From NCBI RefSeq assembly GCF_000420705.1, contig NZ_ATVL01000007.1, forward strand, positions 558,001 through 622,000: 64,000 nt of DNA, read 5' to 3'. Numbering within the stretch: the stretch's first letter is position 1; each line of letters starts with the position of its first letter. Position numbers and translations under genes: made by a program. This document shows, piece after piece, positions 1 through 64,000 of this stretch. Origin of the DNA: Hymenobacter norwichensis DSM 15439. Its GTDB lineage: Bacteria; Bacteroidota; Bacteroidia; Cytophagales; Hymenobacteraceae. A model generated the notes under the pieces. The model ran no database searches. It had not been told where the DNA came from and saw only the letters and a program-made list of their open reading frames with translations.

Positions 1-540
1 GCCCATCAGGCTGAGGCGGTAGCCGTTGGTAGGGTCGCCGTGGCCGCCGGTGCCGGAAATGGTTTTGCCCGATGTAAACACCCGTGGGCCTACCACCTGC
101 CCCCGGTTGATGGCGTTGCGCAAGGCAATATTCACGCCCGAGCCGCCCAGGTCGCGCACCGTGGTAAAGCCGGCCAGCAGCGTTTTGCGGGCGTGGTCAA
201 GCGAGTTGAACGCTACGTCGGCCGGGTTTTCAGTGAAGCCTTTGAGCTGGTTGTCTTTGCTGGTTTCGCCTTCTAGGTGCACGTGGCAGTCGATGAGGCC
301 GGGCAGCACGGTGCGGTTTTTTAGGTCGATAACCTTGTCGGTGGGACCGCCGGTCTGGTAGCCAGTCTGCACGGCAGTCACCCGGCCGTTTTCCACTACC
401 ACGGTCATTTCAGACTGGGGTTGGGCGCGCTCCTGGCGCATGTCCAGCAGCCGGCCGCACTGTACGTAGGTTTTCTGGGCCTGCGCGGCCGAGGAGTGTA
501 GCAGTAGCGCCAGGGCGGCCAACAGTAGCGGTTGTTTCAT
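1..540 (-). CDS. Amidohydrolase family protein, N-terminal part (cut by window edge)
   Basis: The first 180 codons are visible; the gene runs off the left edge of the window. It starts with a signal peptide (MKQPLLLAALALLLHSSAAQA), followed by the small beta-domain of metal-dependent amidohydrolases (VVVENGRVTAVQTG), then LPGLIDCHVHLEG, whose HxH pair is the usual first metal ligand, and TTVRDLGG. This layout matches secreted imidazolonepropionase-like amidohydrolases, which hydrolyse C-N bonds in peptides or cyclic amides. The substrate cannot be told from this part. The ATG at 540 begins directly at the signal peptide, so the start is secure. Confidence 0.85.
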   Translation of the reverse strand, partial: MKQPLLLAALALLLHSSAAQAQKTYVQCGRLLDMRQERAQPQSEMTVVVENGRVTAVQTGYQTGGPTDKVIDLKNRTVLPGLIDCHVHLEGETSKDNQLKGFTENPADVAFNSLDHARKTLLAGFTTVRDLGGSGVNIALRNAINRGQVVGPRVFTSGKTISGTGGHGDPTNGYRLSLMG

Positions 541-722
541 GAGTGGGAGTAGTGGCTAGCCGGCACGCGGCAGTACCCTAAATAACAAGCTTTTGCAGCA
601 CTTCCACTCTCGGACTCTGTGATGTGCTAAATCTGCCAGCAACCAAAACAAGTAGGCATGCCGCCTAAAATTTCCGGTTTCGCCGTACCTTCCGCCTACT
701 CACTCATCCACTTACTCGCTCT

Positions 723-983
723 ATGGCCACTCCCGAAGAATTTGAAGCCGCTGCCACACGCAGCAAAGAACTTCCCAGCAAACCATCCAACACGGTGCTG
801 CTCCAACTGTATTCCCTCTACAAGCAAGCCTCCGAAGGCGACGTAAGTGGCGAGCGGCCCGGCGGCTTCGACTTCAAAGCTATTGCCAAATATGATGCCT
901 GGAGTAGCCTTAAAGGCAAAAGCGCCGATGAAGCCCGCCAAGAATACGTTGACCTCGTCAATTCTCTGTTTCAGCAGGCATAA
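723..983 (+). CDS. Acyl-CoA-binding protein
   Basis: 86 residues, the normal length of a single-domain acyl-CoA-binding protein. The order of motifs fits the four-helix family: EEFEAAATRSKELPSKPSN, then LLQLYSLYKQASEGDVSGERPG, then KYDAWSSLKGKSADEARQEY. The conserved Tyr and Lys of the YxLYKQA and KWxAW-like motifs bind the CoA phosphate and acyl chain in known members. It should hold medium and long acyl-CoA esters in the cytoplasm as a carrier pool. It stands alone and shares a palindromic terminator with the convergent CDGSH gene. Confidence 0.92.
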   Translation: MATPEEFEAAATRSKELPSKPSNTVLLQLYSLYKQASEGDVSGERPGGFDFKAIAKYDAWSSLKGKSADEARQEYVDLVNSLFQQA

Positions 984-1005
984 CGGAACGTTCTAAGGCG
1001 TTCTG

Positions 1006-1057
1006 AAAACGCAACAAGCCCCTGCTACCGCGCGGTAGCAGGGGCTTGTTGCGTTTT
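1006..1057. terminator. Bidirectional palindromic terminator
   Basis: A perfect 52-base palindrome: arms 1006-1030 and 1033-1057 with AAAA at one end and TTTT at the other. It lies between the convergent acyl-CoA-binding and CDGSH genes and can terminate both transcripts. Confidence 0.9.
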
Positions 1058-1076
1058 AGTGCTGGCCGTAACGTGG

Positions 1077-1346
1077 CTAGCCCAGCGTGGTACCTGAGTT
1101 AGGAGGCGTCACGGGCGGCGTGGCGGGCTTGGGCGTGGGCAAGTCGAAGGCTACGGCGGCGTGCTCGAAGTGGCCTTTGTGCGAACCGTCGCAGAAGGGT
1201 TTCTGGTTGGAGAGGCCGCAGCGGCAGATGCTGATACGCTCGCGCCCGCCCAAGCCATACGGCTGGCCTTGAGCGTCAACTAGTTCGATGTCGGTACCCT
1301 CCACGCGGAGAGAGCCATTGCTGAGAACGGTGAGTTTGATAGACAT
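1077..1346 (-). CDS. CDGSH iron-sulfur domain protein
   Basis: 89 residues. The cluster-binding motif is complete: C41-R-C43, then P50-F-C52-D-G-S-H56, the three-Cys one-His set that holds a redox-active 2Fe-2S cluster in mitoNEET-type proteins. A short N-terminal beta region precedes it, and a Pro/Thr-rich tail of about 20 residues follows and is probably disordered. No membrane anchor is seen, so it should be cytoplasmic. Its role may be electron or cluster transfer; no partner is evident nearby. Confidence 0.9.
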   Translation of the reverse strand: MSIKLTVLSNGSLRVEGTDIELVDAQGQPYGLGGRERISICRCGLSNQKPFCDGSHKGHFEHAAVAFDLPTPKPATPPVTPPNSGTTLG

Positions 1347-1442
1347 TGTGGTGAGTGGTGAGAAGGTGAAGTGGTAAGGTAGTGAAGTGGGGAAGCGGTG
1401 CGTTTGCTACCAGAACGGCAATCGCACCGTTTCCCACTTCAC

Positions 1443-1961
1443 CTAATGCAATTCCTTGCGCATGATGTAGTCGTTCATCCAGAAGGGGCCAATCGGAATA
1501 TCTTCCTCTCGGTTGCGGGTAAAGCCCTGGTGCTCATAGAATGCCAGCGCGGGATTATGGCGATTCACGTTCAGTTCCAGCGCCTGACCCCCGGCCGTGC
1601 GGGCTGCCGCTTCTACGGCTGTCACTAGATGCTGGCCTAGTTTCTGGCCCTGGTGCGAAGGTAGTACGTATATTTTATGAAGCTTAAACACGTTGTGGGT
1701 GCCAGGCAGCCGCGAAAATGACGCGAAGCCTACCGGTTGGTCTTCAGCAAACAGCAGCAGAAACGTATGCTGATCATCGGTCATCTGGCGCTGCAACGAG
1801 GTAGGCGTGTAGATGACACGGTACATGTAGTCGATTTGCTCCTTGGAAATAATGAAGCGGTACGTGGGCTCCCAGGTGGCTTCGGCCAGCTGAATGATGG
1901 TAGGAATATCGGCCAGGTCGGCGGGCCGGATGGTAATAGCAGCAGAGGCAAAAGCAGACAT
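1443..1961 (-). CDS. GNAT family N-acetyltransferase
   Basis: 172 residues from the ATG at 1961; the frame is open to 1994, but the domain begins straight after MSAFASAAITIRPADLADI, so the inner start is preferred. GNAT features are in order: N-terminal strand and helix 1 (TIIQLAEATWEPTY), the central LHKIYVLPSHQGQKLGQHLV, which carries the Q/R-x-x-G-x-G/A acetyl-CoA loop, and the C-terminal LNVNRHNPALAFYEHQGFTR. It should transfer acetyl from acetyl-CoA to an amine of a small molecule or protein; the substrate cannot be predicted. Confidence 0.88.
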   Translation of the reverse strand: MSAFASAAITIRPADLADIPTIIQLAEATWEPTYRFIISKEQIDYMYRVIYTPTSLQRQMTDDQHTFLLLFAEDQPVGFASFSRLPGTHNVFKLHKIYVLPSHQGQKLGQHLVTAVEAAARTAGGQALELNVNRHNPALAFYEHQGFTRNREEDIPIGPFWMNDYIMRKELH

Positions 1962-2097
1962 AGGGTGCAAAAACGGCATTTTCCGGGGAACCACCGAACT
2001 TCACCCTGGATTTCGCCGTTTTGGGCCGGAAATTGCCTGTCGACGTATAAAAGGTCTGACTTTAGCCGTTAACAGGCTACTTCCAATCCCATTTTTT

Positions 2098-2757
2098 ATG
2101 AAACGTCTCGTTCTTTCCGTGTCGGTTTTACTGGCTGCTTTGGCCTTGGCTCCGACTGCTTACGCCCAGCAAACCACGCCTAAACCCACCACTCCGTCCA
2201 CCCAAACCCCATCGGCCATCGAGCGGGATTTGCGGGTTTTCAGCTCCTGGGTGAATGATAAGCTGGACCGCGCTGAGGCGGGGGTGCGCCGCGAAATGCC
2301 TAAAGTATCGGATGAGTTCGACCGCCAAAGCCGCCGCATCGACCGGAGTGTGGATAGCCTCTCGGCCCAGGGCAAGCGCGAGTACGCCGACCAGAAGCAG
2401 CGCTACAAAGACTGGGCTGCCCGCCAGGATAGCCTAGATGCCCGCGCCCGCCGCCCCGAAACCGCGCAGCAGATTCAGGACCGGCTGCTGGGTGAGAAAG
2501 TGGTGATGAGCCGGGTGCGCGCCAGTGAGATGCCCGATTTATACGCCCGCTTTATTGAGGCTACCCGCAGCCAGCGCCGCCAGTGGTCGGCTACCGACTG
2601 GAGTAATGCCAGCGCCGTACTCGCTAACCTGAACGGCCGCTACGAGCAGGTGCGCGAGCAGATTCCGCTGGAAGATAAAATCCGCATTCGGTCGTGGCAG
2701 GGTGAGTTCCGCACTCTGGAAGCCGCCCGCGACGCCAAAGAAGTAATCAGCAAGTAA
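2098..2757 (+). CDS. Secreted protein of unknown function, charged helical
   Basis: 219 residues with a clear signal peptide (MKRLVLSVSVLLAALALAPTAYAQ) and a short Thr/Pro linker. The rest is very rich in Arg, Asp, Glu and Gln with no hydrophobic segment, and should form long alpha-helices, possibly coiled coil (DEFDRQSRRIDRSVDSL, QKQRYKDWAARQDSLDARAR). The frame is open well upstream to 1894, but the ATG at 2098 begins the signal peptide and is clearly the start. It resembles periplasmic DUF6565-like proteins of Bacteroidota, a weak assignment from memory. It lies back-to-back with the acetyltransferase gene. Confidence 0.75.
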   Translation: MKRLVLSVSVLLAALALAPTAYAQQTTPKPTTPSTQTPSAIERDLRVFSSWVNDKLDRAEAGVRREMPKVSDEFDRQSRRIDRSVDSLSAQGKREYADQKQRYKDWAARQDSLDARARRPETAQQIQDRLLGEKVVMSRVRASEMPDLYARFIEATRSQRRQWSATDWSNASAVLANLNGRYEQVREQIPLEDKIRIRSWQGEFRTLEAARDAKEVISK

Positions 2758-2772
2758 CCGTAGTTGACTGGA

Positions 2773-3264
2773 CTAATGCAGTCGTTGGTCGCGTAGCCAA
2801 GCCAACGCAGTTTCGGTGTCATAGAATACTTGGATAGCTAACGTCTGTTTGGCGCGGTTCACAAAGTCCAGCGAGGCCAGCTGGTTGTTCAAGTCAGGCG
2901 CGAAAACGTAGGCAAAAGCCCGCAGGCCCAGTTCGCGGGCCTGCGGCAGCCACTCAAACTCCAGCCATTCCATGGCCTCCATCCAGTCGCCGGTAGAGGT
3001 TTGCTTGTCGTTGAGCACCGTCAGGCACGGTAGCTTCTGTTGAGTTTCCAGTACGGCTTGTGCCCCCGTTACCACCGTTTCGGGCGTGAGGTTGCCATAC
3101 CACTGCACGTAAAGCAACTGCTCGTGTGGGTAGTACAGTTGCCGCAGCAGTGGCGCCCCGTGCGCGTCATGCAGCAACCCTAATTCCTGGAAATGGCTGT
3201 CCAGCGTATGGCCAGACAGGTGCTCGGTGGGGGAGGATAACAGCGACGCTAGCATAAGGCACAA
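2773..3264 (-). CDS. STAS/SpoIIAA-like hypothetical protein (paralogue 1 of 3)
   Basis: 163 residues. No enzyme motif is visible. The pattern of short strands and helices (LLYVQWYGNLTPETVVTGAQ; LPCLTVLNDKQTS; ELGLRAFAYVFAPD; VFYDTETALAWLRDQ) fits the small STAS or SpoIIAA-like fold seen in many Bacteroidota hypothetical proteins. Two relatives lie in this window at 44136 and 44630, sharing the order 'adjacent-helix WL-x(3)-W, GLR-x-(F/V), YF/YY-x-(T/S)-x-EEA'. The ATG at 3264 is followed by a slightly hydrophobic stretch, so a start a few codons later is possible. The gene is divergent from the deoxynucleoside kinase. Confidence 0.6.
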   Translation of the reverse strand: MCLMLASLLSSPTEHLSGHTLDSHFQELGLLHDAHGAPLLRQLYYPHEQLLYVQWYGNLTPETVVTGAQAVLETQQKLPCLTVLNDKQTSTGDWMEAMEWLEFEWLPQARELGLRAFAYVFAPDLNNQLASLDFVNRAKQTLAIQVFYDTETALAWLRDQRLH

Positions 3265-3317
3265 TAATTAGGTAACAAGATGAATATACTAGATAATACA
3301 TATAAAAAATAGCAATG

Positions 3318-3347
3318 TTGGTCCCGATTTCCGATTCAGTACTTTTG
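3318..3347 (+). promoter_or_regulatory. Bacteroidota-type promoter of the deoxynucleoside kinase gene
   Basis: TTG at 3318-3320, a 19-base spacer, then TACTTTTG at 3340-3347, a full match to the -7 consensus TAnnTTTG. The start codon lies about 45 bases past the expected transcription start. Confidence 0.7.
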
Positions 3348-3396
3348 CGGTTCGGTTTCAGCCACGGAGGTTAGCCGGTATTCTTTTTCAAGCGTT

Positions 3397-4020
3397 ATGC
3401 ACATTGCCATCGTCGGCAACATTGGGGCCGGCAAAACCACGCTGGCCAACAAGCTAGCCCATCATTTCAACTGGGAAGTGTTCCTGGAAGACGTCGACCA
3501 TAATCCGTACCTCAAGGATTTCTATGACGACATGCCCCGTTGGGCTTTTCACTTGCAGGTATATTTTCTGAATAGCCGCTTCCGCCAAACGCAGCGAATC
3601 AAGCAGCTACAGGACACTGGCAAAGGCGTAATCCAGGACCGTACGATTTACGAGGATGCCCACATCTTCGCGGCCAACTTGCACGAATCGACGCTGATGA
3701 GTGAGCGGGACTACCAGAACTATCTGAGTTTGTTTGACTCGATGATTGACATGGTGCGCCCTCCCGACTTGTTGCTGTACCTCCGCGCCGACTTGCCCCG
3801 ACTGATCAACCAGATTCAGAAGCGTAACCGCGACTACGAGAATAGCATTAAAATTGAATACCTCCAGAACCTGAACCAGCACTACGAGAAATGGATCAGC
3901 GGCTACAAGCACGGCAAGCTGCTCATCATCGACGTCAACCACCTCGACTACGTGCAGAACCCTGAGGATTTAGGTACCATCATCGAGCGGATCAACGGTA
4001 CGCTGTTCGGTCTGTTTTAA
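3397..4020 (+). CDS. Deoxynucleoside kinase
   Basis: 207 residues. The P-loop GNIGAGKT (residues 7-14) is at the N-terminus, followed by the acidic substrate-side motif FLEDVDHNPYL, the DRT motif in VIQDRTIYEDAHIF, and the LID region with QIQKRNRDYE. This is the dCK/dGK-type family that phosphorylates deoxynucleosides with ATP in the salvage pathway; whether it prefers purines or pyrimidines cannot be read safely. The protein is full length for the bacterial family. A good Bacteroidota promoter lies upstream, and a 71-base palindrome ends the transcript. Confidence 0.9.
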   Translation: MHIAIVGNIGAGKTTLANKLAHHFNWEVFLEDVDHNPYLKDFYDDMPRWAFHLQVYFLNSRFRQTQRIKQLQDTGKGVIQDRTIYEDAHIFAANLHESTLMSERDYQNYLSLFDSMIDMVRPPDLLLYLRADLPRLINQIQKRNRDYENSIKIEYLQNLNQHYEKWISGYKHGKLLIIDVNHLDYVQNPEDLGTIIERINGTLFGLF

Positions 4021-4091
4021 CCAGATAAAAGAATACAAGAAGAGGGCCGAATAGCTGCTATTCGGCCCTCTTCTTGTATTCTTTTATCTGG
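4021..4091. terminator. Very long perfect palindrome, bidirectional terminator
   Basis: Arms 4021-4054 and 4058-4091 are perfectly complementary over 34 bases with a 3-base loop. It starts directly after the stop codon of the kinase gene and lies before the end of the convergent DUF2461 gene. The core is GC-rich and the outer part AT-rich, as expected for a terminator read in both directions. Confidence 0.85.
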
Positions 4092-4107
4092 TCATCCTGC
4101 CGATGCT

Positions 4108-4773
4108 TCAGTTACTCAAACCGTCGTTCAGGAAGCGTACCAGCGGCTGCGCGGCACGGAAGGCAGCCAGTACGCGGGATACGAATTCGGGACGTAGTAC
4201 GTCGGCGTCGGCGACGGGCTGCACGACGGTGAACTGTTTGAGCTGCAACCATTCCAGGTCGGGAGTGTGGCGGTCGTAACCGCGGGGCGGCCGCTGAAGC
4301 TGCTCGCCCTGCACCCCGGCTGGAAACTGCTGTTGCAGGTCGGCGGCTTCGCGCACCGCTCGAAATTCAGCCCCATTATAGTGGATTTCTTGCCGGATAC
4401 GCGCCAGCCCAGCCGTATCAGGCCGCCAGATGCCGCCGCCCACCCAAGAATGGCCTTCGGGCTGAATAGCCAGAAAATAGCCGGCCCACGGTGCGTGTCG
4501 GCCGTCGCGCTTCAGGCCGGCGCCCATACGCCGCTTGTACGGCTCCGGGTCGCGCTGCGACCGGTCGTTTTTGTTGATGCGAAACATAACGTCAGCCGGG
4601 ATGAGGCCGCGCACTTCCGGCTCGAAAGCCTGCAAGCCCGTCAGGACTTCCTGCACCAGAGTTGTGTAGATGGCGCGGGCCCGGTGGTAGTCGGCACGGT
4701 GTTCGTCCATCCAGGCCTTGTGGTTGTTGGCGGCCAGATTACGCAAAAATTCGAGCAGGAAAGCGCGGTCCAT
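4108..4773 (-). CDS. DUF2461 (TIGR02453) family protein
   Basis: 221 residues, the usual length for this family. Hallmarks: FLEFLRNLAANNHKAWMDEHR at the N-terminus, DVMFRINKNDRSQRDPEPYKRRMGA in the middle (the near-invariant R-x-N-K-D-x-R-F/D-x-x-x-x-PYK pattern), then GYFLAIQPEGHSWVGGGIWRPD. The family is widespread and cytoplasmic, and I know of no established biochemical role. No signal peptide or membrane segment. It is separated from the upstream MOSC gene by about 60 bases and may be cotranscribed with it. Confidence 0.85.
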   Translation of the reverse strand: MDRAFLLEFLRNLAANNHKAWMDEHRADYHRARAIYTTLVQEVLTGLQAFEPEVRGLIPADVMFRINKNDRSQRDPEPYKRRMGAGLKRDGRHAPWAGYFLAIQPEGHSWVGGGIWRPDTAGLARIRQEIHYNGAEFRAVREAADLQQQFPAGVQGEQLQRPPRGYDRHTPDLEWLQLKQFTVVQPVADADVLRPEFVSRVLAAFRAAQPLVRFLNDGLSN

Positions 4774-4831
4774 GAGCGGAGGAAAGAAACGGGGTGAGTG
4801 CCGCTAACGCAGTTTCCGGTTTGGCCGTTCA

Positions 4832-5677
4832 CTAAGCTAGCTCACCAGTAGCGGGTTTCACGCTCAGAATTTCCACGGTGTCGCCGATGCGGAGCACGCC
4901 CTGGTTGGCACTGGTTACGTTCTGGCCGAACATCACCTTGTTGCCCACTGTGCGGTAGTGGGCCAGGGTGCGGAGCGGCTCCCCGGTAGGACTCTTTCGG
5001 GCGGTTTGCTGATCTACAGTGGTCATCACGCACCGTCCGCACTGCCGCACCGCTCGAAAATTCACGTCGCCGATGCGAAATTGTTCCCAGCTGTCCTCAT
5101 CGAAAGCATGGCCGCCGCTGAATACCAGATTAGGACGAAACCGGTCCATGGACGCCGGCTCAGCGAGGCGAGAATTAAGTTCCTCCAACGAGCTTTGCCC
5201 AATCAGTAGAAACGGGTAGCCATCTGCAAAGCTCACGAGTTGGCCTTCGGGGTTTCGCTCCGGCTCCACGTCGCGCCGCACCATATCCGACATGTATACC
5301 AACTTGCAGGTGCTGCCCAGAGCGTCGCTGAGCCACTCGTCGGCCTCGCGAGAGCCCCGCCATCCAAATACCATATCGTCCCAGATGGTCACGAAAAGTG
5401 TGCGTTCTGGGGTGGTTTCGAAGGGAATGTAGAGCGGCAGCAAATCGGGTCTTTGGGCGTGCGTGAGCAGAAAGCCGTTGTAGGCGGGTGCCACGCGTAG
5501 CAGCGCCATGGCTGGCATCTGGCGCTGGGTCATGAACTGGTTGCGGGCATCTACCAGCACCCAACGCCGGTCGTGGCGCAGGCCCCGAGTTGTTGTTGCT
5601 GATTCCGTGAGCCGGATACCACCTAGCGACTTAACGGGATAAATATAGAGGTCCTGTAGAATCAAAGAATCAGCCAT
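4832..5677 (-). CDS. MOSC domain-containing protein
   Basis: 281 residues. The N-terminal beta-barrel MOSC_N domain (LQDLYIYPVKSLGGIRL) is followed by the MOSC domain with RFRPNLVFSGG and the Cys-containing AVRQCGRCVMTTVD, where the conserved Cys contacts the molybdenum cofactor in mARC-type and YcbX-type enzymes. No fused 2Fe-2S ferredoxin domain is seen at the C-terminus, unlike YcbX, so it would need an external electron donor. It probably reduces N-hydroxylated compounds, by family analogy. The start at 5677 lies 4 bases after a near-consensus -7 element (minus strand, 5682-5689), suggesting a leaderless mRNA. Confidence 0.85.
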   Translation of the reverse strand: MADSLILQDLYIYPVKSLGGIRLTESATTTRGLRHDRRWVLVDARNQFMTQRQMPAMALLRVAPAYNGFLLTHAQRPDLLPLYIPFETTPERTLFVTIWDDMVFGWRGSREADEWLSDALGSTCKLVYMSDMVRRDVEPERNPEGQLVSFADGYPFLLIGQSSLEELNSRLAEPASMDRFRPNLVFSGGHAFDEDSWEQFRIGDVNFRAVRQCGRCVMTTVDQQTARKSPTGEPLRTLAHYRTVGNKVMFGQNVTSANQGVLRIGDTVEILSVKPATGELA

Positions 5678-6133
5678 GCGGCGAAATTAGGATACTTGCG
5701 CCAATGCATCGGCTGGCACCTCGGTTATTTCTGGCAGTATAGCGTAGCGGAGGCTAGTTTCACTGAAAAGTGGCTCAATTACAGAAATGAGAATACCACT
5801 TTGGGCCATAGCAGCAAAATACTCCGTTGTCTACAGTTGCCTTGCTAATAAAAACAGAAAACAGCTGGATTGATATAGTGCAATACTATAGAAAAAAGAC
5901 AGAAGTGAGGTGAGGCTAGCTGAGTTGTACAAGTGCGACGTGCCGAGCTGTTAATGAGCTTCCTGTATAGCTGATGCCGAGATTTGAAAAGAAGGGAGAT
6001 AGATAAAGTTCTATTGCAGGTGGTTTGGCTATTGCAATAACAAGGGGTGACTACAAGGAAAACCGGAAATGGCGTGGCTTTTGGCTGTAATTCCGCCACG
6101 ACCTGATTACTATACTACTTAACACACCCTATC
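5678..6133. other. AT-rich intergenic region without a supported gene
   Basis: 456 bases between the divergent MOSC and DUF805 genes. It is visibly more AT-rich than its surroundings. A minus-strand open frame at 5845-6099 has no family resemblance and runs through low-complexity AT-rich sequence, so I do not call it. The near-consensus -7 of the MOSC gene is at 5682-5689; no clear RNA gene or repeat is seen. Confidence 0.5.
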
Positions 6134-6553
6134 GTGATACAATTACCTGCTTTCCTCGAAGGCCGCCAAGGCCGTCTGGCTTATGGGGCGCAACTGCTCG
6201 TTCTACTTCTCCCCCTGTTAGTTGCTTATCCGCCTGCCGAAACGGCCAGCTGGGTTTATATTCTGTTGGCTACGCTCCTAGTTATCGTGTGCACAGTGGC
6301 GGCGGCCCTGCTGGCCGTGCGCCGCTGCCACGACCTGGGTCTGAGCGGTTGGCACACGCTGCTGCTTATTATTCCGGGCTTGAACCTGCCGGGGCTGATG
6401 CTGCTGGCTTTGCTGCCGGGCCAGCCGGTCGCCAACCGCTGGGGGACTGCTGCGCCCGTCAGTATCCGTAAGTCGCGCCTCAGCCTCGATGGATACTATT
6501 TCACGGCATTGCGCTACCTCCGGATAGGGCTGGTTCGGACGATGGCTCACTAG
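6134..6553 (+). CDS. DUF805 membrane protein
   Basis: 139 residues with about three membrane segments (LLVLLLPLLVAYP; WVYILLATLLVIVCTVAAALLAV; LLLIIPGLNLPGLMLLALL). The motif AVRRCHDLGLSGWHTLLL is the signature of DUF805, an inner-membrane family of unknown function, and the N-terminal FLEGRQGRLAYG echoes its usual F-x-G-R-x-x-R-x-x-Y/F-W opening. The start is GTG at 6134; no ATG lies in frame before the first membrane segment. A hairpin terminator follows at once. Confidence 0.8.
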   Translation: MIQLPAFLEGRQGRLAYGAQLLVLLLPLLVAYPPAETASWVYILLATLLVIVCTVAAALLAVRRCHDLGLSGWHTLLLIIPGLNLPGLMLLALLPGQPVANRWGTAAPVSIRKSRLSLDGYYFTALRYLRIGLVRTMAH

Positions 6554-6558
6554 CAAAA

Positions 6559-6591
6559 AAGCCCGGCGTACCTGACAGGCACGCCGGGCTT
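6559..6591. terminator. Hairpin terminator between convergent genes
   Basis: Arms AAGCCCGGCGT (6559-6569) and ACGCCGGGCTT (6581-6591) with a small inner CCTG/CAGG stem, preceded by six A. It separates the DUF805 gene from the convergent subtilase gene and serves best as terminator of the latter. Confidence 0.8.
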
Positions 6592-6615
6592 ACCAACGAC
6601 GGGCGCTGGTACAGC

Positions 6616-8244
6616 CTACGGATTCTGGCTGGCTGCTAGCTGTACCGCTTGGTACAGGTTCACCAGCCCACCTGTGTTCGATAGTTCGGCGAAATCCACT
6701 TCCAGGTTGGTGCCAGGCTTCACCACTTTCGTGTGGTATACCACCGCCGATTGCAGAATAATGCGCTTGAGGTCAGTGGCAGTCAGCTTCGGGAAGTACG
6801 ATTTCAGGACGGCCGCCATGCCTGCTACCACCGGCGAGGCCATACTAGTGCCGCTTTTGTTGCCGTACTGCTGGCCGGGTAGCGTCGAGTAAATCTGATG
6901 GCCGGGAGCAAACACGTCTACGTTCTTTTTGCCGTAATTGGAAAAGTCAGCCACTAAGTGGTTGTCGTTGAGGCGAGCGGCGGCACCCACAGTTATCATA
7001 TTGGGCACGCGCTTACCGCTCAGGTACACTGGCGACGGATATTCCACGTTCGTGTCGATGTCCTGGCCTTCGTTGCCAGCGGAGTGTACCAGCAGCACGC
7101 CCTTCTTTTCGGCGTACTGAATAGCGGCATCTACGGCTTCCCGCTGCGGTGAGTAGTACTTACCGAAACTCATATTGATGATGCTGGCCCCGTTATCCAC
7201 GGCGTAGCGGATGGCGTTGGCCACATCTTTGTCTCGTTCGTCGCCGTTGGGTACGGCCCGCACGGCCATTAGGCGTACGTTGTCGGCCAGGCCCAGGATA
7301 CCCGCGTTATTGGTACGGTCGGCCCCAATGATACCAGCTACGTGTGTGCCGTGGCCGGGGTCGGGGCCGTGCGTGTCGCGGTTGCCGTAGAGCCGGTCGG
7401 TGGTGTTGGTGGGGTCGTCGCCGATGATGGTAGCGCGCGGGTTGAACTTGGGGTTCAGGCTGTAATCGAGCAGGTTTTTGCTTTGGTCCATGCCCTCCTT
7501 CATATCAGTCACCACCGACTCTAAATCGGCATAGCCAGCGGCCCGCAGGTTGGCATCTAGGCCCTGAACGGCACGTTGTAGGTTGGGGTCGGTGGGCTGC
7601 AGCCGGCGCAGGGTAGCCGTATCGAGTCGGGGCACACTCAAAATCTCCCGTAGGTTGTCGGCCATGGACTTGCTTTGGGTGTAGCTCTCATTCAGCGACT
7701 GGTACTGCTGGGTGTTTTCGGCTATTTTGTCAGCCTGGCTGCGCTTTACTTTCTGATACAAGTCGTACTCAGCGCGCTTGGCGGCTGGAATGGCCGTCCG
7801 AACTTTGCCTTCGTAGAGCGGCTTAAGCCGGGCTAGCAGGCGAGTGTCTTCGTAAGTGTCGACATCCACGTTGCGGCCGTCGGCGCTGCCTAGAAAGTTC
7901 CAGCCACGCACGTCATCTACGTAGCCATTCTTGTCGTCGTCTTGACCGTTGCCCGCAATTTCGCGCGGGTTGGCCCATAGCACGCGCTTCAGGTCCACGT
8001 GAGCAGTATCAATACCGGCGTCAATTACGGCCACTACTACCGGCGTCGATACCCGGTTTTTCAGCAACTCCTGGTACGTACGCTTGGCACTCACGCCCAT
8101 AACGCCGTCGGCAGTTGGGTCGAGCAGGTACCATTGCGGAGCCGGAACTTCAGGCTGCGGCGGGGTAGCGGTTTGGGCGGTAGCCAGCACCGGCAGCAGC
8201 AGCGCAATGCCGAGCAACTGCCGGCGGAAAGTAGGAAGAAGCAT
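6616..8244 (-). CDS. Secreted S8 family subtilisin-like serine peptidase
   Basis: 542 residues with a signal peptide (QLLGIALLLPVLATAQ). The triad is complete: Asp75 in VVVAVIDAGIDTAH, His in GHGTHVAGIIG, and Ser in GTSMASPVVAGMA near residue 480. Between Asp and His lies a long insert (about residues 110-290) rich in charged helices, typical of larger Bacteroidota subtilases. The mature protein should cleave peptide bonds in the periplasm or outside the cell. No T9SS sorting domain is seen: the protein ends soon after the catalytic domain, so a periplasmic location is likely. Confidence 0.92.
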   Translation of the reverse strand: MLLPTFRRQLLGIALLLPVLATAQTATPPQPEVPAPQWYLLDPTADGVMGVSAKRTYQELLKNRVSTPVVVAVIDAGIDTAHVDLKRVLWANPREIAGNGQDDDKNGYVDDVRGWNFLGSADGRNVDVDTYEDTRLLARLKPLYEGKVRTAIPAAKRAEYDLYQKVKRSQADKIAENTQQYQSLNESYTQSKSMADNLREILSVPRLDTATLRRLQPTDPNLQRAVQGLDANLRAAGYADLESVVTDMKEGMDQSKNLLDYSLNPKFNPRATIIGDDPTNTTDRLYGNRDTHGPDPGHGTHVAGIIGADRTNNAGILGLADNVRLMAVRAVPNGDERDKDVANAIRYAVDNGASIINMSFGKYYSPQREAVDAAIQYAEKKGVLLVHSAGNEGQDIDTNVEYPSPVYLSGKRVPNMITVGAAARLNDNHLVADFSNYGKKNVDVFAPGHQIYSTLPGQQYGNKSGTSMASPVVAGMAAVLKSYFPKLTATDLKRIILQSAVVYHTKVVKPGTNLEVDFAELSNTGGLVNLYQAVQLAASQNP

Positions 8245-8675
8245 GATAGAAATAATCGGTCAGAAAGCACAAGTGTACGCAGCCTAACAAAATCTGGCCC
8301 GCAGAATTCAACTGCGCATTACGCAGCCAGCAGAATTAGGCCTACAGACTATTTTGAACTCTGTGAAGATGCATGGCCTTTAAAATGTGCCATTGGGTAC
8401 AGGGATAGGACAAACTTTGAATTTTTACAATGGGTGCAATTTTTTCCAAAAAATACACCACCTAGAATTGATTTTTAGTAATTTTGCAGCACTGAATCAA
8501 TACAAAATATGGTTCTGCTGGAAACTGACGCTACGCTTGAGGAAAGAGGGGTACGGTAAATGTTCTGTTGCGCGTTCTTCTATTCTCTGAGTTTGTAGCA
8601 CTCACGTTGTATGCTGCCTGGTGGCAGCGCATGTTCTCCTATACCCACAATCCCATCTTCTCTACTCTAGAAGGA
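8245..8675. other. AT-rich leader region upstream of T9SS cargo gene
   Basis: 431 bases between the divergent subtilase and T9SS cargo genes. A full-match -7 element, TAATTTTG, lies at 8479-8486 on the plus strand, though no TTG is found at the right distance upstream; it would give a leader of about 185 bases for the cargo gene. Open frames at 7999-8590 cross this region without family signals. I see no riboswitch-like structure by eye. Confidence 0.45.
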
Positions 8676-9878
8676 ATGAAACACAATCTACCATTTCGGC
8701 TTTCAACCGCTAATCATTTCAAAAGTGCCCACAAGCTGGGCGTGCTTCTGGTTGTCCTGCTATGTGCCCTTATCCCTACTGACTTGCTAGCCGGTTCAGG
8801 CATTTGGCAGGGCTTTGTTGTGCTGAATCAAAAAAATACTCGCGACATTTTTTATGATCTGAACCCTAGCACTCAAACCGGTAATAGTGACTTCAATGGG
8901 GTGTCGTTCGGTGATTTCAAAACCAATGAAAAGTTTACACTCCGGGGTGGCGAAATCAAGACGTACAAGAACAACCTGAGCGACGTGCTGGATGGCAACT
9001 TGCGTTATCGGGTGTATAAGGCTGGCGCTGATGGTGGCCGGTTTGAGACAATCAACTTGCCTTACAACGGAGAATTGTACAACCCAGAGGCGAGTCCTAC
9101 CAACTCGATAGGTGACCAGCGGTGGCAGCAAACTAACGCCAACGTTGATTTGATTGCGGGCCTTGCCACTGGTAGCTACGTGCTGGAAGTATATATGGAC
9201 TCCCGGTACAATGATTACAATGCCGGCGGCCCAATTGGGAGTGGTACTAACTACTACAGCAACGGTGGTTCAAATTTCGTGGCGTATTTCACGGTCAGCC
9301 AAGGCCCTTTGCCAGTTGCCCTCACCCGCTTTGTAGCTCAGCGCCAAGAGAATAACGTAAAGTTGAGCTGGGAAACGGCTTCTGAGCACAACAACCGTGG
9401 CTACGAAGTGCAGGTATCTACCGACAGCCGCACGTTCCGGGCACTGAGCTTTGTTCAGAGCCATGGTGACGGCACCAGCACCGCCCGCAACACGTACAGC
9501 TACCTCGATACCGAAGCCAACAAAGCTGGTGTGCGCTACTACCGTCTGCGCCAGGTTGACCTCGACGGCACCGAAAAATTCTATGGCCCGCAAGCCGTTA
9601 GCTTCAGCAAAGCTGGCTCATTGGTGGCATTACAGGCTGTTCCAAACCCTTTCAATAGTGAGCTGACTTTGAGCTTGCCATCGTTGGGAAACACCCGCAC
9701 CGGCACTGTGGTTCTGACCGATATGATGGGCCGTACGGCGCTGAGTCAGCCGCTCACACTAGCTGCTGGAGTTGATGAGGTGCGGTTACCCGCACTAAAT
9801 AATCTGCCTACTGGTATGTATCACCTGCGCCTGAACCTGAATGGCGAGTTGCAGACTATGAAGCTGCTAAAAAAGTAA
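8676..9878 (+). CDS. T9SS type A sorting domain-containing secreted protein
   Basis: 400 residues from the ATG at 8676, which has AAGGA a few bases upstream and begins a long signal peptide (LGVLLVVLLCALIPTDLLAG). The middle (about 200-300) contains a fibronectin-like module common in T9SS cargo: LPVALTRFVAQRQENNVKLSWETASEHNNRGYEV in short pieces, then YSYLDTEA and YYRLRQVDLDG. The last 80 residues are a type A C-terminal domain: AVPNPFNSELTLSL, LTDMMGRTALSQ, LPTGMYHLRL and the final KLLKK. It is exported through the outer membrane by T9SS. The N-terminal 200 residues have no recognised family. Confidence 0.88.
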   Translation: MKHNLPFRLSTANHFKSAHKLGVLLVVLLCALIPTDLLAGSGIWQGFVVLNQKNTRDIFYDLNPSTQTGNSDFNGVSFGDFKTNEKFTLRGGEIKTYKNNLSDVLDGNLRYRVYKAGADGGRFETINLPYNGELYNPEASPTNSIGDQRWQQTNANVDLIAGLATGSYVLEVYMDSRYNDYNAGGPIGSGTNYYSNGGSNFVAYFTVSQGPLPVALTRFVAQRQENNVKLSWETASEHNNRGYEVQVSTDSRTFRALSFVQSHGDGTSTARNTYSYLDTEANKAGVRYYRLRQVDLDGTEKFYGPQAVSFSKAGSLVALQAVPNPFNSELTLSLPSLGNTRTGTVVLTDMMGRTALSQPLTLAAGVDEVRLPALNNLPTGMYHLRLNLNGELQTMKLLKK

Positions 9879-9897
9879 TATCTGCTAGTCGTAAATG

Positions 9898-9928
9898 AAA
9901 AGTCCTCCCGATGGGAGGACTTTTTTTG
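9898..9928 (+). terminator. Intrinsic terminator
   Basis: Stem AGTCCTCCC (9901-9909) with GGGAGGACT (9913-9921), 3-base loop GAT, then a run of T. Directly downstream of the T9SS cargo gene. Confidence 0.9.
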
Positions 9929-10050
9929 TGCGTAAGATTGCCCGATGAGAAGTAGGTTCTGTTCGTTATGTAGTTGGAAAAAGATTCAGGGTGAAGTGCC
10001 TGTCATAATCCCTGCAGCTTTAGCGTTATCTATGCACAACGGCGCTCAGT

Positions 10051-10842
10051 ATGAGAATTATCTGTCAGCTTCTGTTAGTAGTGCTTACACTGGTTGCTCG
10101 TACCACCTATGGCACAGCTCAATACCCAGATTATCTAATATATAAGGGCGACACTCTGCTTCTGTATTCCAACCCTCTGGAAGGGTGGCTGGATAAGCTG
10201 CCCCGGCGGCCGAAAGAACTGGAAAGTAATTCTACTGCCTGCTGGCGCGGATATTATGCTACCTGGTTGCTAGAAAATAACCAGCTTTTTCTACTGAGTA
10301 TACGCCCCGGCTGCAACAGCGAAAAAGCGGTAATCCCATTGCGGCGCTGGTTTCGTCCGGATGCTCATGGGCGGGTAGCTGCCACTTGGATGGACGGGAA
10401 GTTGACTGTGCCATTGGGCAAGGTGCTGCACTACGAGCACATGGGTTATGAAACTATACACGAAAAAGATTGGCGGCTGACTTTTCAGCGCGGCCGGCTG
10501 GTCGCACAACGCACCTACCAGAACCGGGTGGGCTGGATGCCGGATGAAGAGTTTGTGGCGCAACTTCACCGAGCCATCAATTGGAGCAGCATACCCGAAC
10601 AGCCAGCTGCATCGTGCCGGGTGCTGGTGGAGTTTTCACCTGATAGCACTGGTAAACATTGTCGTGTACTTATTAGAAGAGGCTGTGGCAATCCTTATAA
10701 TGCAGTTGCTTTACTGGCCGCTCAGCAAGTTGCGCGCCGCAACTGGGGTGCTACCTACCACTTTGGCCGTTGGCGCCCAATGAAATGGACGGCTCCTGTA
10801 AATTTCAGCGAAGAAAACCGCCGTAAGTACGCCCGGCGCTGA
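10051..10842 (+). CDS. Secreted hypothetical protein with possible TonB-C-like end
   Basis: 263 residues with a signal peptide (IICQLLLVVLTLVARTTYG). I do not recognise the N-terminal two thirds, which are rich in Trp, Arg and Tyr. The C-terminal part, SCRVLVEFSPDSTGKHCRVLIRRGCG followed by AVALLAAQQVARRNWGATY, has the strand-turn-strand-helix order of TonB C-terminal domains in Bacteroidota envelope proteins, a weak resemblance. The frame contains few rare features, and codon use looks like the neighbours, so it is probably a real gene. It lies alone between two secreted-protein genes. Confidence 0.6.
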   Translation: MRIICQLLLVVLTLVARTTYGTAQYPDYLIYKGDTLLLYSNPLEGWLDKLPRRPKELESNSTACWRGYYATWLLENNQLFLLSIRPGCNSEKAVIPLRRWFRPDAHGRVAATWMDGKLTVPLGKVLHYEHMGYETIHEKDWRLTFQRGRLVAQRTYQNRVGWMPDEEFVAQLHRAINWSSIPEQPAASCRVLVEFSPDSTGKHCRVLIRRGCGNPYNAVALLAAQQVARRNWGATYHFGRWRPMKWTAPVNFSEENRRKYARR

Positions 10843-11010
10843 AACGGCTAGTACGGCTGCCCAGAGCTAAACATACGTAGTCTTTGTTGCTTGCTGAAGG
10901 ATAAAACAACTGTTGCTAACACCTTTGCGGACATCTCCGCCGTGACAATTCTGCAACCTGTTCGCGCCACCAGTATCTTTAGCCCTTCCGTCACGCTTCC
11001 GACTTACCGA

Positions 11011-13635
11011 ATGCATTTCTCTCGACTTCGCGCCGCTTTGCTGGCTGTCATACTCGCTCACTCAGTCAGTCACTCCTTCACTGCCCAGGCGCAGGCTCCC
11101 AAAACGTACTCATCGTCGGAAATTCTGCTAGGGCTGAAGAAGCTGAACGTGCTGGGTTCGGTGCTGTACATGGCGGCTCACCCCGACGACGAAAATACCC
11201 GTTTGATTGCCTATATGGCCAACGGCCGCCTGCTGGAAACCGGCTACCTGAGCTGCACGCGCGGCGACGGAGGTCAAAATCTAATCGGGCCGGAATTGCG
11301 CGAGCAGCTCGGCGTAATTCGGACGCAGGAGTTGCTGGCAGCTCGCCGCATTGATGGGGGCCGGCAGTTTTTCACCCGCGCCAACGACTTCGGCTTCTCG
11401 AAAACCTCCGACGAAACCTTCACCATCTGGGACAAAGAGCAGGTGCTGGCTGATATGGTGTGGGTGATCCGGCAGCGTCGCCCTGATGTGCTCATCACCC
11501 GTTTCCCACCCGACCCCCGCGCCGGCCACGGCCACCACCAGGCCAGTGCCATCCTAGCGGCCGAGGCCTTCGATGCCGCCGGCGACCCGAAACGGTTTCC
11601 CGAGCAGTTGAAATATGTGCAGGTGTGGCAGCCCAAGCGCCTGTACTGGAACACCGGCAGCTTCTTCGTGAAGCCCGGCGAGAGCATGGACGGCTACCTG
11701 AGACTTGATGCCGGCGGCTACAACCCGCTACTGGGCCAGAGCTACGGTGAAATTGCTGCTCGCAGCCGCAGCCAGCACAAAAGCCAGGGCTTCGGCTCAT
11801 CAGCCACCCGCGGCGAGGCGCTGGAGTATCTGCAATACGTGAAAGGCGACAAAGCCAAGTCCGACCTGTTCGAGGGCATCGACATGACTTGGAACCGGGT
11901 GCCCGGCGGCGCGGCCGTAGGGAAGCTGCTAGACGAGGTGATTCGGAAGTACGACGCGGCGAATCCGGCGGCCAGTGTAGCAGGGCTGTTGTCAGTTAGA
12001 AAGGCGCTGGACGCTTGGGGTGTTGCGTATGGAGGACGCCGGACGGAGCAACCAGCTTATTTTTGGATAGAAGCAAAACGTCAAGAAGTTGAAAAACTAC
12101 TTCAGGCTTGCTCAGGCTTGTATTTAGAAGCAGTAGCGGTGGAGCCTAGCGTTGCTTCGGGCCAAACCGCCCAAGTATCTGTCACGGCCCTGAACCGCTC
12201 ATCAGTATCTGTTGGAGTGGTAAGCATTGGGGCAAGCGGATTCAGCCAGCGAAACGCGGTTAACAAAGATCTGCTTGCCGGCCAGACGCTTACCCAAGCC
12301 CTGAGTCTGCCACTAGGCACCCAAGTGCCTGCGTCGCAACCCTATTGGTTGCGAGAGCCAGGCACAGTAGGGATGTATGCGGTTCCTGCTCAGCTAGTGG
12401 TAGTGCAAGAAGAGCTTTCCTCTCCTTCGGCAAGCAAGGGGCTGCATTCTTCGGACAAAGGCAGCCAGCGGATGATTACTCAACAGCAGCTGGTTGGAAA
12501 TGCTGAAACACCAGGATTCTTAGCCGTTGATGTGGTAGCAACAGTGCAAGGCGCACCCGTTACGTATCAGATTCCGGTCCAGTACAAAAGTACCGACCCA
12601 GTGGAAGGGGAGAAGTACCGCCCGCTGGCGGTGGTGCCGCCGGTGGCCGTGAATATTGGTGGTCGGGCCTACGTGTTTGCCGACAACCAGCCCAAAACTA
12701 TTCCCGTGACCTTGCGTGCTGGTAAGGCTGGTGTGAAAGGCTCGGTGGCCCTCACGCTGCCGACTGGCTGGAAAGCGGAACCGTCGAGCTTTAACTTCGA
12801 TATTGCCAGCAAAGACGCCGAGCAGACTGTCCAGTTTCGGGTGCAGCCCGGTGCCGGAGCTCAGGAAGGCAAAACGGATTTGCGGGCTGTGGCTACCGTG
12901 GATGGGCAAGCGTACTCACGGGGCTATCAAGCCATCGAGTACAACCACATTCCCACCCAAATCCTGTTTCCCGAAGCCGTGGCTCCGCTGGTGAAGCTGG
13001 ACCTCAAGCGCAAAGGCCAGGAAATCGGCTACCTGATGGGAGCCGGCGACGAGGTGCCCGACGCCTTACGGCAGATTGGCTATAACGTCACGCTACTCAA
13101 GCCCGAGGATATCACCGAGCAAAACCTGCGCCGCTTCGATGCCGTGGTGCTGGGCATCCGGGCCTACAACACACTGGACCGGCTCAAAACGCTTCAGCCG
13201 ACGCTGTTGAAATACGTGGAAAACGGCGGCAATATGATAGTGCAGTACGTGGTAGCTCGCGGCACCGTGATGGGGCAAATCGGACCGTATCCGCTCACCC
13301 TCTCCAACGACCGGGTGACGGTGGAAAACGCAGCTATTACGTTCCTCAAGCCTCAACAGCCGTTGCTTAATACGCCCAATAAGATAACCACCAAGGATTT
13401 CGAAGGCTGGGTGCAGGAACAAGGCCTCTATTACCCCTCGCAGTGGGATGCCAAGTACCAGCCCGTCATCAGCAGCCACGACCCTAATGAGCCCGCCAAG
13501 GAAAGCGCCATTCTGGTTGCCGATTATGGCAAAGGCCACTACATCTACACCGGCCTCAGCTTGTTCCGGGAGTTGCCGGCTGGTGTGCCAGGCGCGTACC
13601 GCCTGCTGACCAACATGGTGTCGTTGGGTAAGTAG
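11011..13635 (+). CDS. Secreted PIG-L (LmbE) family deacetylase with extra C-terminal domains
   Basis: 874 residues. The frame is open from 10891, but the ATG at 11011 begins the signal peptide (LRAALLAVILAHSVSHSFTAQAQ). The catalytic domain has the zinc-binding AAHPDDE near residue 50 and GHGHHQAS near 170, as in N-acetylglucosamine-type deacetylases. After about residue 320 come beta-rich domains (NEW3-like) and a C-terminal region, VLGIRAYNTLDRLKTLQPTL with GNMIVQY, resembling the ThuA/GATase-like fold. It probably deacetylates an amino sugar or related glycan outside the inner membrane. The middle (about 11990-12570) is clearly lower in GC than either side. Confidence 0.85.
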   Translation: MHFSRLRAALLAVILAHSVSHSFTAQAQAPKTYSSSEILLGLKKLNVLGSVLYMAAHPDDENTRLIAYMANGRLLETGYLSCTRGDGGQNLIGPELREQLGVIRTQELLAARRIDGGRQFFTRANDFGFSKTSDETFTIWDKEQVLADMVWVIRQRRPDVLITRFPPDPRAGHGHHQASAILAAEAFDAAGDPKRFPEQLKYVQVWQPKRLYWNTGSFFVKPGESMDGYLRLDAGGYNPLLGQSYGEIAARSRSQHKSQGFGSSATRGEALEYLQYVKGDKAKSDLFEGIDMTWNRVPGGAAVGKLLDEVIRKYDAANPAASVAGLLSVRKALDAWGVAYGGRRTEQPAYFWIEAKRQEVEKLLQACSGLYLEAVAVEPSVASGQTAQVSVTALNRSSVSVGVVSIGASGFSQRNAVNKDLLAGQTLTQALSLPLGTQVPASQPYWLREPGTVGMYAVPAQLVVVQEELSSPSASKGLHSSDKGSQRMITQQQLVGNAETPGFLAVDVVATVQGAPVTYQIPVQYKSTDPVEGEKYRPLAVVPPVAVNIGGRAYVFADNQPKTIPVTLRAGKAGVKGSVALTLPTGWKAEPSSFNFDIASKDAEQTVQFRVQPGAGAQEGKTDLRAVATVDGQAYSRGYQAIEYNHIPTQILFPEAVAPLVKLDLKRKGQEIGYLMGAGDEVPDALRQIGYNVTLLKPEDITEQNLRRFDAVVLGIRAYNTLDRLKTLQPTLLKYVENGGNMIVQYVVARGTVMGQIGPYPLTLSNDRVTVENAAITFLKPQQPLLNTPNKITTKDFEGWVQEQGLYYPSQWDAKYQPVISSHDPNEPAKESAILVADYGKGHYIYTGLSLFRELPAGVPGAYRLLTNMVSLGK

Positions 13636-13695
13636 ACAAGACGCGCAGGCTAATCCTTGAAGCCAGCGTAGCCCAACTTCATTCACTTATGCGCT

Positions 13696-14373
13696 ATGTT
13701 ACCAAGGCGTCAGTACGGCTATTCATTTCTTGCTGGGTTGCTTGCACTGTTGGTCGCGCCCATTTTGATTTGGTGGGTGGACGAGCCGCTAGCGGAGCTA
13801 ATGCATGGGCAGGGAGGCTTTCTTAAGACATTCTTTGCTGAAGTAATGTGCCTGCACGATGCCTTTATAGATACAGTGCTGATGCGGCAACCACTGTACT
13901 TGTGGCTGGCACTTCTACTTCTGTTTTGCATTACGCGCCTGCTGCGGCAGCGCCACAGTACCATCTGGCTGGTAGCCGTTCTGACTTTAGTAAGCAGCCA
14001 AGCCGTACGCAACTTGTTGGCGGTCTATTTCAACCGGCCGCGGCCTTTTCAGGTGTTCAGTCAGCTAGGGCTTGGTGCTTATTTCTGGCAGCCGGTGGGG
14101 CAGTTCGATGCTTTTCCGTCGGGGCATGCTACCGGTGCGGCAGCTTTGCTGTTGCCTTGGACGCTACGGTTTTCAAAGGCCCGGCCATGGCTGCTAGGCT
14201 GGCTGGGACTGGTATGTCTGGGGCGGGTGGTGCTGGAGTACCATTGGCTCAGCGACGTAGTAGCCGGAGCTTCCATTGGGCTGCTGCTTACTTGTGGATG
14301 GGAACTGGGTACGTGGTGGCTGCGGCCTGTTTCACCGGAGAAGGTTGAGCTGGTAGCTGCCGGTGCAACCTGA
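13696..14373 (+). CDS. PAP2 family phosphatase
   Basis: 225 residues with about six membrane segments. The three phosphatase motifs are present: AVYFNRPRPF, then AFPSGHATGAA, then GRVVLEYHWLSDVVAGA, giving the catalytic His pair and Asp. Family members remove phosphate from lipid phosphates such as undecaprenyl pyrophosphate or phosphatidic acid at the outer face of the inner membrane. Two further PAP2 genes are found at 36456 and 37485; this one is more distant from them (NRPRP instead of YHRxRP). It starts 60 bases after the PIG-L gene and may share its transcript. Confidence 0.88.
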   Translation: MLPRRQYGYSFLAGLLALLVAPILIWWVDEPLAELMHGQGGFLKTFFAEVMCLHDAFIDTVLMRQPLYLWLALLLLFCITRLLRQRHSTIWLVAVLTLVSSQAVRNLLAVYFNRPRPFQVFSQLGLGAYFWQPVGQFDAFPSGHATGAAALLLPWTLRFSKARPWLLGWLGLVCLGRVVLEYHWLSDVVAGASIGLLLTCGWELGTWWLRPVSPEKVELVAAGAT

Positions 14374-14414
14374 GACTGTATCTTTCGCCATTGCCAAACT
14401 ATTACTTACCAACC

Positions 14415-14555
14415 GTGTCAAACTTCCCTCAGCCATCTGAAGTCGATAAGCCTCCACTGCTGCCTTCGTGGCAAACCTGGTATTGGCTGGTGCTGGGGGC
14501 ATTGATAGCAGAAGTGGGGATTTTCACCTACCTCACTCAGCATTTCACCGCATGA
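14415..14555 (+). CDS. 46-residue single-span membrane protein coupled to the symporter
   Basis: A short frame with GTG start at 14415 and stop TGA at 14553-14555, which overlaps the ATG of the symporter (ATGA). The product has a Pro-rich N-terminus (SNFPQPSEVDKPPLLPSW), one hydrophobic span (YWLVLGALIAEVGIFTYL) and a short polar tail. The coupling and the membrane span suggest an accessory subunit of the symporter, by analogy with small partners of other SSS transporters (YjcH with ActP). A near-consensus -7 (TATCTTTC, 14379-14386) lies just upstream. Not recognised as a named family. Confidence 0.65.
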   Translation: MSNFPQPSEVDKPPLLPSWQTWYWLVLGALIAEVGIFTYLTQHFTA

Positions 14556-16246
14556 GTTTCCTCGATTGGCTGGTATTGGGCGGCACACTGCTCTTTATAG
14601 TGGGGTACGGTACGTGGCGCACCCGCCGCGCCGACCACACCATGGACTCTTACCACCTCGGCGACCGGCAGGCGCAGTGGTGGGGTATCGGCTTGAGTAT
14701 CATTGCCACGCAGGCCTCGGCCATCACCTTTCTGAGCACTCCCGGCCAAGCCTACGACGACGGCATGCGGTTCATTCAGTTCTATTTTGGCCTGCCATTG
14801 GCCATGGTGCTAATTGCCATTTTTGCCGTCCCAATCTATCAGCGGCTTCAGGTGTTTACGGCCTACGAGTATCTAGAAGGCCGTTTCGATAGGCGGACTC
14901 GCACGTTGGCGGCGCTGCTGTTTCTGGTGCAGCGCGGTTTCAGCAACGGCCTCTCGTTGTACGCGCCGGCCTTGGTATTGTCGGCTATTCTGGGCTGGAA
15001 CATCAACCTCACGGTGTGGCTAATGGGCGGGCTTATGATTTTCTATACGGTGGTAGGCGGCAGCCGCGCGGTGGCCGTTACGCAGCAGTGGCAAGTGGGC
15101 GTTATCTTCACGGGTATGGTGGTAGCGGGTTACCTGCTGGTGCACTACCTGCCAGCCGATATGGGCTTTACCGACGCCATGCAGGTAGCTGGAAACCAGG
15201 GCAAGCTCAACCTCGTCGACTTTCATTTTGACCCCAACGACCGGTACAATTTCTGGTCGGGTATGACGGGCGGTCTGTTTCTGGCCCTCTCATATTTCGG
15301 CACCGACCAAAGCCAAGTGCAGCGCTACCTAGCCGGCCGCAACATCACCGAGAGCCGCCTCGGGTTGCTCATGAACGGGCTGGTGAAGGTGCCCATGCAG
15401 TTTGGTATCTTGCTGATTGGGGTGCTGCTGTTCGTGTTCTACCAGTTCAACGCGCCGCCACTCACCTTCAACCGCCCCATCCACGACCAAGTAGCCGCCA
15501 GCCCCACTTACGGTCCGCAGCTACAGGCTCTGGAGCAACAGCACGCCACGCTGTTTGAGGCCAAGCGCGCCGCCACCACCCGCCTTGTGCAAGCCCTACG
15601 CACCCACGATGCTACCGAGCTAGCCGCGGCTCAAGCCCACCTGCAAACCACTAATGCCGCCACCCGTGGCCTACGCACCGAAGCGCAGGCCTTGCTTAAG
15701 CAAGCCGCTCCCTCCGCCGAAGCTAAAGACACCGACTACGTATTCCTGACGTTTGTGCTGCGCTACCTGCCGCAAGGTTTAGTGGGGCTGCTGATTGCCG
15801 TGGTGCTCTCGGCAGCTATGGGTTCGGCAGCCTCAGGGCTTAATGCCTTGGCGTCCACTACCGTAGTGGATTTGTACCAGCCAAGCCGGCCGCACCTCAC
15901 GGGCACGCAGTGCGTGCGGGCGTCGCGGTGGGCTACCGTTTGGTGGGGAGTATTGGGTATAGCCTTCGCCACGTTTGCTGCCCGCCTCGAAAACTTGATT
16001 CAAGCTGTGAATATATTGGGGTCCCTGTTCTACGGCACCATTCTGGGTATTTTTGTGGTGGCGTTTTTCATGAAATTCATTGGGGGGAAAGCCGTGTTCT
16101 GGGCCGCCATTCTGGCTCAACTACTCGTGCTGCTGCTGTTCTGGCGCACCGACGTTGGCTACCTCTGGTTCAACATCATCGGCTGCGGGCTGGTCATGCT
16201 CTTTGCTAGTCTGTTGTCTTTGAACAGCCGCCGAAAAGTAGCGTGA
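14552..16246 (+). CDS. Sodium:solute symporter (SSS family)
   Basis: 564 residues. A GTG at 14468 would extend the frame, but the ATG at 14552 overlaps the stop of the small upstream gene and starts at the first membrane span (FLDWLVLGGTLLFIVGYG). SSS features: SYHLGDRQAQWWGIGLSIIATQASAITFLSTPGQAYDDG in parts, then the A/G-rich helix LIAVVLSAAMGSAASGLNALAST near residue 430. A long soluble loop (about residues 325-395), rich in Ala, Gln and Arg and probably helical, interrupts the transport core, as in other Bacteroidota members. It carries a small solute with sodium; the solute is unknown. Confidence 0.88.
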   Translation: MSFLDWLVLGGTLLFIVGYGTWRTRRADHTMDSYHLGDRQAQWWGIGLSIIATQASAITFLSTPGQAYDDGMRFIQFYFGLPLAMVLIAIFAVPIYQRLQVFTAYEYLEGRFDRRTRTLAALLFLVQRGFSNGLSLYAPALVLSAILGWNINLTVWLMGGLMIFYTVVGGSRAVAVTQQWQVGVIFTGMVVAGYLLVHYLPADMGFTDAMQVAGNQGKLNLVDFHFDPNDRYNFWSGMTGGLFLALSYFGTDQSQVQRYLAGRNITESRLGLLMNGLVKVPMQFGILLIGVLLFVFYQFNAPPLTFNRPIHDQVAASPTYGPQLQALEQQHATLFEAKRAATTRLVQALRTHDATELAAAQAHLQTTNAATRGLRTEAQALLKQAAPSAEAKDTDYVFLTFVLRYLPQGLVGLLIAVVLSAAMGSAASGLNALASTTVVDLYQPSRPHLTGTQCVRASRWATVWWGVLGIAFATFAARLENLIQAVNILGSLFYGTILGIFVVAFFMKFIGGKAVFWAAILAQLLVLLLFWRTDVGYLWFNIIGCGLVMLFASLLSLNSRRKVA

Positions 16247-16414
16247 ACTATCGCTGGAAGTGGAATACCTACTTGCTAGGTACTGAAGCTGTTTGCTTGT
16301 TCTGTCCTTTGTAGGCACCAAGGACAGGGCCAGCGAGTTCCTTACTGGATTTATTGCAAAAAGTAAACCTCATGCCATGCTGAGGTTGGGAAGGTTCCTT
16401 ATCCTATACAAATC

Positions 16415-16449
16415 AAAAACGCCTCTTGCTACAAGCAAGAGGCGTTTTT
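16415..16449. terminator. Bidirectional terminator
   Basis: Perfect 16-base arms AAAAACGCCTCTTGCT (16415-16430) and its complement (16434-16449) with a 3-base loop, between the convergent symporter and DUF2911 genes. Confidence 0.9.
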
Positions 16450-16486
16450 TGCATGGCAGTAAGCTAATGCTTATGCTACAGCCGTT

Positions 16487-17371
16487 CTATTTGGCACCAG
16501 CCTTTTTGGCTTCGGCAATGATATCGTCGTTCATCTTCACGTAGTCGGCATTTTTGGCGGCCAAGGCCAGGGTGCGCGACTGGGTGGCGGAGGTTAGGGC
16601 GCCTTTGGCGTCCTTCATCTTCATCCGAATTTTAGCTTCGGTGTGCACATTCCAGAACTTGGGGTCTTTCTCGTTGGCTTTCTGCATCCAGGCCAGGGCC
16701 TGCTTTAGGTCCTTGTTATTGTCGTAGTAATAAACGGCAGCGGCGGAGAGGTCGTTAGCAGAAGGAGCGGCGTTCTTGATGACTTTCTCGTCGATCTGGG
16801 CCATCACCTTGGGGTCAACATCGGTGGCCACTTTGAACTTCACACCCGTAGTTTCCCAGACCATGTCCACGTTGGCCGTGGCGCTGGTCAGGTCGGAGAA
16901 GTTGACAGTGAAGGTCTCCACTTTGGTAGCGGTTTTGTAAGGCTTCACCGTAAAGATGGCCACGTTATCGGCGGCTTTAAAGCCGTCAACATCGGCGCCC
17001 TGCTTGGTGCTCTTGTTGAGTACAATAGCCCAGGTAGCTTTGCCAGGTACACTGTAGAGGCCATATTCGCCGGCCGCCACCTTCTTGCCTTCCACCGTTA
17101 CGTCGTCGGAAAACTTAATGGTAGTGGTAGAATTGGCCCCGGTGCGCCAGCGCTTACCGTTAGGTACAATGGCCTTGGTGGTAGAATCGCCGAAGATGGT
17201 GCGGCCCTTGGCGCTCGGGCGCGAATACGTGATGGTGATGTCGGTGAGGCCAACACGCTGCTGAATTGTGCTTTTGGGGCTGGCCGCGGGGGTGGCAATC
17301 TGGGCGTAAACAGCTTGGGGAGCAGCGGCTAGCAACACCAGCCCGGCAGTAACAGAAAAAAGAGCTTTCAT
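16487..17371 (-). CDS. DUF2911 domain-containing periplasmic protein
   Basis: 294 residues with a signal peptide (ALFSVTAGLVLLAAAPQAVYA). The DUF2911 domain covers residues about 30-185: QQRVGLTDITITYSRPSAKGR, RTGANSTTTIKFSDDV and GEYGLYSVPG are its usual signatures. The last 100 residues form a helical, TPR-like tail (YYYDNNKDLKQALAWMQKANEKDPKF). The family is common in Bacteroidota and has no known biochemical function. A full-match -7 element (TACTTTTG on the minus strand, 17404-17411) lies about 30 bases before the start codon. Confidence 0.88.
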   Translation of the reverse strand: MKALFSVTAGLVLLAAAPQAVYAQIATPAASPKSTIQQRVGLTDITITYSRPSAKGRTIFGDSTTKAIVPNGKRWRTGANSTTTIKFSDDVTVEGKKVAAGEYGLYSVPGKATWAIVLNKSTKQGADVDGFKAADNVAIFTVKPYKTATKVETFTVNFSDLTSATANVDMVWETTGVKFKVATDVDPKVMAQIDEKVIKNAAPSANDLSAAAVYYYDNNKDLKQALAWMQKANEKDPKFWNVHTEAKIRMKMKDAKGALTSATQSRTLALAAKNADYVKMNDDIIAEAKKAGAK

Positions 17372-17412
17372 GGAAAGGAAAAGTGAAACGATGATGAGCG
17401 GCCCAAAAGTAA

Positions 17413-17440
17413 TGAAACCCGCGTTGGAGCGCGGGTTTCA
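17413..17440 (-). terminator. Hairpin terminator of the YcxB-like gene
   Basis: Arms TGAAACCCGCG (17413-17423) and CGCGGGTTTCA (17430-17440). It lies just past the stop of the minus-strand YcxB-like gene and overlaps the region where the -33 of the next promoter would be. Confidence 0.7.
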
Positions 17441-17464
17441 GTTGTGCTATTTGAAAAGTAGTTG

Positions 17465-18010
17465 CTACACCTCCACAACCGGAACGCCAGCATGCCTCAC
17501 CAGGCTCAGCAATTGCTCAGGCGTGTTAGGCGTTTGCACCCGGCGCAAATCCACGTAATAGCAGGCTACTTCAGTTGGATAGAGTAGCAACCAGTCGGGC
17601 CGCACCCACACGGCCCGGCGCACTGTGTGCCAGCGTGCCTCGAAACAGCCGTCGGTACTTTGGCTACGCAGCATTTCGGCGTCGAAAGAAAAGTCAACGG
17701 GTATGTGTAGAGCAGTGTTTTTGACGTAGCCGCGCCGTAGCTGGTAACGCACCAGTTGCATTCGGAACAAGCCATAGAGCACACCTACCGCCAAAACAGC
17801 CACCGTGCTCCAGTTGCTGACATACCCGGTCCGGACTACATCCAGTGCCACGCTTATACCAAGCAGAAGCAGGGCCAGCCCCAGTAACCCATGGTTCAGT
17901 TTAGTACGGGGCCTTTTCCGCCACAGCCGAAAGTTGACGGCCACAAATTCATCGGCTGTCATCGTGACGTGGGAAACGAGCAGGAGAGGGGCAGGTGGTG
18001 TCAAAGGCAA
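17465..18010 (-). CDS. YcxB-like membrane protein
   Basis: 181 residues. Two adjacent membrane spans (GLLGLALLLLGISVALDVV and WSTVAVLAVGVLYGLF) near residues 40-85 are followed by a soluble C-terminal domain with TDGCFEARWHTVRRAVWVRPDWLLLYPTE in pieces, which matches the YcxB-like fold, where a strand-W-x-x-(I/V) pattern precedes a PH-like barrel. Function of the family is unknown. The exact start is uncertain: an inner Met (MTADEF, about residue 17) would fit the family better. Confidence 0.7.
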   Translation of the reverse strand: MPLTPPAPLLLVSHVTMTADEFVAVNFRLWRKRPRTKLNHGLLGLALLLLGISVALDVVRTGYVSNWSTVAVLAVGVLYGLFRMQLVRYQLRRGYVKNTALHIPVDFSFDAEMLRSQSTDGCFEARWHTVRRAVWVRPDWLLLYPTEVACYYVDLRRVQTPNTPEQLLSLVRHAGVPVVEV

Positions 18011-18047
18011 ATGGCCGTTTAGAAGAGGTCTTGGTTCCGTGAATTAG

Positions 18048-19043
18048 CTACTCCAACTCCGCCAACTGGTGCCGCTCGTTTTTCACGGTGTTGGCCACCG
18101 TCCAAGGGATTTCGCGGCTGAAGGGATGTTGCCGAACGGGGCACTCCGGCATGTGGCAGTGCGAGCACGCCGCAAACGTGCAGGGGTCGGCGTGCACAAA
18201 CATTTCGGTGTCCACCTCGAAGCGGGTTTGAATGAATTCTTCGATGCGGTGTACTTCGGTATGCACTTCTTCTAGGCTGAAATAGTAGGGTAGCGTCACA
18301 TGGCAGTCGATGTGTAAATCGGCGCCGTAGCGCAGCACGCGCAGGTTGTGCACGTCAATCCAGGCAGGCTGGCGGTGCTGCTGCAACTCCTGAATCACAC
18401 TGCGTATCGTTTTCACGTCCGATTCATCCATGAGCCCGGCCACCGACTTGCGCAGCATCCGGTAGCCGTTCACCGTGATAAACAGCCCCAACAGATAGGC
18501 CGCAATGGTGTCGTAAATAACATTGTTGGTAAAGAACACCAGCGCCAGCGCCACGCACGATACAATGGTGTTCAGGGCATCAATGTACAGGTGCTGCCCG
18601 TCGCCGACCAGCGCTACTGAGTGCAGCCGCTTGCCGGCCCGCACCAAGATGAAGCCCACTGCCAGGTTTACTATAGCTGTAGCTGCCAGCAGCCACAGGC
18701 CCGAATCGGGGCGGGCTACTATATGGGGGTGAAACAGCGTTTTGGTGGCGCTGTAAAAGATGTAGCCCCCCGCAAATAAAATCAGTCCGCCCTCAAAGCC
18801 AATAGACAAATATTCCACCTTGCCGTGGCCGTAGGGGTGGTTTTCGTCCTTGGGCAAGCTGGCCAGATAGATGCTGTAGAGCGCAAAGCCACTGGTAAAT
18901 ACGTTGATAATAGATTCCAGCGCATCAGTCAGAACAGCTTGCGAGCGGGTCAGGTAATAAGCGTAGAATTTCACCAGTACCAGCACAATGCTCACTACCA
19001 GTGAGAGTAAGCCCAGGCGGTTTTTGGTCGTGGCAACAGACAT
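18048..19043 (-). CDS. Cation diffusion facilitator (CDF) metal exporter
   Basis: 331 residues from the ATG at 19043. The frame extends to 19184, but a promoter (19131-19159) lies within that extension. About six membrane helices; the second carries AVLTDALESIINV, with the metal-site Asp and its usual D/E neighbour, and HPYGHGKVEYLS, the loop typical of zinc, iron or manganese exporters. A C-terminal cytoplasmic dimer domain follows (HNLRVLRYGADLHIDCHVTL). The tail carries extra Cys and His residues (CTFAACSHCHMPECPVRQH), a likely added metal-binding motif. It exports a divalent metal in exchange for protons. Confidence 0.88.
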   Translation of the reverse strand: MSVATTKNRLGLLSLVVSIVLVLVKFYAYYLTRSQAVLTDALESIINVFTSGFALYSIYLASLPKDENHPYGHGKVEYLSIGFEGGLILFAGGYIFYSATKTLFHPHIVARPDSGLWLLAATAIVNLAVGFILVRAGKRLHSVALVGDGQHLYIDALNTIVSCVALALVFFTNNVIYDTIAAYLLGLFITVNGYRMLRKSVAGLMDESDVKTIRSVIQELQQHRQPAWIDVHNLRVLRYGADLHIDCHVTLPYYFSLEEVHTEVHRIEEFIQTRFEVDTEMFVHADPCTFAACSHCHMPECPVRQHPFSREIPWTVANTVKNERHQLAELE

Positions 19044-19130
19044 AAGCAGGAACCACCAGCGGAATGAAGCTGGCGAATGAGGGAAACGCGAAAAAAGCGG
19101 AAAAGGTCGCGCTGAGGTGGTGCGAATCTG

Positions 19131-19159
19131 CAAAGCTAGGGCCCACGAGTGGAACTCAA
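19131..19159 (-). promoter_or_regulatory. Promoter of the CDF gene
   Basis: On the minus strand: TTG at 19159-19157, an 18-base spacer, then TAGCTTTG at 19138-19131, a full match to the -7 consensus. It places the transcription start near 19125 and rules against the longest reading frame. Confidence 0.65.
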
Positions 19160-19341
19160 TAGCGCAGAGTTGAACAAATAACACAGATACCCTTTATGGG
19201 TGAAAGGGTTGGATTAAAAGAGGCTTAAATGCAGAATTAAGATGATAAATAGTCCAAAGCAGTTAAATAAAATACCTGCGTATTTATATATGTAGTTGTT
19301 TTTTCTACTTTGGGGTATCCAACAACCCTTTACTGTACTGT

Positions 19342-20343
19342 ATGAAAACAACTTTTACTCGCTCTATTAAACTAGCTCTTTTTGCCGCCGCCGCTTTGGG
19401 TGCTGCCACTGTGGCGCGTGCGCAGTCGTATGCTCCCGTAACGGTTACCGGCTTCAACCAGGATGTGGTAGCTGATGCTACGGGCACTACGCTGGTTTCT
19501 ACTACGTATGATGTAGATGGTAGCAACGGCGCCGGTTATAATTTCATGGCGCCGAGCTTCGTTACTCCCTCCGGCGCAACCCCTACGCGGTTTCTGCCTG
19601 CCACAGGTGTGGTTACTAGCGCTCTTACTACGGGCCTGACCTACCAGTTGGCTTCATACTCAGCCAATAACTCGTTGCGTTTGCCACTTACCGGGCTTGG
19701 CACGGCGGCTAGCGGCACACTCACGTTCAGTACTCCCCGTACGGCCTCTGTTGTATACGTACTGGCTACTTCGGGCGGCGGCATTAGCAACGTTACACCT
19801 ACTATCACCTTCACCGACGGTACCACCCAAGTATTAGGGTCGCTACTTGTGCAGGATTGGTTTGATGGCAGCAGCCCCGCCGCCACCGGCTTGGGCCGGG
19901 TAAGCCGCAACACGGCCAGCACCATCGAAAACCTGACCACTAACCCTCGGCTGTATCAATTGCAGCTGGCTGTGTCGGCGACAAACTACGCCAAGCCGAT
20001 TCAGAGCATCACGTTCAGCAAGGCGGCAGGCAGCACTTCGGGTGCAGCCAACATCATGGCTATCAGCGTAGCCGCTACCCCATTGGCCGCGCGCAATGGC
20101 TTGCCCCAAGTAACCATGCAGGCGTATCCGAACCCAGCTACTGATGCCCTCACACTGCAAGTAGACGATGCGCAACGCACAGCCACAGCGCAATTACTGG
20201 ACCTGACAGGCCGCGAGCTGCAAACCACTACCATGAAAAATCAGCAGGCTGTTTTCTCAATGAGCAGCTTGGCCGCCGGCGTATACATGGTGCGCTACCG
20301 CAACGACAGCGGTAGCAAAACCATCAAAGTAGTGAAGCAGTAG
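19342..20343 (+). CDS. T9SS type A sorting domain-containing secreted protein
   Basis: 333 residues with a signal peptide (SIKLALFAAAALGAATVARA). The body is rich in Ser, Thr, Gly and Ala and predicted all-beta (NNSLRLPLTGLGTAASGTLTF), with no recognised enzyme motif. The last 80 residues form a type A sorting domain: MQAYPNPATDALTLQV, LLDLTGRELQTT, LAAGVYMVRY and the final IKVVKQ. It should pass the outer membrane through T9SS and remain attached to the surface or be released. The upstream region 19250-19320 is AT-rich, with CTACTTTGG near 19310, a poor match to a -7 element. Confidence 0.87.
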   Translation: MKTTFTRSIKLALFAAAALGAATVARAQSYAPVTVTGFNQDVVADATGTTLVSTTYDVDGSNGAGYNFMAPSFVTPSGATPTRFLPATGVVTSALTTGLTYQLASYSANNSLRLPLTGLGTAASGTLTFSTPRTASVVYVLATSGGGISNVTPTITFTDGTTQVLGSLLVQDWFDGSSPAATGLGRVSRNTASTIENLTTNPRLYQLQLAVSATNYAKPIQSITFSKAAGSTSGAANIMAISVAATPLAARNGLPQVTMQAYPNPATDALTLQVDDAQRTATAQLLDLTGRELQTTTMKNQQAVFSMSSLAAGVYMVRYRNDSGSKTIKVVKQ

Positions 20344-20362
20344 CTTGCTGCTACTGGCAACG

Positions 20363-20398
20363 AAAAAGGCCCCGTAGTATCTGCTGCGGGGCCTTTTT
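20363..20398. terminator. Bidirectional terminator
   Basis: Arms AAAAAGGCCCCG (20363-20374) and CGGGGCCTTTTT (20387-20398), between the T9SS cargo gene and the convergent ABC exporter gene. Confidence 0.88.
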
Positions 20399-20417
20399 GC
20401 GTAGAATTCAGTTTTTG

Positions 20418-22253
20418 TTAGCTCAACTCAAACTGCAACTTCAGCAGGTTGGCGTAGAGGCCGTTGTCGTTATGGGCCAACTCGTCGTGGGTGCCTTGTT
20501 CCACAATGCGGCCACCATCGATAACCAGAATTTTATCGACTTTGCGGATGGTGCTCAGGCGGTGCGCAATAATGATGCTGGTACGGTGCAGCATCAGCTC
20601 GTCCATGGCGCCTTGTACTAGCTTTTCGCTTTCCGAGTCGAGGGCTGAGGTGGCTTCGTCTAGAATCAGAATGGCTGGGTTTTTCAGGATGGCGCGGGCA
20701 ATGGCTACTCGCTGGCGCTGGCCGCCCGAGAGCTTCACGCCCCGGTCGCCTACCACCGTATCAAGGCCTTCGGGGAAAGCCGAAATAAATTGCCAAGCAT
20801 TGGCCTGGCGGGCGGCAGCAACAATCTGCTCGTCGGTGGCTAGCACGTTGCCGTAGGCAATGTTTTCGCGTATGGTGCCACCAAACAGCAGCGTCTCCTG
20901 CGGTACGATGCCGATGTGGCGGCGTAACGCAGTGAGGTCGTAGTATTGCTGAGGCTGCCCATCAATGATAATTTCGCCGCCGCTCAGCTCGTAGAACTGC
21001 ATCAGCAAACTAGCAATAGTGCTTTTGCCCGCACCGCTAGGCCCAACGAGGGCAATTTTCTCGCCCGCTGCAATGTGAAAGCTAATGTCACGTAGCACCG
21101 GCAAATCAGGGCGTGTGGGGTAGCGGAACGCCACGTTGCGGTACTCGATATTGCCTTGGATTTGGGCGGGTACCAAGCCCACGGGAGGCTTGATGTGAGT
21201 AGGTTCCGAGGGTTCGTCCAGAATTTCCAGGATCCGCTCTGAAGCGCCCAGAGTACTTTGCACTTTGCCATATAGCTCGCCCAAGCCTGCTACGGAGGCC
21301 CCAATGAAGATGGTGTAAAGGGCAAACTGCGTCAGGTCGCCAATCGTCATCTGGCCCGATTGTACCAGCGTGGCCGCCCGCCACAGCACCAGTATGATAC
21401 CGCCGAACAGCCCAATAATTACGAACGACACGAAGCCGCCCCGGTAGAGGTTGCTTTTGAGAGCGGCCTGCACCGTGCGCGTAAGCGAAGAAGTGTAGCG
21501 GCCCGTCTCGAAATCTTCGTTGGTGAAAGCCTTTACCGAGCTAATGCCCTGTAACGTTTCTTCTACAATGACATTGGTTTTAGCTAGCTCGTCCTGGGTA
21601 GTTTTGGCCAGCGTCCGAATCTTGCGCCCGAACACCATCGCCAGCAGCACAATGGGCGGAAACGTAAGCAGCATGAACAACGACAGCTTCACCGATACCA
21701 CCATAATAAATACCACACCTACCAGCAGCGTCATTACCTGGCGGAAAAGCTCGGCCAAGGTGATGGAGAAAGTATCTTGAATTACGCTCACATCGGAGGT
21801 GATGCGCGAGGTGATGTTGCCGACTCGGTTGCTCTCGAAATAGGGAATAGGCAGGGTCACAAACTTGCGGTAGAGCGCCTGCCGGATGTCGCGCACCGTA
21901 AACTCGCTTACCTGCGTCAGAAACCAGATGCGGCCAAACGAAATCAGGCCCTGCAACAGAATCAGCACGGCGAAGCCAATAGCAATCTGATTGATGGTTA
22001 CAACAGTACCGTTGGGTAACTGAACCGGATGGCCACTAGCCGTATCAGCCAGCTTGCCGATAATCCAGGGGAAAGCCATGGTAGTGGCGCTGGACAAGGT
22101 CAGGAGCACAATGCTCAAGATTAGCTTGCCCCGGTAAGGCAGCGTGAAGCGAAAAATCCGCAGCCCCTGTTGAAAGGTTTCTTTATTCAGTTTGGGTTTC
22201 GGCGCATCCGAGGCTGCGTCGTTGCCACTGGTATTCAATCCACTTCGGGCCAT
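20418..22253 (-). CDS. ABC exporter, fused permease and ATPase (MsbA/BmrA type)
   Basis: 611 residues from the ATG at 22253 (a start at 22277 is possible). The N-terminal membrane domain has six helices (residues about 50-330), with the coupling sequence RITSDVSVIQDTF. The ATPase domain has Walker A GPSGAGKST, Q-loop, signature LSGGQRQRVAIARAI, Walker B ILILDEATSALD and the H-loop IIIAHRLSTI. This is a complete half-transporter that acts as a homodimer and exports lipids or hydrophobic compounds. It stands alone, with a terminator just after the stop. Confidence 0.92.
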   Translation of the reverse strand: MARSGLNTSGNDAASDAPKPKLNKETFQQGLRIFRFTLPYRGKLILSIVLLTLSSATTMAFPWIIGKLADTASGHPVQLPNGTVVTINQIAIGFAVLILLQGLISFGRIWFLTQVSEFTVRDIRQALYRKFVTLPIPYFESNRVGNITSRITSDVSVIQDTFSITLAELFRQVMTLLVGVVFIMVVSVKLSLFMLLTFPPIVLLAMVFGRKIRTLAKTTQDELAKTNVIVEETLQGISSVKAFTNEDFETGRYTSSLTRTVQAALKSNLYRGGFVSFVIIGLFGGIILVLWRAATLVQSGQMTIGDLTQFALYTIFIGASVAGLGELYGKVQSTLGASERILEILDEPSEPTHIKPPVGLVPAQIQGNIEYRNVAFRYPTRPDLPVLRDISFHIAAGEKIALVGPSGAGKSTIASLLMQFYELSGGEIIIDGQPQQYYDLTALRRHIGIVPQETLLFGGTIRENIAYGNVLATDEQIVAAARQANAWQFISAFPEGLDTVVGDRGVKLSGGQRQRVAIARAILKNPAILILDEATSALDSESEKLVQGAMDELMLHRTSIIIAHRLSTIRKVDKILVIDGGRIVEQGTHDELAHNDNGLYANLLKLQFELS

Positions 22254-22368
22254 TCTAGGTATAGAAGGGAGAAGCAAGAACCAAGAAAGGAGACAAATGG
22301 ATGCTCCTCCAAATGAAGGGCAAAGGAATGTCGTGCTTCTCAGCGCTTAGTTCTCATGTCTTAAATCG

Positions 22369-22845
22369 TTATTGAAATTTCGTTTTACCTTGCTCTACTT
22401 TCAAAATCTGAGCGTTGCCGAACGGTACCGGCAAGCTGATCTGCACTGGTACTGGCTGGCCTTTGCGGGTGGCTGGTTTGAAGGCCGGTAGCAGTGCCAC
22501 CACCCGTAGTGCCTCCGCATCCTGCGCCGTAGATAATGACTGGGCTACCACCGGGTTAGTCAGGCGGCCATCGGCTTCGATAGTTGCCGTAACCACTACG
22601 TTGCCAGTAGGACTATTGACGCCCGGCGCCTCTGAATACTTGATGTTTTCCTGAAAAAATGCACCCAGCGCGGCCGCGCCACCCGGAAACTGCGGCGCTA
22701 CATCGGGGCGATTGGCGGCGGGACGGGCTTGTGCCTGCATCCGGCCGGCTTTTAGCTCGATGGGTTGCTTGGCCGGAGTAGATTGCTGCGCCTGGGTTAG
22801 CTGGCCGCAAGCTACGAGCAGCAACATGAAGAACAGATGTTTCAT
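22369..22845 (-). CDS. Secreted TonB C-terminal-domain protein
   Basis: 158 residues with a signal peptide (HLFFMLLLVACGQLTQAQ). After a linker comes the TonB-C pattern of Bacteroidota: APQFPGGAAALGAFFQENIKY, then GNVVVTATIEADGRLTNPVV, then DAEALRVVALLPAFKPATRKGQPVPVQISLPV in parts. Unlike true TonB it has no N-terminal membrane anchor after cleavage and no Pro-rich spacer, so it is unlikely to energise receptors; proteins of this build are common in Bacteroidota, with unknown function. A near-match -7 element lies about 30 bases upstream. Confidence 0.82.
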   Translation of the reverse strand: MKHLFFMLLLVACGQLTQAQQSTPAKQPIELKAGRMQAQARPAANRPDVAPQFPGGAAALGAFFQENIKYSEAPGVNSPTGNVVVTATIEADGRLTNPVVAQSLSTAQDAEALRVVALLPAFKPATRKGQPVPVQISLPVPFGNAQILKVEQGKTKFQ

Positions 22846-22904
22846 AGGGTCGGGTTTGCGCGCAGTGCCACGTAAAGGTACGCACGCATCCTCCTAAACA
22901 CGCC

Positions 22905-24389
22905 CTACGCCACGGGGTTCAATTCGGTGGCAACTCGGGGCCGCGAAATTGCCAATAGTCCAATAAAGGTGAGCAGCCCGTTGAGAATCAGAATCTCGAA
23001 GCCAAACTCGTAACCCCACCAGGCTTTGGAATTGGCATTGATGAAGTAGGTAAGCAGCGGCGTGAACAAACACACGGGCAGCACTAGCTTGTCGTGGAGG
23101 CCACGGCTGGTGAAGATGCCGAACGAGTAGAGTCCCAGCAGCGGCCCATAGGTGTAGCCCGCCGCCTTAAACAGTGACGTAACTACGCTCTGGTCGTTGA
23201 TGGCCTGGAAGATGAGGATGATAACGATGAGCACCAGCGAGAATCCAAAGTGCGTGAGTTGCCGCACGCGGGTCTGCTTTTTCTCCTCGTACTGCTTGAT
23301 GTCGAGCATGTCCACGCAGAACGAGGTGGTGAGGGCCGTCAGGGCCGAATCGGCGGAGGCGTAGGTAACGGCAATGATGCCCAGGATGAACACAACGCCC
23401 GCAAACAGCGAGAAATGCTCGGTGGCCAGCAGCGGAAATACTTTGTCGCCGATGACAGCACCGGTGGCGGGGTTGATAGGTAGTGCTATGCCTTTAACCG
23501 CCGCAAACTGATACAATAGCACCCCCAACGACAGGAACAGGATATTGACGCCAACCAAAGCAATGGTAAACCAGAACATATTTTTCTGGGCATCCTGGAG
23601 GTTGCGGCAGCTTAAGTTTTTCTGCATCAAATCCTGGTCGAGGCCGGTCATTACAATGGTAATGAAGGCCCCGGAGGCGAACTGCTTCCAGAAAAACTTG
23701 CCGTCTTTGGGGTCGGAGAAATAGATCTTCGACATCGAGCTTTCCTTCACCGTTTTCACTACCCCGGCAAAGCCCAGGTTCAGCTCATCGGCCATCAGAT
23801 AGATGCTCACCGCCACACACACCAGCATGGCCATGGTCTGGAAAGTGTCGGTCCAGAGGATGGTTTTGAGGCCGCCACGGAAGGTATAGAGGTAGATCAG
23901 GAAGATGCTGACCGACACGGTGACGGCAAACGGCACGCCTAAGTCGTTGAATACGGCCAGCTGCAACACGCCCGCCACCAGAAACAGCCGGAACGCCGCA
24001 CCTACGGCCCTGGAAATCAGGAAGAACAAGGCGCCGGTTTTATAGCTCCAGAACCCGAAGCGCTGCTCCAGATACGTGTAGATACTCACCAGCCGCAGCC
24101 GGTAGTAAAGTGGCATCAGAATGGTGCCAATTACCAAATAGCCAACGGTATAGCCCGCCACTACCGCCACGTAGCTCCAGCTTTCCGACGCCACCATGCC
24201 CGGAATAGAAATGAACGTGACGCCCGATAGGGAGGTGCCAATCATGGCAAACGCCACCATGTACCAGGGGGCGTTGCGGTTGGCAATAAAGAACGATTCG
24301 CTCGTGGCTTTGCGCGAGGTCAGAATCGAAATGATAATCAGTACAACAAAGTAGCCCGCAATCAGGCTGAGAATGAGGGTAGGGGACAT
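22905..24389 (-). CDS. Sodium:solute symporter (SSS family)
   Basis: 494 residues and about 13 membrane helices. SSS landmarks: SESFFIANRNAPWYMVAFAMIGTSLSGVTFISIPG in parts near residues 30-65, RGGLKTILWTDTFQTMAML near 185, and VTYASADSALTALTTSFCVDML near 345. It resembles the Bacteroidota branch annotated as sodium:solute symporters next to sugar or acid genes, but no catabolic gene is adjacent, so the solute is unknown. It lacks the long soluble insert and the small coupled partner of the other symporter in this window (14552). Confidence 0.88.
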   Translation of the reverse strand: MSPTLILSLIAGYFVVLIIISILTSRKATSESFFIANRNAPWYMVAFAMIGTSLSGVTFISIPGMVASESWSYVAVVAGYTVGYLVIGTILMPLYYRLRLVSIYTYLEQRFGFWSYKTGALFFLISRAVGAAFRLFLVAGVLQLAVFNDLGVPFAVTVSVSIFLIYLYTFRGGLKTILWTDTFQTMAMLVCVAVSIYLMADELNLGFAGVVKTVKESSMSKIYFSDPKDGKFFWKQFASGAFITIVMTGLDQDLMQKNLSCRNLQDAQKNMFWFTIALVGVNILFLSLGVLLYQFAAVKGIALPINPATGAVIGDKVFPLLATEHFSLFAGVVFILGIIAVTYASADSALTALTTSFCVDMLDIKQYEEKKQTRVRQLTHFGFSLVLIVIILIFQAINDQSVVTSLFKAAGYTYGPLLGLYSFGIFTSRGLHDKLVLPVCLFTPLLTYFINANSKAWWGYEFGFEILILNGLLTFIGLLAISRPRVATELNPVA

Positions 24390-24397
24390 GGGTAGTT

Positions 24398-24498
24398 AGC
24401 TGTTAGCTTTTGGCTGTTAGCTGATAGCCGCGGTAGGGCGGCCGTCGGTAGCAAAACGAACATCAAAGCTAACAGCTAACAGCCAAAAGCTATCAGCT
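24398..24498. repeat. Intergenic inverted repeat with AGCTG-TTAGC units
   Basis: Arms 24398-24428 and 24468-24498, 31 bases each, complementary except for two positions, with a 39-base spacer. Each arm is itself built from the short unit AGCTG(T/A)TAGC. It fills the space between the end of the TolC gene and the start of the symporter gene, and in RNA would fold into a long hairpin. Confidence 0.75.
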
Positions 24499-26042
24499 CA
24501 TTCCGCGCCCAGGGTACGGGTGCCGGCGTAGTAATACAGCTCGGCCAGGGCCTTTTCGTAGCTGGCACGCATGCTTTCCTGCTTCAGGCGCAGGTCGATG
24601 AGCTTGGTTTCGCGGGCGTTGATGAGGAAGATGGTGCTTTCGCCCAACTCGAACTTTTGCAGCTCGGCCCGCAACAGTAGGCGCTGGTTGGCAATGGTTT
24701 GGGTTTGCACCTGAAGCTGTTGCTCGTAGGCTTTCAGCGTATTATACACACCGCTTACCTGGTTGATAATCGTGCGGCGGCTTTGCTGTTGCTCCAGGGT
24801 GGCATCCTGCACCTTCAGGCGGGTTTGCTGGAGCTTGCCGCGCTCTTGGCGTAGAAACAGCGGCAGCGCAAAATCAACCCCCAGCTTGTAGTTGTCGCGC
24901 CCGAAATCGTAGTAGCCCGGCAACTCGGAGCGGTAAAAATCGCCGCGGCTGAGTAGGGTACCGCTTACATTGAGCTTGGGCTTGAGCATTTCCCGGCGGT
25001 AGCGCTCCTCTACGCCCAGCTGCCGGATTTTGGCGTCGAGCTTGATAAGGGTAGGGTGTCGGTTGGCCGCCAGATCCCGCAGCTGTTCGAATTGCACCGA
25101 ATCTACGGGGGTGATGGGCGGGGTCTGGGGTACGGCATAGGTAGGCAGTTCCACCGGCTGCCCGTCGCGGTTCCAGAGGTGGTTGGACAGCAGCAGCCGG
25201 GCGTTCTGGATTTCCACTTGCAGCTGGGTAGCCTGCACCTGCCGGTCCTGCACGGTTATTTGTGCTTCCACCGAGTCGATGGGGGCCTGGTCGCCGAGTA
25301 GGGCACGGCGGCTGATGCCTTGGAATCGGGTTTCCGCCAGATTTACGCCTTCCTGAATGAGCAAAATCTGCTGGTAGGAGTAGTACCAGTTCCAGTAGTC
25401 TTTGGCGGCTTGCAGCCACACCTCGTTTATCTGCTTCACTCGGTCGGCTTCAGCAGCCGTTACCATGATGCGGGCTTGGCGCAGGGTGCTCCGGCGGGCA
25501 TCAATGAATAGCCCCTGGCCCAACGGTACCGAAAGGCCGACCCCAGCTAGGCCGTCAAGCGGGGTGCGGTGCTCGGGGTTGACGTAGGTACCCACCATCC
25601 GGTCGTAACTAGCTTTCAGGTCGATGCCGCCCGGCCAGATGGGTACTTTCAGCTCGTTGCCCCAGTTGTTGTAGTAGTCAGTACCGCCGAACAGCTTTCG
25701 GTCGAAGCCCGAGCCTAGCTTGGGGTCGAAGCCGCCGCGGGCCTGTTGCACTTGGGCCTGCGCATCAGCACTGAGCAAGGCAGCTTGCTTCACTACCGGA
25801 TGATTGGCAAACACCAGGTCGGCCAAGTCCTGCAACGAAAACACGCGGGCTGTATCCGTTGGTGGCCGGTCGGCGGCCAGTTGGCGGGTTTGCAGCGGAG
25901 CAGGCTCCAAACCGGGCTTTTGGGTGGGCAAGCGTGGGTCTTGGGCCTGCGTACGGCCTGCTATCAAAAGCAGAAGCACCGCTAGCAAGCGCAGCCCGCG
26001 GGTGCCATAACCCACAAGTTCAGTTATCATCGGAATCCTCAT
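24498..26042 (-). CDS. TolC family outer membrane efflux protein
   Basis: 514 residues with a signal peptide (LRLLAVLLLLIAGRTQAQ). Two similar halves of long helices with inserted strands follow, as in TolC: FSLQDLADLVFANHPVVKQAALLS, AQAQVQQARGGFDPKL, SVPLGQGLFIDARRSTLRQAR, then in the second half PTLIKLDAKIRQLGVEERYRREMLKPKL and INQVSGVYNTLKAYEQQLQVQ. It should form the trimeric outer membrane and periplasmic channel. It is the last gene of a three-gene operon with an ABC membrane protein and an HlyD adaptor. The start may be Met1 (26042) or Met5 (26030). Confidence 0.88.
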   Translation of the reverse strand: MRIPMITELVGYGTRGLRLLAVLLLLIAGRTQAQDPRLPTQKPGLEPAPLQTRQLAADRPPTDTARVFSLQDLADLVFANHPVVKQAALLSADAQAQVQQARGGFDPKLGSGFDRKLFGGTDYYNNWGNELKVPIWPGGIDLKASYDRMVGTYVNPEHRTPLDGLAGVGLSVPLGQGLFIDARRSTLRQARIMVTAAEADRVKQINEVWLQAAKDYWNWYYSYQQILLIQEGVNLAETRFQGISRRALLGDQAPIDSVEAQITVQDRQVQATQLQVEIQNARLLLSNHLWNRDGQPVELPTYAVPQTPPITPVDSVQFEQLRDLAANRHPTLIKLDAKIRQLGVEERYRREMLKPKLNVSGTLLSRGDFYRSELPGYYDFGRDNYKLGVDFALPLFLRQERGKLQQTRLKVQDATLEQQQSRRTIINQVSGVYNTLKAYEQQLQVQTQTIANQRLLLRAELQKFELGESTIFLINARETKLIDLRLKQESMRASYEKALAELYYYAGTRTLGAE

Positions 26043-26045
26043 CTG

Positions 26046-27419
26046 CTATTTCTTTTGCGCTTCTGCCTTAATCGGGGCCTCATTGGGCGCGTCTTGTAGG
26101 CTAGGCGGGAAGCCGTTGAGCTGCCGCCAGATTTCGTACCACACCGGCACCGAATCCAGAATCACCCAGCCGTACACGCCCGAGCCCAAACGCAACTGTG
26201 AGGGCCATTTGTTGTCGCGCTGGTGGTGCCGGTCGGGGCGCACCAGCAGGCGGTATCTGCCGTTGGTTGAGCTTACTACATCAATCACCGTGACGGTGCC
26301 GCCGAAGGTGCCTACTGCCACCGAGGGCCAGCCCGAAAACTGTACCGCCGGCCAGCCATCAAATTGAATGCGCACCGGACGGCCCCGCTGAATGAGGGGA
26401 ACATCCATGGCCCGCACGTACATTTCGGCGGCTAGCACAGGCGTATCGGGTTGTAGTGTGGCAATGGATTCACCCTCCTTGATGGTTTCGCCGATACCGG
26501 CTTTGAGCGTGCGTACCACGAAGCCGTCCTGTGGGGCCCGTACCACATACAAGCCGCGCCGTACTTCCACGTTGCTGATTTTGTTGCGTAGCACCGCCAC
26601 CTCGCCCTCCGAGCTGGCCCGGCTAGATACGGCCGAACTGCGGTCTGAGAGGGTTTTGGCCAAATCCTGCTCGTACTTGGCGCGCAGGTTGGCTAGCTCG
26701 ATTTTCGCATTAGCCAGAGACTGTTGCGAGTTCAATAGCTTGTTGCGTTGCGCAGTTACCTTGGCCAAGTCTTCCTGAAGTTTCAGGCGGCGCGTTTCAA
26801 TGTCAGTGAGGGAGAACAAACCGTTTTTGTAGCCTTCCTCATAGCGGGCCAACCGGTTCTTGGCAATCTGGTAGAAGTTGGTGACAGCCACCAAATCGGC
26901 ACTGTCGATGGAAACAGTATGGCGGGCTTGTATTACGCGGTTGGCGGCGGCTTCTAGCTGCACAGTTAGGGTGAGGCGCAGGGCTGCCATTTGCTGGTCG
27001 GTGGCCTGAATTTTGGCTACGTTGGCATTCACGTTGCCACGCTTGGCGGTTAGCTGCTCGCGCAGGCGCTCGGGCAGATTGGGGTCGAAATACTCGTCCT
27101 TGATTTCAGAAATGGTGAGGATAGTGTCTCCCTTCTTCACCAGCTGACCCTCCCGCACATTCCAGTGCTCAATACGGCCCGCAATGGCATTTTGTACGGT
27201 TTGGGGCCGGTCTTGGGGGCTAAGCGTGGTGAGCATACCCGTGCCCTGAATGGTTTGCCGCCAAGGCAGAAACAAGATAATCAGGAAAATAAGCCCGATG
27301 GCCAACATAACCCGGCCCAAGAACTTGCTGCTTTTGGGTTCGAGCAACTCTTTGCGGGAGCGTGTCGGCTGCTCATGCCACACAGCCTCGTCTACGTGCT
27401 GATTCGATAAATTAAGCAT
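26046..27419 (-). CDS. HlyD family periplasmic adaptor subunit
   Basis: 457 residues. One membrane span near residues 38-55 (MLAIGLIFLIILFLPW) anchors it in the inner membrane. Then come the lipoyl-like half motif (NAIAGRIEHWNVREGQLVKKGDTILTI), long coiled-coil helices (about 95-280, LAKVTAQRNKLLNSQQSLANAKIELANLRAKYEQDL in parts), the second lipoyl half (RAPQDGFVVRTLKAGIGETIKEGESI) and a beta-barrel domain. It should link the ABC component to the TolC channel of this operon. The ATG overlaps the stop of the upstream gene by 8 bases, and the TolC gene follows after three bases. Confidence 0.88.
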   Translation of the reverse strand: MLNLSNQHVDEAVWHEQPTRSRKELLEPKSSKFLGRVMLAIGLIFLIILFLPWRQTIQGTGMLTTLSPQDRPQTVQNAIAGRIEHWNVREGQLVKKGDTILTISEIKDEYFDPNLPERLREQLTAKRGNVNANVAKIQATDQQMAALRLTLTVQLEAAANRVIQARHTVSIDSADLVAVTNFYQIAKNRLARYEEGYKNGLFSLTDIETRRLKLQEDLAKVTAQRNKLLNSQQSLANAKIELANLRAKYEQDLAKTLSDRSSAVSSRASSEGEVAVLRNKISNVEVRRGLYVVRAPQDGFVVRTLKAGIGETIKEGESIATLQPDTPVLAAEMYVRAMDVPLIQRGRPVRIQFDGWPAVQFSGWPSVAVGTFGGTVTVIDVVSSTNGRYRLLVRPDRHHQRDNKWPSQLRLGSGVYGWVILDSVPVWYEIWRQLNGFPPSLQDAPNEAPIKAEAQKK

Positions 27420-28425
27420 GGGTACCTTCCGTTTCTTTCTCGTCCATTGGCAAATCGGTTACCGCCGCTAGTTTCTCCACGCCGGTCAGAATGTCGAACA
27501 CATTGCTGACGCCGGACATCAGTTTTTCAATGGAGCTGCTGATCTGTACAATGAGTACCTCAGCCGCCACAAACTGCCCAAGCGTCATTTGCCGCGACAC
27601 CACAAACAGGGTGCCCGCAATCAGCAGACCGCCCGTAAGCACGGTGCGCAGCGCCACGCCCCATTTATAATAGTTTTTCAGGACCCGGAAGTGAGCATTG
27701 CGCGCGTGTAGATAATCGGCTGATAGCTCGTCGGTACGGGTCAGGGCCCACTGTTGCTCTTGTGGATTGCCACGGAACACGGGCAGGTTGCCGGCCACTT
27801 GCTCCAGCCAGTTCACCACTTCGTATTTGTGGGCCGACTCCTCGATGCTGGTGCGCAGGGCCCGGCTGTAGTTCAGCATATACACGAATACCAGCATGAC
27901 AATGGTGAATAACCCAAAGGCAATGAAAATGGGATGGTAGAACGCGAGTACAATTACTCCGAAGAGAATTTGGAACGCCGCGAACATCATGTCAATCAAG
28001 AACTTGGACAAGCCTTTCTGTACTGTTAGGATGTCGAAGAAGCGGTTGACCAGTTCCGGCGGATTCTCGCCTTCCAATGCCTCGGCCTTGATGCGCGGCA
28101 GGCGGTAGGCATACTCAATGGACGCCTTAACGAACAAGCGCTGCTCAATGGCTTCCACCAGCTTCATTTGGCCAATTAGCACAATACCCCCAATGAGCAC
28201 CCCCAGCACCACCACTGCAATCAGGATGTACGAAGACGCAAACACCGCCCCCGTCGAAACCAGGTTGAACACCGCTTGGGTACCCAAGGGTAGCGTGAGG
28301 CTAATCAGGCCTGTAATGATGGCATAGAACAGGATGTAGCGAATGGTGTCGCGCTCCGTGTCGAGCATGCGTGTGAGGCGCTGCCACGGGGTAGGGGGAG
28401 GTAATGGTAAATTCTTGGAAGCCAT
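27412..28425 (-). CDS. ABC exporter membrane domain lacking an ATPase domain
   Basis: 337 residues. The sequence is a standard type IV ABC exporter membrane domain: opening helices (YILFYAIITGLISLTLPLG), the coupling region ELVNRFFDILTVQKGLSKFL, and the last helices through QMTLGQFVAAEVLIVQISSSIEKLMSGVSNVFDILTGVEKL. In fused exporters the ATPase domain would begin at this point; here the frame ends and the HlyD gene begins in an 8-base overlap, so no ATPase is encoded in the operon. It may pair with an ATPase encoded elsewhere or act as a non-transporting scaffold. First gene of the operon. Confidence 0.82.
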   Translation of the reverse strand: MASKNLPLPPPTPWQRLTRMLDTERDTIRYILFYAIITGLISLTLPLGTQAVFNLVSTGAVFASSYILIAVVVLGVLIGGIVLIGQMKLVEAIEQRLFVKASIEYAYRLPRIKAEALEGENPPELVNRFFDILTVQKGLSKFLIDMMFAAFQILFGVIVLAFYHPIFIAFGLFTIVMLVFVYMLNYSRALRTSIEESAHKYEVVNWLEQVAGNLPVFRGNPQEQQWALTRTDELSADYLHARNAHFRVLKNYYKWGVALRTVLTGGLLIAGTLFVVSRQMTLGQFVAAEVLIVQISSSIEKLMSGVSNVFDILTGVEKLAAVTDLPMDEKETEGTHA

Positions 28426-28898
28426 AGGTTGTTGCGAGAGAGGCAGTTACCAGAGGAGCCAGACGCACATCAAAACAAGCGTTGAATAGAATAGGCCAGT
28501 TGATTCTATTCATTGACAGCAAGTCGAGCCGGACGACGCAGCTGTACTCCGTTAACTAAGCAGTAAGCAGACAGGTTAACAAAAGACAAAGGTGCAAAAA
28601 GGTTGCAAAAACTTGTATTAAAATGACGTTAAATGCAGATTAACGCCATTTTAATAGGATTAAATCTCGAAATACGACAAGGTTCAATAGTAGGTTCGCG
28701 TGTGTGCGAAGCTGAACAGTCAGGCCCTATACGCTGGAAACCAGATATTAGATGGAATAACCACAAAGCGGCGTGTGTCGGCTCGGAAGCCGACAAAAAC
28801 AAACCGCCTAATAAATCCTTTCAGGCCATAGCTCACAGGTTTTCTGTGAGCTGTTCATATTGTTTCGAGGGGGCCGTATTTGGGCCTGGCTGCCAAGT
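28426..28898. other. Promoter region of the type I secretion-like operon
   Basis: 473 bases between the divergent ABC operon start (minus) and the end of the MBL gene (minus). It is AT-rich around 28555-28680, with CACCTTTG on the minus strand (28593-28586) as the nearest thing to a -7 element. A plus-strand open frame at 28633-29040 has no family signal and overlaps the MBL gene on the other strand, so I do not call it. No clear terminator is seen after the MBL gene's upstream neighbour. Confidence 0.4.
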
Positions 28899-29915
28899 TT
28901 ATTCCCAGTCCTGCCAGCGCAGCACCTCCCCCACGGCCGGCACGTGTAGCTCCCCACGCAGCATATTGCCATTGGCCACCATCTGGATTTCGTGCAGGGG
29001 CTCCGAAGCCGGCTCGTCGCTCAAATCGAAGGTGCCGTAGTGCATGGGCACCACGTGGCCGGCCCGCAGCAGGTTGGCCGCCTTAGCGGCTTCGTGCGGA
29101 TTTACGTGGCTGAGCTGCATCATGTAAGCCGGTTTGTAGGCTCCAATAGGCATCAGCACGATATCCAGAGGGCCAAATTGCTGCTCAATGTCCTCGAAAT
29201 GCCCGGCCATCGACGTATCGGCGGCGAAGTAGATGGTGCGGAAATCGGGCGTCCGCAGCAAAAAGCTACCCCACAGCACCGTGTTCAAATCGAAGAGGCC
29301 ACGGCGGTGCCAGTGCGAGGCGGGCAGGTAAAACAGCTCGAACGGGGCCTTGTCGCCCAAGTCGTATTGCTGCCACCAGCCAGCTTCCTGCACCTTTAGC
29401 GTGGGTGCCATGCCGCGCAGCAGCGGTGCCATGCGCAACGAAGTCAGCACCTGCATAGTGGGGTTTTGGCGAGCCAGCAGTTTGATTGATTCTGCGTCGA
29501 GATGGTCGCGGTGGCCGTGGCTGAGCAGCAGGTAGTCGATGCTCACTAGGTCCTCGGGGCGGCAGGGCAGGGCGTGGCGGCGGCGCAGCCCGATAGACGA
29601 AAACAGCAGCGGGTCGGTGAGCAGCAGCACGCCGCTTACGCGCAGCAGAAAGCTGGCGTGGCCCAGCCACACTAGGCCATCTTCCTGGCTTTGCAGAAAC
29701 GCCGTGCAGTCTACCACGTTGGGCACCCAGGTATCGGCTTTCTTCTCTTCTTTCTGTGGATTCTTGCTGGTCTGCCAGCGCAGCACCGTACTAAACGTAG
29801 GTTCGTACAATTCCTCTCCGTTGCAGAATTCCTTGCCAATCATCTTGTTGCCAGGATAATTGGGGCGAATGGTGTTCAGCGCTTCGTTGCGGACGTAAGT
29901 AGGGCGAGCAGCCAT
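28899..29915 (-). CDS. MBL fold metallo-hydrolase, NAPE-PLD/UlaG-like
   Basis: 338 residues from the ATG at 29915. Metallo-beta-lactamase motifs: LVWLGHASFLLRVSG with LLTDPLLF, then LLSHGHRDHLDAESI (the HxHxDH metal motif), then FAADTSMAGHFEDI with the bridging Asp, and MHYGTFDLSDEP near the end. The N-terminal part (NYPGNKMIGKEF; TWVPNVVDCTAF) resembles the NAPE-hydrolysing phospholipase D-type branch of the family. It is probably a cytoplasmic phosphodiesterase or hydrolase with a dinuclear zinc site. No signal peptide. The substrate is not known. Confidence 0.85.
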   Translation of the reverse strand: MAARPTYVRNEALNTIRPNYPGNKMIGKEFCNGEELYEPTFSTVLRWQTSKNPQKEEKKADTWVPNVVDCTAFLQSQEDGLVWLGHASFLLRVSGVLLLTDPLLFSSIGLRRRHALPCRPEDLVSIDYLLLSHGHRDHLDAESIKLLARQNPTMQVLTSLRMAPLLRGMAPTLKVQEAGWWQQYDLGDKAPFELFYLPASHWHRRGLFDLNTVLWGSFLLRTPDFRTIYFAADTSMAGHFEDIEQQFGPLDIVLMPIGAYKPAYMMQLSHVNPHEAAKAANLLRAGHVVPMHYGTFDLSDEPASEPLHEIQMVANGNMLRGELHVPAVGEVLRWQDWE

Positions 29916-29947
29916 GCAAGAGGTAAAGTGAAGGGGTGGCAAATAAA

Positions 29948-29982
29948 CAACCAAGCCCCGGAAGGTTCCCGAGGCTTGGTTG
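29948..29982 (-). terminator. Hairpin terminator
   Basis: Arms CAACCAAGCC (29948-29957) and GGCTTGGTTG (29973-29982), with an inner CCGGAAGGTTCCCGA loop, downstream of the minus-strand gene ending at 30011. Confidence 0.7.
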
Positions 29983-30010
29983 TAGAAGCTGAAAAGTAAG
30001 ATGATGCGTT

Positions 30011-30610
30011 CTACCAGATGCCGCCGTTCGTCAGCCCCGGCGCATACCCCGGATACGCTCCCGACTGCCCGTTGCTGACCCGAATACCACCCGACACCGA
30101 CAGGTTTTCGGTAATCAGGTAATCGGCCCGCAAGCTCATACCCGAGCCCATGCGGCCCCCAAACCCGGCGTACGGATTCACGATAGGGCTGCCTGGCACG
30201 GCGCGCGACAAATCTTTCCAGGCCGTGCCCGTAAGGGCCAGCCGCGGCGACACGGCGTACTGCGCGCCCACCTGCATGAGGTACTGATTGGTACCCGCGA
30301 AGGCGCGGGGGGCGCCATCGGCCACGGCGGTGCGGGTGCCCAGGCCGGGCGTGAGGCGCATGTAAGTGAGGCCCGTGAACACCGTGAGGCGGTTGCTGAG
30401 CTTGTAAGCGGCTTCGGGGCTAACGTACGACGCCGACCCAAACCGCCCCATCGTCATAAAGCCTGCATTCACCCGAAAGCTCTGGCGCGGCCCCAGTACC
30501 CCCGGCAGCGTGGGCGACGAGGCCGACAAGCCGGCCGCAGGCAGTACCGTTTGGGCGGCGGCAGTGCCAGCTAGTAGCACGCTCACGAGGAAAGCAGAAA
30601 GACGAAGCAT
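30011..30610 (-). CDS. Probable outer membrane protein of unknown family
   Basis: 199 residues from the ATG at 30610, with a signal peptide (RLSAFLVSVLLAGTAAAQ). The rest is rich in Gly, aromatic residues and alternating patterns typical of beta strands in a membrane barrel (RFGSASYVSPEAAYKLSNRL; YLMQVGAQYAVSPRLALTG; GSGMSLRADYLITENLSVSGG), giving perhaps six to eight strands. The C-terminus GLTNGGIW is unlike the Phe-ending barrels of Proteobacteria. No named family recognised. A hairpin terminator follows. Confidence 0.6.
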   Translation of the reverse strand: MLRLSAFLVSVLLAGTAAAQTVLPAAGLSASSPTLPGVLGPRQSFRVNAGFMTMGRFGSASYVSPEAAYKLSNRLTVFTGLTYMRLTPGLGTRTAVADGAPRAFAGTNQYLMQVGAQYAVSPRLALTGTAWKDLSRAVPGSPIVNPYAGFGGRMGSGMSLRADYLITENLSVSGGIRVSNGQSGAYPGYAPGLTNGGIW

Positions 30611-30736
30611 AGCAAAAAGAAATGGTGGGCGGTACTGGATAGATACGGTATGCAACGCAAAGGATGCGCGAGTGGTGCAGTTTTCCGGAAATATACCAAG
30701 CTTCCGCGGGCATTGCTATGCCTTCAGCTTACTTGC

Positions 30737-31420
30737 TTAGGCCATAGCAGCCCCACTGCCAATCAAAAACGATTCGGCAGCTTTACGGTGTGCTTGCAGT
30801 TCGGACAGGGCGCTGGCATTAGCCGCTTCGTAGCTGGCCAGCGCCGACTGCGTTTTCTGCTTTTCCTCGGTGAGCTGTTGCTGGGTTTCGGTGAGCTGCT
30901 GTTGTTTTTCTTGAAGCTGCTTAGTGAGTTCAGCAATTTCCAAGGCCAGCTTTTGTTCCTGCGCTGTTAGGTTCAGTAGTGCGCTGGGAGCAATGTTGTG
31001 GCCCTTGGTTTCGCCCATTTTTTCGCGGTGGCGCTCTAGCACCTTGTTGCGGTCTGATTGTAGGGCCGTTTCAAATGTAGCCGCCGAAGCCAACAGGCCC
31101 GGCACCGTTGCGCCATTTATGGCGGCAAAAGCGTTAAACGCCGTTTGGTAGAGCAGCGGGCCATTCATGCCCGCGGCGGCCATGCTCTTCACCATCTTCA
31201 TATAGGCCGCAAAGTCTTTGCCGTCACCAATCAGCAGGCCGGCAATATGGTCGAGGTGACGCTGCTCGGGCTGGGTGCTGGCATTGTAGGAAGGGAGCGA
31301 CTGACTGATGGAAGTGGCAGCCGGGTGGGCGGGTGCTGAAGCTGCTGGCTTAATGGCAGCTTCATCTTCCTCCACAAAAAAGTCTTTGGCGGCTTTGGCG
31401 ATATTATCGAAGATAGCCAT
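30737..31420 (-). CDS. Cytoplasmic coiled-coil protein of unknown function
   Basis: 227 residues from the ATG at 31420. It has an N-terminal amphipathic segment (AIFDNIAKAAKDFFVEEDEA), an Ala/Pro/Ser linker, a helical globular part (residues about 65-145, LLIGDGKDFAAYMKMVKSMAAAG and NAFAAINGATVPGLLASAATF), and then a long Gln/Glu-rich coiled coil (QEQKLALEIAELTKQLQEKQ). The end is a short helix. No signal peptide or membrane span. Such proteins are often found near tellurite-resistance-like genes in Bacteroidota, but none is adjacent here, so no function is proposed. Confidence 0.6.
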   Translation of the reverse strand: MAIFDNIAKAAKDFFVEEDEAAIKPAASAPAHPAATSISQSLPSYNASTQPEQRHLDHIAGLLIGDGKDFAAYMKMVKSMAAAGMNGPLLYQTAFNAFAAINGATVPGLLASAATFETALQSDRNKVLERHREKMGETKGHNIAPSALLNLTAQEQKLALEIAELTKQLQEKQQQLTETQQQLTEEKQKTQSALASYEAANASALSELQAHRKAAESFLIGSGAAMA

Positions 31421-31560
31421 GATGCGTACGGGCTGGGAAAGAACTGATAGGTTTCCCGCCATGTATCGTCAGTTAGCAGTAATCATTACAGCTTTTCCAT
31501 AAAAAATAGCTGACCCTGCTCACTATATAGACATATAGACCGTGCCCTGAAAACTAGGCC

Positions 31561-31584
31561 GTCATGCAGAGCGCAACGAAGCAT
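31561..31584 (+). repeat. Single arm of a Hymenobacter-type repeat
   Basis: GTCATGCAGAGCGCAACGAA and four following bases match one arm of the inverted repeat at 59055-59089 over 24 bases with two differences. It lies in the intergenic space before the end of the MFS gene. Confidence 0.7.
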
Positions 31585-31629
31585 AAAGGCGTCTTAAATT
31601 GTGGTTTGTGACAAACTACCTACCGTTCA

Positions 31630-32847
31630 TTATGCCGTTTTCCGATTGCGGGCCAACCACGCTACGGCGGCCAAGCACAGCGTAAACCACACCCACGGCA
31701 GCCGCAAATTCAGCACCGACAGCGCCCCAAATACCAAGGTGCCAGTGAAGCTGGCCAGCCCCTGAAACGCTTGGTTCAACCCGAAAATCTCGCCCCGGTC
31801 GGCCTCGGTGGTGCGGCGAGCCAGTAGCCCTTCCAGCAAGCCCTGAATCAAGGAAAGCGTGAGGCAGTCGAAAAACACTAGCCCAAACAGCACCGTGCGC
31901 GACGTCCCTACCAACCCGTAGCCGGCCAGCACCGGAGTGCCTAGCACAGCCAGCCACACAATGGCCCGGCGCTGGTTGATTCGGTCGGCAAAGTAGGTGT
32001 AGAACACGTAGTTCAGCCCGACGCTCAGGGCCCCGAAAAACATGAAGAAGTAGGAAATAGACCGGGCATCCATGCGCAGCTCACCCAAGCTCATAAATGG
32101 CACGAAGTAGAAATAATAGCCTGTGCTGAGCGTGAGAGCCACCTGCGTGAGTACAATCCGCCGGATGCCGGGGTTGGTAGCATCCTTGGCTTGCAGCCGC
32201 GCCCAGAGCGTGAGCGGATTCACGGCTAATGCTAGCTCGGTACGTAATTCAGCGCCTCGCACGCCGTTGCGTTGCCGATGGGTTTCAGGCAGCAATAGGC
32301 TCAATCCAATGTTCAGAGCAGCCAGTACCACCGCCAGCCCTACCACGTACGCCGCCTGCTGAGTGGGTGGCACGTGCAGCGTGGTAAGTAGCACGCCCGC
32401 CGCCATTGGCCCCAGCACGAAGCCCAACGAAATAATAGCACCTTCCACGCCCAGGTTCTTGAACAGGCGCTCGGGTGGCGAAATATCCGTAATGGCCGAG
32501 CGCACGGTGGCATACATGCCGTTGGTGAGACCGTCGGAAGCCCGGTTCACGAAGTAGAGCCCGGCCCGCACCGGCAGCAGCAGCAGATTGGCCAGCAACG
32601 TGCCCACCGCCGACACAATCAGAATCGGCCGGCGGCCGTACCCGTCGCTGAGCCGGCCCAGCAGCGGCGCCGAAAACAGCTGTACCCCCAGAAATACGCC
32701 CGTCCCGACCGACAACCATAGCTGCGGCTCGGGCAGCCCCCGCACAAACTCCGGCATTACCGGCCCAATGGCCGCCCCCGCAATTACATCGAGCAGGATA
32801 ATGGCGTACAGCAGCCAGAGCTGACGCGTAGAGGGAAGGACGGGCAT
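31630..32847 (-). CDS. MFS transporter, TetA-like
   Basis: 405 residues with 12 predicted membrane helices. The loop between helices 2 and 3 carries the MFS motif A: APLLGRLSDGYGRRPILIVS. The N-terminal half matches the drug/proton antiporter branch related to TetA (LLDVIAGAAIGPVMPEF). It should export a drug-like compound or metabolite by proton antiport. The start codon lies only 4 bases after a perfect -7 element (TACTTTTG on the minus strand, 32859-32852), so its mRNA is probably leaderless. Confidence 0.87.
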   Translation of the reverse strand: MPVLPSTRQLWLLYAIILLDVIAGAAIGPVMPEFVRGLPEPQLWLSVGTGVFLGVQLFSAPLLGRLSDGYGRRPILIVSAVGTLLANLLLLPVRAGLYFVNRASDGLTNGMYATVRSAITDISPPERLFKNLGVEGAIISLGFVLGPMAAGVLLTTLHVPPTQQAAYVVGLAVVLAALNIGLSLLLPETHRQRNGVRGAELRTELALAVNPLTLWARLQAKDATNPGIRRIVLTQVALTLSTGYYFYFVPFMSLGELRMDARSISYFFMFFGALSVGLNYVFYTYFADRINQRRAIVWLAVLGTPVLAGYGLVGTSRTVLFGLVFFDCLTLSLIQGLLEGLLARRTTEADRGEIFGLNQAFQGLASFTGTLVFGALSVLNLRLPWVWFTLCLAAVAWLARNRKTA

Positions 32848-32851
32848 TCGG

Positions 32852-32859
32852 CAAAAGTA
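32852..32859 (-). promoter_or_regulatory. -7 element placed for a leaderless mRNA (MFS gene)
   Basis: TACTTTTG on the minus strand, a full match to TAnnTTTG, 4 bases from the ATG at 32847. No TTG is found at the usual -33 distance. Confidence 0.55.
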
Positions 32860-32955
32860 CCGGCAATCCAGTAAAGTGGGGCGGCTAGGTTCATATATGG
32901 CAAACCACTAATTTCCCCCGTCTTTACCTCACACCTCTACTTATTTTACTACACA

Positions 32956-33687
32956 ATGGAAGAGTTTGATTCTGAAAATTACCCTGTTCAACAGCCGCAA
33001 CTGGTATTGTCGCCGGAGGAAGCCTCCCAGGTTATGGCGCGCTTCATGACCCAGGTATACGGCTGGATGGCCGCTGCATTGGCCATGAGCGGCGCGGTAG
33101 CCTTGGTAGTTGGCGCCTCCTCCACGCTACAGGAAATGATATTTGGTAGCCGGTTTGTGTTTATGGGTTTGCTGCTGGCTCAGTTGGTGGTGGTAGGCTT
33201 CCTGTCGCGTAAAGCCTTCGACTGGTCGGCGGGTACTACCACAGCGGCTTTCATCGGTTACTCGCTATTGAATGGCCTGACGCTGGGCGTCATCTTCATG
33301 GTGTACACCACCGAGTCCATATCATCCACGTTTTTCATCACGGCGGGCACTTTCGGCATCATGAGCCTCTATGGCTATATCACCCGCACCGACTTGTCGC
33401 GCTGGGGCAACTTGCTGTTTATGGGGCTGATAGGGCTTATTATTGCTTCGGTAGTGAATCTGTTCTGGGCCAACTCCATGTTGTACTGGATTACTAGCTT
33501 CATTGGCGTACTGCTCTTCACGGCCCTTACCGCCTACGACACACAGAAAGTGAAAGCCTTGGCTTTCTTGGGCTACGAAGACCAGGACATGGACCGCAAA
33601 GCGGCTGTGCTCGGTGCCCTCACGCTGTACCTCGATTTCGTGAATCTATTCCTGTTCCTGCTCCGCTTCTTTGGTCGTCGCCGTTAG
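32956..33687 (+). CDS. Bax inhibitor-1/YccA family membrane protein
   Basis: 243 residues. Seven membrane spans follow a soluble N-terminus of about 30 residues. Family marks: VMARFMTQVYGWMAAALAMSGAVALVVG near the start, TYDTQ-like ALTAYDTQKVKALAFLG, and ALTLYLDFVNLFLFLLRFFG at the end, with the Asp residues that gate ion flow in BsYetJ. Bacterial members are thought to be pH-sensitive calcium leak channels or protease-linked membrane proteins. It is a single-gene unit ended by a perfect palindrome. Confidence 0.92.
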   Translation: MEEFDSENYPVQQPQLVLSPEEASQVMARFMTQVYGWMAAALAMSGAVALVVGASSTLQEMIFGSRFVFMGLLLAQLVVVGFLSRKAFDWSAGTTTAAFIGYSLLNGLTLGVIFMVYTTESISSTFFITAGTFGIMSLYGYITRTDLSRWGNLLFMGLIGLIIASVVNLFWANSMLYWITSFIGVLLFTALTAYDTQKVKALAFLGYEDQDMDRKAAVLGALTLYLDFVNLFLFLLRFFGRRR

Positions 33688-33710
33688 AACAGAGTAGTTG
33701 TTAAGTCCAT

Positions 33711-33746
33711 AAAAAAGCCTCTCCGTACGTACGGAGAGGCTTTTTT
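33711..33746. terminator. Perfect 36-base palindrome, bidirectional terminator
   Basis: Arms 33711-33728 and 33729-33746 with no unpaired centre, six A at one end and six T at the other, between convergent Bax-inhibitor and M61 genes. Confidence 0.92.
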
Positions 33747-33764
33747 GTGATTAGGTGAAACTGC

Positions 33765-35597
33765 TTACTTTGCTTTACCAGCCAGCCATGCTTTACGGAA
33801 GGCCAGTTGCTTGCGGGTAGCGTTGGGCATCGGTACCACTTCCAGAGTATTGTCTTGCTGAAGCGTGATTTGCGCGGTGTGTACCCCGTCGCGGGTGCGG
33901 TACTCGATGGGCACCACGTCGCCAGGCTTGTGGGCGGCTAGGCGTTTCTGCATTTCCTTGGCATTGGTAGGCTTTTGGCCTTCCACCTTCAGCAGCACAT
34001 CCTCCCGGTCGAGGCCGGCAGTATAGAGCGGGCTGCCGAGTAGGGTGGTGCCGAGCATGGCGGTGCTGTCGGGGTTGAATTGCAGGCGGGCAGCCAGGGT
34101 GGCTTGGCCGGGGCGAGCAGGTCGCACCAGTAAGCCGGCGGGAGCTAGCAAGGCATCGTACTTGTGCAGCTCGTGCCCCATAATGTGCTGGCGGAAAAAC
34201 TGTCCGGCAAAGGCGGTGTCTTTGGCTACTTCGCCCAGCACGCGTTGCAGGTCGCGAAGGGTGTAGGGCTGCGCGGGCGCGTAGTTGCGCTGGGTTTTGC
34301 CATGCTGCTGCCACACGGCCCGCATGTAAGTGTCGAGGTCGGTTTTGTAGTTCTGGCGCAGTTGCAAATCCAGCGCCAGCGCGTTGCCCGCGCCAATGTA
34401 GTAGTAGCTCAGGTAGGTGTTCGAGCGGTTGTTGGGGTCAATGGCGGCGGCGGCATCCACGAAGGGCGCCTGCTGGCTCATATACACCGGCGAGTAACGC
34501 TTCGGCCCCGGCATCGTGAGCATGGCATCCACGATGCCGCTCAGAGCCTCAGTGCAATATTCGGCATCGGTGTATACGCCCGCCCGGCGCAGCAATAGCT
34601 CGCCGTAGTACTGCGTGAATCCTTCGGCAAACCAGAGGTTACTGCTCATGTTGGCCCGCTCGAAATCAAACGGCTCCAAGTCTTGCGGACGAATCCGCTC
34701 CACGTTCCAGCTGTGGAAAAACTCGTGCGACACAGTGCCCAGGTTATCGAGGGCAGCGGGGCCACGTAAGGGGCGGCTGCTGGTGAGGGAGGTGGAGTTA
34801 CGGTGCTCCATTCCGTCGCCGCTGGTCTGGGGCAGGTAGTTGGCAATGAACGTGTAGCGCCCGAAATCATACTCTGGCAGCTCCCCAAATACGGCAGCAG
34901 CTTCCTTCACTACTTTCTTGGTCAGGCTTACATAGCTGTCCAGCTCGGCTTCGGTACCGTCGTGCAGCACCTGCATTTCAATGGTACGGCCTTGTTCTTG
35001 CCAGCTGCGGGTTTGCTGCGGCCCCAACGAAGTAGGAGAGTCCATGAGATACTGTAGGTGAGGCGCATACCAGGTGCCTTTGGTGGCATCGGGCCGGAGC
35101 TGTGAGGCCACCTGCCAGCCAGCCGGCACGGTAAACTTCACTTCGGCGGGGCGCTGCTCTAGGCCCCGCGCAAAAGCCAGCGTGGCAGGCATGTTGAGGT
35201 GAGCGTGGCGCCGGTCGATGCCGGCGTAGGTGCCGTCGGTCCGGTCGCCAAACAGGGTGTAAGTGAAAATAACCGTGCCATCGTGGCCAGTTACATCCCA
35301 GCCGTAGGGGTCGGGCTTGTTGACGCTGAGCGCCTTCCCTTTCGAGTCGGTGGCCTGCACGTCATATACGTTCTTGGCAAACTCGTGCAGCGCGTAGCGG
35401 CCCGGAGACGAGCGGGACATGCGCACCTGCAACGGCCCGGTCGGCACTTGCGCAAACGTGACCTGAATGCGGGCTTCGTGGTGAACGGCATTGGGGAAAG
35501 CCACCGTGTACATAACGGGAGTTTCCTGAGCCGCCGCCGGGCGCGTGAAAGCCAGCGGCAGCGCCAGCAGCAACAGAGTAGCAGTTTTACTGATCAT
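33765..35597 (-). CDS. Secreted M61 family metallopeptidase with PDZ domain
   Basis: 610 residues from the ATG at 35597; the frame continues to 35666, but this ATG begins the signal peptide (ISKTATLLLLALPLAFTRPAAAQ). The domain order fits the glycyl aminopeptidase family: N-terminal beta domain (VAFPNAVHHEARIQVTF), the zinc motif in VSHEFFHSWNVERIRPQDLEPF (HExxH), the helix with WFAEGFTQYYGEL that carries the third ligand Glu, and a C-terminal PDZ (LYTAGLDREDVLLKVEGQKPTN). It should remove N-terminal residues from peptides in the periplasm. It shares a terminator with the Bax-inhibitor gene. Confidence 0.92.
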   Translation of the reverse strand: MISKTATLLLLALPLAFTRPAAAQETPVMYTVAFPNAVHHEARIQVTFAQVPTGPLQVRMSRSSPGRYALHEFAKNVYDVQATDSKGKALSVNKPDPYGWDVTGHDGTVIFTYTLFGDRTDGTYAGIDRRHAHLNMPATLAFARGLEQRPAEVKFTVPAGWQVASQLRPDATKGTWYAPHLQYLMDSPTSLGPQQTRSWQEQGRTIEMQVLHDGTEAELDSYVSLTKKVVKEAAAVFGELPEYDFGRYTFIANYLPQTSGDGMEHRNSTSLTSSRPLRGPAALDNLGTVSHEFFHSWNVERIRPQDLEPFDFERANMSSNLWFAEGFTQYYGELLLRRAGVYTDAEYCTEALSGIVDAMLTMPGPKRYSPVYMSQQAPFVDAAAAIDPNNRSNTYLSYYYIGAGNALALDLQLRQNYKTDLDTYMRAVWQQHGKTQRNYAPAQPYTLRDLQRVLGEVAKDTAFAGQFFRQHIMGHELHKYDALLAPAGLLVRPARPGQATLAARLQFNPDSTAMLGTTLLGSPLYTAGLDREDVLLKVEGQKPTNAKEMQKRLAAHKPGDVVPIEYRTRDGVHTAQITLQQDNTLEVVPMPNATRKQLAFRKAWLAGKAK

Positions 35598-35700
35598 TCG
35601 AGAGCAAAGAGGTGTGAAAACCAAGGACGCGCTAAAGGTAGCCCACGTTGCGGATTTCACTGACACTGCATTTAAGGCGGTGTCTTCCGCATTTACATTC

Positions 35701-36348
35701 CTACCGCCACACCGAAGCTTCTATCATCCCACCAAAAAAATACTGTTTCTGTTCTGCCCGCAACCCTAATCGGGTTAGTTCCTCCCGAAAAGGTGGAAGC
35801 GTTTGGCCGCTGATGCCGGTGGTCAGCCGAAAAAACCGGTACATAGCCGCCAGCAATAGCCGTTGCCACCACGTTTGGGCGGGCGCAAAATCGGCTAGCA
35901 GCCAGGAAGCACCGGGTTTTTGAGTGGCGTACAGGCGGGCCATAATCTGTTGCAAACGTCGCAGCTCAAACAAATCCAAGAAAAAGAAGGTGATGATGCC
36001 GTCGAAAGCGTCTTGGCTGGTCAGGCTGGCCTCGGTACCCCGCCTAAACTCCACCTGCGTGGCCGCTGCGGGCAGCCGGCGCAATAGTAAAGCTTGTGCT
36101 TTCCTAAGCATTTGCGGTGAGGCTTCCAGATACAATACTGTGGCTTGGGGCCGCTGGCGCAGCACTTCTAACAGTACGCCTCCCGTGCCGCCGCCGATAA
36201 CCAGCAGGTGCGGCGCACCGGGCGGTAAGCCAGCTTCCAGGGCGTGATGCTGGGCGCGTAACAGTGCTTGGCCGTACACCAGCCGGCTCAGCGGGTCGTA
36301 GAAAGCGGCTACCCGGTCGAAGCCGGAATCAGGAAGGGAAAAGCGCAT
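35701..36348 (-). CDS. Class I SAM-dependent methyltransferase
   Basis: 215 residues. The N-terminus FDRVAAFYDPLSRLVYGQAL resembles the ubiquinone/menaquinone methyltransferase style. SAM motif I is HLLVIGGGTGGVLLEVL, and the acidic residue after strand 2 is YLEASPQML; GIITFFFLDLF is the post-II motif. The C-terminal segment (ISGQTLPPFREELTRLGLRAE) is ordinary for the fold. The substrate is unknown. It is divergent from the PAP2 gene at 36456. Confidence 0.82.
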   Translation of the reverse strand: MRFSLPDSGFDRVAAFYDPLSRLVYGQALLRAQHHALEAGLPPGAPHLLVIGGGTGGVLLEVLRQRPQATVLYLEASPQMLRKAQALLLRRLPAAATQVEFRRGTEASLTSQDAFDGIITFFFLDLFELRRLQQIMARLYATQKPGASWLLADFAPAQTWWQRLLLAAMYRFFRLTTGISGQTLPPFREELTRLGLRAEQKQYFFGGMIEASVWR

Positions 36349-36455
36349 ACACTAAAGACTGAGCCGGCAGCAAAGCAAGCAACAGCTACCTTGCCCGAGC
36401 CGTTACTTTATTCATTCAACCGGCTCGGTTTGTCTTTACGTTGTTTTCATTGCTT

Positions 36456-37169
36456 ATGACCACGCATCTGCGGCGGATACTAGCCACCCTCACGCTGTTT
36501 TTCACCGAGTTTACGGTTACGCTGCTGCTGGGCATTGCAGGCGTAGTGGGGTTTCTGGCGTTAGGGCGGGAGGTGTTCGACCAAGATGCTGCCACCTTCG
36601 ATGCGGCGGCGTTTCGCTGTGCGCGCAAGCTGCTAGGGCCGCGCCAGCAATGGGTGGAAGCCATTACGTTCCTTGCCTCCCGCAACTTTATCACGGTGGC
36701 CGGCTGCCTGCTTATCAACTGGTTTCTGCTGATTCGGCGGCACCGCTGGAACTCGTTGCTGGTGCCGGTAGTAGCGCTGGGCAGCATCACGCTCAACCTA
36801 GCGCTTAAGCAATTCTACCACCGCCCGCGGCCATTGCTGCCCCTGGTTTCGGCCTCGGGGCTAAGCTTTCCCAGCGGCCACGCCATGATTTCCAGCTCGT
36901 TCTACGGCCTGCTCATCTACCTATGCTACACCTACGTGCGCCGCCCCCTGTGGCGCTGGCTGCTGATTGCCGGACTGGTGCTGCTGATTGTTCTCATCGG
37001 TATTACCCGCGTGTATCTGCGCGTGCACTACGCCACCGATGTACTGGCCGGCTTCACGGCTGGGCTGGTCTGGCTGCTGGTAGCTATTCCGGTATTGAAA
37101 CAACTGGAAAAACGCTGGAAAAAACCATTCGAAAATCCAGCGCAAACAGCTGAAAAACAGCCTGAATAG
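36456..37169 (+). CDS. PAP2 family phosphatase (paralogue A)
   Basis: 237 residues from the ATG at 36456; a TTG at 36441 would add five residues. Membrane spans surround the three catalytic motifs: KQFYHRPRPLLPL, GLSFPSGHAMISSSF, and GITRVYLRVHYATDVLAG. It belongs to the lipid phosphatase branch that acts on undecaprenyl pyrophosphate or phosphatidylglycerophosphate at the outer face of the inner membrane. The gene at 37485 is a close relative, with the same spacing of motifs, and the tRNA-Leu gene lies between the two. The C-terminal tail is charged. Confidence 0.88.
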   Translation: MTTHLRRILATLTLFFTEFTVTLLLGIAGVVGFLALGREVFDQDAATFDAAAFRCARKLLGPRQQWVEAITFLASRNFITVAGCLLINWFLLIRRHRWNSLLVPVVALGSITLNLALKQFYHRPRPLLPLVSASGLSFPSGHAMISSSFYGLLIYLCYTYVRRPLWRWLLIAGLVLLIVLIGITRVYLRVHYATDVLAGFTAGLVWLLVAIPVLKQLEKRWKKPFENPAQTAEKQPE

Positions 37170-37222
37170 CTTGTAAATAAGGATTTGCTGAGGAGAATTT
37201 ACTGGATTTTTTGTCCTGATAC

Positions 37223-37254
37223 TTGCCTAAGCCTGAAAAATGCGCTTATCTTTG
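37223..37254 (+). promoter_or_regulatory. Promoter of tRNA-Leu(CAG)
   Basis: TTG at 37223-37225, a 21-base spacer and TATCTTTG at 37247-37254, a full match to the -7 consensus, about 50 bases before the mature tRNA. Confidence 0.7.
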
Positions 37255-37304
37255 CAGAACCAAACAGCAATCCGAAAGGGAATCTGTAGTTTGGTTGTTA
37301 GTCT

Positions 37305-37386
37305 GCGCTTGTGGCGAAATTGGTAGACGCGCTGTCTTCAGGCGGCAGTTCCGCAAGGTGTGAGAGTTCGAGTCTCTCCGAGCGCA
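37305..37386 (+). tRNA. tRNA-Leu, anticodon CAG
   Basis: An 82-base gene. Acceptor GCGCTTG pairs with CGAGCGC (37379-37385), with discriminator A at 37386. The D arm has GGTAGA; the anticodon stem CTGTC/GGCAG encloses the loop TTCAGGC, giving anticodon CAG; a long class II variable arm (TTCCGCAAGGTGTGA region) follows, and the T arm GAGAG-TTCGAGT-CTCTC is intact. CCA is not encoded: the next bases are CCG. It reads CUG leucine codons. Confidence 0.93.
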
Positions 37387-37389
37387 CCG

Positions 37390-37420
37390 AAAGCCGGTCC
37401 AGAAATGGACCGGCTTTTTT
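37390..37420 (+). terminator. Intrinsic terminator of tRNA-Leu
   Basis: Stem AGCCGGTCCA (37392-37401), GAAA loop, TGGACCGGCT (37406-37415), followed by T6 and a further T run. Confidence 0.92.
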
Positions 37421-37484
37421 TGTTTGTTCTTGTCTACATCAATAAGACCGACGCTGCTTCTGGTCTTCATCAGAGACAATTGTC

Positions 37485-38189
37485 TTGCGTAATCAGCGAA
37501 AAACCGCGTCGCCCGTGCCAAGAAAATCCGTTACCGACCGTCTGCTGACCTTGTTTAGCTTCCTGACCTTGGAAGTGCTGGTGGTAGGCGGAACGTTCGT
37601 CGCGTCGTTGCTGCTGTTTTTCTACCTTACGCGGGTGGTGTTCGTGGCGCACTCCGCGCAGTTCGACGATTGGGGTTTCCGGCAAATGGAAGAGTTGCGG
37701 GCGGGCCGTTTGTGGTTGGACTCGGTGGCTAGAGGCATTACGTTTTTTGGTTCGGCACCTTTTCTGGTGGCAGTGGCTATTCTTGGCCCTAGCTTGCTAC
37801 GTTGGCTAGGCCGAAAGCGGGAGGCGCTGGAAGTGTTTCTGGCCGTGGCCGGCGCGGCGCTATTCAACCAACTGCTTAAAACACACTACCACCGGGTGCG
37901 GCCCTCGTCGGCGCTGTTATACCAAGCGGGGCTGAGCTTTCCGAGCGGCCACGCCATGATTGGTATGGCACTTTATGGTTGCTTGGCTTGGCTGCTGTGG
38001 CGGCACGGCCGGCATCCGGCTTGGGCGGGTTTGCTGGTGGTCTGGGCAGTGCTTATCGGCCTTACGCGCGTGTACCTGCATGTGCATTACCCTACCGATG
38101 TACTGGCGGGCTTTGCGGCCGGTTTGCTATGGCTGATTCTGCTGCGCACCGCGCTTCGGCTATGGTGGCGCGAGGAACAGAAGGCGTAG
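37485..38189 (+). CDS. PAP2 family phosphatase (paralogue B)
   Basis: 234 residues from a TTG at 37485; GTG at 37515 is a fair alternative since neither has a clear ribosome-binding site. Motifs: KTHYHRVRPSSALL, GLSFPSGHAMIGMAL and GLTRVYLHVHYPTDVLAG. The last two motifs are nearly identical to those of the gene at 36456, so the two are most likely tandem duplicates. Predicted polytopic membrane protein facing the periplasm, acting on a lipid phosphate. Nothing in the sequence shows how the two differ in substrate. Confidence 0.86.
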   Translation: MRNQRKTASPVPRKSVTDRLLTLFSFLTLEVLVVGGTFVASLLLFFYLTRVVFVAHSAQFDDWGFRQMEELRAGRLWLDSVARGITFFGSAPFLVAVAILGPSLLRWLGRKREALEVFLAVAGAALFNQLLKTHYHRVRPSSALLYQAGLSFPSGHAMIGMALYGCLAWLLWRHGRHPAWAGLLVVWAVLIGLTRVYLHVHYPTDVLAGFAAGLLWLILLRTALRLWWREEQKA

Positions 38190-38291
38190 GGGTAACGGGT
38201 TCTTTGCGAAATTCCAGCTAAGTACTCGTAAACAAGCAACTAAAGCTCGGCAGTTGCGGTATGATACGGCCTCTTCACTGCAAACAAACCA

Positions 38292-39146
38292 ATGGATGCC
38301 ACTTCACCCTGGGAGGCTAGTTTATACTCCGTAGACCCTTCCCTGCACTATATGCTGTGGCTGTATGAAATGCCCACGTGGCTCCTGGCTGTGCTCATTG
38401 TGGGCGTCACCATCTTGGTTTCTCTGCTCGGCCTGTATTTCAGCCACCGCCGGCTGCACGGTAGCCGCATGGCCACCCTGATTGACAATGGCACGGTAGG
38501 TTGGTTCTTCTCGGGCGTGACGGTGCTCTACGGCCTGACGCTGGGTTTGCTCACCATAGCTACTTGGCAGAACTACTCCGATGCTTCCAGTATTGCCTCG
38601 CAGGAGGCCGCCACGCTGGCCGTCCTCTACCGCGACCTAAGCGGCTACCCCGACACCGTATCCCAACCCCTGCAACAAGAACTGCGGGGCTACACCGAAT
38701 TTATCGTGCGCAAATCGTGGCCGGCACAGCGCCTAGGCATGGCCAACGATACCGAGCGCAAAGTCCTCACCAAGTTTCAACTGGGTTTGCTGCACACCGA
38801 AGTCGAGACGGGGAGCCTGCAAGTGCTGCACGGTGAGGCCATCGAAACATTCAATAAACTGGTGGAACTGCGGCGGCAGCGCATTGAGAGCATTAGCAGC
38901 GGGGTGCCGGCCGTGCTGTGGTCGGTGGTGCTGATTGGGGCGCTCATCACCATTGCCTTTTCCTACTGCTTCGTGGTAGACAGCTTACCGTTTCATGCGC
39001 TGCTAACTGGCTTGCTGGCCTTCATGGTTGGGCTGATGATCTTTCTAATTGCGGCCCTCGACCATCCGTATTTAGGCGAAGTAAGCGTCACCGCTGATGC
39101 ATATCAAGTAGTGCTAGATAAAGTGATGGTACCGGAAGGAAATTAA
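38292..39146 (+). CDS. Bestrophin-like (DUF4239) membrane protein
   Basis: 284 residues with two membrane spans near the N-terminus (WLLAVLIVGVTILVSLLGLYF; GWFFSGVTVLYGLTLGLLTIATW), a helical cytoplasmic middle (EAATLAVLYRDLSGYPD; ELRGYTEFIVRKSWP) and two spans near the C-terminus (VLWSVVLIGALITIAFSYCF; LTGLLAFMVGLMIFLIAAL), ending in DHPYLGEVSVTADAYQ. This matches the DUF4239 family, related to bestrophin anion channels, with unknown function in bacteria. Single-gene unit with its own terminator. Confidence 0.85.
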   Translation: MDATSPWEASLYSVDPSLHYMLWLYEMPTWLLAVLIVGVTILVSLLGLYFSHRRLHGSRMATLIDNGTVGWFFSGVTVLYGLTLGLLTIATWQNYSDASSIASQEAATLAVLYRDLSGYPDTVSQPLQQELRGYTEFIVRKSWPAQRLGMANDTERKVLTKFQLGLLHTEVETGSLQVLHGEAIETFNKLVELRRQRIESISSGVPAVLWSVVLIGALITIAFSYCFVVDSLPFHALLTGLLAFMVGLMIFLIAALDHPYLGEVSVTADAYQVVLDKVMVPEGN

Positions 39147-39154
39147 AAACTAGA

Positions 39155-39214
39155 AAATAAAAATTGGCCGTTCAATCCCCTTGTTTGAGCATATTGAACG
39201 GCCAATTTTTATTT
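39155..39214. terminator. Bidirectional terminator with 22-base arms
   Basis: Arms 39155-39176 and 39193-39214 are fully complementary with a 16-base loop. It separates the DUF4239 gene from the convergent GAF gene. Confidence 0.88.
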
Positions 39215-39219
39215 CTGAT

Positions 39220-41553
39220 TTACAATTTCACTTTCACCCGTAGGGCCAGTAGGCCTTTCACGCCTTGTAACTCTTCCAGCTCTAGCTCCTCAATTTCCGG
39301 TTCCAGCAGGCCCCGGTCTTGGAGGTAGTCGAGGTACTCTAGGTACTCATCTGCTTCGCGCTGCTGGGCGTACACGAGGGCAATATGGCCGGGCTGGGTG
39401 AGCCGTTCGCCGGTTCCTAGCACGGTGGCCTTGTCGATGCGCTTCTTAATAATTTCGTAGCGAATGTTGTAGGCACCGTCCACATCGAACTGGCGCTCAT
39501 CTTGCCGGAAACGGATGCTCAACGACTGGCTATGGATGAGGATGAGCTGCGTGGTATCGAGCGGTACGGGCAGCTGCGGTTTAAGCGCAGCGGTGCGACG
39601 CGTAATTTCTATCATCACCAGCAACTGCCACAGCCGCAGGTTTTTCAGGAAAACCATGTCGAACGGCTTGTTCTCTACCAGTGACGCGCCCACGTAGATG
39701 TTGTACTCCACCCCGTCGGTTTTGAACCGCTGGAAGTAGTGCGGAAACATCAGCTGAGCCTTGTCCTCCTCCTCGTCGAGGTAGTCGCTCACCACGTCGT
39801 TGAGCATGGTGGTGCTTTCCTCAAAATCCTTGCGGCGCTTGTACACTATGCCTAGCTCGGGGTCAATATTCGACCAGTACTGGCTGATAATTGGCCGCAA
39901 AGCCGGCGTGTTCTGCCCCAGATACTCGAACAACGGCTCCACCTCCGTTCGCAACGACTCAAAGATACTTACCTCATCACCCGACACGATACCCTGGCGC
40001 AGGCGGCGCAAGTTCTTGTTGACGTAGAATTTCAACTCGTCGAGAATAGGCAGCGCCTGAAATTCAGCGGCCTTTTTCAGCACCTTGTTGGCTAACGATA
40101 AGTGCTCAATCAAGTCGCCCTGGATGGCTTCGTTGCGGGCCGTGCTGCTGCCCCGGATATCACTGGAACCGTGCAGCGGGAATACGTCGTGAAACACGAT
40201 GTCCTCCATTTCGGCGTTGCGGTTGCCATCTTCCACCTTTTGCAGCAGGTTTTGGGCCGCGTTGGTAAAGCGCCATTCCATAGTGGGGTGGATGGCCGTG
40301 AATTTCTCCTTGATAATGGCCTGCACACGGGTATGGATTTCCTCGGCGTTGCGCTTCACGGCCACCGCAAAGAGCGGGACAAACTGCGCTACCGTTTCCA
40401 CGTCGAACTCGTCCAAGTCGCCCACGTTCGGCGAGCCTAGCTCCAGCAAGCCTACTGTGTCGTCGCCGTATGGCAGCAGAGCCAAGATGGCTGACCGAAT
40501 GCCGAGGCTTAGAATCTGCTGGCGTAAATCTTCAGGAATGTCGGCGGTTTCCACGTTTTCGAGCACCAGCGGCTGGCGGTTCTGCCACAGCTGGCTGTAA
40601 ATCTGGCGGAAACCCGAGCCGGCATCTTGGCTGTGCAGCTGCTTAGTGAGAAAACTATGGTTGATTTTGCGGCCGAAGTCCACGAAAGCCTGCTTCTTTT
40701 CGTCGTAGGCGGCAATGCCAAGCTGTAAGAACGGCCGGCCAAACAGCACCCGCAGCTTCTCCTGAATCTGCTCCAGCCGGTCGGAGGCTTGCAGTACGTC
40801 GCGTTCCAGCAGGTCGTACTTCAGCTCCGACAGAATTTCCTGGTCAGTGACGTCTACAAGGTGCAGAATGTTGAAGCCTTCCAGTTCGAACTGCTCAGCG
40901 GGCAGCAACTCCTGCCACAAGCTGAGGCGGTGTGGGTTGCGCGTCAGCAGTTCAATCTGCTCGGAAGTCAGCTCGGGCCGGGGGCCGCCCACTACCTGCA
41001 CATCTAGGAAAGTGGAGTTGAAATCGACGCCGTAGTGCCGATACAGGCCAATGCTGTAGTCGGGCACCGTGAATGTAATGGCCCCGGTGTGGGGCATCTG
41101 CACGCCATACACCTTGTCTAGAATGAGCTGGTACGCCATTCGGGTGGTGTAGATTTCCAGCGTTTTGAGGTCGATGTTGAGCGGCTGCTTGATGGTTTTG
41201 TTGGCCGTCAGCAGCACATCAGCAAAGGCAGGCGTATGATAAAAGCTGAAGCGCTGAAACGGCGCAATAGCGCCACTGATGTCGGTTTTGAAGGAGGCCG
41301 GCGGAAACATAGCCAGCATCAGCGTTTCTACCAAGTCGCAGTTGCACTCTAGCAACGACATATCGGTGATGGGGCCGCGGGCCCAGGGCTGCTCGGCTAC
41401 CCGTTGGCCAATGGCGCGAGCCAGCATGGCCAGGCCGGGGTTGGCGTCGTTTTCGTGCGCTTGCCAATAGGCAATCAGCGGCTCGAGGCTGAGCGTTGTT
41501 TTGAACGGAAACGCCGAAAGGGTGGCGCGGGTGAGTGTGGGTTCGGGTAGCAT
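39220..41553 (-). CDS. Large GAF domain-containing protein
   Basis: 777 residues from the ATG at 41553; the frame is open to 41595. The first 250 residues are unfamiliar but conserved-looking (PFKTTLSLEPLIAYWQ; FQRFSFYHTPAFADVLL). A GAF domain lies at about 270-420 (LQASDRLEQIQEKLRVLFG; AILALLPYGDDTVGLLELGSPN). The C-terminal half is charged and helical. I recall proteins of this length and build across Cytophagales, annotated only as GAF proteins. GAF domains bind small ligands such as cyclic nucleotides or haem; no output domain is recognised. A near-consensus -7 (TATCTTCG, 41578-41571) precedes the start. Confidence 0.75.
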   Translation of the reverse strand: MLPEPTLTRATLSAFPFKTTLSLEPLIAYWQAHENDANPGLAMLARAIGQRVAEQPWARGPITDMSLLECNCDLVETLMLAMFPPASFKTDISGAIAPFQRFSFYHTPAFADVLLTANKTIKQPLNIDLKTLEIYTTRMAYQLILDKVYGVQMPHTGAITFTVPDYSIGLYRHYGVDFNSTFLDVQVVGGPRPELTSEQIELLTRNPHRLSLWQELLPAEQFELEGFNILHLVDVTDQEILSELKYDLLERDVLQASDRLEQIQEKLRVLFGRPFLQLGIAAYDEKKQAFVDFGRKINHSFLTKQLHSQDAGSGFRQIYSQLWQNRQPLVLENVETADIPEDLRQQILSLGIRSAILALLPYGDDTVGLLELGSPNVGDLDEFDVETVAQFVPLFAVAVKRNAEEIHTRVQAIIKEKFTAIHPTMEWRFTNAAQNLLQKVEDGNRNAEMEDIVFHDVFPLHGSSDIRGSSTARNEAIQGDLIEHLSLANKVLKKAAEFQALPILDELKFYVNKNLRRLRQGIVSGDEVSIFESLRTEVEPLFEYLGQNTPALRPIISQYWSNIDPELGIVYKRRKDFEESTTMLNDVVSDYLDEEEDKAQLMFPHYFQRFKTDGVEYNIYVGASLVENKPFDMVFLKNLRLWQLLVMIEITRRTAALKPQLPVPLDTTQLILIHSQSLSIRFRQDERQFDVDGAYNIRYEIIKKRIDKATVLGTGERLTQPGHIALVYAQQREADEYLEYLDYLQDRGLLEPEIEELELEELQGVKGLLALRVKVKL

Positions 41554-41655
41554 AGCAGAGGCAACAACATCGAAGATAGCCAAATTCAAGGCCACTCATC
41601 GGCGGAGTACGCCAACTATACGTAGCTGGCCCGCCTGCCGGACGTAGAGGCGGTG

Positions 41656-42198
41656 TTACGGTTTGCTGTTGAGCACCACTTCCACGGTTTGGTCGTCGCC
41701 CGCAGGATCAGTCAGGTTGTAGTCCCGGCCATCGAGCCGAATGAACTTGTCCAGGTTGCGGTTGCAGGTGCAGCAACCGGAACCGGCGAAGTCGTCAACG
41801 ACCCGAACCGTATCTATCACAAACTGCTGCGTTGGACGACGGCGGTTGCCCAGGTAGATGGTGTAGTCGTATTGGTCGAGCTTGCGGGAGCTGTTCTGTA
41901 GGAACGGCGTGTTGTTGTTGATGGTGAACGTGGTAACGTAGCCCGCCCGTCCCGTTATGGCCACCGTGTCGGCGCGGGGCCGCTGCGCGGTATCAATAGG
42001 CACCCGCCGAATAAAGACTGTATCGAGTTGGGTAAGCGGGAAGCTTTTGGTTGGATCGTTCACCCCGTCCACATTGAAGCGAAAGACCAGGGCATCGTCT
42101 AATCGGTCGTTGCAGGCACATTCCACCGACCCGCAGCAGCCAGCCAAGGCAGTGGACACAACAAAAAGCAAAAGCCAGGTAAGCGGGTTGCGAAGCAT
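41656..42198 (-). CDS. Lipoprotein of unknown function
   Basis: 180 residues. Signal peptide with lipobox: WLLLFVVSTALAGCCGS, giving a lipidated Cys. The mature part is beta-rich (DALVFRFNVDGVND; VFIRRVPIDTAQRP; GYVTTFTINNNTPFLQN), with several Cys residues near both ends (CACND; GCCTCNRN). No family recognised. The ATG at 42198 lies 6 bases after a full -7 match (TATCTTTG, 42212-42205, minus strand), so the mRNA probably has little or no leader. Confidence 0.72.
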   Translation of the reverse strand: MLRNPLTWLLLFVVSTALAGCCGSVECACNDRLDDALVFRFNVDGVNDPTKSFPLTQLDTVFIRRVPIDTAQRPRADTVAITGRAGYVTTFTINNNTPFLQNSSRKLDQYDYTIYLGNRRRPTQQFVIDTVRVVDDFAGSGCCTCNRNLDKFIRLDGRDYNLTDPAGDDQTVEVVLNSKP

Positions 42199-42243
42199 AG
42201 AGCACAAAGATAGAGCGGATTCCAGCAGACCCACTCACACGAA

Positions 42244-42272
42244 AAAGCCAGCCCCGAAAGGAAGCTGGCTTT
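42244..42272 (-). terminator. Terminator of the Spy-like T9SS gene
   Basis: Stem AAAGCCAGC (42244-42252) with GCTGGCTTT (42264-42272); on the minus strand it is followed by a T run. Confidence 0.82.
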
Positions 42273-42293
42273 CTAACGCTGGAAGGCAATTGG

Positions 42294-43190
42294 TTATTCT
42301 TTCACGAACCGCTTGGTTTCCGAGCTGGTGCGGGTGGTGATTTTGTAGTAGTAAGTGCCCGCCGCTAGGTCGCTGAGGTTAACAGGCAGCACATGCGGGC
42401 CTTTTTCCTGCTTGGGCTCCTGGGTAATGGTGCGCAGGGTGTTGCCGCGGCCATCAAGCAGTTCCACGGTTACGGGGCCGGCCTTGGTTACGGTGTATTC
42501 GAGTTGGCTGGTAGCTACTGCCGGGTTGGGGTAAAGGCTGGTGCCACTCACGCCGGGCTCAGGCGCCGTAGTAGTAGCGCTAGGGTCGAGCAAGAGAAAG
42601 GCGGTAGGCCGAAAAAACCTGCCAGCGCCGTGGTGGCGCATACGGCCCTGCATCGGAGCGCGCTTCTCCTGCTGCTCGGGCGTGGCGTTTTTGGCGGCAA
42701 TGGCCTGCATATCATTGGCCCACTTCGCGCGCTGAGGCTGGACTTCCTCAGTTAGCTGGCTGATGCTACCGGCATACTTCTGAGCCAGTTGCGCCACATT
42801 CTGCATAATGGCCCGGCTTTCGGTGTGCAGCTGCCGAAACTGCTGGCGCTGCTCCTCGGTGAGGGCAGGGCGCGTGCTGGCGGGCGCGGGACTGGCCGGA
42901 GCGGTAGCTCGGCTGACGCGGAAACTGTGCCGCAAGGCCTGGCTACGTTGGCGCACGTCTTTCAGCTGGGTGCGGTAAGTGGTAAGTTGAGCTTTGTCGG
43001 TGCTGGCGAGTTGAGTTTCCAGCTTCTGACGTTGCTGTTGCACCACAGGTAGCACATTCTGCTCGAAGTAGGCTTTCATTTCGGAGCGGGACGGGCCACC
43101 GGGGCCTTGAGGCTTATCAAGCGGATTCTGCGCCAGCGTGGCGGTAGCCAGTAGCAGCATCGCTAGGGTAGAGGTTAAGGTTGCTTTCAT
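42294..43190 (-). CDS. Spy/CpxP-like protein with T9SS sorting domain
   Basis: 298 residues from the ATG at 43190, which starts the signal peptide (ATLTSTLAMLLLATATLAQ); the frame is open to 43328. Residues 30-190 are helical and charged, with an LTxxQ-like motif (PALTEEQRQQFRQLHTES) as in the CpxP/Spy chaperones, followed by a Arg/His-rich stretch (GRMRHHGAGRFFRP). The last 80 residues are a type A sorting domain: SLYPNPAVATSQLEYTV, ELLDGRGNTLRTI, LAAGTYYYKI and the final KRFVKE. So this chaperone-like protein should be exported by T9SS. Confidence 0.8.
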   Translation of the reverse strand: MKATLTSTLAMLLLATATLAQNPLDKPQGPGGPSRSEMKAYFEQNVLPVVQQQRQKLETQLASTDKAQLTTYRTQLKDVRQRSQALRHSFRVSRATAPASPAPASTRPALTEEQRQQFRQLHTESRAIMQNVAQLAQKYAGSISQLTEEVQPQRAKWANDMQAIAAKNATPEQQEKRAPMQGRMRHHGAGRFFRPTAFLLLDPSATTTAPEPGVSGTSLYPNPAVATSQLEYTVTKAGPVTVELLDGRGNTLRTITQEPKQEKGPHVLPVNLSDLAAGTYYYKITTRTSSETKRFVKE

Positions 43191-43326
43191 AGGGCAAAGA
43201 AAAGAAGATGGCTGTTTTAGGTGCATAGATGCCAGCCGTGAGTGCGGGTTTAAACTGCCGATTGGAAAAATTGTGCCAGCTGCTCGGTTCAGAACATCAA
43301 CGAAGCCTTGGTAACTTGCAGTACCC

Positions 43327-43980
43327 ATGAACGACCCGGAAATCCGCGCTCTGCTTTACCCACTGCTTGCGGGCGGCGTGTACATCAACGAGCTACCCAC
43401 TGGCAGCACCCGCGTAGATGTGGTGCACATCACCGAGCAGTTTATGCACGGCTATGAGGTGAAAGGCGACGGCGACACGCTGCAACGGGTGAGCCGGCAA
43501 TTGGGCTGCTACGCCGGAGCCTACGATTTCGTGACGTTCGTGGTGACGGAGAAGCACCTGCCTAAATTGCTGCCTTTGCTGCCCGATTGGGTGGGGATAC
43601 TAGTAGCGTCGGCGGAAGGGCTGCGGGCGTACCGGCCGGCGCTCTACAACGCCACCGTGGAGCGCGCCGTAGTGGCCGATTTGCTGTTGCTGGAAGAGGT
43701 TCGGCAGTTTCTATTGGCCCGCGGCCTAACTGGCATCAGCACGCTCCGCCGCCGCGACGTGCTCAATTTGCTGCGCACCACGCATGCCATTCCGCTGTCG
43801 GCGGTGGCGCAGTATGTGCGGGAGCGGCTAACGGCTCGGCTACCGCAGCGCCTGGAAATGCGGGCCGAGCGGAAAGCGGTGCGGGAGCTGTTCGGCAAGC
43901 GCCCCAAACACCGCAAACCAAAAAAGAAAACCAAAAAGCGCCCGACGCGCAGCAAACCTGCCAAGGCCAGCAAGCTATAA
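43327..43980 (+). CDS. sce7726 family protein, probable PD-(D/E)xK nuclease
   Basis: 217 residues. The N-terminal half has the sce7726 pattern: TRVDVVHITEQFMHGYEVKGDGDTLQRVSRQ in parts, where Asp31, Glu44 and Lys46 form a D-(x12)-E-x-K nuclease motif, then LGCYAGAYDFVTFVV. The C-terminal tail (about 185-217) is extremely rich in Lys and Arg (KRPKHRKPKKKTKKRPTRSK) and could bind nucleic acid. Proteins of this family resemble restriction-type endonucleases, and some are linked to mobile elements; activity is not proven. It stands alone and is divergent from the Spy-like gene. Confidence 0.72.
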   Translation: MNDPEIRALLYPLLAGGVYINELPTGSTRVDVVHITEQFMHGYEVKGDGDTLQRVSRQLGCYAGAYDFVTFVVTEKHLPKLLPLLPDWVGILVASAEGLRAYRPALYNATVERAVVADLLLLEEVRQFLLARGLTGISTLRRRDVLNLLRTTHAIPLSAVAQYVRERLTARLPQRLEMRAERKAVRELFGKRPKHRKPKKKTKKRPTRSKPAKASKL

Positions 43981-44135
43981 TGCGGGCGTAAAGCACCAGA
44001 AAATACTGTGACTGCATAAGCGGTATAGCGGCCCGCACCGAGTTGTTCAGACCTTGGAAAGCTGAAAAATTAAACGAACGTATCGGCCTGAAGGGGGAAG
44101 ATAACCACATACCAAGCGGAACCGTATGTGGCCGT

Positions 44136-44579
44136 ATGGCAGAAGAAGTTATTGTGGACGAGCCCTACGCACTGGTGTGGGCCGACCAAGAAGTACCCTG
44201 TATTATTGTCCAGTTGCATGCTTTTGCCAATCGGGACCAGTTCAAGCACCTGATGAATGCGGGTTTAGCCCACTACAAGGCGCACAGCCAACCTATGCAG
44301 CGCTGGGGCTGGATTGCCGATACCCGGCACATGAGCGCCATTCCTAAGGAAGTGCAGCAATGGTTGGCCGATGACTGGAACGCCCAAGCATATCAGGCGG
44401 GGCTGCGCGAAGTGAGCATTGTGGCCTCCACTAATATTCTGGGACAAATGGCTACGCAGCAGTACGCCAAGCAGGCCGTAGCCCAGCCGGAAAAGTATGT
44501 GCTGGACCCTGTGTACTATGCCTCGTTGGAAGAGGCTCGGCAGAGCGTGCAGAAACGGTGCGCTGCACTTAATGTGTAG
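44136..44579 (+). CDS. STAS-like hypothetical protein (paralogue 2 of 3)
   Basis: 147 residues from the ATG at 44136; the frame is open to a TTG at 44043 but the extension has no conserved pattern. Strand and helix order: YALVWADQEVPCIIVQLHAF, then RWGWIADTRHMSAIPKEVQQWLADDW, then GLREVSIVASTNILGQMATQQYA, then YYASLEEARQSV. It shares this layout with the genes at 2773 and 44630. Cytoplasmic, no membrane span. Function unknown; the fold suggests small-ligand or protein binding. Confidence 0.65.
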   Translation: MAEEVIVDEPYALVWADQEVPCIIVQLHAFANRDQFKHLMNAGLAHYKAHSQPMQRWGWIADTRHMSAIPKEVQQWLADDWNAQAYQAGLREVSIVASTNILGQMATQQYAKQAVAQPEKYVLDPVYYASLEEARQSVQKRCAALNV

Positions 44580-44629
44580 GCTCTCTCCTGTTACCAGTTC
44601 AACTTGTTTCGTTCGTCTCTGCTCTGCTT

Positions 44630-45034
44630 ATGGAAACTCTGTACAGTTCCCAGTACCTGCATATCTACCTGCACAAGACCACCCATAATACGCTGGAACT
44701 GCAATGGCTAGACTTTGTGCCTAGCGCCGATTTCCGAGTTTCAATGCTGGAACTCATACGCTTGATTCAACAGCACGGGGCCAAGGCCCTGATTGCCGAC
44801 AACCGGTTGTTGCGCGCCCTACGCCAAGCCGATTTGCAGTGGAGCGGTGACTTGATATTTAAGGGGTTAAGTGAACGGGGAGGGTGTCGGTTTGCGGCCG
44901 TAGAGTCGTTGGACGCCATGAACCGCATGGGTATTACCGCGCTGGTAGCCACGGTCATTCCGCATACTCAACTAACCAGCCAATTCTTTTCTACCATTGC
45001 TGAAGCTCGCGCCTGGGCTACTGCACCTTTGTAG
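44630..45034 (+). CDS. STAS-like hypothetical protein (paralogue 3 of 3)
   Basis: 134 residues. The order is that of the gene just upstream: YLHIYLHKTTHNTLELQWLDF, KALIADNRLLRALRQADLQWSG, CRFAAVESLDAMNRMG, and the closing FFSTIAEARAWA. It starts 50 bases after the stop of the previous gene, so the two are probably cotranscribed and arose by duplication. No catalytic motif. It ends one base before the convergent end of the DNA polymerase IV gene, with no room for a separate terminator. Confidence 0.65.
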   Translation: METLYSSQYLHIYLHKTTHNTLELQWLDFVPSADFRVSMLELIRLIQQHGAKALIADNRLLRALRQADLQWSGDLIFKGLSERGGCRFAAVESLDAMNRMGITALVATVIPHTQLTSQFFSTIAEARAWATAPL

Positions 45035-45035
45035 C

Positions 45036-46115
45036 TTAGAACTTCAGCGTCAGCTGCTGGCCTGGGGCTTCGGTTTCCACTTCCAACGTAGAGAGGGAAA
45101 CGCCTAATAGGCGCACACCTAGCGGCAATGGCAGCAACACCGCTAGTAGCTCGTGGCTGACCTGAGCCAGCAGCTCAGGTGTACGGATGGGAGCCAAGAA
45201 GGTGCGGCTGCGCGTAATCTGCCGGAAGTCGGCGTACTTCACTTTCAGCGTGACGGTGCGGCCGGTGGCGCCGGTCCGTTGGCTGGCTGCCCACACCGCC
45301 GCTAGTACGGGTTCCAGGCCCGCCAGCAATTCAACATGCGTGGTAAGGTCTTGCTCGAAAGTGGTTTCCGAGCCGATGGACTTGCGCACCCGGTCGGCTA
45401 CTACCGGGCGGTGGTCTTGGGCGCGGGCAATGTGGAAGTAGTGCGAACCAGCCTTGCCGAAATGTTGCCGCAGAAACGCCTCCGTTTGCTGCCGTAAATC
45501 CAGCCCTGTAAAGATGCCCAGTTGGTTGAGCCGCCCAGCCGTAGCAGGCCCAATGCCGTGAAACTGGCCTACGGAGAGTGTTTCCACGAAAGCCAGCCCT
45601 TCGTGCGGCTTGATAACGAATTGTCCGTTTGGCTTGCGGTAATCAGAAGCCAGCTTGGCCAGAAACTTATTGTAAGAAATGCCTGCTGAAGCTGTCAGGC
45701 GGGTTTCCTGATGAATTCGGGCCCGGATTTCCTGCGCAAGTTGCGTCGCCGAAGCTATGTGCTTCAGGTTGTGCGTGACGTCCAGGTAAGCCTCATCCAG
45801 CGACAAAGGCTCAATGAGCGGTGTGTACTCCAGAAAAATCTCCCGAATCTGGCGCGACACTTCCTTGTACACCTCGAAGCGCGGCTTCACAAATACCAGC
45901 TCTGGGCACTTGCGCACCGCCACCGACGAAGCCATGGCCGAGCGTACCCCAAACTGCCGGGCCTCATAGCTGGCCGCCGCCACCACGCCCCGTTGCCGGG
46001 AGCCACCTACTGCCACCGGCCGCCCTTGCAACGCCGGTTGGTCACGCTGCTCCACCGAGGCATAGAAAGCATCCATGTCTAGGTGAATAATCTTGCGCTG
46101 TACCTCCTGCTCCAC
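45036..46115 (-). CDS. dinB: DNA polymerase IV
   Basis: 359 residues, the usual length. Catalytic residues: Asp13 in IIHLDMDAFYASVEQ and Asp107-Glu108 in PLSLDEAYLDVT. The helix-hairpin-helix thumb (FHGIGPATAGRLNQLGI) and the little finger domain (KSIGSETTFEQDL; TLKVKYADFRQITRS) follow. The end QQLTLKF resembles the sliding-clamp-binding motif QLxLF. It carries out error-prone translesion synthesis after DNA damage. I see no obvious SOS box upstream; a near-match -7 element (TATCTTCG, 46139-46132 approximately) lies close to the start. Confidence 0.92.
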   Translation of the reverse strand: MEQEVQRKIIHLDMDAFYASVEQRDQPALQGRPVAVGGSRQRGVVAAASYEARQFGVRSAMASSVAVRKCPELVFVKPRFEVYKEVSRQIREIFLEYTPLIEPLSLDEAYLDVTHNLKHIASATQLAQEIRARIHQETRLTASAGISYNKFLAKLASDYRKPNGQFVIKPHEGLAFVETLSVGQFHGIGPATAGRLNQLGIFTGLDLRQQTEAFLRQHFGKAGSHYFHIARAQDHRPVVADRVRKSIGSETTFEQDLTTHVELLAGLEPVLAAVWAASQRTGATGRTVTLKVKYADFRQITRSRTFLAPIRTPELLAQVSHELLAVLLPLPLGVRLLGVSLSTLEVETEAPGQQLTLKF

Positions 46116-46209
46116 TGCGTTACTCGTTGAAACAACGAAGATAAAGCCCCAGCATCAGTTGTGCGAAGGAATTGGGTACAGCACTCAATAACCCCTAAAC
46201 ACTATATAA

Positions 46210-46254
46210 AAGCACATCCCCTTAGCAGATTCGCTCTACTAAGGGGATGTGCTT
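46210..46254 (-). terminator. Terminator of the dicarboxylate symporter gene
   Basis: Perfect 16-base arms, AAGCACATCCCCTTAG (46210-46225) and its complement (46239-46254), with an AT-rich tail on the minus strand. Confidence 0.85.
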
Positions 46255-46273
46255 GCTTGATGTCTAAAACTGC

Positions 46274-47695
46274 TTAGTGCGTGTGCTGGGCCAAGGTGCT
46301 GTCGGCTTCAGCTAGGCCTTCCACCGGGTCGGGGGCTACGTAATTGTCCACAAACTCGCCTTCCCAACGGGCTACCACGGCCGTAGCCAAGCAGTTACCG
46401 ATTACGTTGACGGCCGTGCGGGCCATGTCCATCAAGGCATCAATACCCAGGATGATGAACACCGGCCACGCCGGCAGATTAAACGATGCTACCGTTGCCA
46501 GCAAAATCACCAACGACGCCCGCGGGACACCCGCCACGCCTTTCGAGGTCAGCATCAAGGTGAATACCATAACCAGCTGCTGCCCAAACGACAAGTCGAT
46601 GCCGGCGGCCTGCGCCACGAACACCGCCGCCAACGATAGGTAGAGCGTGGTGCCATCCAGGTTAAACGAGTAGCCCGTGGGCATCACGAAGGCCACAATA
46701 CGGCGCGGTACGCCAATGCTTTCCATGGCTTCCATAGCGCGGGGCAAAGCGGCTTCCGACGAGGTAGTGGCGAAGGCAATACTCACCGGCTCGGCAATGG
46801 CCTGCACGAAGCGCTTCACTGGAATGCGGGCAATCAAGGCCATGGGTAGTAGTACCAGCAGCAGGAAGGCCAGCAACGCCACGTACAGCGTGAGCAGCAG
46901 ATAGAAGGCATTTTTGAGCGGCTCGAAGCCCATTTTGCCCACCGTGTACGCCAAAGCGCCACCCACGCCAATCGGGGCGAAGAACATGACCACGTTGGTG
47001 AATTTGAACATCACCTCCGACAAGCTTTCAATGATTTCCAGCATCGGCTTACGCTTGTTTTGGTGCACCATAGCCAGCCCGATGGCGAAGATGATGGCAA
47101 ACACCACCACCTGCAATACCTGCCCCTCGGCCACCGATTTGGCAATGTTTTCGGGGAAGATGTGCAGAATAATATCGGAGGCTGACTGCTTGACGGCTTG
47201 CAGCTTTTCGGTTTCTACGTCCACGCCGGCCTGGCTGATGCCCACGCCGGCTTTGGTGAGGTTGATGGCCGCCAGCCCGATGAAGAGGGCAAACGTGGTG
47301 ATGACTTCGAAGTACACCAGCGCCTTGAGGCCCATTTTGCCTACTTGTTTTAGGTCGGCGTGGCCGGCAATGCCCACCACCAGCGTAGCGAAAACCAGCG
47401 GTGCAATAATGGTTTTAACCAGCTTCAGGAAAATGTCGCTGAGCACTTTCAGGTTCACGGCAAATTCGGGGAAGTCGTTGCCGATTTCCGCGCCCACAAA
47501 CATGCTCACCACAATCCAGAAGGTGAGGGAGCGGCGCTGAATGCCATAGACGAAGAAAGCGGCCAGAAACAGCCAGCGGGCCGCCTGCGCCACCACGGGG
47601 TCGAGGCTAATAACTTGATAGGAAGTGAGAACGGTAAGTAGCACGGCCACCAGGGCCAGCACCAAAACGACAGGGACGAGTCGCGAAAACTTCAT
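46274..47695 (-). CDS. Dicarboxylate/amino acid:cation symporter (DAACS family)
   Basis: 473 residues from the ATG at 47695. The frame runs to 47878, but the promoter at 47729-47761 lies inside the extension. Typical of the GltP/DctA fold: about six regular helices, then LKLVKTIIAPLVFATLVVGIAGH, the serine-rich hairpin AFATTSSEAALPRAMEAME, the unwound helix with the NMDGT-like FNLDGTTLYLSLAAVFVAQA, hairpin 2 (TSKGVAGVPRASLVILLATV), and IDALMDMARTAVNVIGNCLAT, which binds substrate and Na+. It imports C4-dicarboxylates or glutamate/aspartate; FNLDGTT does not settle which. Confidence 0.9.
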   Translation of the reverse strand: MKFSRLVPVVLVLALVAVLLTVLTSYQVISLDPVVAQAARWLFLAAFFVYGIQRRSLTFWIVVSMFVGAEIGNDFPEFAVNLKVLSDIFLKLVKTIIAPLVFATLVVGIAGHADLKQVGKMGLKALVYFEVITTFALFIGLAAINLTKAGVGISQAGVDVETEKLQAVKQSASDIILHIFPENIAKSVAEGQVLQVVVFAIIFAIGLAMVHQNKRKPMLEIIESLSEVMFKFTNVVMFFAPIGVGGALAYTVGKMGFEPLKNAFYLLLTLYVALLAFLLLVLLPMALIARIPVKRFVQAIAEPVSIAFATTSSEAALPRAMEAMESIGVPRRIVAFVMPTGYSFNLDGTTLYLSLAAVFVAQAAGIDLSFGQQLVMVFTLMLTSKGVAGVPRASLVILLATVASFNLPAWPVFIILGIDALMDMARTAVNVIGNCLATAVVARWEGEFVDNYVAPDPVEGLAEADSTLAQHTH

Positions 47696-48119
47696 ACGCG
47701 GCAGCAAAATGAGAGAGGGTGTAGATAGCAAAGATAGGTTTTTGGGGTCGGCCAGCGCCAACCCAGCTTGCAACTCCTCTAACCGGCCCCGCCGCCCCTT
47801 TCCACCAGCCTGCACCAGCGCACTACAGACGGGGCAGGCGCAGGGCGCGAGTGCCCGCGCCGAGTACCGGGCACGCACTAGGCGGTAACGCTCTTGGCTA
47901 TGAATACTGGCTGTGATTTTCGTTGAAAACGAGCCGCAGGAAGGCGGGCTTTACCACATGCTTATGTGATTGGGGAAGTAGCAGCGCTTTGTTTTATTTG
48001 TGAGGCTATGGATAGGTAAATTGTTGATAGCCAAAATATAAACCGTGAGGGAGCTGCGGCGTGGCGGAGTGAATACAAGGCGGTTAGGAGTGGTAAGTGG
48101 GACTTTCAGCAGGAACAGG
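47696..48119. other. Intergenic region upstream of the injection-system remnant
   Basis: 424 bases between the divergent symporter and tail-sheath genes. Besides the symporter promoter it holds a GC-rich part (47755-47880) and an AT-rich part (47960-48045). I find no full -7 match that would drive the sheath gene, and no RNA gene or repeat. Confidence 0.45.
47729..47761 (-). promoter_or_regulatory. Promoter of the dicarboxylate symporter gene
   Basis: On the minus strand TTG at 47761-47759, a 22-base spacer and TATCTTTG at 47736-47729, a full -7 match. It supports the ATG at 47695 as the start. Confidence 0.65.
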
Positions 48120-49556
48120 ATGCCAGGACCAAGCAAAACACCGGGAGTTTATGTGGAGGAAATACCGAAGTTCCCGCCTTCGGTTGCCGCAGTGCCAACG
48201 GCCATTCCGGCCTTCGTCGGCTACACCCAGCAGGCCCAGCGCACCACCGCCAACGACCTGCATCTGCAACCGACTCGCATTACATCCATGGCAGAATACC
48301 GCCAGTATTTTGGGGGGCCACAGCCTGAAACTGCCGTTGCCGTCACCATCACCGGAACGCTAAAGGCCGCCGGTAAGTCTGCAACGAATGTAGTGGCTAC
48401 ATTGGCGGAAACGGCCCGTTCCCGGCATATTCTCTACTATGCCATGCAGCTGTTTTTTGCCAACGGGGGCGGGCCCTGCTATATCGCGTCGGTGGGGCTG
48501 TACAAGCCGCTAGGAACGGCGCTTGTCTTGGCCGAACTGACCGCCGGCTTGGCTGTGCTGCGGGCCGCCGACGAGTTAACTCTACTGGTATTGCCTGAAG
48601 CGCAGGCTCTGGCTTCCATCATCGATTTTAAAGCCCTGCAAGATTTGGCTCTGGCGCAATGCGCCCTGCGCCAAGACCGTTTCGTGCTGCTGGACGTGCA
48701 CGGCGACGGGGTTTCTCTGAACGAGCCCGGCCCTGATTTCCTGACGGTCATCAACAACTTCCGCCGTAGCGGCATAAGCTCCGGCAACCTCCGCTACGGA
48801 GCCGCCTACGCGCCCAACCTGGCCACCGTGCTGGACTATGCCGTGGACGAGGGCGCCGTTGTGGTACACTCTTTTCAGGGTTTCAAGCGGGCAACTATCA
48901 CCACTTTAAGTAGCCTGGCTACCACCAATCCGCAGCGCTATGAGCTGGCAAAAGCTGCCATTCGGGACCTGCCCTGCAAGCTGCCGCCTAGTGCGGCCGT
49001 GGCGGGAGTATATGCCACTGTTGATGCTAGCCGGGGTGTTTGGAAAGCACCGGCCAATGTGAGCTTGGTGGCGGTGCTGAAGCCAACTTTCGCGCTAACC
49101 AACGCCCAACAGGACCAATTGAACGTGGACCCGGTAGCCGGCAAATCGGTGAATGCCATTCGGGAGTTCGTTGGGAAAGGCACGCTGGTGTGGGGCGCCC
49201 GCACCCTGGCCGGCAACGACAGCGAATGGCGCTACGTGAACGTGCAGCGGCTGTTTCTTTTCGTGGAGGAATCAGTGAAAAAAGCCATCCAGCCATTCGG
49301 GTTTGAACCCAACGACGCCACCACTTGGGGGCGGGTACAGAGCATGGTTGAAAACTTCCTGCTTACGCTCTGGCGGCAAGGCGCTTTACCGGGCATTAAG
49401 CCGGAACACGCCTTTTACGTGGCCGTGGGGCTGGGCAGAACCATGACTGCCCTTGATATTCTGGAGGGCCGAATGGTAGTGGAAATGGGTTTGGCCGCCA
49501 CGCGTCCCGCCGAGTTTATCGTCCGGCGGTTGGTGTGCCGCATGGCTAGTGCCTAA
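48120..49556 (+). CDS. Contractile tail sheath protein (phage tail/eCIS type)
   Basis: 478 residues from the ATG at 48120; the frame is open to 48045. The N-terminus GPSKTPGVYVEEIPKFPPSV is the classic start of phage and extracellular injection system sheath proteins, followed by AVPTAIPAFVGYTQ. The C-terminal domain is complete: VWGARTLAGNDSEWRYVNVQRL, FVEESVKKAIQPFGFEPND, ENFLLTLWRQGALPG and LDILEGRMVVEMGLAATRPA. Sheath subunits polymerise around an inner tube and contract to drive it into a target. No tube, baseplate, spike or terminator gene is in the window, so the protein appears to be an orphan. The reading frame shows no damage. Confidence 0.9.
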   Translation: MPGPSKTPGVYVEEIPKFPPSVAAVPTAIPAFVGYTQQAQRTTANDLHLQPTRITSMAEYRQYFGGPQPETAVAVTITGTLKAAGKSATNVVATLAETARSRHILYYAMQLFFANGGGPCYIASVGLYKPLGTALVLAELTAGLAVLRAADELTLLVLPEAQALASIIDFKALQDLALAQCALRQDRFVLLDVHGDGVSLNEPGPDFLTVINNFRRSGISSGNLRYGAAYAPNLATVLDYAVDEGAVVVHSFQGFKRATITTLSSLATTNPQRYELAKAAIRDLPCKLPPSAAVAGVYATVDASRGVWKAPANVSLVAVLKPTFALTNAQQDQLNVDPVAGKSVNAIREFVGKGTLVWGARTLAGNDSEWRYVNVQRLFLFVEESVKKAIQPFGFEPNDATTWGRVQSMVENFLLTLWRQGALPGIKPEHAFYVAVGLGRTMTALDILEGRMVVEMGLAATRPAEFIVRRLVCRMASA

Positions 49557-49645
49557 TGCTGCTGATGTCGTTAGCGGCCACCCAACCATGTTGTGGTGCT
49601 GTTACAGTGGTTTGAATTTCACGGGTATAAAAACACAGTCATGCT

Positions 49646-50542
49646 ATGGCCTACTCCTTTACTATCAGTTCCAACGTGCTGCCCAACGGCCGGACTGCCT
49701 ACCTTGGTGCGCGGCTGAATTCTCCGGAAGCGCGCTTCACCATTGGGTATAGCACCCGGTATCAAGACAATTTTGGGCTCTACAACACCGATGTGAAAGC
49801 CGGGCTGGTTTATCAGCCGGGCACGTACCGGGCCCGGCACGGCTTCTGGGTGGATTTCATTTACCCGACCGCCTACGTGGAAAGCAAAGGCTCGTTTTTC
49901 TGCCTCAATACCTACGACCGAGCCCGGTTCACGTTCGGGTTCATGCAATACGCCGCTCATGTTCCCAACGGCGACTTTGTACGCTATGTGCGGGCGCTGC
50001 TGCAACTACCGCTGGCCGCCGAATATTTCCCGCGGCTAACACTGAAACAGAACCGCATCTGTTACCAAAGCAACGATGAAACCCTGACGCCGCTGGAAAG
50101 TGACACGTCCACCAAGGGGCTGATGGAATACCTGAACCCGACGCTGCTGGACATTGAAACGCAGGAAACCATCTGCGCTGCCCGTATGGTGCACTGGGCT
50201 CAGCATGATGCGCTCAATCAACAAACCCAGGTGGAGCTAGCTGTTACCCATTTTCAGGCCAATCTGCCGCGCTACCATCGGCGGCTCGGCCTCGACCAGG
50301 CCCCGGCTCGGGTGTGCATAGTGGTATGCGACATTCTGCACCAGGGCCGCGCTACCTTCGACCGGATTGCCGCGGCCCTAAACACTGGTGGCAATTGGGA
50401 CCGGGCCTACGCCAATCTGCTAACCATTGGGGCCGCCAACTATGCGGAGCGCATCAAGTCCCTGAAGCAAAAAATTGCTGAAGGCGTCGGGACGGGAGTG
50501 CTGCAAAAGACCTACCACGCAGCTACCAACACGTTTGTATGA
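49646..50542 (+). CDS. Probable lysozyme-like protein linked to the sheath gene
   Basis: 298 residues, no signal peptide. I do not recognise a named family, but residues about 68-105 look like a lysozyme/lytic transglycosylase core: Glu79 in YPTAYVESKGSFFCLNTYD, then RARFTFGFMQYAAH with the GFMQ turn typical of these enzymes (compare GLMQ in soluble lytic transglycosylases). A second region, ARVCIVVCDILHQGRATFDRI, recalls the end of chitosanase-like lysozymes. It could cut peptidoglycan for passage of a contractile device. Its stop overlaps the ATPase start (ATGA), so the two are translationally coupled. Glu79 as catalytic residue is inference. Confidence 0.55.
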   Translation: MAYSFTISSNVLPNGRTAYLGARLNSPEARFTIGYSTRYQDNFGLYNTDVKAGLVYQPGTYRARHGFWVDFIYPTAYVESKGSFFCLNTYDRARFTFGFMQYAAHVPNGDFVRYVRALLQLPLAAEYFPRLTLKQNRICYQSNDETLTPLESDTSTKGLMEYLNPTLLDIETQETICAARMVHWAQHDALNQQTQVELAVTHFQANLPRYHRRLGLDQAPARVCIVVCDILHQGRATFDRIAAALNTGGNWDRAYANLLTIGAANYAERIKSLKQKIAEGVGTGVLQKTYHAATNTFV

Positions 50543-51433
50543 GTGCCGAAAAAAACCGTACGCCGGTTCGTCCTGGCCAATTGGGTGCCTTGCAGCCCCG
50601 GTCCAGCTATGTAGCGGCGCCGCTTGGCGCCGTAAGTAACTCACTGGCTTTTCCTACTGAAGTCCTCGCAACGGATATTGAACGGGACGACTTGGTGCTA
50701 CACCCCGATACCTTGCGCCAGGTGCAGGCAATGGCCCGCCAGCTTGCACCTGGTTCGGCTGCATCCGGGCTGGGGGCCTCAAGTCCCGGCTACCGGGCTC
50801 TGTTCTATGGACCGGCTGGTGCCGGTAAAACCCTAACGGCTGCTGTACTAAGCAAATATCTGGGCAAAAAGATAGTGCGTATCGACGCCGCGCAGGTAGT
50901 GGCCAAGTACAGCAGCGAAACCGAGAAAAACCTGGCGCGTCTCTTCGAACAAGCGGAAACTAACAACTGGGTGCTATTTTTCGACGAAGCCGACGCCCTG
51001 TTTGGGAAGCGTACCGGTATCCGCAACGCCCACGACAAGTACGCCAACCAAGAAGCCAGCAACCTCTTGCAGCGCCTTGAAGCGTACAAGGGTGTAGTAA
51101 TACTAGCTGCCGAGCACCGCACCAACCTCGATGATGCCTTCTTGCGGCGCCTTCGCACCATCATCCAGTTTCCGGCCCTTTGAGTGGAAGAGCGGGCGGT
51201 AATCTGGCAAAAGACGATTTCCTAACAGCTCAGTTTAGCTCCCGACATCGAATAACCGCAAGTGGCAGCCCCCCCACGAGCTTACCGGAGCGGCTATCCT
51301 GCAAGTTGTTCACTGTTGTACCACTGCACTGGCCGCCGCTGGTAGCCAGCAACTGACGCTGAAACAGTTGGAAGATTGTATTCGACAAGAAACCAGCAAA
51401 GCAGCACAAGCAGTGCGTGGCATTGGGCGCTAA
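50539..51433 (+). pseudogene. AAA+ ATPase of contractile injection system type, C-terminal part broken
   Basis: An intact frame of 214 residues (50539-51183) contains Walker A GPAGAGKT (91-98), Walker B VLFFDEADALFG (Asp149, Glu150) and the arginine-rich AFLRRLRTIIQFPAL, then stops at TGA (51181). Beyond it the same frame encodes VEERAVIWQKTIS, a TAA at 51223, QLSLAPDIE and a TAA at 51253; after a frame change near the C7 run at 51269-51275 the next frame gives ELTGAAILQVVHCC and LTLKQLEDCIRQETSK, ending at 51431. These pieces in order form the lid domain of the AAA+ ATPases found in injection system loci. Three stops and one frameshift make the full protein unlikely; a truncated 214-residue product remains possible. 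Confidence 0.82.
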
Positions 51434-51462
51434 TAGGCTATTTTCGTCTTTTCTGCTGCCTC

Positions 51463-52476
51463 ATGCCCCTCTGGACTCTCACGCCCTACGTGCTGCCGTT
51501 GCGCTTCACCTGGAAAATCTCCCGCAATGCCTCCACCACCAAAACCAACCTGGTGGTGCAGGTGCAGGATGCCGGCGGTGGGTCAGTAGGCAGAGGAGAG
51601 GCCGCCCCCAACGTGCGCTACAACGAAACGCCCGAAGCACTCCAAACGGAATTTGCAGCACTAATGGCGGCTGGCTTGGCAGAAGTACAAACCGAGTTGG
51701 AGCTGCACGAGTTTCTGGCGGCGCACCCGCCGGCTCACGCGCTGCGCTTCGCAATCGAGGCGGCGTTTGTGCAGTGGCTGGCGACGCGGGCCGGGCAGCC
51801 GGTATGGCAGTGGTTGGGCGCGCCGCAGCCCGCGGTAGCCGTGCCCACGGCTTTCACGCTGCCCATCATGGAGCCCGGCGCCGTAGCTGATTTTGTGCGC
51901 GAACAAGGCATGGCACGTTTCCAAACCCTGAAAGTGAAGGTGAACCAGGAAAGCGGCTACGATTTGCTGCGGGAGCTAACCCGCGTGCTACCTGGCCGGC
52001 CGCTGCTCATAGATGGCAACGAAGCTTGGCAGGACGCCGATGCGCTACTGCAATTTGTGGAGCGTGCAAGTGGTTTGCTTGGCCTGCACGTTCGGATGCT
52101 GGAACAGCCCCTGCCCGCCACCCAGGCCGCTGACTACCGTTACTTGCACTCCCGTTCCGCCTGGCCGCTTTTCGCCGACGAATCGGTGACAGATGCGGCC
52201 GACTTCGCCGACATTGCCCAGCAGTTTCACGGCGTAAACATGAAGCTGATGAAGGCCGGTGGCTACCGCAACGGCCTCCAGATTCTGCGCGAAACCCGCG
52301 CCCACGGCCTGCAAACCATGATTGGCTGCATGGTGGAAACCTCCTTAGGCATCTGGGGCGCACTTCAGGTCAGTGCCCTGGCCGACATCCACGACCTAGA
52401 TGGCCTGCTGATTGTGCGCGACGAGCCGTTTGGGCTGGTGCGCGAGGAAAATGGCTTCCTGCTGGCTGACCAATAG
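51463..52476 (+). CDS. Dipeptide epimerase (enolase superfamily, muconate lactonising subgroup)
   Basis: 337 residues from the ATG at 51463; the frame is open upstream into the ATPase remnant, with no meaning there. Barrel residues fit L-Ala-D/L-Glu epimerase-like enzymes: TLKVKVNQE with the catalytic Lys pair, LLIDGNEAW with the first metal Asp, MLEQPLPA (Glu), FADESVTD (Asp), VNMKLMKAGG with the second Lys, and the substrate-loop IGCMVETSLG. It should epimerise an L,D or L,L dipeptide from peptidoglycan recycling. It starts 29 bases after the ATPase remnant. Confidence 0.86.
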   Translation: MPLWTLTPYVLPLRFTWKISRNASTTKTNLVVQVQDAGGGSVGRGEAAPNVRYNETPEALQTEFAALMAAGLAEVQTELELHEFLAAHPPAHALRFAIEAAFVQWLATRAGQPVWQWLGAPQPAVAVPTAFTLPIMEPGAVADFVREQGMARFQTLKVKVNQESGYDLLRELTRVLPGRPLLIDGNEAWQDADALLQFVERASGLLGLHVRMLEQPLPATQAADYRYLHSRSAWPLFADESVTDAADFADIAQQFHGVNMKLMKAGGYRNGLQILRETRAHGLQTMIGCMVETSLGIWGALQVSALADIHDLDGLLIVRDEPFGLVREENGFLLADQ

Positions 52477-52486
52477 GCTAAGATAA

Positions 52487-53065
52487 CTACCGGCCTATCT
52501 GTGCATCCAGGCTCTTGATTTGTTGGTTGAGCTTGTCGAGGGCGGCTTGGTTAGCGGGGTTGGGCGTCATGAGGCTGATTTTCTGGTTCAGCAGCTCAAT
52601 TTTGCGCGTGAGGAGCGTGGTAAGCTGCTGCTCCATGGGTGTAGCCGAAACGGTAGTGCTAGTGGCCGTGCCGGTTTGCTGCACATACGGGTCGTACTGC
52701 GCGGTAGCGGGTACCGAGTTGTTGCCGCGGGCAGCGGCGGCGCTGGCTGGGGTGGCAAACACAAGGTCGCCGTTCATTTTCACGTAGTCGCCCTCTTGCA
52801 GCGTGGTTTTTTTGCCCGTGACGAATTCTACAATCCCGCTTTTGTAGTTGATCTTAGTACCGTTGGCCAGCACTACGTTTTTGGTGAGTGGCGTAGGGCG
52901 CCTACCTTGCACTAATACCACGGCACCATCCTGCATCAGAAACCGATCCGATGAGTTGGCCTCAACAGCACCAATTGGTGGCGCGGTTTTGGTTTGGGCC
53001 GCTGCTTGACTGGCAGCACCAATAGTTGACCCTAGTAAAACCAGTAAAAACAGCAGCTTTTTCAT
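52487..53065 (-). CDS. DUF6799 domain-containing secreted protein
   Basis: 192 residues from the ATG at 53065, the start of the signal peptide (KLLFLLVLLGSTIGAASQAAAQ); the frame continues to 53197. The DUF6799 region shows its repeating pattern of short strands: FLMQDGAVVLVQGRRPTPLTKNVVLANGTKIN and LQEGDYVKMNGDLVFA in parts. The C-terminal third is a helical region (QQLTTLLTRKIELLNQKISL), possibly coiled coil. Function unknown. It is divergent from the MarR gene. Confidence 0.78.
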   Translation of the reverse strand: MKKLLFLLVLLGSTIGAASQAAAQTKTAPPIGAVEANSSDRFLMQDGAVVLVQGRRPTPLTKNVVLANGTKINYKSGIVEFVTGKKTTLQEGDYVKMNGDLVFATPASAAAARGNNSVPATAQYDPYVQQTGTATSTTVSATPMEQQLTTLLTRKIELLNQKISLMTPNPANQAALDKLNQQIKSLDAQIGR

Positions 53066-53172
53066 AGTATTCAGATAATAAAATGGGAGGCTGGCTGCGC
53101 TTACGGACAGCCAACGAGAATGGCTACAGCGGGAGACCAGTAAATTCAGAATAAAAAATATTTTCGAACTGT

Positions 53173-53208
53173 GTTGCAACATTAAATGTATGTACATATA
53201 TTTGCAAC
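53173..53208 (+). promoter_or_regulatory. MarR gene promoter with overlapping operator candidates
   Basis: TTG at 53174-53176, a 20-base spacer and TATATTTG at 53197-53204. Overlapping are the palindromes GTTGCAAC (53173-53180) and TATGTACATA (53189-53198) and a second TTGCAAC at 53202-53208, good places for the regulator to bind and repress itself. Confidence 0.6.
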
Positions 53209-53235
53209 GCTTTCCGGGTCAACGCCCTTCACGCA

Positions 53236-53682
53236 ATGAAAATTGAAGACGAAATCAAGCAGCCCACTTTCAGCGACGTGTATCAGAAAGGCTTAATCAA
53301 TATTCTGTATACCGCCGGCTGGATTGGGCAGCGTAACACGATACAGCTCAAACAATACGGTATTACTGCTCCGCAATTTAACGTGCTGCGCATCCTGCGG
53401 GGCCAGCACCCCAAGCCAGCCACCGTTAATCTGCTGATCGAGCGGATGCTCGATAAAACCAGTAACGCCTCGCGCATTGTAGACAAGCTGGAGCTGAAGA
53501 AACTGGTGACGCGCACCGTGTGCCCCAGCAACCGCCGCGCCGTTGATATCCGCATCACCGAAGCGGGCCTGCAACTGCTCAGCGAAATAGACATAGTATT
53601 TGCGCAAGAACCTCAGTTGCGCAATCTTACTGAGGCCGAAGCCATTCAGCTCAACGACCTTCTCGATAAAATCCGCGACTGA
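53236..53682 (+). CDS. MarR family transcriptional regulator
   Basis: 148 residues. Winged helix-turn-helix of MarR type: LKQYGITAPQFNVLRILRG, then VNLLIERMLDKTSNASRIVDKL (recognition helix), LVTRTVCPSNRRAVDIRITEAGLQLL (wing with D-x-R). It probably binds as a dimer to a palindrome in its own promoter. The YceI gene begins 51 bases downstream in the same direction; the pair may be cotranscribed, and the regulator may control it. The ligand is unknown. Confidence 0.9.
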   Translation: MKIEDEIKQPTFSDVYQKGLINILYTAGWIGQRNTIQLKQYGITAPQFNVLRILRGQHPKPATVNLLIERMLDKTSNASRIVDKLELKKLVTRTVCPSNRRAVDIRITEAGLQLLSEIDIVFAQEPQLRNLTEAEAIQLNDLLDKIRD

Positions 53683-53733
53683 CGGTTTTCAGTCCGCCCT
53701 TCATTTTACTCTCATTCCATTTCTTCTTTTCTC

Positions 53734-54408
53734 ATGAAAAAGATCATTCTCCCAGCCCTGTTGGCCGTTTCGTTGTTGGTTTCGCCCGTTATTGCCGGCA
53801 CGCCTGCTGCTAGCAAAGCTGCTGTGAGCAGCTCGAAGGCTGCCACCAAAACCTTCAAGCTGCAGCCTCAGCTGAGCACGTTGGGCTGGGAAGGTAAAAA
53901 AGTGACCGGCCAGCACAACGGCAACGTGCAGTTCAAAGAAGGTACCTTGCAAGTAAGCGGCAACCAGATTGTAGGCGGCATGTTCACCGTGGACATGAAC
54001 ACGCTGAAAGTGGAAGACATCAAGGATGCTGGCATGAACGGAAAACTGATGGGCCACTTGCGCTCCGATGACTTCTTCAGCATCGAGAAAAACCCAACCG
54101 CTACTTTCAAAATCACGAAAGTAACCACCATGAAAGCCGATGCGGCTGGCAACAACGCCACCATCACCGGCGACCTGACCATCAAAGGCATCACCAAGCC
54201 CGTAAGCTTCCCCGCCAAAACCGGCGTGAAAGGCGACTTGGCTTCGGCCAGCGGTACCGCTACCATCGACCGTACCAAATTTGACATCAAATACGGCTCG
54301 AAATCTTTCTTTGAAGGCATCGGCGACAAAGCCATCATGGACGATTTCACGCTGAGCTTCAACGTTATTGCCAAATCTGAAGGCAAGAGCAGCGCTTCGG
54401 TTAAGTAG
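53734..54408 (+). CDS. YceI family periplasmic protein
   Basis: 224 residues with a signal peptide (IILPALLAVSLLVSPVIAG). The YceI domain spans about 40-215: FKLQPQLSTLGWEGKKVTGQHNG, GGMFTVDMNTLKVED, LRSDDFFSIEKNPTATFKI, GDLTIKGITKPVSFPA and FDIKYGSKSFF. YceI proteins form a lipocalin-like barrel that binds isoprenoid-type lipids. The family is often found next to MarR regulators in Bacteroidota, as here, suggesting a shared response. Confidence 0.9.
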   Translation: MKKIILPALLAVSLLVSPVIAGTPAASKAAVSSSKAATKTFKLQPQLSTLGWEGKKVTGQHNGNVQFKEGTLQVSGNQIVGGMFTVDMNTLKVEDIKDAGMNGKLMGHLRSDDFFSIEKNPTATFKITKVTTMKADAAGNNATITGDLTIKGITKPVSFPAKTGVKGDLASASGTATIDRTKFDIKYGSKSFFEGIGDKAIMDDFTLSFNVIAKSEGKSSASVK

Positions 54409-54423
54409 TAGCTGCACAACGTA

Positions 54424-54458
54424 AAAAAGCCCCGCTGGCATTGCCAGCGGGGCTTTTT
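54424..54458. terminator. Bidirectional terminator
   Basis: Arms AAAAAGCCCCGCTGGCA (54424-54440) and its complement (54442-54458), between the YceI and lipoprotein genes. Confidence 0.9.
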
Positions 54459-54467
54459 GTTTGGTGG

Positions 54468-55235
54468 TTATTGCTCGGTGCGGCTCTGGCGCTCCAGCAT
54501 TTGCTGGTTCAGGGCTCCGGATAAGGCAGGCGTGGGCTGCCGGGTAGGAGGAGTATTCAGGTTAGCTAGGTTGAAGCGCAGCCAATAAGTGCCATCAGCG
54601 TGAGTGAAGGCGTGGTCCTTGTTGGAATCGGGCTGCACTTCCACCAGCATAATGTTGGTTTTGGGCAGGATAATCCGGTTGGCTAGGCGCGTGCCGTTGG
54701 GCGTGAGCTGCCGCAGTTGCCGGCCGCTCCGGTCGGACACGAACAGGGTGCTGGCGTCTGCTTCGGTCTGGTGTCCGTCGGCATTGGTATCGGCCTTGAT
54801 GACGGTGTAAAACAGGTAGGGCCACCGTGCATCGGGTTTCCTATCGATATCAATTTGCATTATCACAAAGCGCCCGTGCGCAAACAGCGCGTGCTCCTGC
54901 AACGTTGATTTCTGAAAGAACAGCACATTGTAGCACGTGCCTTCAATGCTGCTGCGTGCTTCTTCGTACTCACCGTATTCGTTGCTGGATATGATGCGGC
55001 TCCGACTGCCTTGGTTGAGCGGCACCACCGAAATGGGCTGGTAGTAAAAATCGGTGCTGTCTAGGCTCACCGATGTGTTGTAATGCACTCGATACTCCCG
55101 CGCCGCTTTGCGCACCGCGGCCGTATCAGGCGTTGCTTCGGGGGGAGAAGTGGCAGCGCGCTGGGGAGAATTTTCGGAGCAAGCGGCCAGGCCGCCAAGC
55201 AGGATAAGGGTAGCGAAAATGCGGAAGATCGACAT
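54468..55235 (-). CDS. Lipoprotein of unknown function
   Basis: 255 residues. Signal peptide with lipobox ATLILLGGLAACS, so a lipidated Cys19. The mature protein has an Ala/Pro linker and then a domain with strands and aromatic residues (YFLFYTVIKADTNAD-like segment at about 145-160; FVSDRSGRQLRQLTPNGTRL; IILPKTNIMLVEVQPDSN). The phrase DxNxDG (DTNADG) suggests a calcium-type loop and the tail pattern resembles propeller-blade fragments. No family recognised. Confidence 0.7.
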   Translation of the reverse strand: MSIFRIFATLILLGGLAACSENSPQRAATSPPEATPDTAAVRKAAREYRVHYNTSVSLDSTDFYYQPISVVPLNQGSRSRIISSNEYGEYEEARSSIEGTCYNVLFFQKSTLQEHALFAHGRFVIMQIDIDRKPDARWPYLFYTVIKADTNADGHQTEADASTLFVSDRSGRQLRQLTPNGTRLANRIILPKTNIMLVEVQPDSNKDHAFTHADGTYWLRFNLANLNTPPTRQPTPALSGALNQQMLERQSRTEQ

Positions 55236-55261
55236 AGAGGATAGTTTTCCGCAAGAAACTA

Positions 55262-55819
55262 TTAATCTGGTAGCACCAACTCGCGGGGCAGGATAAACTT
55301 GAGGCCGTGGCTTTTATTGCGGGTGTGCAACTGGCTTAGGAAGTCATCGAGGCTTTCCTTGTATTCCAGCCATAAGTCTTCGTGCAGGTTGCTGATAATC
55401 AGCTGGGTGGTTCGGGCTGTTAGCCGGGCCGTAGCCGTGTAAAACCCGCCGTACACGCTTTCAAACTGCCCGGTATAGTTATCGAAGACAAGGCCCAAGA
55501 TATATAGGTTTAGGTCGATTTCCAGGCGCTTGTTTTTGGTGACGCGCTTGGCGCGGGCCACTTCTTTGGTAGCTTTTTGCAGCGCTTTGGTAAGGCTACG
55601 GTTGAGCAGCCGGCCGGTGGCGCCTACCGCAAACAGCTCGTGAATCCGGTCGGAGGTTTCCTCGAACACAGTTTCAATGGTTACTTCGGGCAGCAACTCG
55701 AAGCTCAGCGTATCGTAGAGTTCAGCGTCGCGGCGAGCCGCACGGAGCAATAAGGCTTCCTTTTCTTTCTCGGAGAGGCGCTGGAGGGCTTTTTTGAAAT
55801 CGGCGGACGGAACAGGCAT
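55262..55819 (-). CDS. Conserved hypothetical protein, helical
   Basis: 185 residues, cytoplasmic. Predicted almost entirely alpha-helical: ADFKKALQRLSEKEKEALLLRAARRD, SDRIHELFAVG, LTKALQKATKEVARAKRVTKNKRLEI, YILGLVFDNYTGQF and TTQLIISNLHEDLWLEYKESL. The mix of basic and acidic helices recalls proteins I have seen in many Bacteroidota genomes with no assigned role. It is divergent from the Ub-like/DUF4132 pair; about 140 AT-rich bases lie between them. Confidence 0.65.
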   Translation of the reverse strand: MPVPSADFKKALQRLSEKEKEALLLRAARRDAELYDTLSFELLPEVTIETVFEETSDRIHELFAVGATGRLLNRSLTKALQKATKEVARAKRVTKNKRLEIDLNLYILGLVFDNYTGQFESVYGGFYTATARLTARTTQLIISNLHEDLWLEYKESLDDFLSQLHTRNKSHGLKFILPRELVLPD

Positions 55820-55899
55820 GGCAAACTAAAATGGCGGATGCAGGCTAAAAGTAAGCTTGAAACGCAGCCACGCAATTTTTGGCGAGTTTGCCGATTATG

Positions 55900-55951
55900 T
55901 TAGCAGGTATTGCTAATAAAATTAGTATATTGAGTTCAGTTAGCAACTAAT
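55900..55951 (+). promoter_or_regulatory. Inverted repeats upstream of the Ub-like/DUF4132 pair
   Basis: TTAGCA (55900-55905) with TGCTAA (55911-55916), and ATTAGT (55921-55926) with ACTAAT (55946-55951), in an AT-rich stretch that ends 9 bases before the start codon. No full -7 match is present (nearest TATATTGA). Possible operator; weak. Confidence 0.35.
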
Positions 55952-55960
55952 CTTTCCCTT

Positions 55961-56353
55961 ATGGCTTACCTCACCATTCAGGACGAAACCGCCACCGGCA
56001 GCATCCTCAACCGGCTGGAGCTGGAAATCACCCAAGAAACCCTCACCGTGCGCGAACTGATAGCTCAGCGCGTGCAGCAGGAAGTGGCCACCCACAACGC
56101 CCAGCAGTCGGAGGTGTACCGCGGGCTGGTGCAGCCCACCGAGTCGGAGCAGGTGCTCAACGGGTTTCGGCTGCGCAAAATCAAGCAGATTGATGCGGAG
56201 GAGCAAGTGTATAAGGCGTTGGAAGGCTTCCAGCAAAACGGCTATTTCGTGCTGGTAAACAACCGGCAGGTGGAAAGCCTGGACGAGGAAATCTGGTTGG
56301 GCGCAGGCGCTACGGCCAGCTTCATCAAACTTACACCGCTGGTTGGTGGCTGA
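55961..56353 (+). CDS. Ubiquitin/MoaD-like beta-grasp protein ending in Gly-Gly
   Basis: 130 residues, not annotated to any family I know. The start AYLTIQDE, then LNRLELEITQETLTVRELIAQRVQQEV in parts (strand, then helix), and the end FVLVNNRQV, DEEIWLGAGATASF, KLTPLVGG follow the beta-grasp order. The last 35 residues read like MoaD, whose C-terminus also runs strand, turn, strand and ends -PPVxGG: here PLVGG closes the protein exactly, with no residue after Gly130. Between helix 1 and strand 3 lies an insert of about 45 residues with a charged helix (DAEEQVYKALEGFQQ). In known relatives the terminal Gly is activated by an E1-like enzyme. The DUF4132 gene starts 87 bases downstream. Confidence 0.72.
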   Translation: MAYLTIQDETATGSILNRLELEITQETLTVRELIAQRVQQEVATHNAQQSEVYRGLVQPTESEQVLNGFRLRKIKQIDAEEQVYKALEGFQQNGYFVLVNNRQVESLDEEIWLGAGATASFIKLTPLVGG

Positions 56354-56440
56354 GTTGGCCTCGTTTTGGGCCGGCCTGTTGCCTGCGCCGTCTGCACTGC
56401 CTGGGCCGGCAAGTCTTCCGTAGTACCTTCTTCTTCGCCT

Positions 56441-59008
56441 ATGACCACCAAAGAAAAAAAGGATTTCACGAAGCTGCTTGGCAGCCAAAGCCCCGAAGCC
56501 ACAGAAATGCGGCCACTGTTGCTGCAATTCCTAACCGAAATCCAGGACCGTAACCTGAGCTATTGGAATGTGAAGCTCTCGGAAATAACGGCTTACCAGA
56601 CGCTCAAATACAAGGATGTGGCCTATAAAGGGCGCCTAGCGCTGGCTACGGCGGAGGCCATGCGCCAGCAAACCGATGACTACCAGATTCGCCATCAATT
56701 AGAGGCCCTGTTGCAGATGTTGCTGCGCTCCACGTTGGGGCTGGGCAGTGACGGGCTGTTGCGGTTGCTAGGCCTGTACGGCTTGCAGGAAGGCCAGACA
56801 GAACTAAGTGCTTACACCACCGCTATGTACCGGTTTCCGCTGCTGCTCACCTTGGGGCAAGTAGATAAACTGGCCAAAAAAGAAAGTTTGTCGGATGAGC
56901 TGATGGCGCGCTTACATCATCTGCTTGCCCTTACGGCCAATAATACCAGTGACGCAGGCGTGGCGAAAATGCGGGTGAAGGTGCAGGAAATACTCGGCAA
57001 ATCGGAAGGTGCTGCCGATGCGCTGCCCGTAGTGCGCTTCGCCGACGGCGACTTTTTCGGCCAGCAGCTGAACACGGTAGCGGAGCAACTGCACTACGAT
57101 AACCCGGCGGCGCGCCCCTGGCTGACGCTTCTGCAATTGTGGCAGAAGGCTAGTGGCTCGCAGCCCTCCGCTAAGTTTCGGAAAGAGCTGGATGCTACGG
57201 TGGCGGCTATAGGCGAGCCGGAAGTACAGGCGCGCGGTAACGATTTGCTAGGGTTGCTGCTGCGGGTAGCAGTGGAGGAGCGCCAGAATAGGTACAGCTA
57301 CGGTGATGGTAGCACCCGCACGTATACTGAGTACGTGTGGGTGCTGGAGCCTAATCTAAACGTAGCCAAAGGCCTCATCTGGACCATGCAGGCGGTGGCC
57401 AACGAAACTACCCTGCACCAACTGGCCGATTTGGCAGTGAAATGTTACCGCAAGATTCCGGGCCGCGGGCCGCTGGCGGCCAGTCTCGGTAATGCTTGCC
57501 TGCTGGTATTGGCTGAAAGCGGGCTGGCCGGCGTAGCCTACCTCTCGCGGGTGCGGCCCAAAATCAAGCAGTCGAATACGCAAAGCCTCATTGCGGGGCA
57601 CATCGAAAACGCCTCCGAAAAGCTGGGTGTGAGTCCGGCCGAAATTGAGGATATGGCCGCGCCGGATTTTGGGTTGCAGGCGGGGCAGGTTCAGCATGAA
57701 TTCGGGGAGTACAAGGCTACGTTGCGGCTGGTGGCTGGCAAAGCCGAGGTGCAGTGGGAGAAAGCCGGCAAACCGTTGAAGTCGGCTCCTGCGGCCATCA
57801 AGAGCATGCACGCCGAGGAGTTGAAGGACTTGAAAAACACTCAAGCGCAAGCCCAGCAGACCTTCACGGCCCAGCGGGAGCGGCTTGACCGGAGCTTCGT
57901 GGACGAGCGGCGGATTCCGTTTGCCTGGTTTCAGCAGTACTATTTCGAGCACGGCCTGATGGCTGAACTCGCGCGCCCGCTCATCTGGCGTTTTCATCAT
58001 GCCGAGGGCTCTTTTACGGATGCGCTGTGGCTGGATGGCACTTGGTGCGACAACCAAGGAAATCCACTGGCACCGCGTTCCGAAGCCGATACCGTGCAAT
58101 TATGGCACCCCGTGCTAACCGACAGTACACAGGTTTTGGCGTGGCGCAACTTACTGGACGCGCGGCAGTTGCGCCAGCCGCTCAAGCAAGCCTACCGAGA
58201 AGTGTACCTGCTGACGCCGCCTGAGGAGCGCACCCGCACGTACTCTAACCGCATGGCGGCGCACGTGCTCAAGCAGCACCAATTCAACTCCTTAGCCAAG
58301 CTACGCGGCTGGCACTACAGCCTGATGGGCGCCTACGACAAAGGCTACGAATCGGATTCGGCCACGCTGCAACTGCCGGCGCACGATTTACGGGCCGAGT
58401 TCTGGGTGAGTGAAGTTAACGCCAACGACGCATTCAACGACACCGGCATCTGGAACTACATCAGCACCGACCAAGTGCGTTTCACCCGCATGAATGCCGA
58501 CGAGCCTTTGCCGCTGCCCGAGGTACCGCCGCTGGTGTTTTCGGAAGTGATGCGCGACGTGGATTTGTTTGTAGGAGTGGCTTCCGTCGGTAATGATCCG
58601 CTCTGGCGCGACAATGGCGGTTTGGTGCAATACCGCAATTACTGGGAAAGCTACAGTTTTGGGGAGCTGGGCGAAGTGGCCAAGAACCGCAAGCTGGCTC
58701 TGGAACGGCTCGTACCGCGCCTAAAAATTGGGAAGGTGAGCGAAATCAAGGGCAATTTCCTGGAAGTGCAGGGCAAGCTGCGGACCTACAAAATCCACCT
58801 CGGCTCGGGCAACATCCTCATGATGCCCAACGACCAGTACCTGTGCATCGTGCCCGACCGGTCCACCAAAACCGCCAGCACCGCCGGCGTATTCCTGCCC
58901 TTCGAAGGCGACGCCGTGCTGTCCATCATCCTCAGTAAAGCCCTGCTCCTGATGGACGACGACAAGATTACCGACGACACCATCATGCGCCAAATCAAGC
59001 AGCGGTAG
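56441..59008 (+). CDS. DUF4132 domain-containing protein
   Basis: 855 residues from the ATG at 56441; an earlier start at 56366 is possible but its extension has no pattern. The N-terminal 350 residues are helical repeats (LLQMLLRSTLGLGSDGLLRLLGLYG in parts). Around 550-720 lie the DUF4132 blocks: FVDERRIPFAWFQQYYFEHGLM, PLIWRFHHAEG, VQLWHPVL, RQPLKQAYREVYLLTPPEE. The end (FSEVMRDVDLFVGVASVGNDP, KIHLGSGNILM) is the usual closing domain. E. coli YehI is the best-known relative; there it lies beside MoxR and VWA genes, absent here. The pairing with the Gly-Gly protein is unusual. Biochemical function unknown. Confidence 0.8.
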   Translation: MTTKEKKDFTKLLGSQSPEATEMRPLLLQFLTEIQDRNLSYWNVKLSEITAYQTLKYKDVAYKGRLALATAEAMRQQTDDYQIRHQLEALLQMLLRSTLGLGSDGLLRLLGLYGLQEGQTELSAYTTAMYRFPLLLTLGQVDKLAKKESLSDELMARLHHLLALTANNTSDAGVAKMRVKVQEILGKSEGAADALPVVRFADGDFFGQQLNTVAEQLHYDNPAARPWLTLLQLWQKASGSQPSAKFRKELDATVAAIGEPEVQARGNDLLGLLLRVAVEERQNRYSYGDGSTRTYTEYVWVLEPNLNVAKGLIWTMQAVANETTLHQLADLAVKCYRKIPGRGPLAASLGNACLLVLAESGLAGVAYLSRVRPKIKQSNTQSLIAGHIENASEKLGVSPAEIEDMAAPDFGLQAGQVQHEFGEYKATLRLVAGKAEVQWEKAGKPLKSAPAAIKSMHAEELKDLKNTQAQAQQTFTAQRERLDRSFVDERRIPFAWFQQYYFEHGLMAELARPLIWRFHHAEGSFTDALWLDGTWCDNQGNPLAPRSEADTVQLWHPVLTDSTQVLAWRNLLDARQLRQPLKQAYREVYLLTPPEERTRTYSNRMAAHVLKQHQFNSLAKLRGWHYSLMGAYDKGYESDSATLQLPAHDLRAEFWVSEVNANDAFNDTGIWNYISTDQVRFTRMNADEPLPLPEVPPLVFSEVMRDVDLFVGVASVGNDPLWRDNGGLVQYRNYWESYSFGELGEVAKNRKLALERLVPRLKIGKVSEIKGNFLEVQGKLRTYKIHLGSGNILMMPNDQYLCIVPDRSTKTASTAGVFLPFEGDAVLSIILSKALLLMDDDKITDDTIMRQIKQR

Positions 59009-59054
59009 GAGGGAAAACAATAGAGCTAAGCGGCTATTCGAAACATATAAGCCC

Positions 59055-59146
59055 GTCATGCAGAGCGCCGCGAAGCATCCCGCGTGCTGGCACTATATTC
59101 TACTCTATCATCAGCACGCAAAATGCTTCGCGGCGCTCTGCATGAC
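59055..59146. repeat. Hymenobacter-type inverted repeat
   Basis: Left arm 59055-59089 begins GTCATGCAGAGCGCCGCGAA; right arm 59112-59146 is its complement except for three adjacent positions. Spacer of 22 bases. A single related arm occurs at 31561. It lies between the DUF4132 and S9 peptidase genes and could fold into a long hairpin. Confidence 0.8.
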
Positions 59147-59184
59147 AGCTGTCTAAGAGGCTTTAGTACACGCATAGTTATAAA

Positions 59185-59216
59185 AAAAGGGCCTGTTGAT
59201 ACCAACAGGCCCTTTT
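59185..59216. terminator. Bidirectional terminator
   Basis: Arms AAAAGGGCCTGTTG (59185-59198) and CAACAGGCCCTTTT (59203-59216), before the end of the S9 peptidase gene. Confidence 0.88.
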
Positions 59217-59236
59217 GCCTTTATTGATGTAGGAGC

Positions 59237-61411
59237 CTACAGCTTCTCGTCGAAATACTGGGTGATTTTATTGTAGAGGTGCACTCGGTCTTTGCCGCCG
59301 ACGTTGTGTGGGTGGCCGGGATACACGAAGTAGTCGAGCTGAATGCCTTTATCGACGGCGGTTTTCAGGTAGTCGAGGCTATGCTGCCACACCACCACGT
59401 CGTCGACGGTGCCGTGGATGAGCAGGAGTTTGCCTTGCAGCTTGTCTACGTAATTAAGCAGATTAGCCTGAGTGTAGCCTTCGGGGTTTTCTTGGGGCGT
59501 GTCCATGTAGCGCTCCGTGTACATGATTTCGTACATGCGCCAATCGATAACCGGGCCGCCACCTACGCCTACTTTGAACGTGCCAGGGCTGCGCGTCATC
59601 ATCGTAGTAGTCATGAAGCCGCCGAAACTCCAGCCGTGGATGCCCATGCGGGCCTGGTCTACGTAGGGCAAGCTTTTCAGATACTCGACGCCCCGAAGCT
59701 GGTCAGCCATTTCCACGGTGCCGAGCTGCCGGAACGTGGCCCGCTCAAACGCCGAGCCCCGGTTGCCGCTACCCCGCGAATCCACGGTAAATACCACGTA
59801 GCCCTTCTGGGCCATCAGCTGCATCCAGAGGTTGCCACCACTCAGCCACGAGTTGGTTACCATTTGGGCATGCGGGCCACCATAGAGATACACCACCGTG
59901 GGGTACTTCCTGGCCGGGTCGAAGTTGGGGGGCGTGATGAGGCGGCCATACAAGTCAGTGCTGCCGTCAGCGGCCTTAATCGTTACTAGCTTGGTTTCGC
60001 CTAGCGTGTAGCCGGTAAGCGGATTTTCGGCGTTGAGCAACTGCTGTTTTAGTTTGCCATCTACCCCGATAACACCTACAGTGCGCGGCGTGGCAGTGCT
60101 GCTGAAACTATCGAACAGGTGGTTGCCGCTGGGGCTGAGTGTGGCGGTGTGGGTGCCCTTTTCTTGGCTGATCTGGCGCACCTTGCCGGCGCTCAGCTTC
60201 ACGGCGTACACCTGCCGCTCCAGGGGGCTAGCTGCTGTGCTTTGGAAGACCACTTCCTGATTCTTGTTGGTAAAGCCTAGCAAATTAGTTACCTGCCATG
60301 CGCCTTTAGTGAGTTGTATGGGTTTCCGGTATCCAGTCAAATCGTAGAGGTACAGATGATTATAACCGTCTCGCTCGCTCTGCCAGATGGCATATTTAGA
60401 ATTCCCCGGTACGAAAACCAGCGGGTGTAGCGGCTCCACGAACGTCTTTTCGTCTTCCTCCTCGAACAGCGTTTTCAGGAAAGCACCGGTGCTGGCATCG
60501 TACTGATTCAGCTTCATGTGGTTCTGGCCCCGGTTCAACACGGCTACGTAAATCGACTTTTCATCGGGGCCCCAGCTGATGTTGGTCAGGTATTGCTCTT
60601 TCAACTCGCCGGTTTGCAGAAACACCGTTTTGCGCGATTCCAAGTCATACACGCCTACGGTTACCTCATGGCTTTTGTCGCCGGCCATGGGGTATTTGAT
60701 GGGTTTAACCTGGGCTGGGGTGATGGAAATATCTACCAGTGGGTAGTCGGTTACCATCGTCTGGTCCATGCGGTAGTAGGCCAGTCGGCGGCCGGTGGGG
60801 CTCCAGAAGGTGCCTTTCGTGATGCCGAACTCCGAGCGGTGCGCCGCCTGCCCGTTCACGATGGTCGGGTTGGTTTCGGTAGTTACGGCCTCGTTTTCGC
60901 GCCCCGCCAACGACACGTATAAGTTCTGCGCTTTGGTGTACGCTACGCGGGTTTTGGTGGGGTCCAGTTCCACGTTTTCAGCGGTTGGGTCGTAGCTGAA
61001 AAGCAAGCTGGCTTGTTTGGTAGCTGCATCAACCCGGTACATTTTGCTGGCGCGCGTCACCACAAAACTGCTAGGGCTGGTCCACGTTACGGATGGAAAG
61101 CTGGTGGCTTTCACGGCGGGGGCGCCGGCAGCTTGCAGCGCCTGGCCCAATTCGTTCAGCGTTACCACGGCTCGTAGGTTACCGGCAATGTTGGCCCGCA
61201 TCAGTTCGTCCTGGCCGCCGGAAGTACGCAAAAAGCTGTATTCGTCCTGCGAAGTCGGAATCCAGGACAGCTGGCGGATATTTTCGGGTTGCAGGCTGCG
61301 GTTCAGGAAGGCGTCTTCCATGGTCAGCAGTTTCTGTTGGGCGCGGGCGGGTAGTTGTGCCAGCAGCGCCAGCAGCACGAGCAGCAGCAGGCGGGGAGAG
61401 GAATGGAGCAT
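59237..61411 (-). CDS. Secreted S9 family peptidase, DPP IV-like
   Basis: 724 residues with a signal peptide (PRLLLLVLLALLAQLPARAQ). The first 480 residues form an eight-bladed propeller (DPP IV N-terminal domain: LSWIPTSQDEYSFLRTSGGQDEL; WSPTGRRLAYYRMDQTMV). The alpha/beta hydrolase domain has Ser in GIHGWSFGGFMT, Asp in HGTVDDVVVW and His in YPGHPHNVGGKDR. It should cleave X-Pro or X-Ala dipeptides from the N-terminus of peptides in the periplasm. The substrate-side Glu pair of true DPP IV is not clear by eye, so it may be a prolyl tripeptidyl peptidase. Confidence 0.9.
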   Translation of the reverse strand: MLHSSPRLLLLVLLALLAQLPARAQQKLLTMEDAFLNRSLQPENIRQLSWIPTSQDEYSFLRTSGGQDELMRANIAGNLRAVVTLNELGQALQAAGAPAVKATSFPSVTWTSPSSFVVTRASKMYRVDAATKQASLLFSYDPTAENVELDPTKTRVAYTKAQNLYVSLAGRENEAVTTETNPTIVNGQAAHRSEFGITKGTFWSPTGRRLAYYRMDQTMVTDYPLVDISITPAQVKPIKYPMAGDKSHEVTVGVYDLESRKTVFLQTGELKEQYLTNISWGPDEKSIYVAVLNRGQNHMKLNQYDASTGAFLKTLFEEEDEKTFVEPLHPLVFVPGNSKYAIWQSERDGYNHLYLYDLTGYRKPIQLTKGAWQVTNLLGFTNKNQEVVFQSTAASPLERQVYAVKLSAGKVRQISQEKGTHTATLSPSGNHLFDSFSSTATPRTVGVIGVDGKLKQQLLNAENPLTGYTLGETKLVTIKAADGSTDLYGRLITPPNFDPARKYPTVVYLYGGPHAQMVTNSWLSGGNLWMQLMAQKGYVVFTVDSRGSGNRGSAFERATFRQLGTVEMADQLRGVEYLKSLPYVDQARMGIHGWSFGGFMTTTMMTRSPGTFKVGVGGGPVIDWRMYEIMYTERYMDTPQENPEGYTQANLLNYVDKLQGKLLLIHGTVDDVVVWQHSLDYLKTAVDKGIQLDYFVYPGHPHNVGGKDRVHLYNKITQYFDEKL

Positions 61412-61599
61412 AAATGTGGAAGCGGGTGCCAGGAATTAAAAGGCGAAAATTACGGCGGCTGACGGTAACCCAGCACAATTTTCTGCTGCTGCTACTACCG
61501 CTCGTCTTTTCTGGAAATCCGCGAAACGATTCTGCCCTTCAAGAGGTTATAGTAGGCCGATAGAGGCCACCAACCCCGTTTTTTCGCCCGTTTTTTCCG

Positions 61600-61607
61600 T
61601 ACTTTTG
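61600..61607 (+). promoter_or_regulatory. -7 element placed for a leaderless clpS mRNA
   Basis: TACTTTTG, a full -7 match, ends 4 bases before the clpS ATG at 61612. Only a T run lies at the -33 position. Confidence 0.55.
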
Positions 61608-61611
61608 TGCT

Positions 61612-61893
61612 ATGAATAGCAAACCACAAATCGACTACGACGAGGACGTTCTGTTGCTGGAGGAAACAACGGATGTTCGCGACTTAATCGTGTACAACGA
61701 CGATATCAACACCTTCGACCACGTCATAAAAACCCTCATGGATGTGTGCGGCCACGAGCCCGAGCAGGCCGAGCAGTGCACGTTGCTGATTCATCATAAA
61801 GGCCAGTGCACTGTGAAGCACGGCGTCTACGAGGAACTGGCCGCCATGTGCACCGCCATCCACGACCGGGGCATCTCGGCCGACGTATTATAA
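61612..61893 (+). CDS. clpS: ClpS, ATP-dependent Clp protease adaptor
   Basis: 93 residues. The ClpS fold is plain: DLIVYNDDINTFDHVIKTLMDVCGHEPEQAEQCTLLIHHKGQCTV in parts, with the Asp and His that hold N-degron substrates. It binds proteins with a bulky hydrophobic N-terminal residue and hands them to ClpA-ClpP. The acidic N-terminal tail (DYDEDVLLLEE) is the flexible part that engages the unfoldase. It is upstream of recR, with a repeat-rich 94-base gap between. Confidence 0.93.
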   Translation: MNSKPQIDYDEDVLLLEETTDVRDLIVYNDDINTFDHVIKTLMDVCGHEPEQAEQCTLLIHHKGQCTVKHGVYEELAAMCTAIHDRGISADVL

Positions 61894-61987
61894 ATAGTTG
61901 GATGGTTGATTGTTGAATTGGTGGTCGTTTCAGCGGCTCGTTGAACAGTCAACAATTTAACAATCAGCTATTCAACAATTCAACTGA
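61894..61987. repeat. Intergenic inverted repeat with TTGAATTGTTGA-type units
   Basis: GGTTGATTGTTGAATTG near the left end and CAATTTAACAATCAGCTATTC-CAACAATTCAACT near the right end are largely complementary (with mismatches), made of repeated TTGA/TGTTGA units. It fills the space between clpS and recR. Confidence 0.5.
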
Positions 61988-62602
61988 ATGGACTTTCCTT
62001 CCAAACTGATAGAAAACGCCGTCGGGGAGTTGTCTAAACTGCCCGGCATTGGCAAAAAAACCGCCTTGCGCCTTGCGTTGCACCTGCTGAAAGCCGAAAC
62101 GGATACCACCGCCACGCTGGCCGAGGCACTAGCCAAAATGCGCTTCGACATTCGCTACTGCGACACCTGCCACAACATTTCCGACACGGCCGAGTGCAGC
62201 ATCTGCGCCAACAAGCTCCGCGACCATAGCATCATCTGCGTGGTATCAGACATCCGCGACGTTATTGCCATCGAAAACACGGGGCAGTACAAAGGCGGCT
62301 ACCACGTGCTAGGCGGCGTGATTTCGCCCATTGAAGGCGTGGGCCCCAGCGACTTGCAGATTGACTCGCTAGTGGAGCGTATCAGCGCGCCGGAGTCTGA
62401 AATCAAGGAGGTTATCTTGGCCATCAGCCCCACGATGGAAGGTGACACTACCGCCTTCTACCTCTCGCGCAAGCTCCGCGACTTTGCCGAAGTGCACATT
62501 AGCTCCATTGCCCGCGGCATCCCGATGGGTGGCGAACTGGAGTACGCCGATGAAATTACGCTCGGCCGCAGTATTGTGGAGCGCCAGCGTCAAGCAAAAT
62601 AA
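61988..62602 (+). CDS. recR: Recombination mediator RecR
   Basis: 204 residues, full length. Helix-hairpin-helix [20 protein letters not shown], then a Cys4 zinc finger (Cys58, Cys61, Cys70, Cys73), then the Toprim domain ([28 protein letters not shown]) and a C-terminal Walker-like region ([26 protein letters not shown]). With RecO and RecF it loads RecA at gaps coated by SSB. A hairpin terminator follows at 62627-62650. Confidence 0.95.
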
Positions 62603-62626
62603 TCGTTTGATTACTTGAAGCCATGG

Positions 62627-62654
62627 GGCCACTGCTTTTTAGCGGTGGCCTTTT
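62627..62654 (+). terminator. Terminator of recR
   Basis: Stem GGCCACTGCT (62627-62636) with AGCGGTGGCC (62641-62650), one mismatch, then TTTT. Confidence 0.75.
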
Positions 62655-62746
62655 GCATTATACTCGGCTTAGCAGTGGCGCGGGAGGTACATATAAGCTA
62701 TTCGGGGGTTGTTACCTATGTTTGCCAATTCACCTGCTTTACTTCC

Positions 62747-64000
62747 ATGCTCACCGTAGAAAAAATCGGCGGTACGTCCATGAGTGCCTTCGCCGACGTG
62801 CTAAGCAACATCATTTTGTACAACCGCACGGGTACAGAGCTGTACAACCGCATTTTTGTGGTGTCGGCGTACGCGGGCGTGACTAACTGGCTGCTGGAGA
62901 ACAAGAAAACCGGCGAGCCGGGCGTGTATCACCGCATCACCGAGCACAAGAAGTTCCACCAGGCCCTGGCCGAAGTAGCTACCAAACTCAAGGCCCTCAA
63001 CCGGCAATACGAGCCGCTGGGACTGGATTTGGCCGTGGCCGATGCCTTTATCGAACAGCGCATTCAGGACGCTAAAACCTACCTTAATAGCCTCGTTAAT
63101 ATTCTGGCGTCGGGCTACGTGAGCAGCGCTAATATCCTGCAAGCTGCCCGCGAGATTCTGGCCTCTATTGGTGAAACGCATTCGGCGTTCAACTCGGTGA
63201 ACATCCTGCAAAACCGCGGCATCAACGCTACGCTGGTGGATTTGAGTGGTTTCCACGACCATAAATCGTACACCATCGACCAGCGTATCCGGCATGCCTT
63301 CAAGAAAATCAACTTCGCCGAAACCATCTGCATTGTGACGGGCTACGTGAAGGGCACCGAAGGTATTATGCGCGAATTCGACCGGGGTTACTCCGAGGTG
63401 ACATTCAGCAAGATAGCCGTAGCGGTGAAGCCCCAGGAGGCCATTATTCACAAGGAGTACCACCTCTGCTCCGCCGACCCTATGATGGTGGGCGTGGACA
63501 ATTGCCAGCCCGTTGGTTTCACTAACTACGACGTAGCCGACCAACTCGCCGACGTAGGCATGGAGGCTATTCATCCGAAAGCCTCGAAGCCGCTGGAAAT
63601 CAGTAAGATCAACCTGCGCATCAAGAACACCTTCGAGCCCGAGCACCCCGGCACGCTCATCACCGAAGATTACGTGTCGCCGCAGAAGCGGGTAGAGGTG
63701 ATTACCGGCACCGATAAGGTGATGATGATTGACGTGTACGACCCGCTGATGGTGGGTGCGGCCGGCTACGACCTGCACATTATGCAGATATTCTATGACT
63801 TAGGCATCAGCTACAGCTTCAAGGCTACCAGCGCCAACAGTATTTCGGTGGTTATCTGGGAGAAGGACTTCAACAAGAAGCTGGTGCTGGAGCTACAGGA
63901 GAAGTACGAAAAAGTAACGGTGGAGAAGATGGCCATGGTCTGCCTCATCGGCTCCAACATCGACCAGCCGGGCCTGCTGGCCAAAGCCGCCGGTGCCCTG
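62747..64000 (+). CDS. Aspartate kinase (cut by window edge)
   Basis: The first 418 codons are visible, starting with MLTVEKIGGTSMSAF (the kinase nucleotide-binding KxGGTSM), with FVVSAYAGVTNWLLE after it, GYVKGTEGIMREFDRGYSEVTFS in the catalytic domain, and ACT-domain sequence from about residue 310 (VITGTDKVMMIDVYDPLMVG and VCLIGSNIDQPG). It phosphorylates aspartate, the first step toward lysine, threonine and methionine. It ends at the window border in frame, so it is probably intact beyond. A full -7 match (TATGTTTG, 62717-62724) lies 22 bases before the ATG. Confidence 0.93.
   Translation, partial: MLTVEKIGGTSMSAFADVLSNIILYNRTGTELYNRIFVVSAYAGVTNWLLENKKTGEPGVYHRITEHKKFHQALAEVATKLKALNRQYEPLGLDLAVADAFIEQRIQDAKTYLNSLVNILASGYVSSANILQAAREILASIGETHSAFNSVNILQNRGINATLVDLSGFHDHKSYTIDQRIRHAFKKINFAETICIVTGYVKGTEGIMREFDRGYSEVTFSKIAVAVKPQEAIIHKEYHLCSADPMMVGVDNCQPVGFTNYDVADQLADVGMEAIHPKASKPLEISKINLRIKNTFEPEHPGTLITEDYVSPQKRVEVITGTDKVMMIDVYDPLMVGAAGYDLHIMQIFYDLGISYSFKATSANSISVVIWEKDFNKKLVLELQEKYEKVTVEKMAMVCLIGSNIDQPGLLAKAAGAL

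Follow-up and report, generated by a model that had tools for sequence, protein, structure and literature searches.

A ubiquitin-like protein with a C-terminal Gly-Gly and its DUF4132/DUF7737 partner may constitute an overlooked protein-tagging or sulfur-carrying system

Why would a small protein that ends exactly in Gly-Gly be encoded beside a large protein of the DUF4132 family? This question is raised by a locus within a 64,000-nucleotide stretch of DNA from Hymenobacter norwichensis DSM 15439 (the window), for which an earlier note had described a 130-residue protein with the terminus LVGG and a DUF4132 gene 87 nucleotides further on. Both descriptions are borne out by the open reading frames, their translations and Pfam matches (Table 1). 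The terminus of the small protein, referred to here as Ubl (ubiquitin-like), reads ...KLTPLVGG and is followed by TGA, and the free C-terminal Gly-Gly of ThiS/MoaD/Urm1 carriers is present. The large protein matches DUF4132 (E 1.2e-41; 143 bits against a curated cut-off of 27) and DUF7737 (E 1.8e-38). Because the long open reading frames flanking the pair on both sides lie on the opposite strand, positions 55961-59008 look like a two-gene unit.

Table 1. Positions of features at the Ubl locus, in window coordinates
Feature	Position	Strand	Basis
Imperfect palindrome TTGCTAATAAAATTAGTA, possible operator	55910..55927	+	Candidate by sequence
Ubl (ubiquitin-like, MoaD/Urm1-like), 130 aa, C-terminus LVGG	55961..56353	+	Open reading frame, translation, homologue alignments, ThiS/MoaD profile comparison
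Codons of the last three Ubl residues, V-G-G	56342..56350	+	Sequence and conservation; stop codon at 56351-56353
DUF4132 + DUF7737 protein (partner), 855 aa from ATG	56441..59008	+	Translation, Pfam
DUF4132 domain (PF13569)	57767..58312	+	Pfam; residues 444-625, in a frame starting one codon before the ATG
LWHP motif, residues 554-557	58100..58111	+	Column comparison of partners
DUF7737 domain (PF24879), the part co-occurring with Ubl	58679..58996	+	Pfam, column comparison, genome survey
Cys802 codon, TGC	58844..58846	+	Present in 40/40 adjacent partners of GG-tailed Ubls

Conservation of the tail among homologues, on which the earlier note's proposal hinged, is evident in several sets of sequences. 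Among 75 locus entries (74 distinct, with L258 and L107 being the same place), 47 terminate exactly in Gly-Gly, across four phyla, and the 28 entries with other ends include one truncated reading. A 20-row Ubl alignment, in which identity falls as low as 34%, has L127 and G129 in every row and G130 in 19; over 32 rows, V38, L127 and G129 are invariant. Outside the phylum, Ubls ending in Gly-Gly are found in Nonomuraea (LVGG), Novosphingobium (LKGG) and four Deinococcus records (LAGG), each with a DUF4132 gene directly downstream. Ubl relatives are carried by 19 of 61 genomes of the genus, by 11 of 395 genomes of the phylum in a profile search, and by 30 of 291 genomes of the order, the last count being a lower bound because the single sequence used as query missed the divergent Ubl of genome G109. 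These 30 are true carriers; one further genome, G299, was dropped when its matching sequence was read as GuaA. No relatives were found in viral contigs and phage records.

The partner gene, too, recurs at these loci. Of the 75 entries, 66 have it on the same strand no more than 3 kb downstream, a proportion inflated by five entries found from the DUF4132 side (L147, L155, L156, L162 and L167) and amounting to 61 of 70 without them; the distance is within 200 nucleotides in 60 entries, and 65 of the 74 distinct entries have an adjoining partner. Where the partner is not adjacent, it is present elsewhere in the genome (order sample). The association with DUF4132 envisaged in the earlier note is complete in this sample, with the domain present in 30/30 Ubl carriers and in 52/291 order genomes overall, and the pairing recurs widely, but DUF4132 as such proves not to be the partner. 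Twenty order genomes encode DUF4132 without DUF7737, and a single-query search found Ubl in none of them. DUF7737, in contrast, is present in 30/30 carriers versus 3/261 other order genomes (33/291 in total), although the Fisher values for co-occurrence treat genomes as unrelated. Among those three exceptions, genome G109 has a subfamily-B Ubl adjoining the partner despite the lack of a carrier call, the G179 match is fragmentary and lies where an 8580-base contig ends, and in G183 the 508 nucleotides preceding the partner gene contain no Ubl. Furthermore, 13 of 14 sampled DUF4132 proteins without a Ubl (the MolR/YehI-type comparison, with the E. coli protein outside the alignment) are without the DUF7737 columns; the fourteenth, L152, is partner-like and has a DUF7737-like end without the cysteine described below. 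Because DUF7737 tracks Ubl and genomes with only DUF4132 lack it, the partner is a DUF4132 protein of the type that carries DUF7737. A sequence search of the PDB returned no match for DUF7737 and nothing better than E 2 for the DUF4132 protein.

The pairs fall into two subfamilies. Subfamily A combines a Ubl of ~130 residues that ends in Gly-Gly with a partner of ~610-880 residues, and subfamily B combines a Ubl of ~140 residues with a partner mostly of ~1690 residues. Members of subfamily B from Bacteroidota have lost the Gly-Gly and kept the adjacent pairing; their tails read LAGSYW, LTGTYW, LVGQ, LVGI, LSGRLW or FLKNSF. Two subfamily-B tails have no Gly among the last eight residues, and the equivalent of G129 is absent too from two further Ubls, L250 and L251. 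The Deinococcus pairs belong to subfamily B by partner grouping, yet retain Gly-Gly.

One cysteine in the partner correlates with the state of the tail. The residue corresponding to Cys802, within DUF7737, is Cys in 40/40 pairs with Gly-Gly versus 3/25 pairs without it (24 distinct, given that L258 equals L107), and these three comprise one truncated Ubl, one with LVGV and one with LAGSYW. The other non-GG partners carry Ser (15), Tyr (2), or Pro, Met, His, Asn or Ala (one each). Fifty-three of 480 columns are at least 95% conserved in the partners of GG-tailed Ubls, and only L554, P557 and C802 drop to 15% or less in the non-GG partners, a comparison that leaves out L084; the next lowest value is 67%. 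Conservation of residue H556, between the first two of these, is 85% or higher in each of the three DUF4132 groups under comparison. The Cys is also present in all of ten additional partners of type A for which the stretch examined shows no Ubl. On a tree that omits L080, the tail changes three times and the Cys three times, giving two to three independent contrasts, and a sign test on independent pairs, likewise without L080, yields p 1 with two supported pairs and has no power. The association between Gly-Gly and Cys across pairs is suggestive on these comparisons.

A third gene provides support for activation of the tail. In five related loci (L059, L103, L245, L247 and L248), a ThiF/E1-type gene directly follows the partner gene, in the order Ubl-partner-E1, with overlaps or gaps of 1-4 nucleotides and with Gly-Gly tails in all five. 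L059 is in the order, and the other four belong to one genus from a different family in the same class; the fifth GG locus of that genus, L246, is on a contig that ends inside the partner gene. Two of the encoded proteins were scanned and match Pfam ThiF (E 2.5e-62 and 1e-50). All five keep the ATP-site motifs GAGGLG, NLHRQ and the CTD Asp, as well as a Cys that aligns with MoeB-type proteins, although the L059 protein is C-terminally short. In an unrooted FastTree phylogeny, they form one branch (support 0.90) separate from rhodanese-bearing MoeB-type proteins and from TcdA-type proteins. Genome G659 has separate ThiF-family genes besides. The E1-type gene accompanies 5/47 GG entries versus 0/28 others, numbers that are too small to establish a link with Gly-Gly.

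Within the window, the statement of the earlier note that no E1 or JAB gene is nearby stands, as judged from two upstream genes without an E1 or JAB match in Pfam and from the other neighbours by eye. The window genome has two ThiF genes, which share contigs with its two genes of the ThiS/MoaD type and are not on the contig of the pair; their products could also serve Ubl. Prok-JAB had no match in this genome. JAB was also considered as a hidden partner and rejected, as it is found in 9/30 carriers versus 48/261 other genomes (p 0.15, 291 genomes).

The resemblance of Ubl to MoaD, ThiS or ubiquitin proposed in the earlier note finds support in the C-terminal third. When compared by hhalign with the ThiS/MoaD profile of the same organisms, residues 93-130 align in register up to the Gly-Gly with a probability of 18% and a score of 23.1, compared to 17.35 for the best of 150 column shuffles and 11.7 for the reversed control. 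A 74-row Ubl set gives 22.2 versus 16.7, with L080 and L258 left out of the profile control comparison. For the remainder of the protein, the likeness is less evident. Pfam yields no ThiS or ubiquitin match, nor any ThiS match at E<=1, and therefore Ubl is not filed in that family. Two AlphaFold models, computed from the window sequence and 6-7 Hymenobacter sequences, are of low confidence (pLDDT 52 and 58); the modelled order of strand-helix-helix-strand-strand-strand would, at this low confidence, fit a beta-grasp fold with a helical insert. A search of the PDB with the Ubl profile gave only six sub-significant rows, among them Urm1 at E 1.2 and 1.4. Foldseek searches with the models and VIA-align with the Ubl model gave no usable match, and structural rows for UvrA (Z <=3.0) were judged to be noise. 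Given the profile comparison and despite the poor models, Ubl probably has a beta-grasp fold.

The homologous pair of Deinococcus radiodurans, drA0165-drA0166 (SEP068184), shares the Gly-Gly ending, as LAGG, and the DUF4132 and DUF7737 domains, although its partner differs from that of the window by a large DUF5724 N-terminus. It adjoins trxC and two YeeE/YedE genes, presumably for thiosulfate uptake, and modA, thiD and a thiazole synthase gene lie within about 10 kb; at the loci of three other Deinococcus, the pair has none of these sulfur and cofactor genes, modA included, in its vicinity. A DdrO operator with 1-2 mismatches from the published consensus precedes the pair in 4/4 Deinococcus records, and upstream of the Hymenobacter pair there is only an uncharacterised palindrome (Table 1). 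According to excerpts of PMC8533742, DRA0165 meets all DdrO criteria in a putative operon with drA0166, has an operator at -83, and is marked yes/yes for protein induction by mitomycin C; a figure legend there names a DRA0166-V5 protein. In excerpts of that paper and of PMC9650054, this Ubl is called a conserved hypothetical protein or small peptide. PMC9650054 reports that deletion of DR_A0165 makes cells more resistant to H2O2, with higher catalase and with weaker effects under gamma and UV irradiation, and that 157 proteins co-precipitate with both the N- and C-terminally tagged protein. Higher resistance of a mutant is hard to reconcile with a role that is simply protective. The same paper describes DR_A0165 as restricted to Deinococcus and as lacking such an operator, statements that are contradicted by the homologues and operator matches presented here.

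Our preferred explanation is that Ubl would serve as a small modifier, probably of beta-grasp fold, whose free C-terminal Gly-Gly would be adenylated by a ThiF/MoeB-type E1, which some genomes encode in the operon and which is presumably a housekeeping enzyme in others. The activated Ubl would then pass to the DUF4132/DUF7737 protein, where the cysteine of DUF7737 is the most likely attachment site, and this residue may be the acceptor or a carrier for onward transfer. Such a system would be used under stress, with induction by DNA damage in Deinococcus. We consider this stress-linked scheme to come close to an even prospect without quite reaching it. A more specific form, in which the large protein would replace both E2 and E3 by taking Ubl as a thioester on the DUF7737 Cys, possibly with the aid of the DUF4132 LWHP motif, and would tag targets during DNA-damage and oxidative stress, is offered tentatively. 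The covalent picture drawn in the earlier note gains from the E1-type genes in five operons and loses from the GG-less sister subfamily, whose retained pairing leaves room for a non-covalent role. Ubl would then be a subunit seated on the DUF7737 end, its tail docked in a groove without being conjugated. Such an arrangement, which we find rather unlikely, agrees with the lack of an E1 gene in the stretch examined for 42/47 GG entries (some cut by contig ends) and with the near one-to-one pairing of Ubl and DUF7737, but it leaves unexplained why distant phyla have Gly-Gly exactly at the terminus, why an E1-type gene joins five operons, and why the cysteine tracks the tail.

Alternatively, the E1 might form a thiocarboxylate at the C-terminus of Ubl, with the large protein or its Cys accepting the sulfur for use in a cofactor, in RNA or in redox chemistry. 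The end motif and E1 superfamily are as in ThiS/MoaD, and the sub-significant Urm1 matches, the sulfur-related neighbourhood in D. radiodurans and the binding of Trx1 by DRA0165 in a pull-down (excerpts of PMC9650054) all favour this sulfur-carrier role. We nevertheless regard it as doubtful, for the operon E1s are short (194-237 residues) and the two scanned consist of ThiF alone with no rhodanese, the three other Deinococcus loci lack those neighbours, and, apart from the partner, no neighbouring gene is shared by more than 8 of the 48 Bacteroidota loci. A narrower role as a spare MoaD whose partner acts in molybdopterin metabolism appears very improbable. Although excerpts of PMC8533742 suggest that DUF4132 in DRA0166 may serve molybdopterin biosynthesis, and modA is near that pair, this gene is missing from the vicinity in the three other Deinococcus, two further genes of the ThiS/MoaD type are present in the window genome, and the same excerpts list moeA and moeB as not differentially expressed. 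A chance tail beside chance neighbours is scarcely conceivable, being refuted by the tail conservation and the co-occurrence counts.

Like the bacterial Ubl conjugation operons of the Bil/BUB and type II CBASS kinds and the vWA-MoxR FtsH ternary systems (excerpts of PMC7159879 and PMC8195603), the loci described here join a Ubl, in five cases, to an E1 in a setting of stress or conflict. They are unlike such operons in having two or three genes only and no JAB association; the Bil/BUB set of E1, E2 and JAB is not found, with no JAB in the window genome and no association among the 291. With ThiS/MoaD/Urm1 and their ThiF/MoeB/Uba4 enzymes, they have in common the terminal Gly-Gly, the E1 superfamily in five operons and the C-terminal third in register. 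Differences from those carriers are the length of 130 residues, with additional residues separating the first helix from the third predicted strand, the lack of a Pfam ThiS match, and the DUF4132/DUF7737 partner. The DUF4132 domain is also shared with MolR/YehI-type proteins of E. coli, which we take to be DUF4132 proteins, and E. coli does have a match to PF13569. Excerpts of PMC4576408 and PMC3978071 list molR as a LexA-regulated or SOS gene. Among open-licence papers, considered mostly by title or abstract start, we recognised none linking a Ubl to DUF4132.

If the preferred explanation is true, DUF7737 and a branch of DUF4132 would gain a function class, an orphan DNA-damage operon of Deinococcus would become a testable ubiquitin-like pathway, and the loci would illustrate the small number of components that such a pathway requires. 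If the large protein does replace E2/E3, then DUF7737 would be a new kind of Ubl-transfer domain. The subfamily without Gly-Gly and Cys can serve as a natural control to tell covalent from non-covalent action.

The pairing recurs amid otherwise different gene neighbourhoods; surroundings were taken for 15 of the 20 match places of one search and, in the order survey, for all but four Hymenobacter matches. Upstream of the pair in some Hymenobacter are a SWIM gene (6/48 loci) and a DUF6493/DUF7824/DUF7825 gene (8/48).

An exact palindrome, TTGCTAAT[AG]AAATTAGTA, lies 5′ of the ubiquitin-like protein (Ubl) gene in three Hymenobacter genomes, although several of the loci that carry it are copies of one and the same place. 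This element is a possible operator. For DR_A0165, the Ubl of Deinococcus radiodurans, a damage operator is given upstream of the gene in PMC8533742, whereas PMC9650054 describes this region as lacking one. Contrary to the latter statement, the operator is present in the sequence 5′ of DR_A0165.

Coordinates of upstream elements and of the possible tail cluster
Feature	Coordinates	Other loci	Location
Palindrome	window 55910-55927	L005, L028, L074, L010, L078	upstream of Ubl
Damage operator region	L174:9800-9962		5′ of DR_A0165
Possible contractile-tail or injection cluster	window 48045-51183

In some Hymenobacter (several of loci L079-L092), two genes immediately precede the Ubl-DUF4132 pair: one encodes a SWIM zinc-finger protein, the other a DUF6493/DUF7824/DUF7825 protein. 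The DUF4132 partner is multi-copy in genomes G250 (L061) and G042 (L083), with four and five per genome, respectively, partly in tandem. Apparently broken copies occur at L080 and L074/L028; they comprise one Ubl interrupted by an in-frame stop and one partner gene split in two.

The L152 DUF4132 protein has a DUF7737-like end but no cysteine at the position of Cys802, and no Ubl was found near it. Elsewhere in the window, three proteins, judged by eye, resemble a contractile-tail or injection cluster: one is like a tail sheath, another is also of tail type, and the third is an AAA ATPase.
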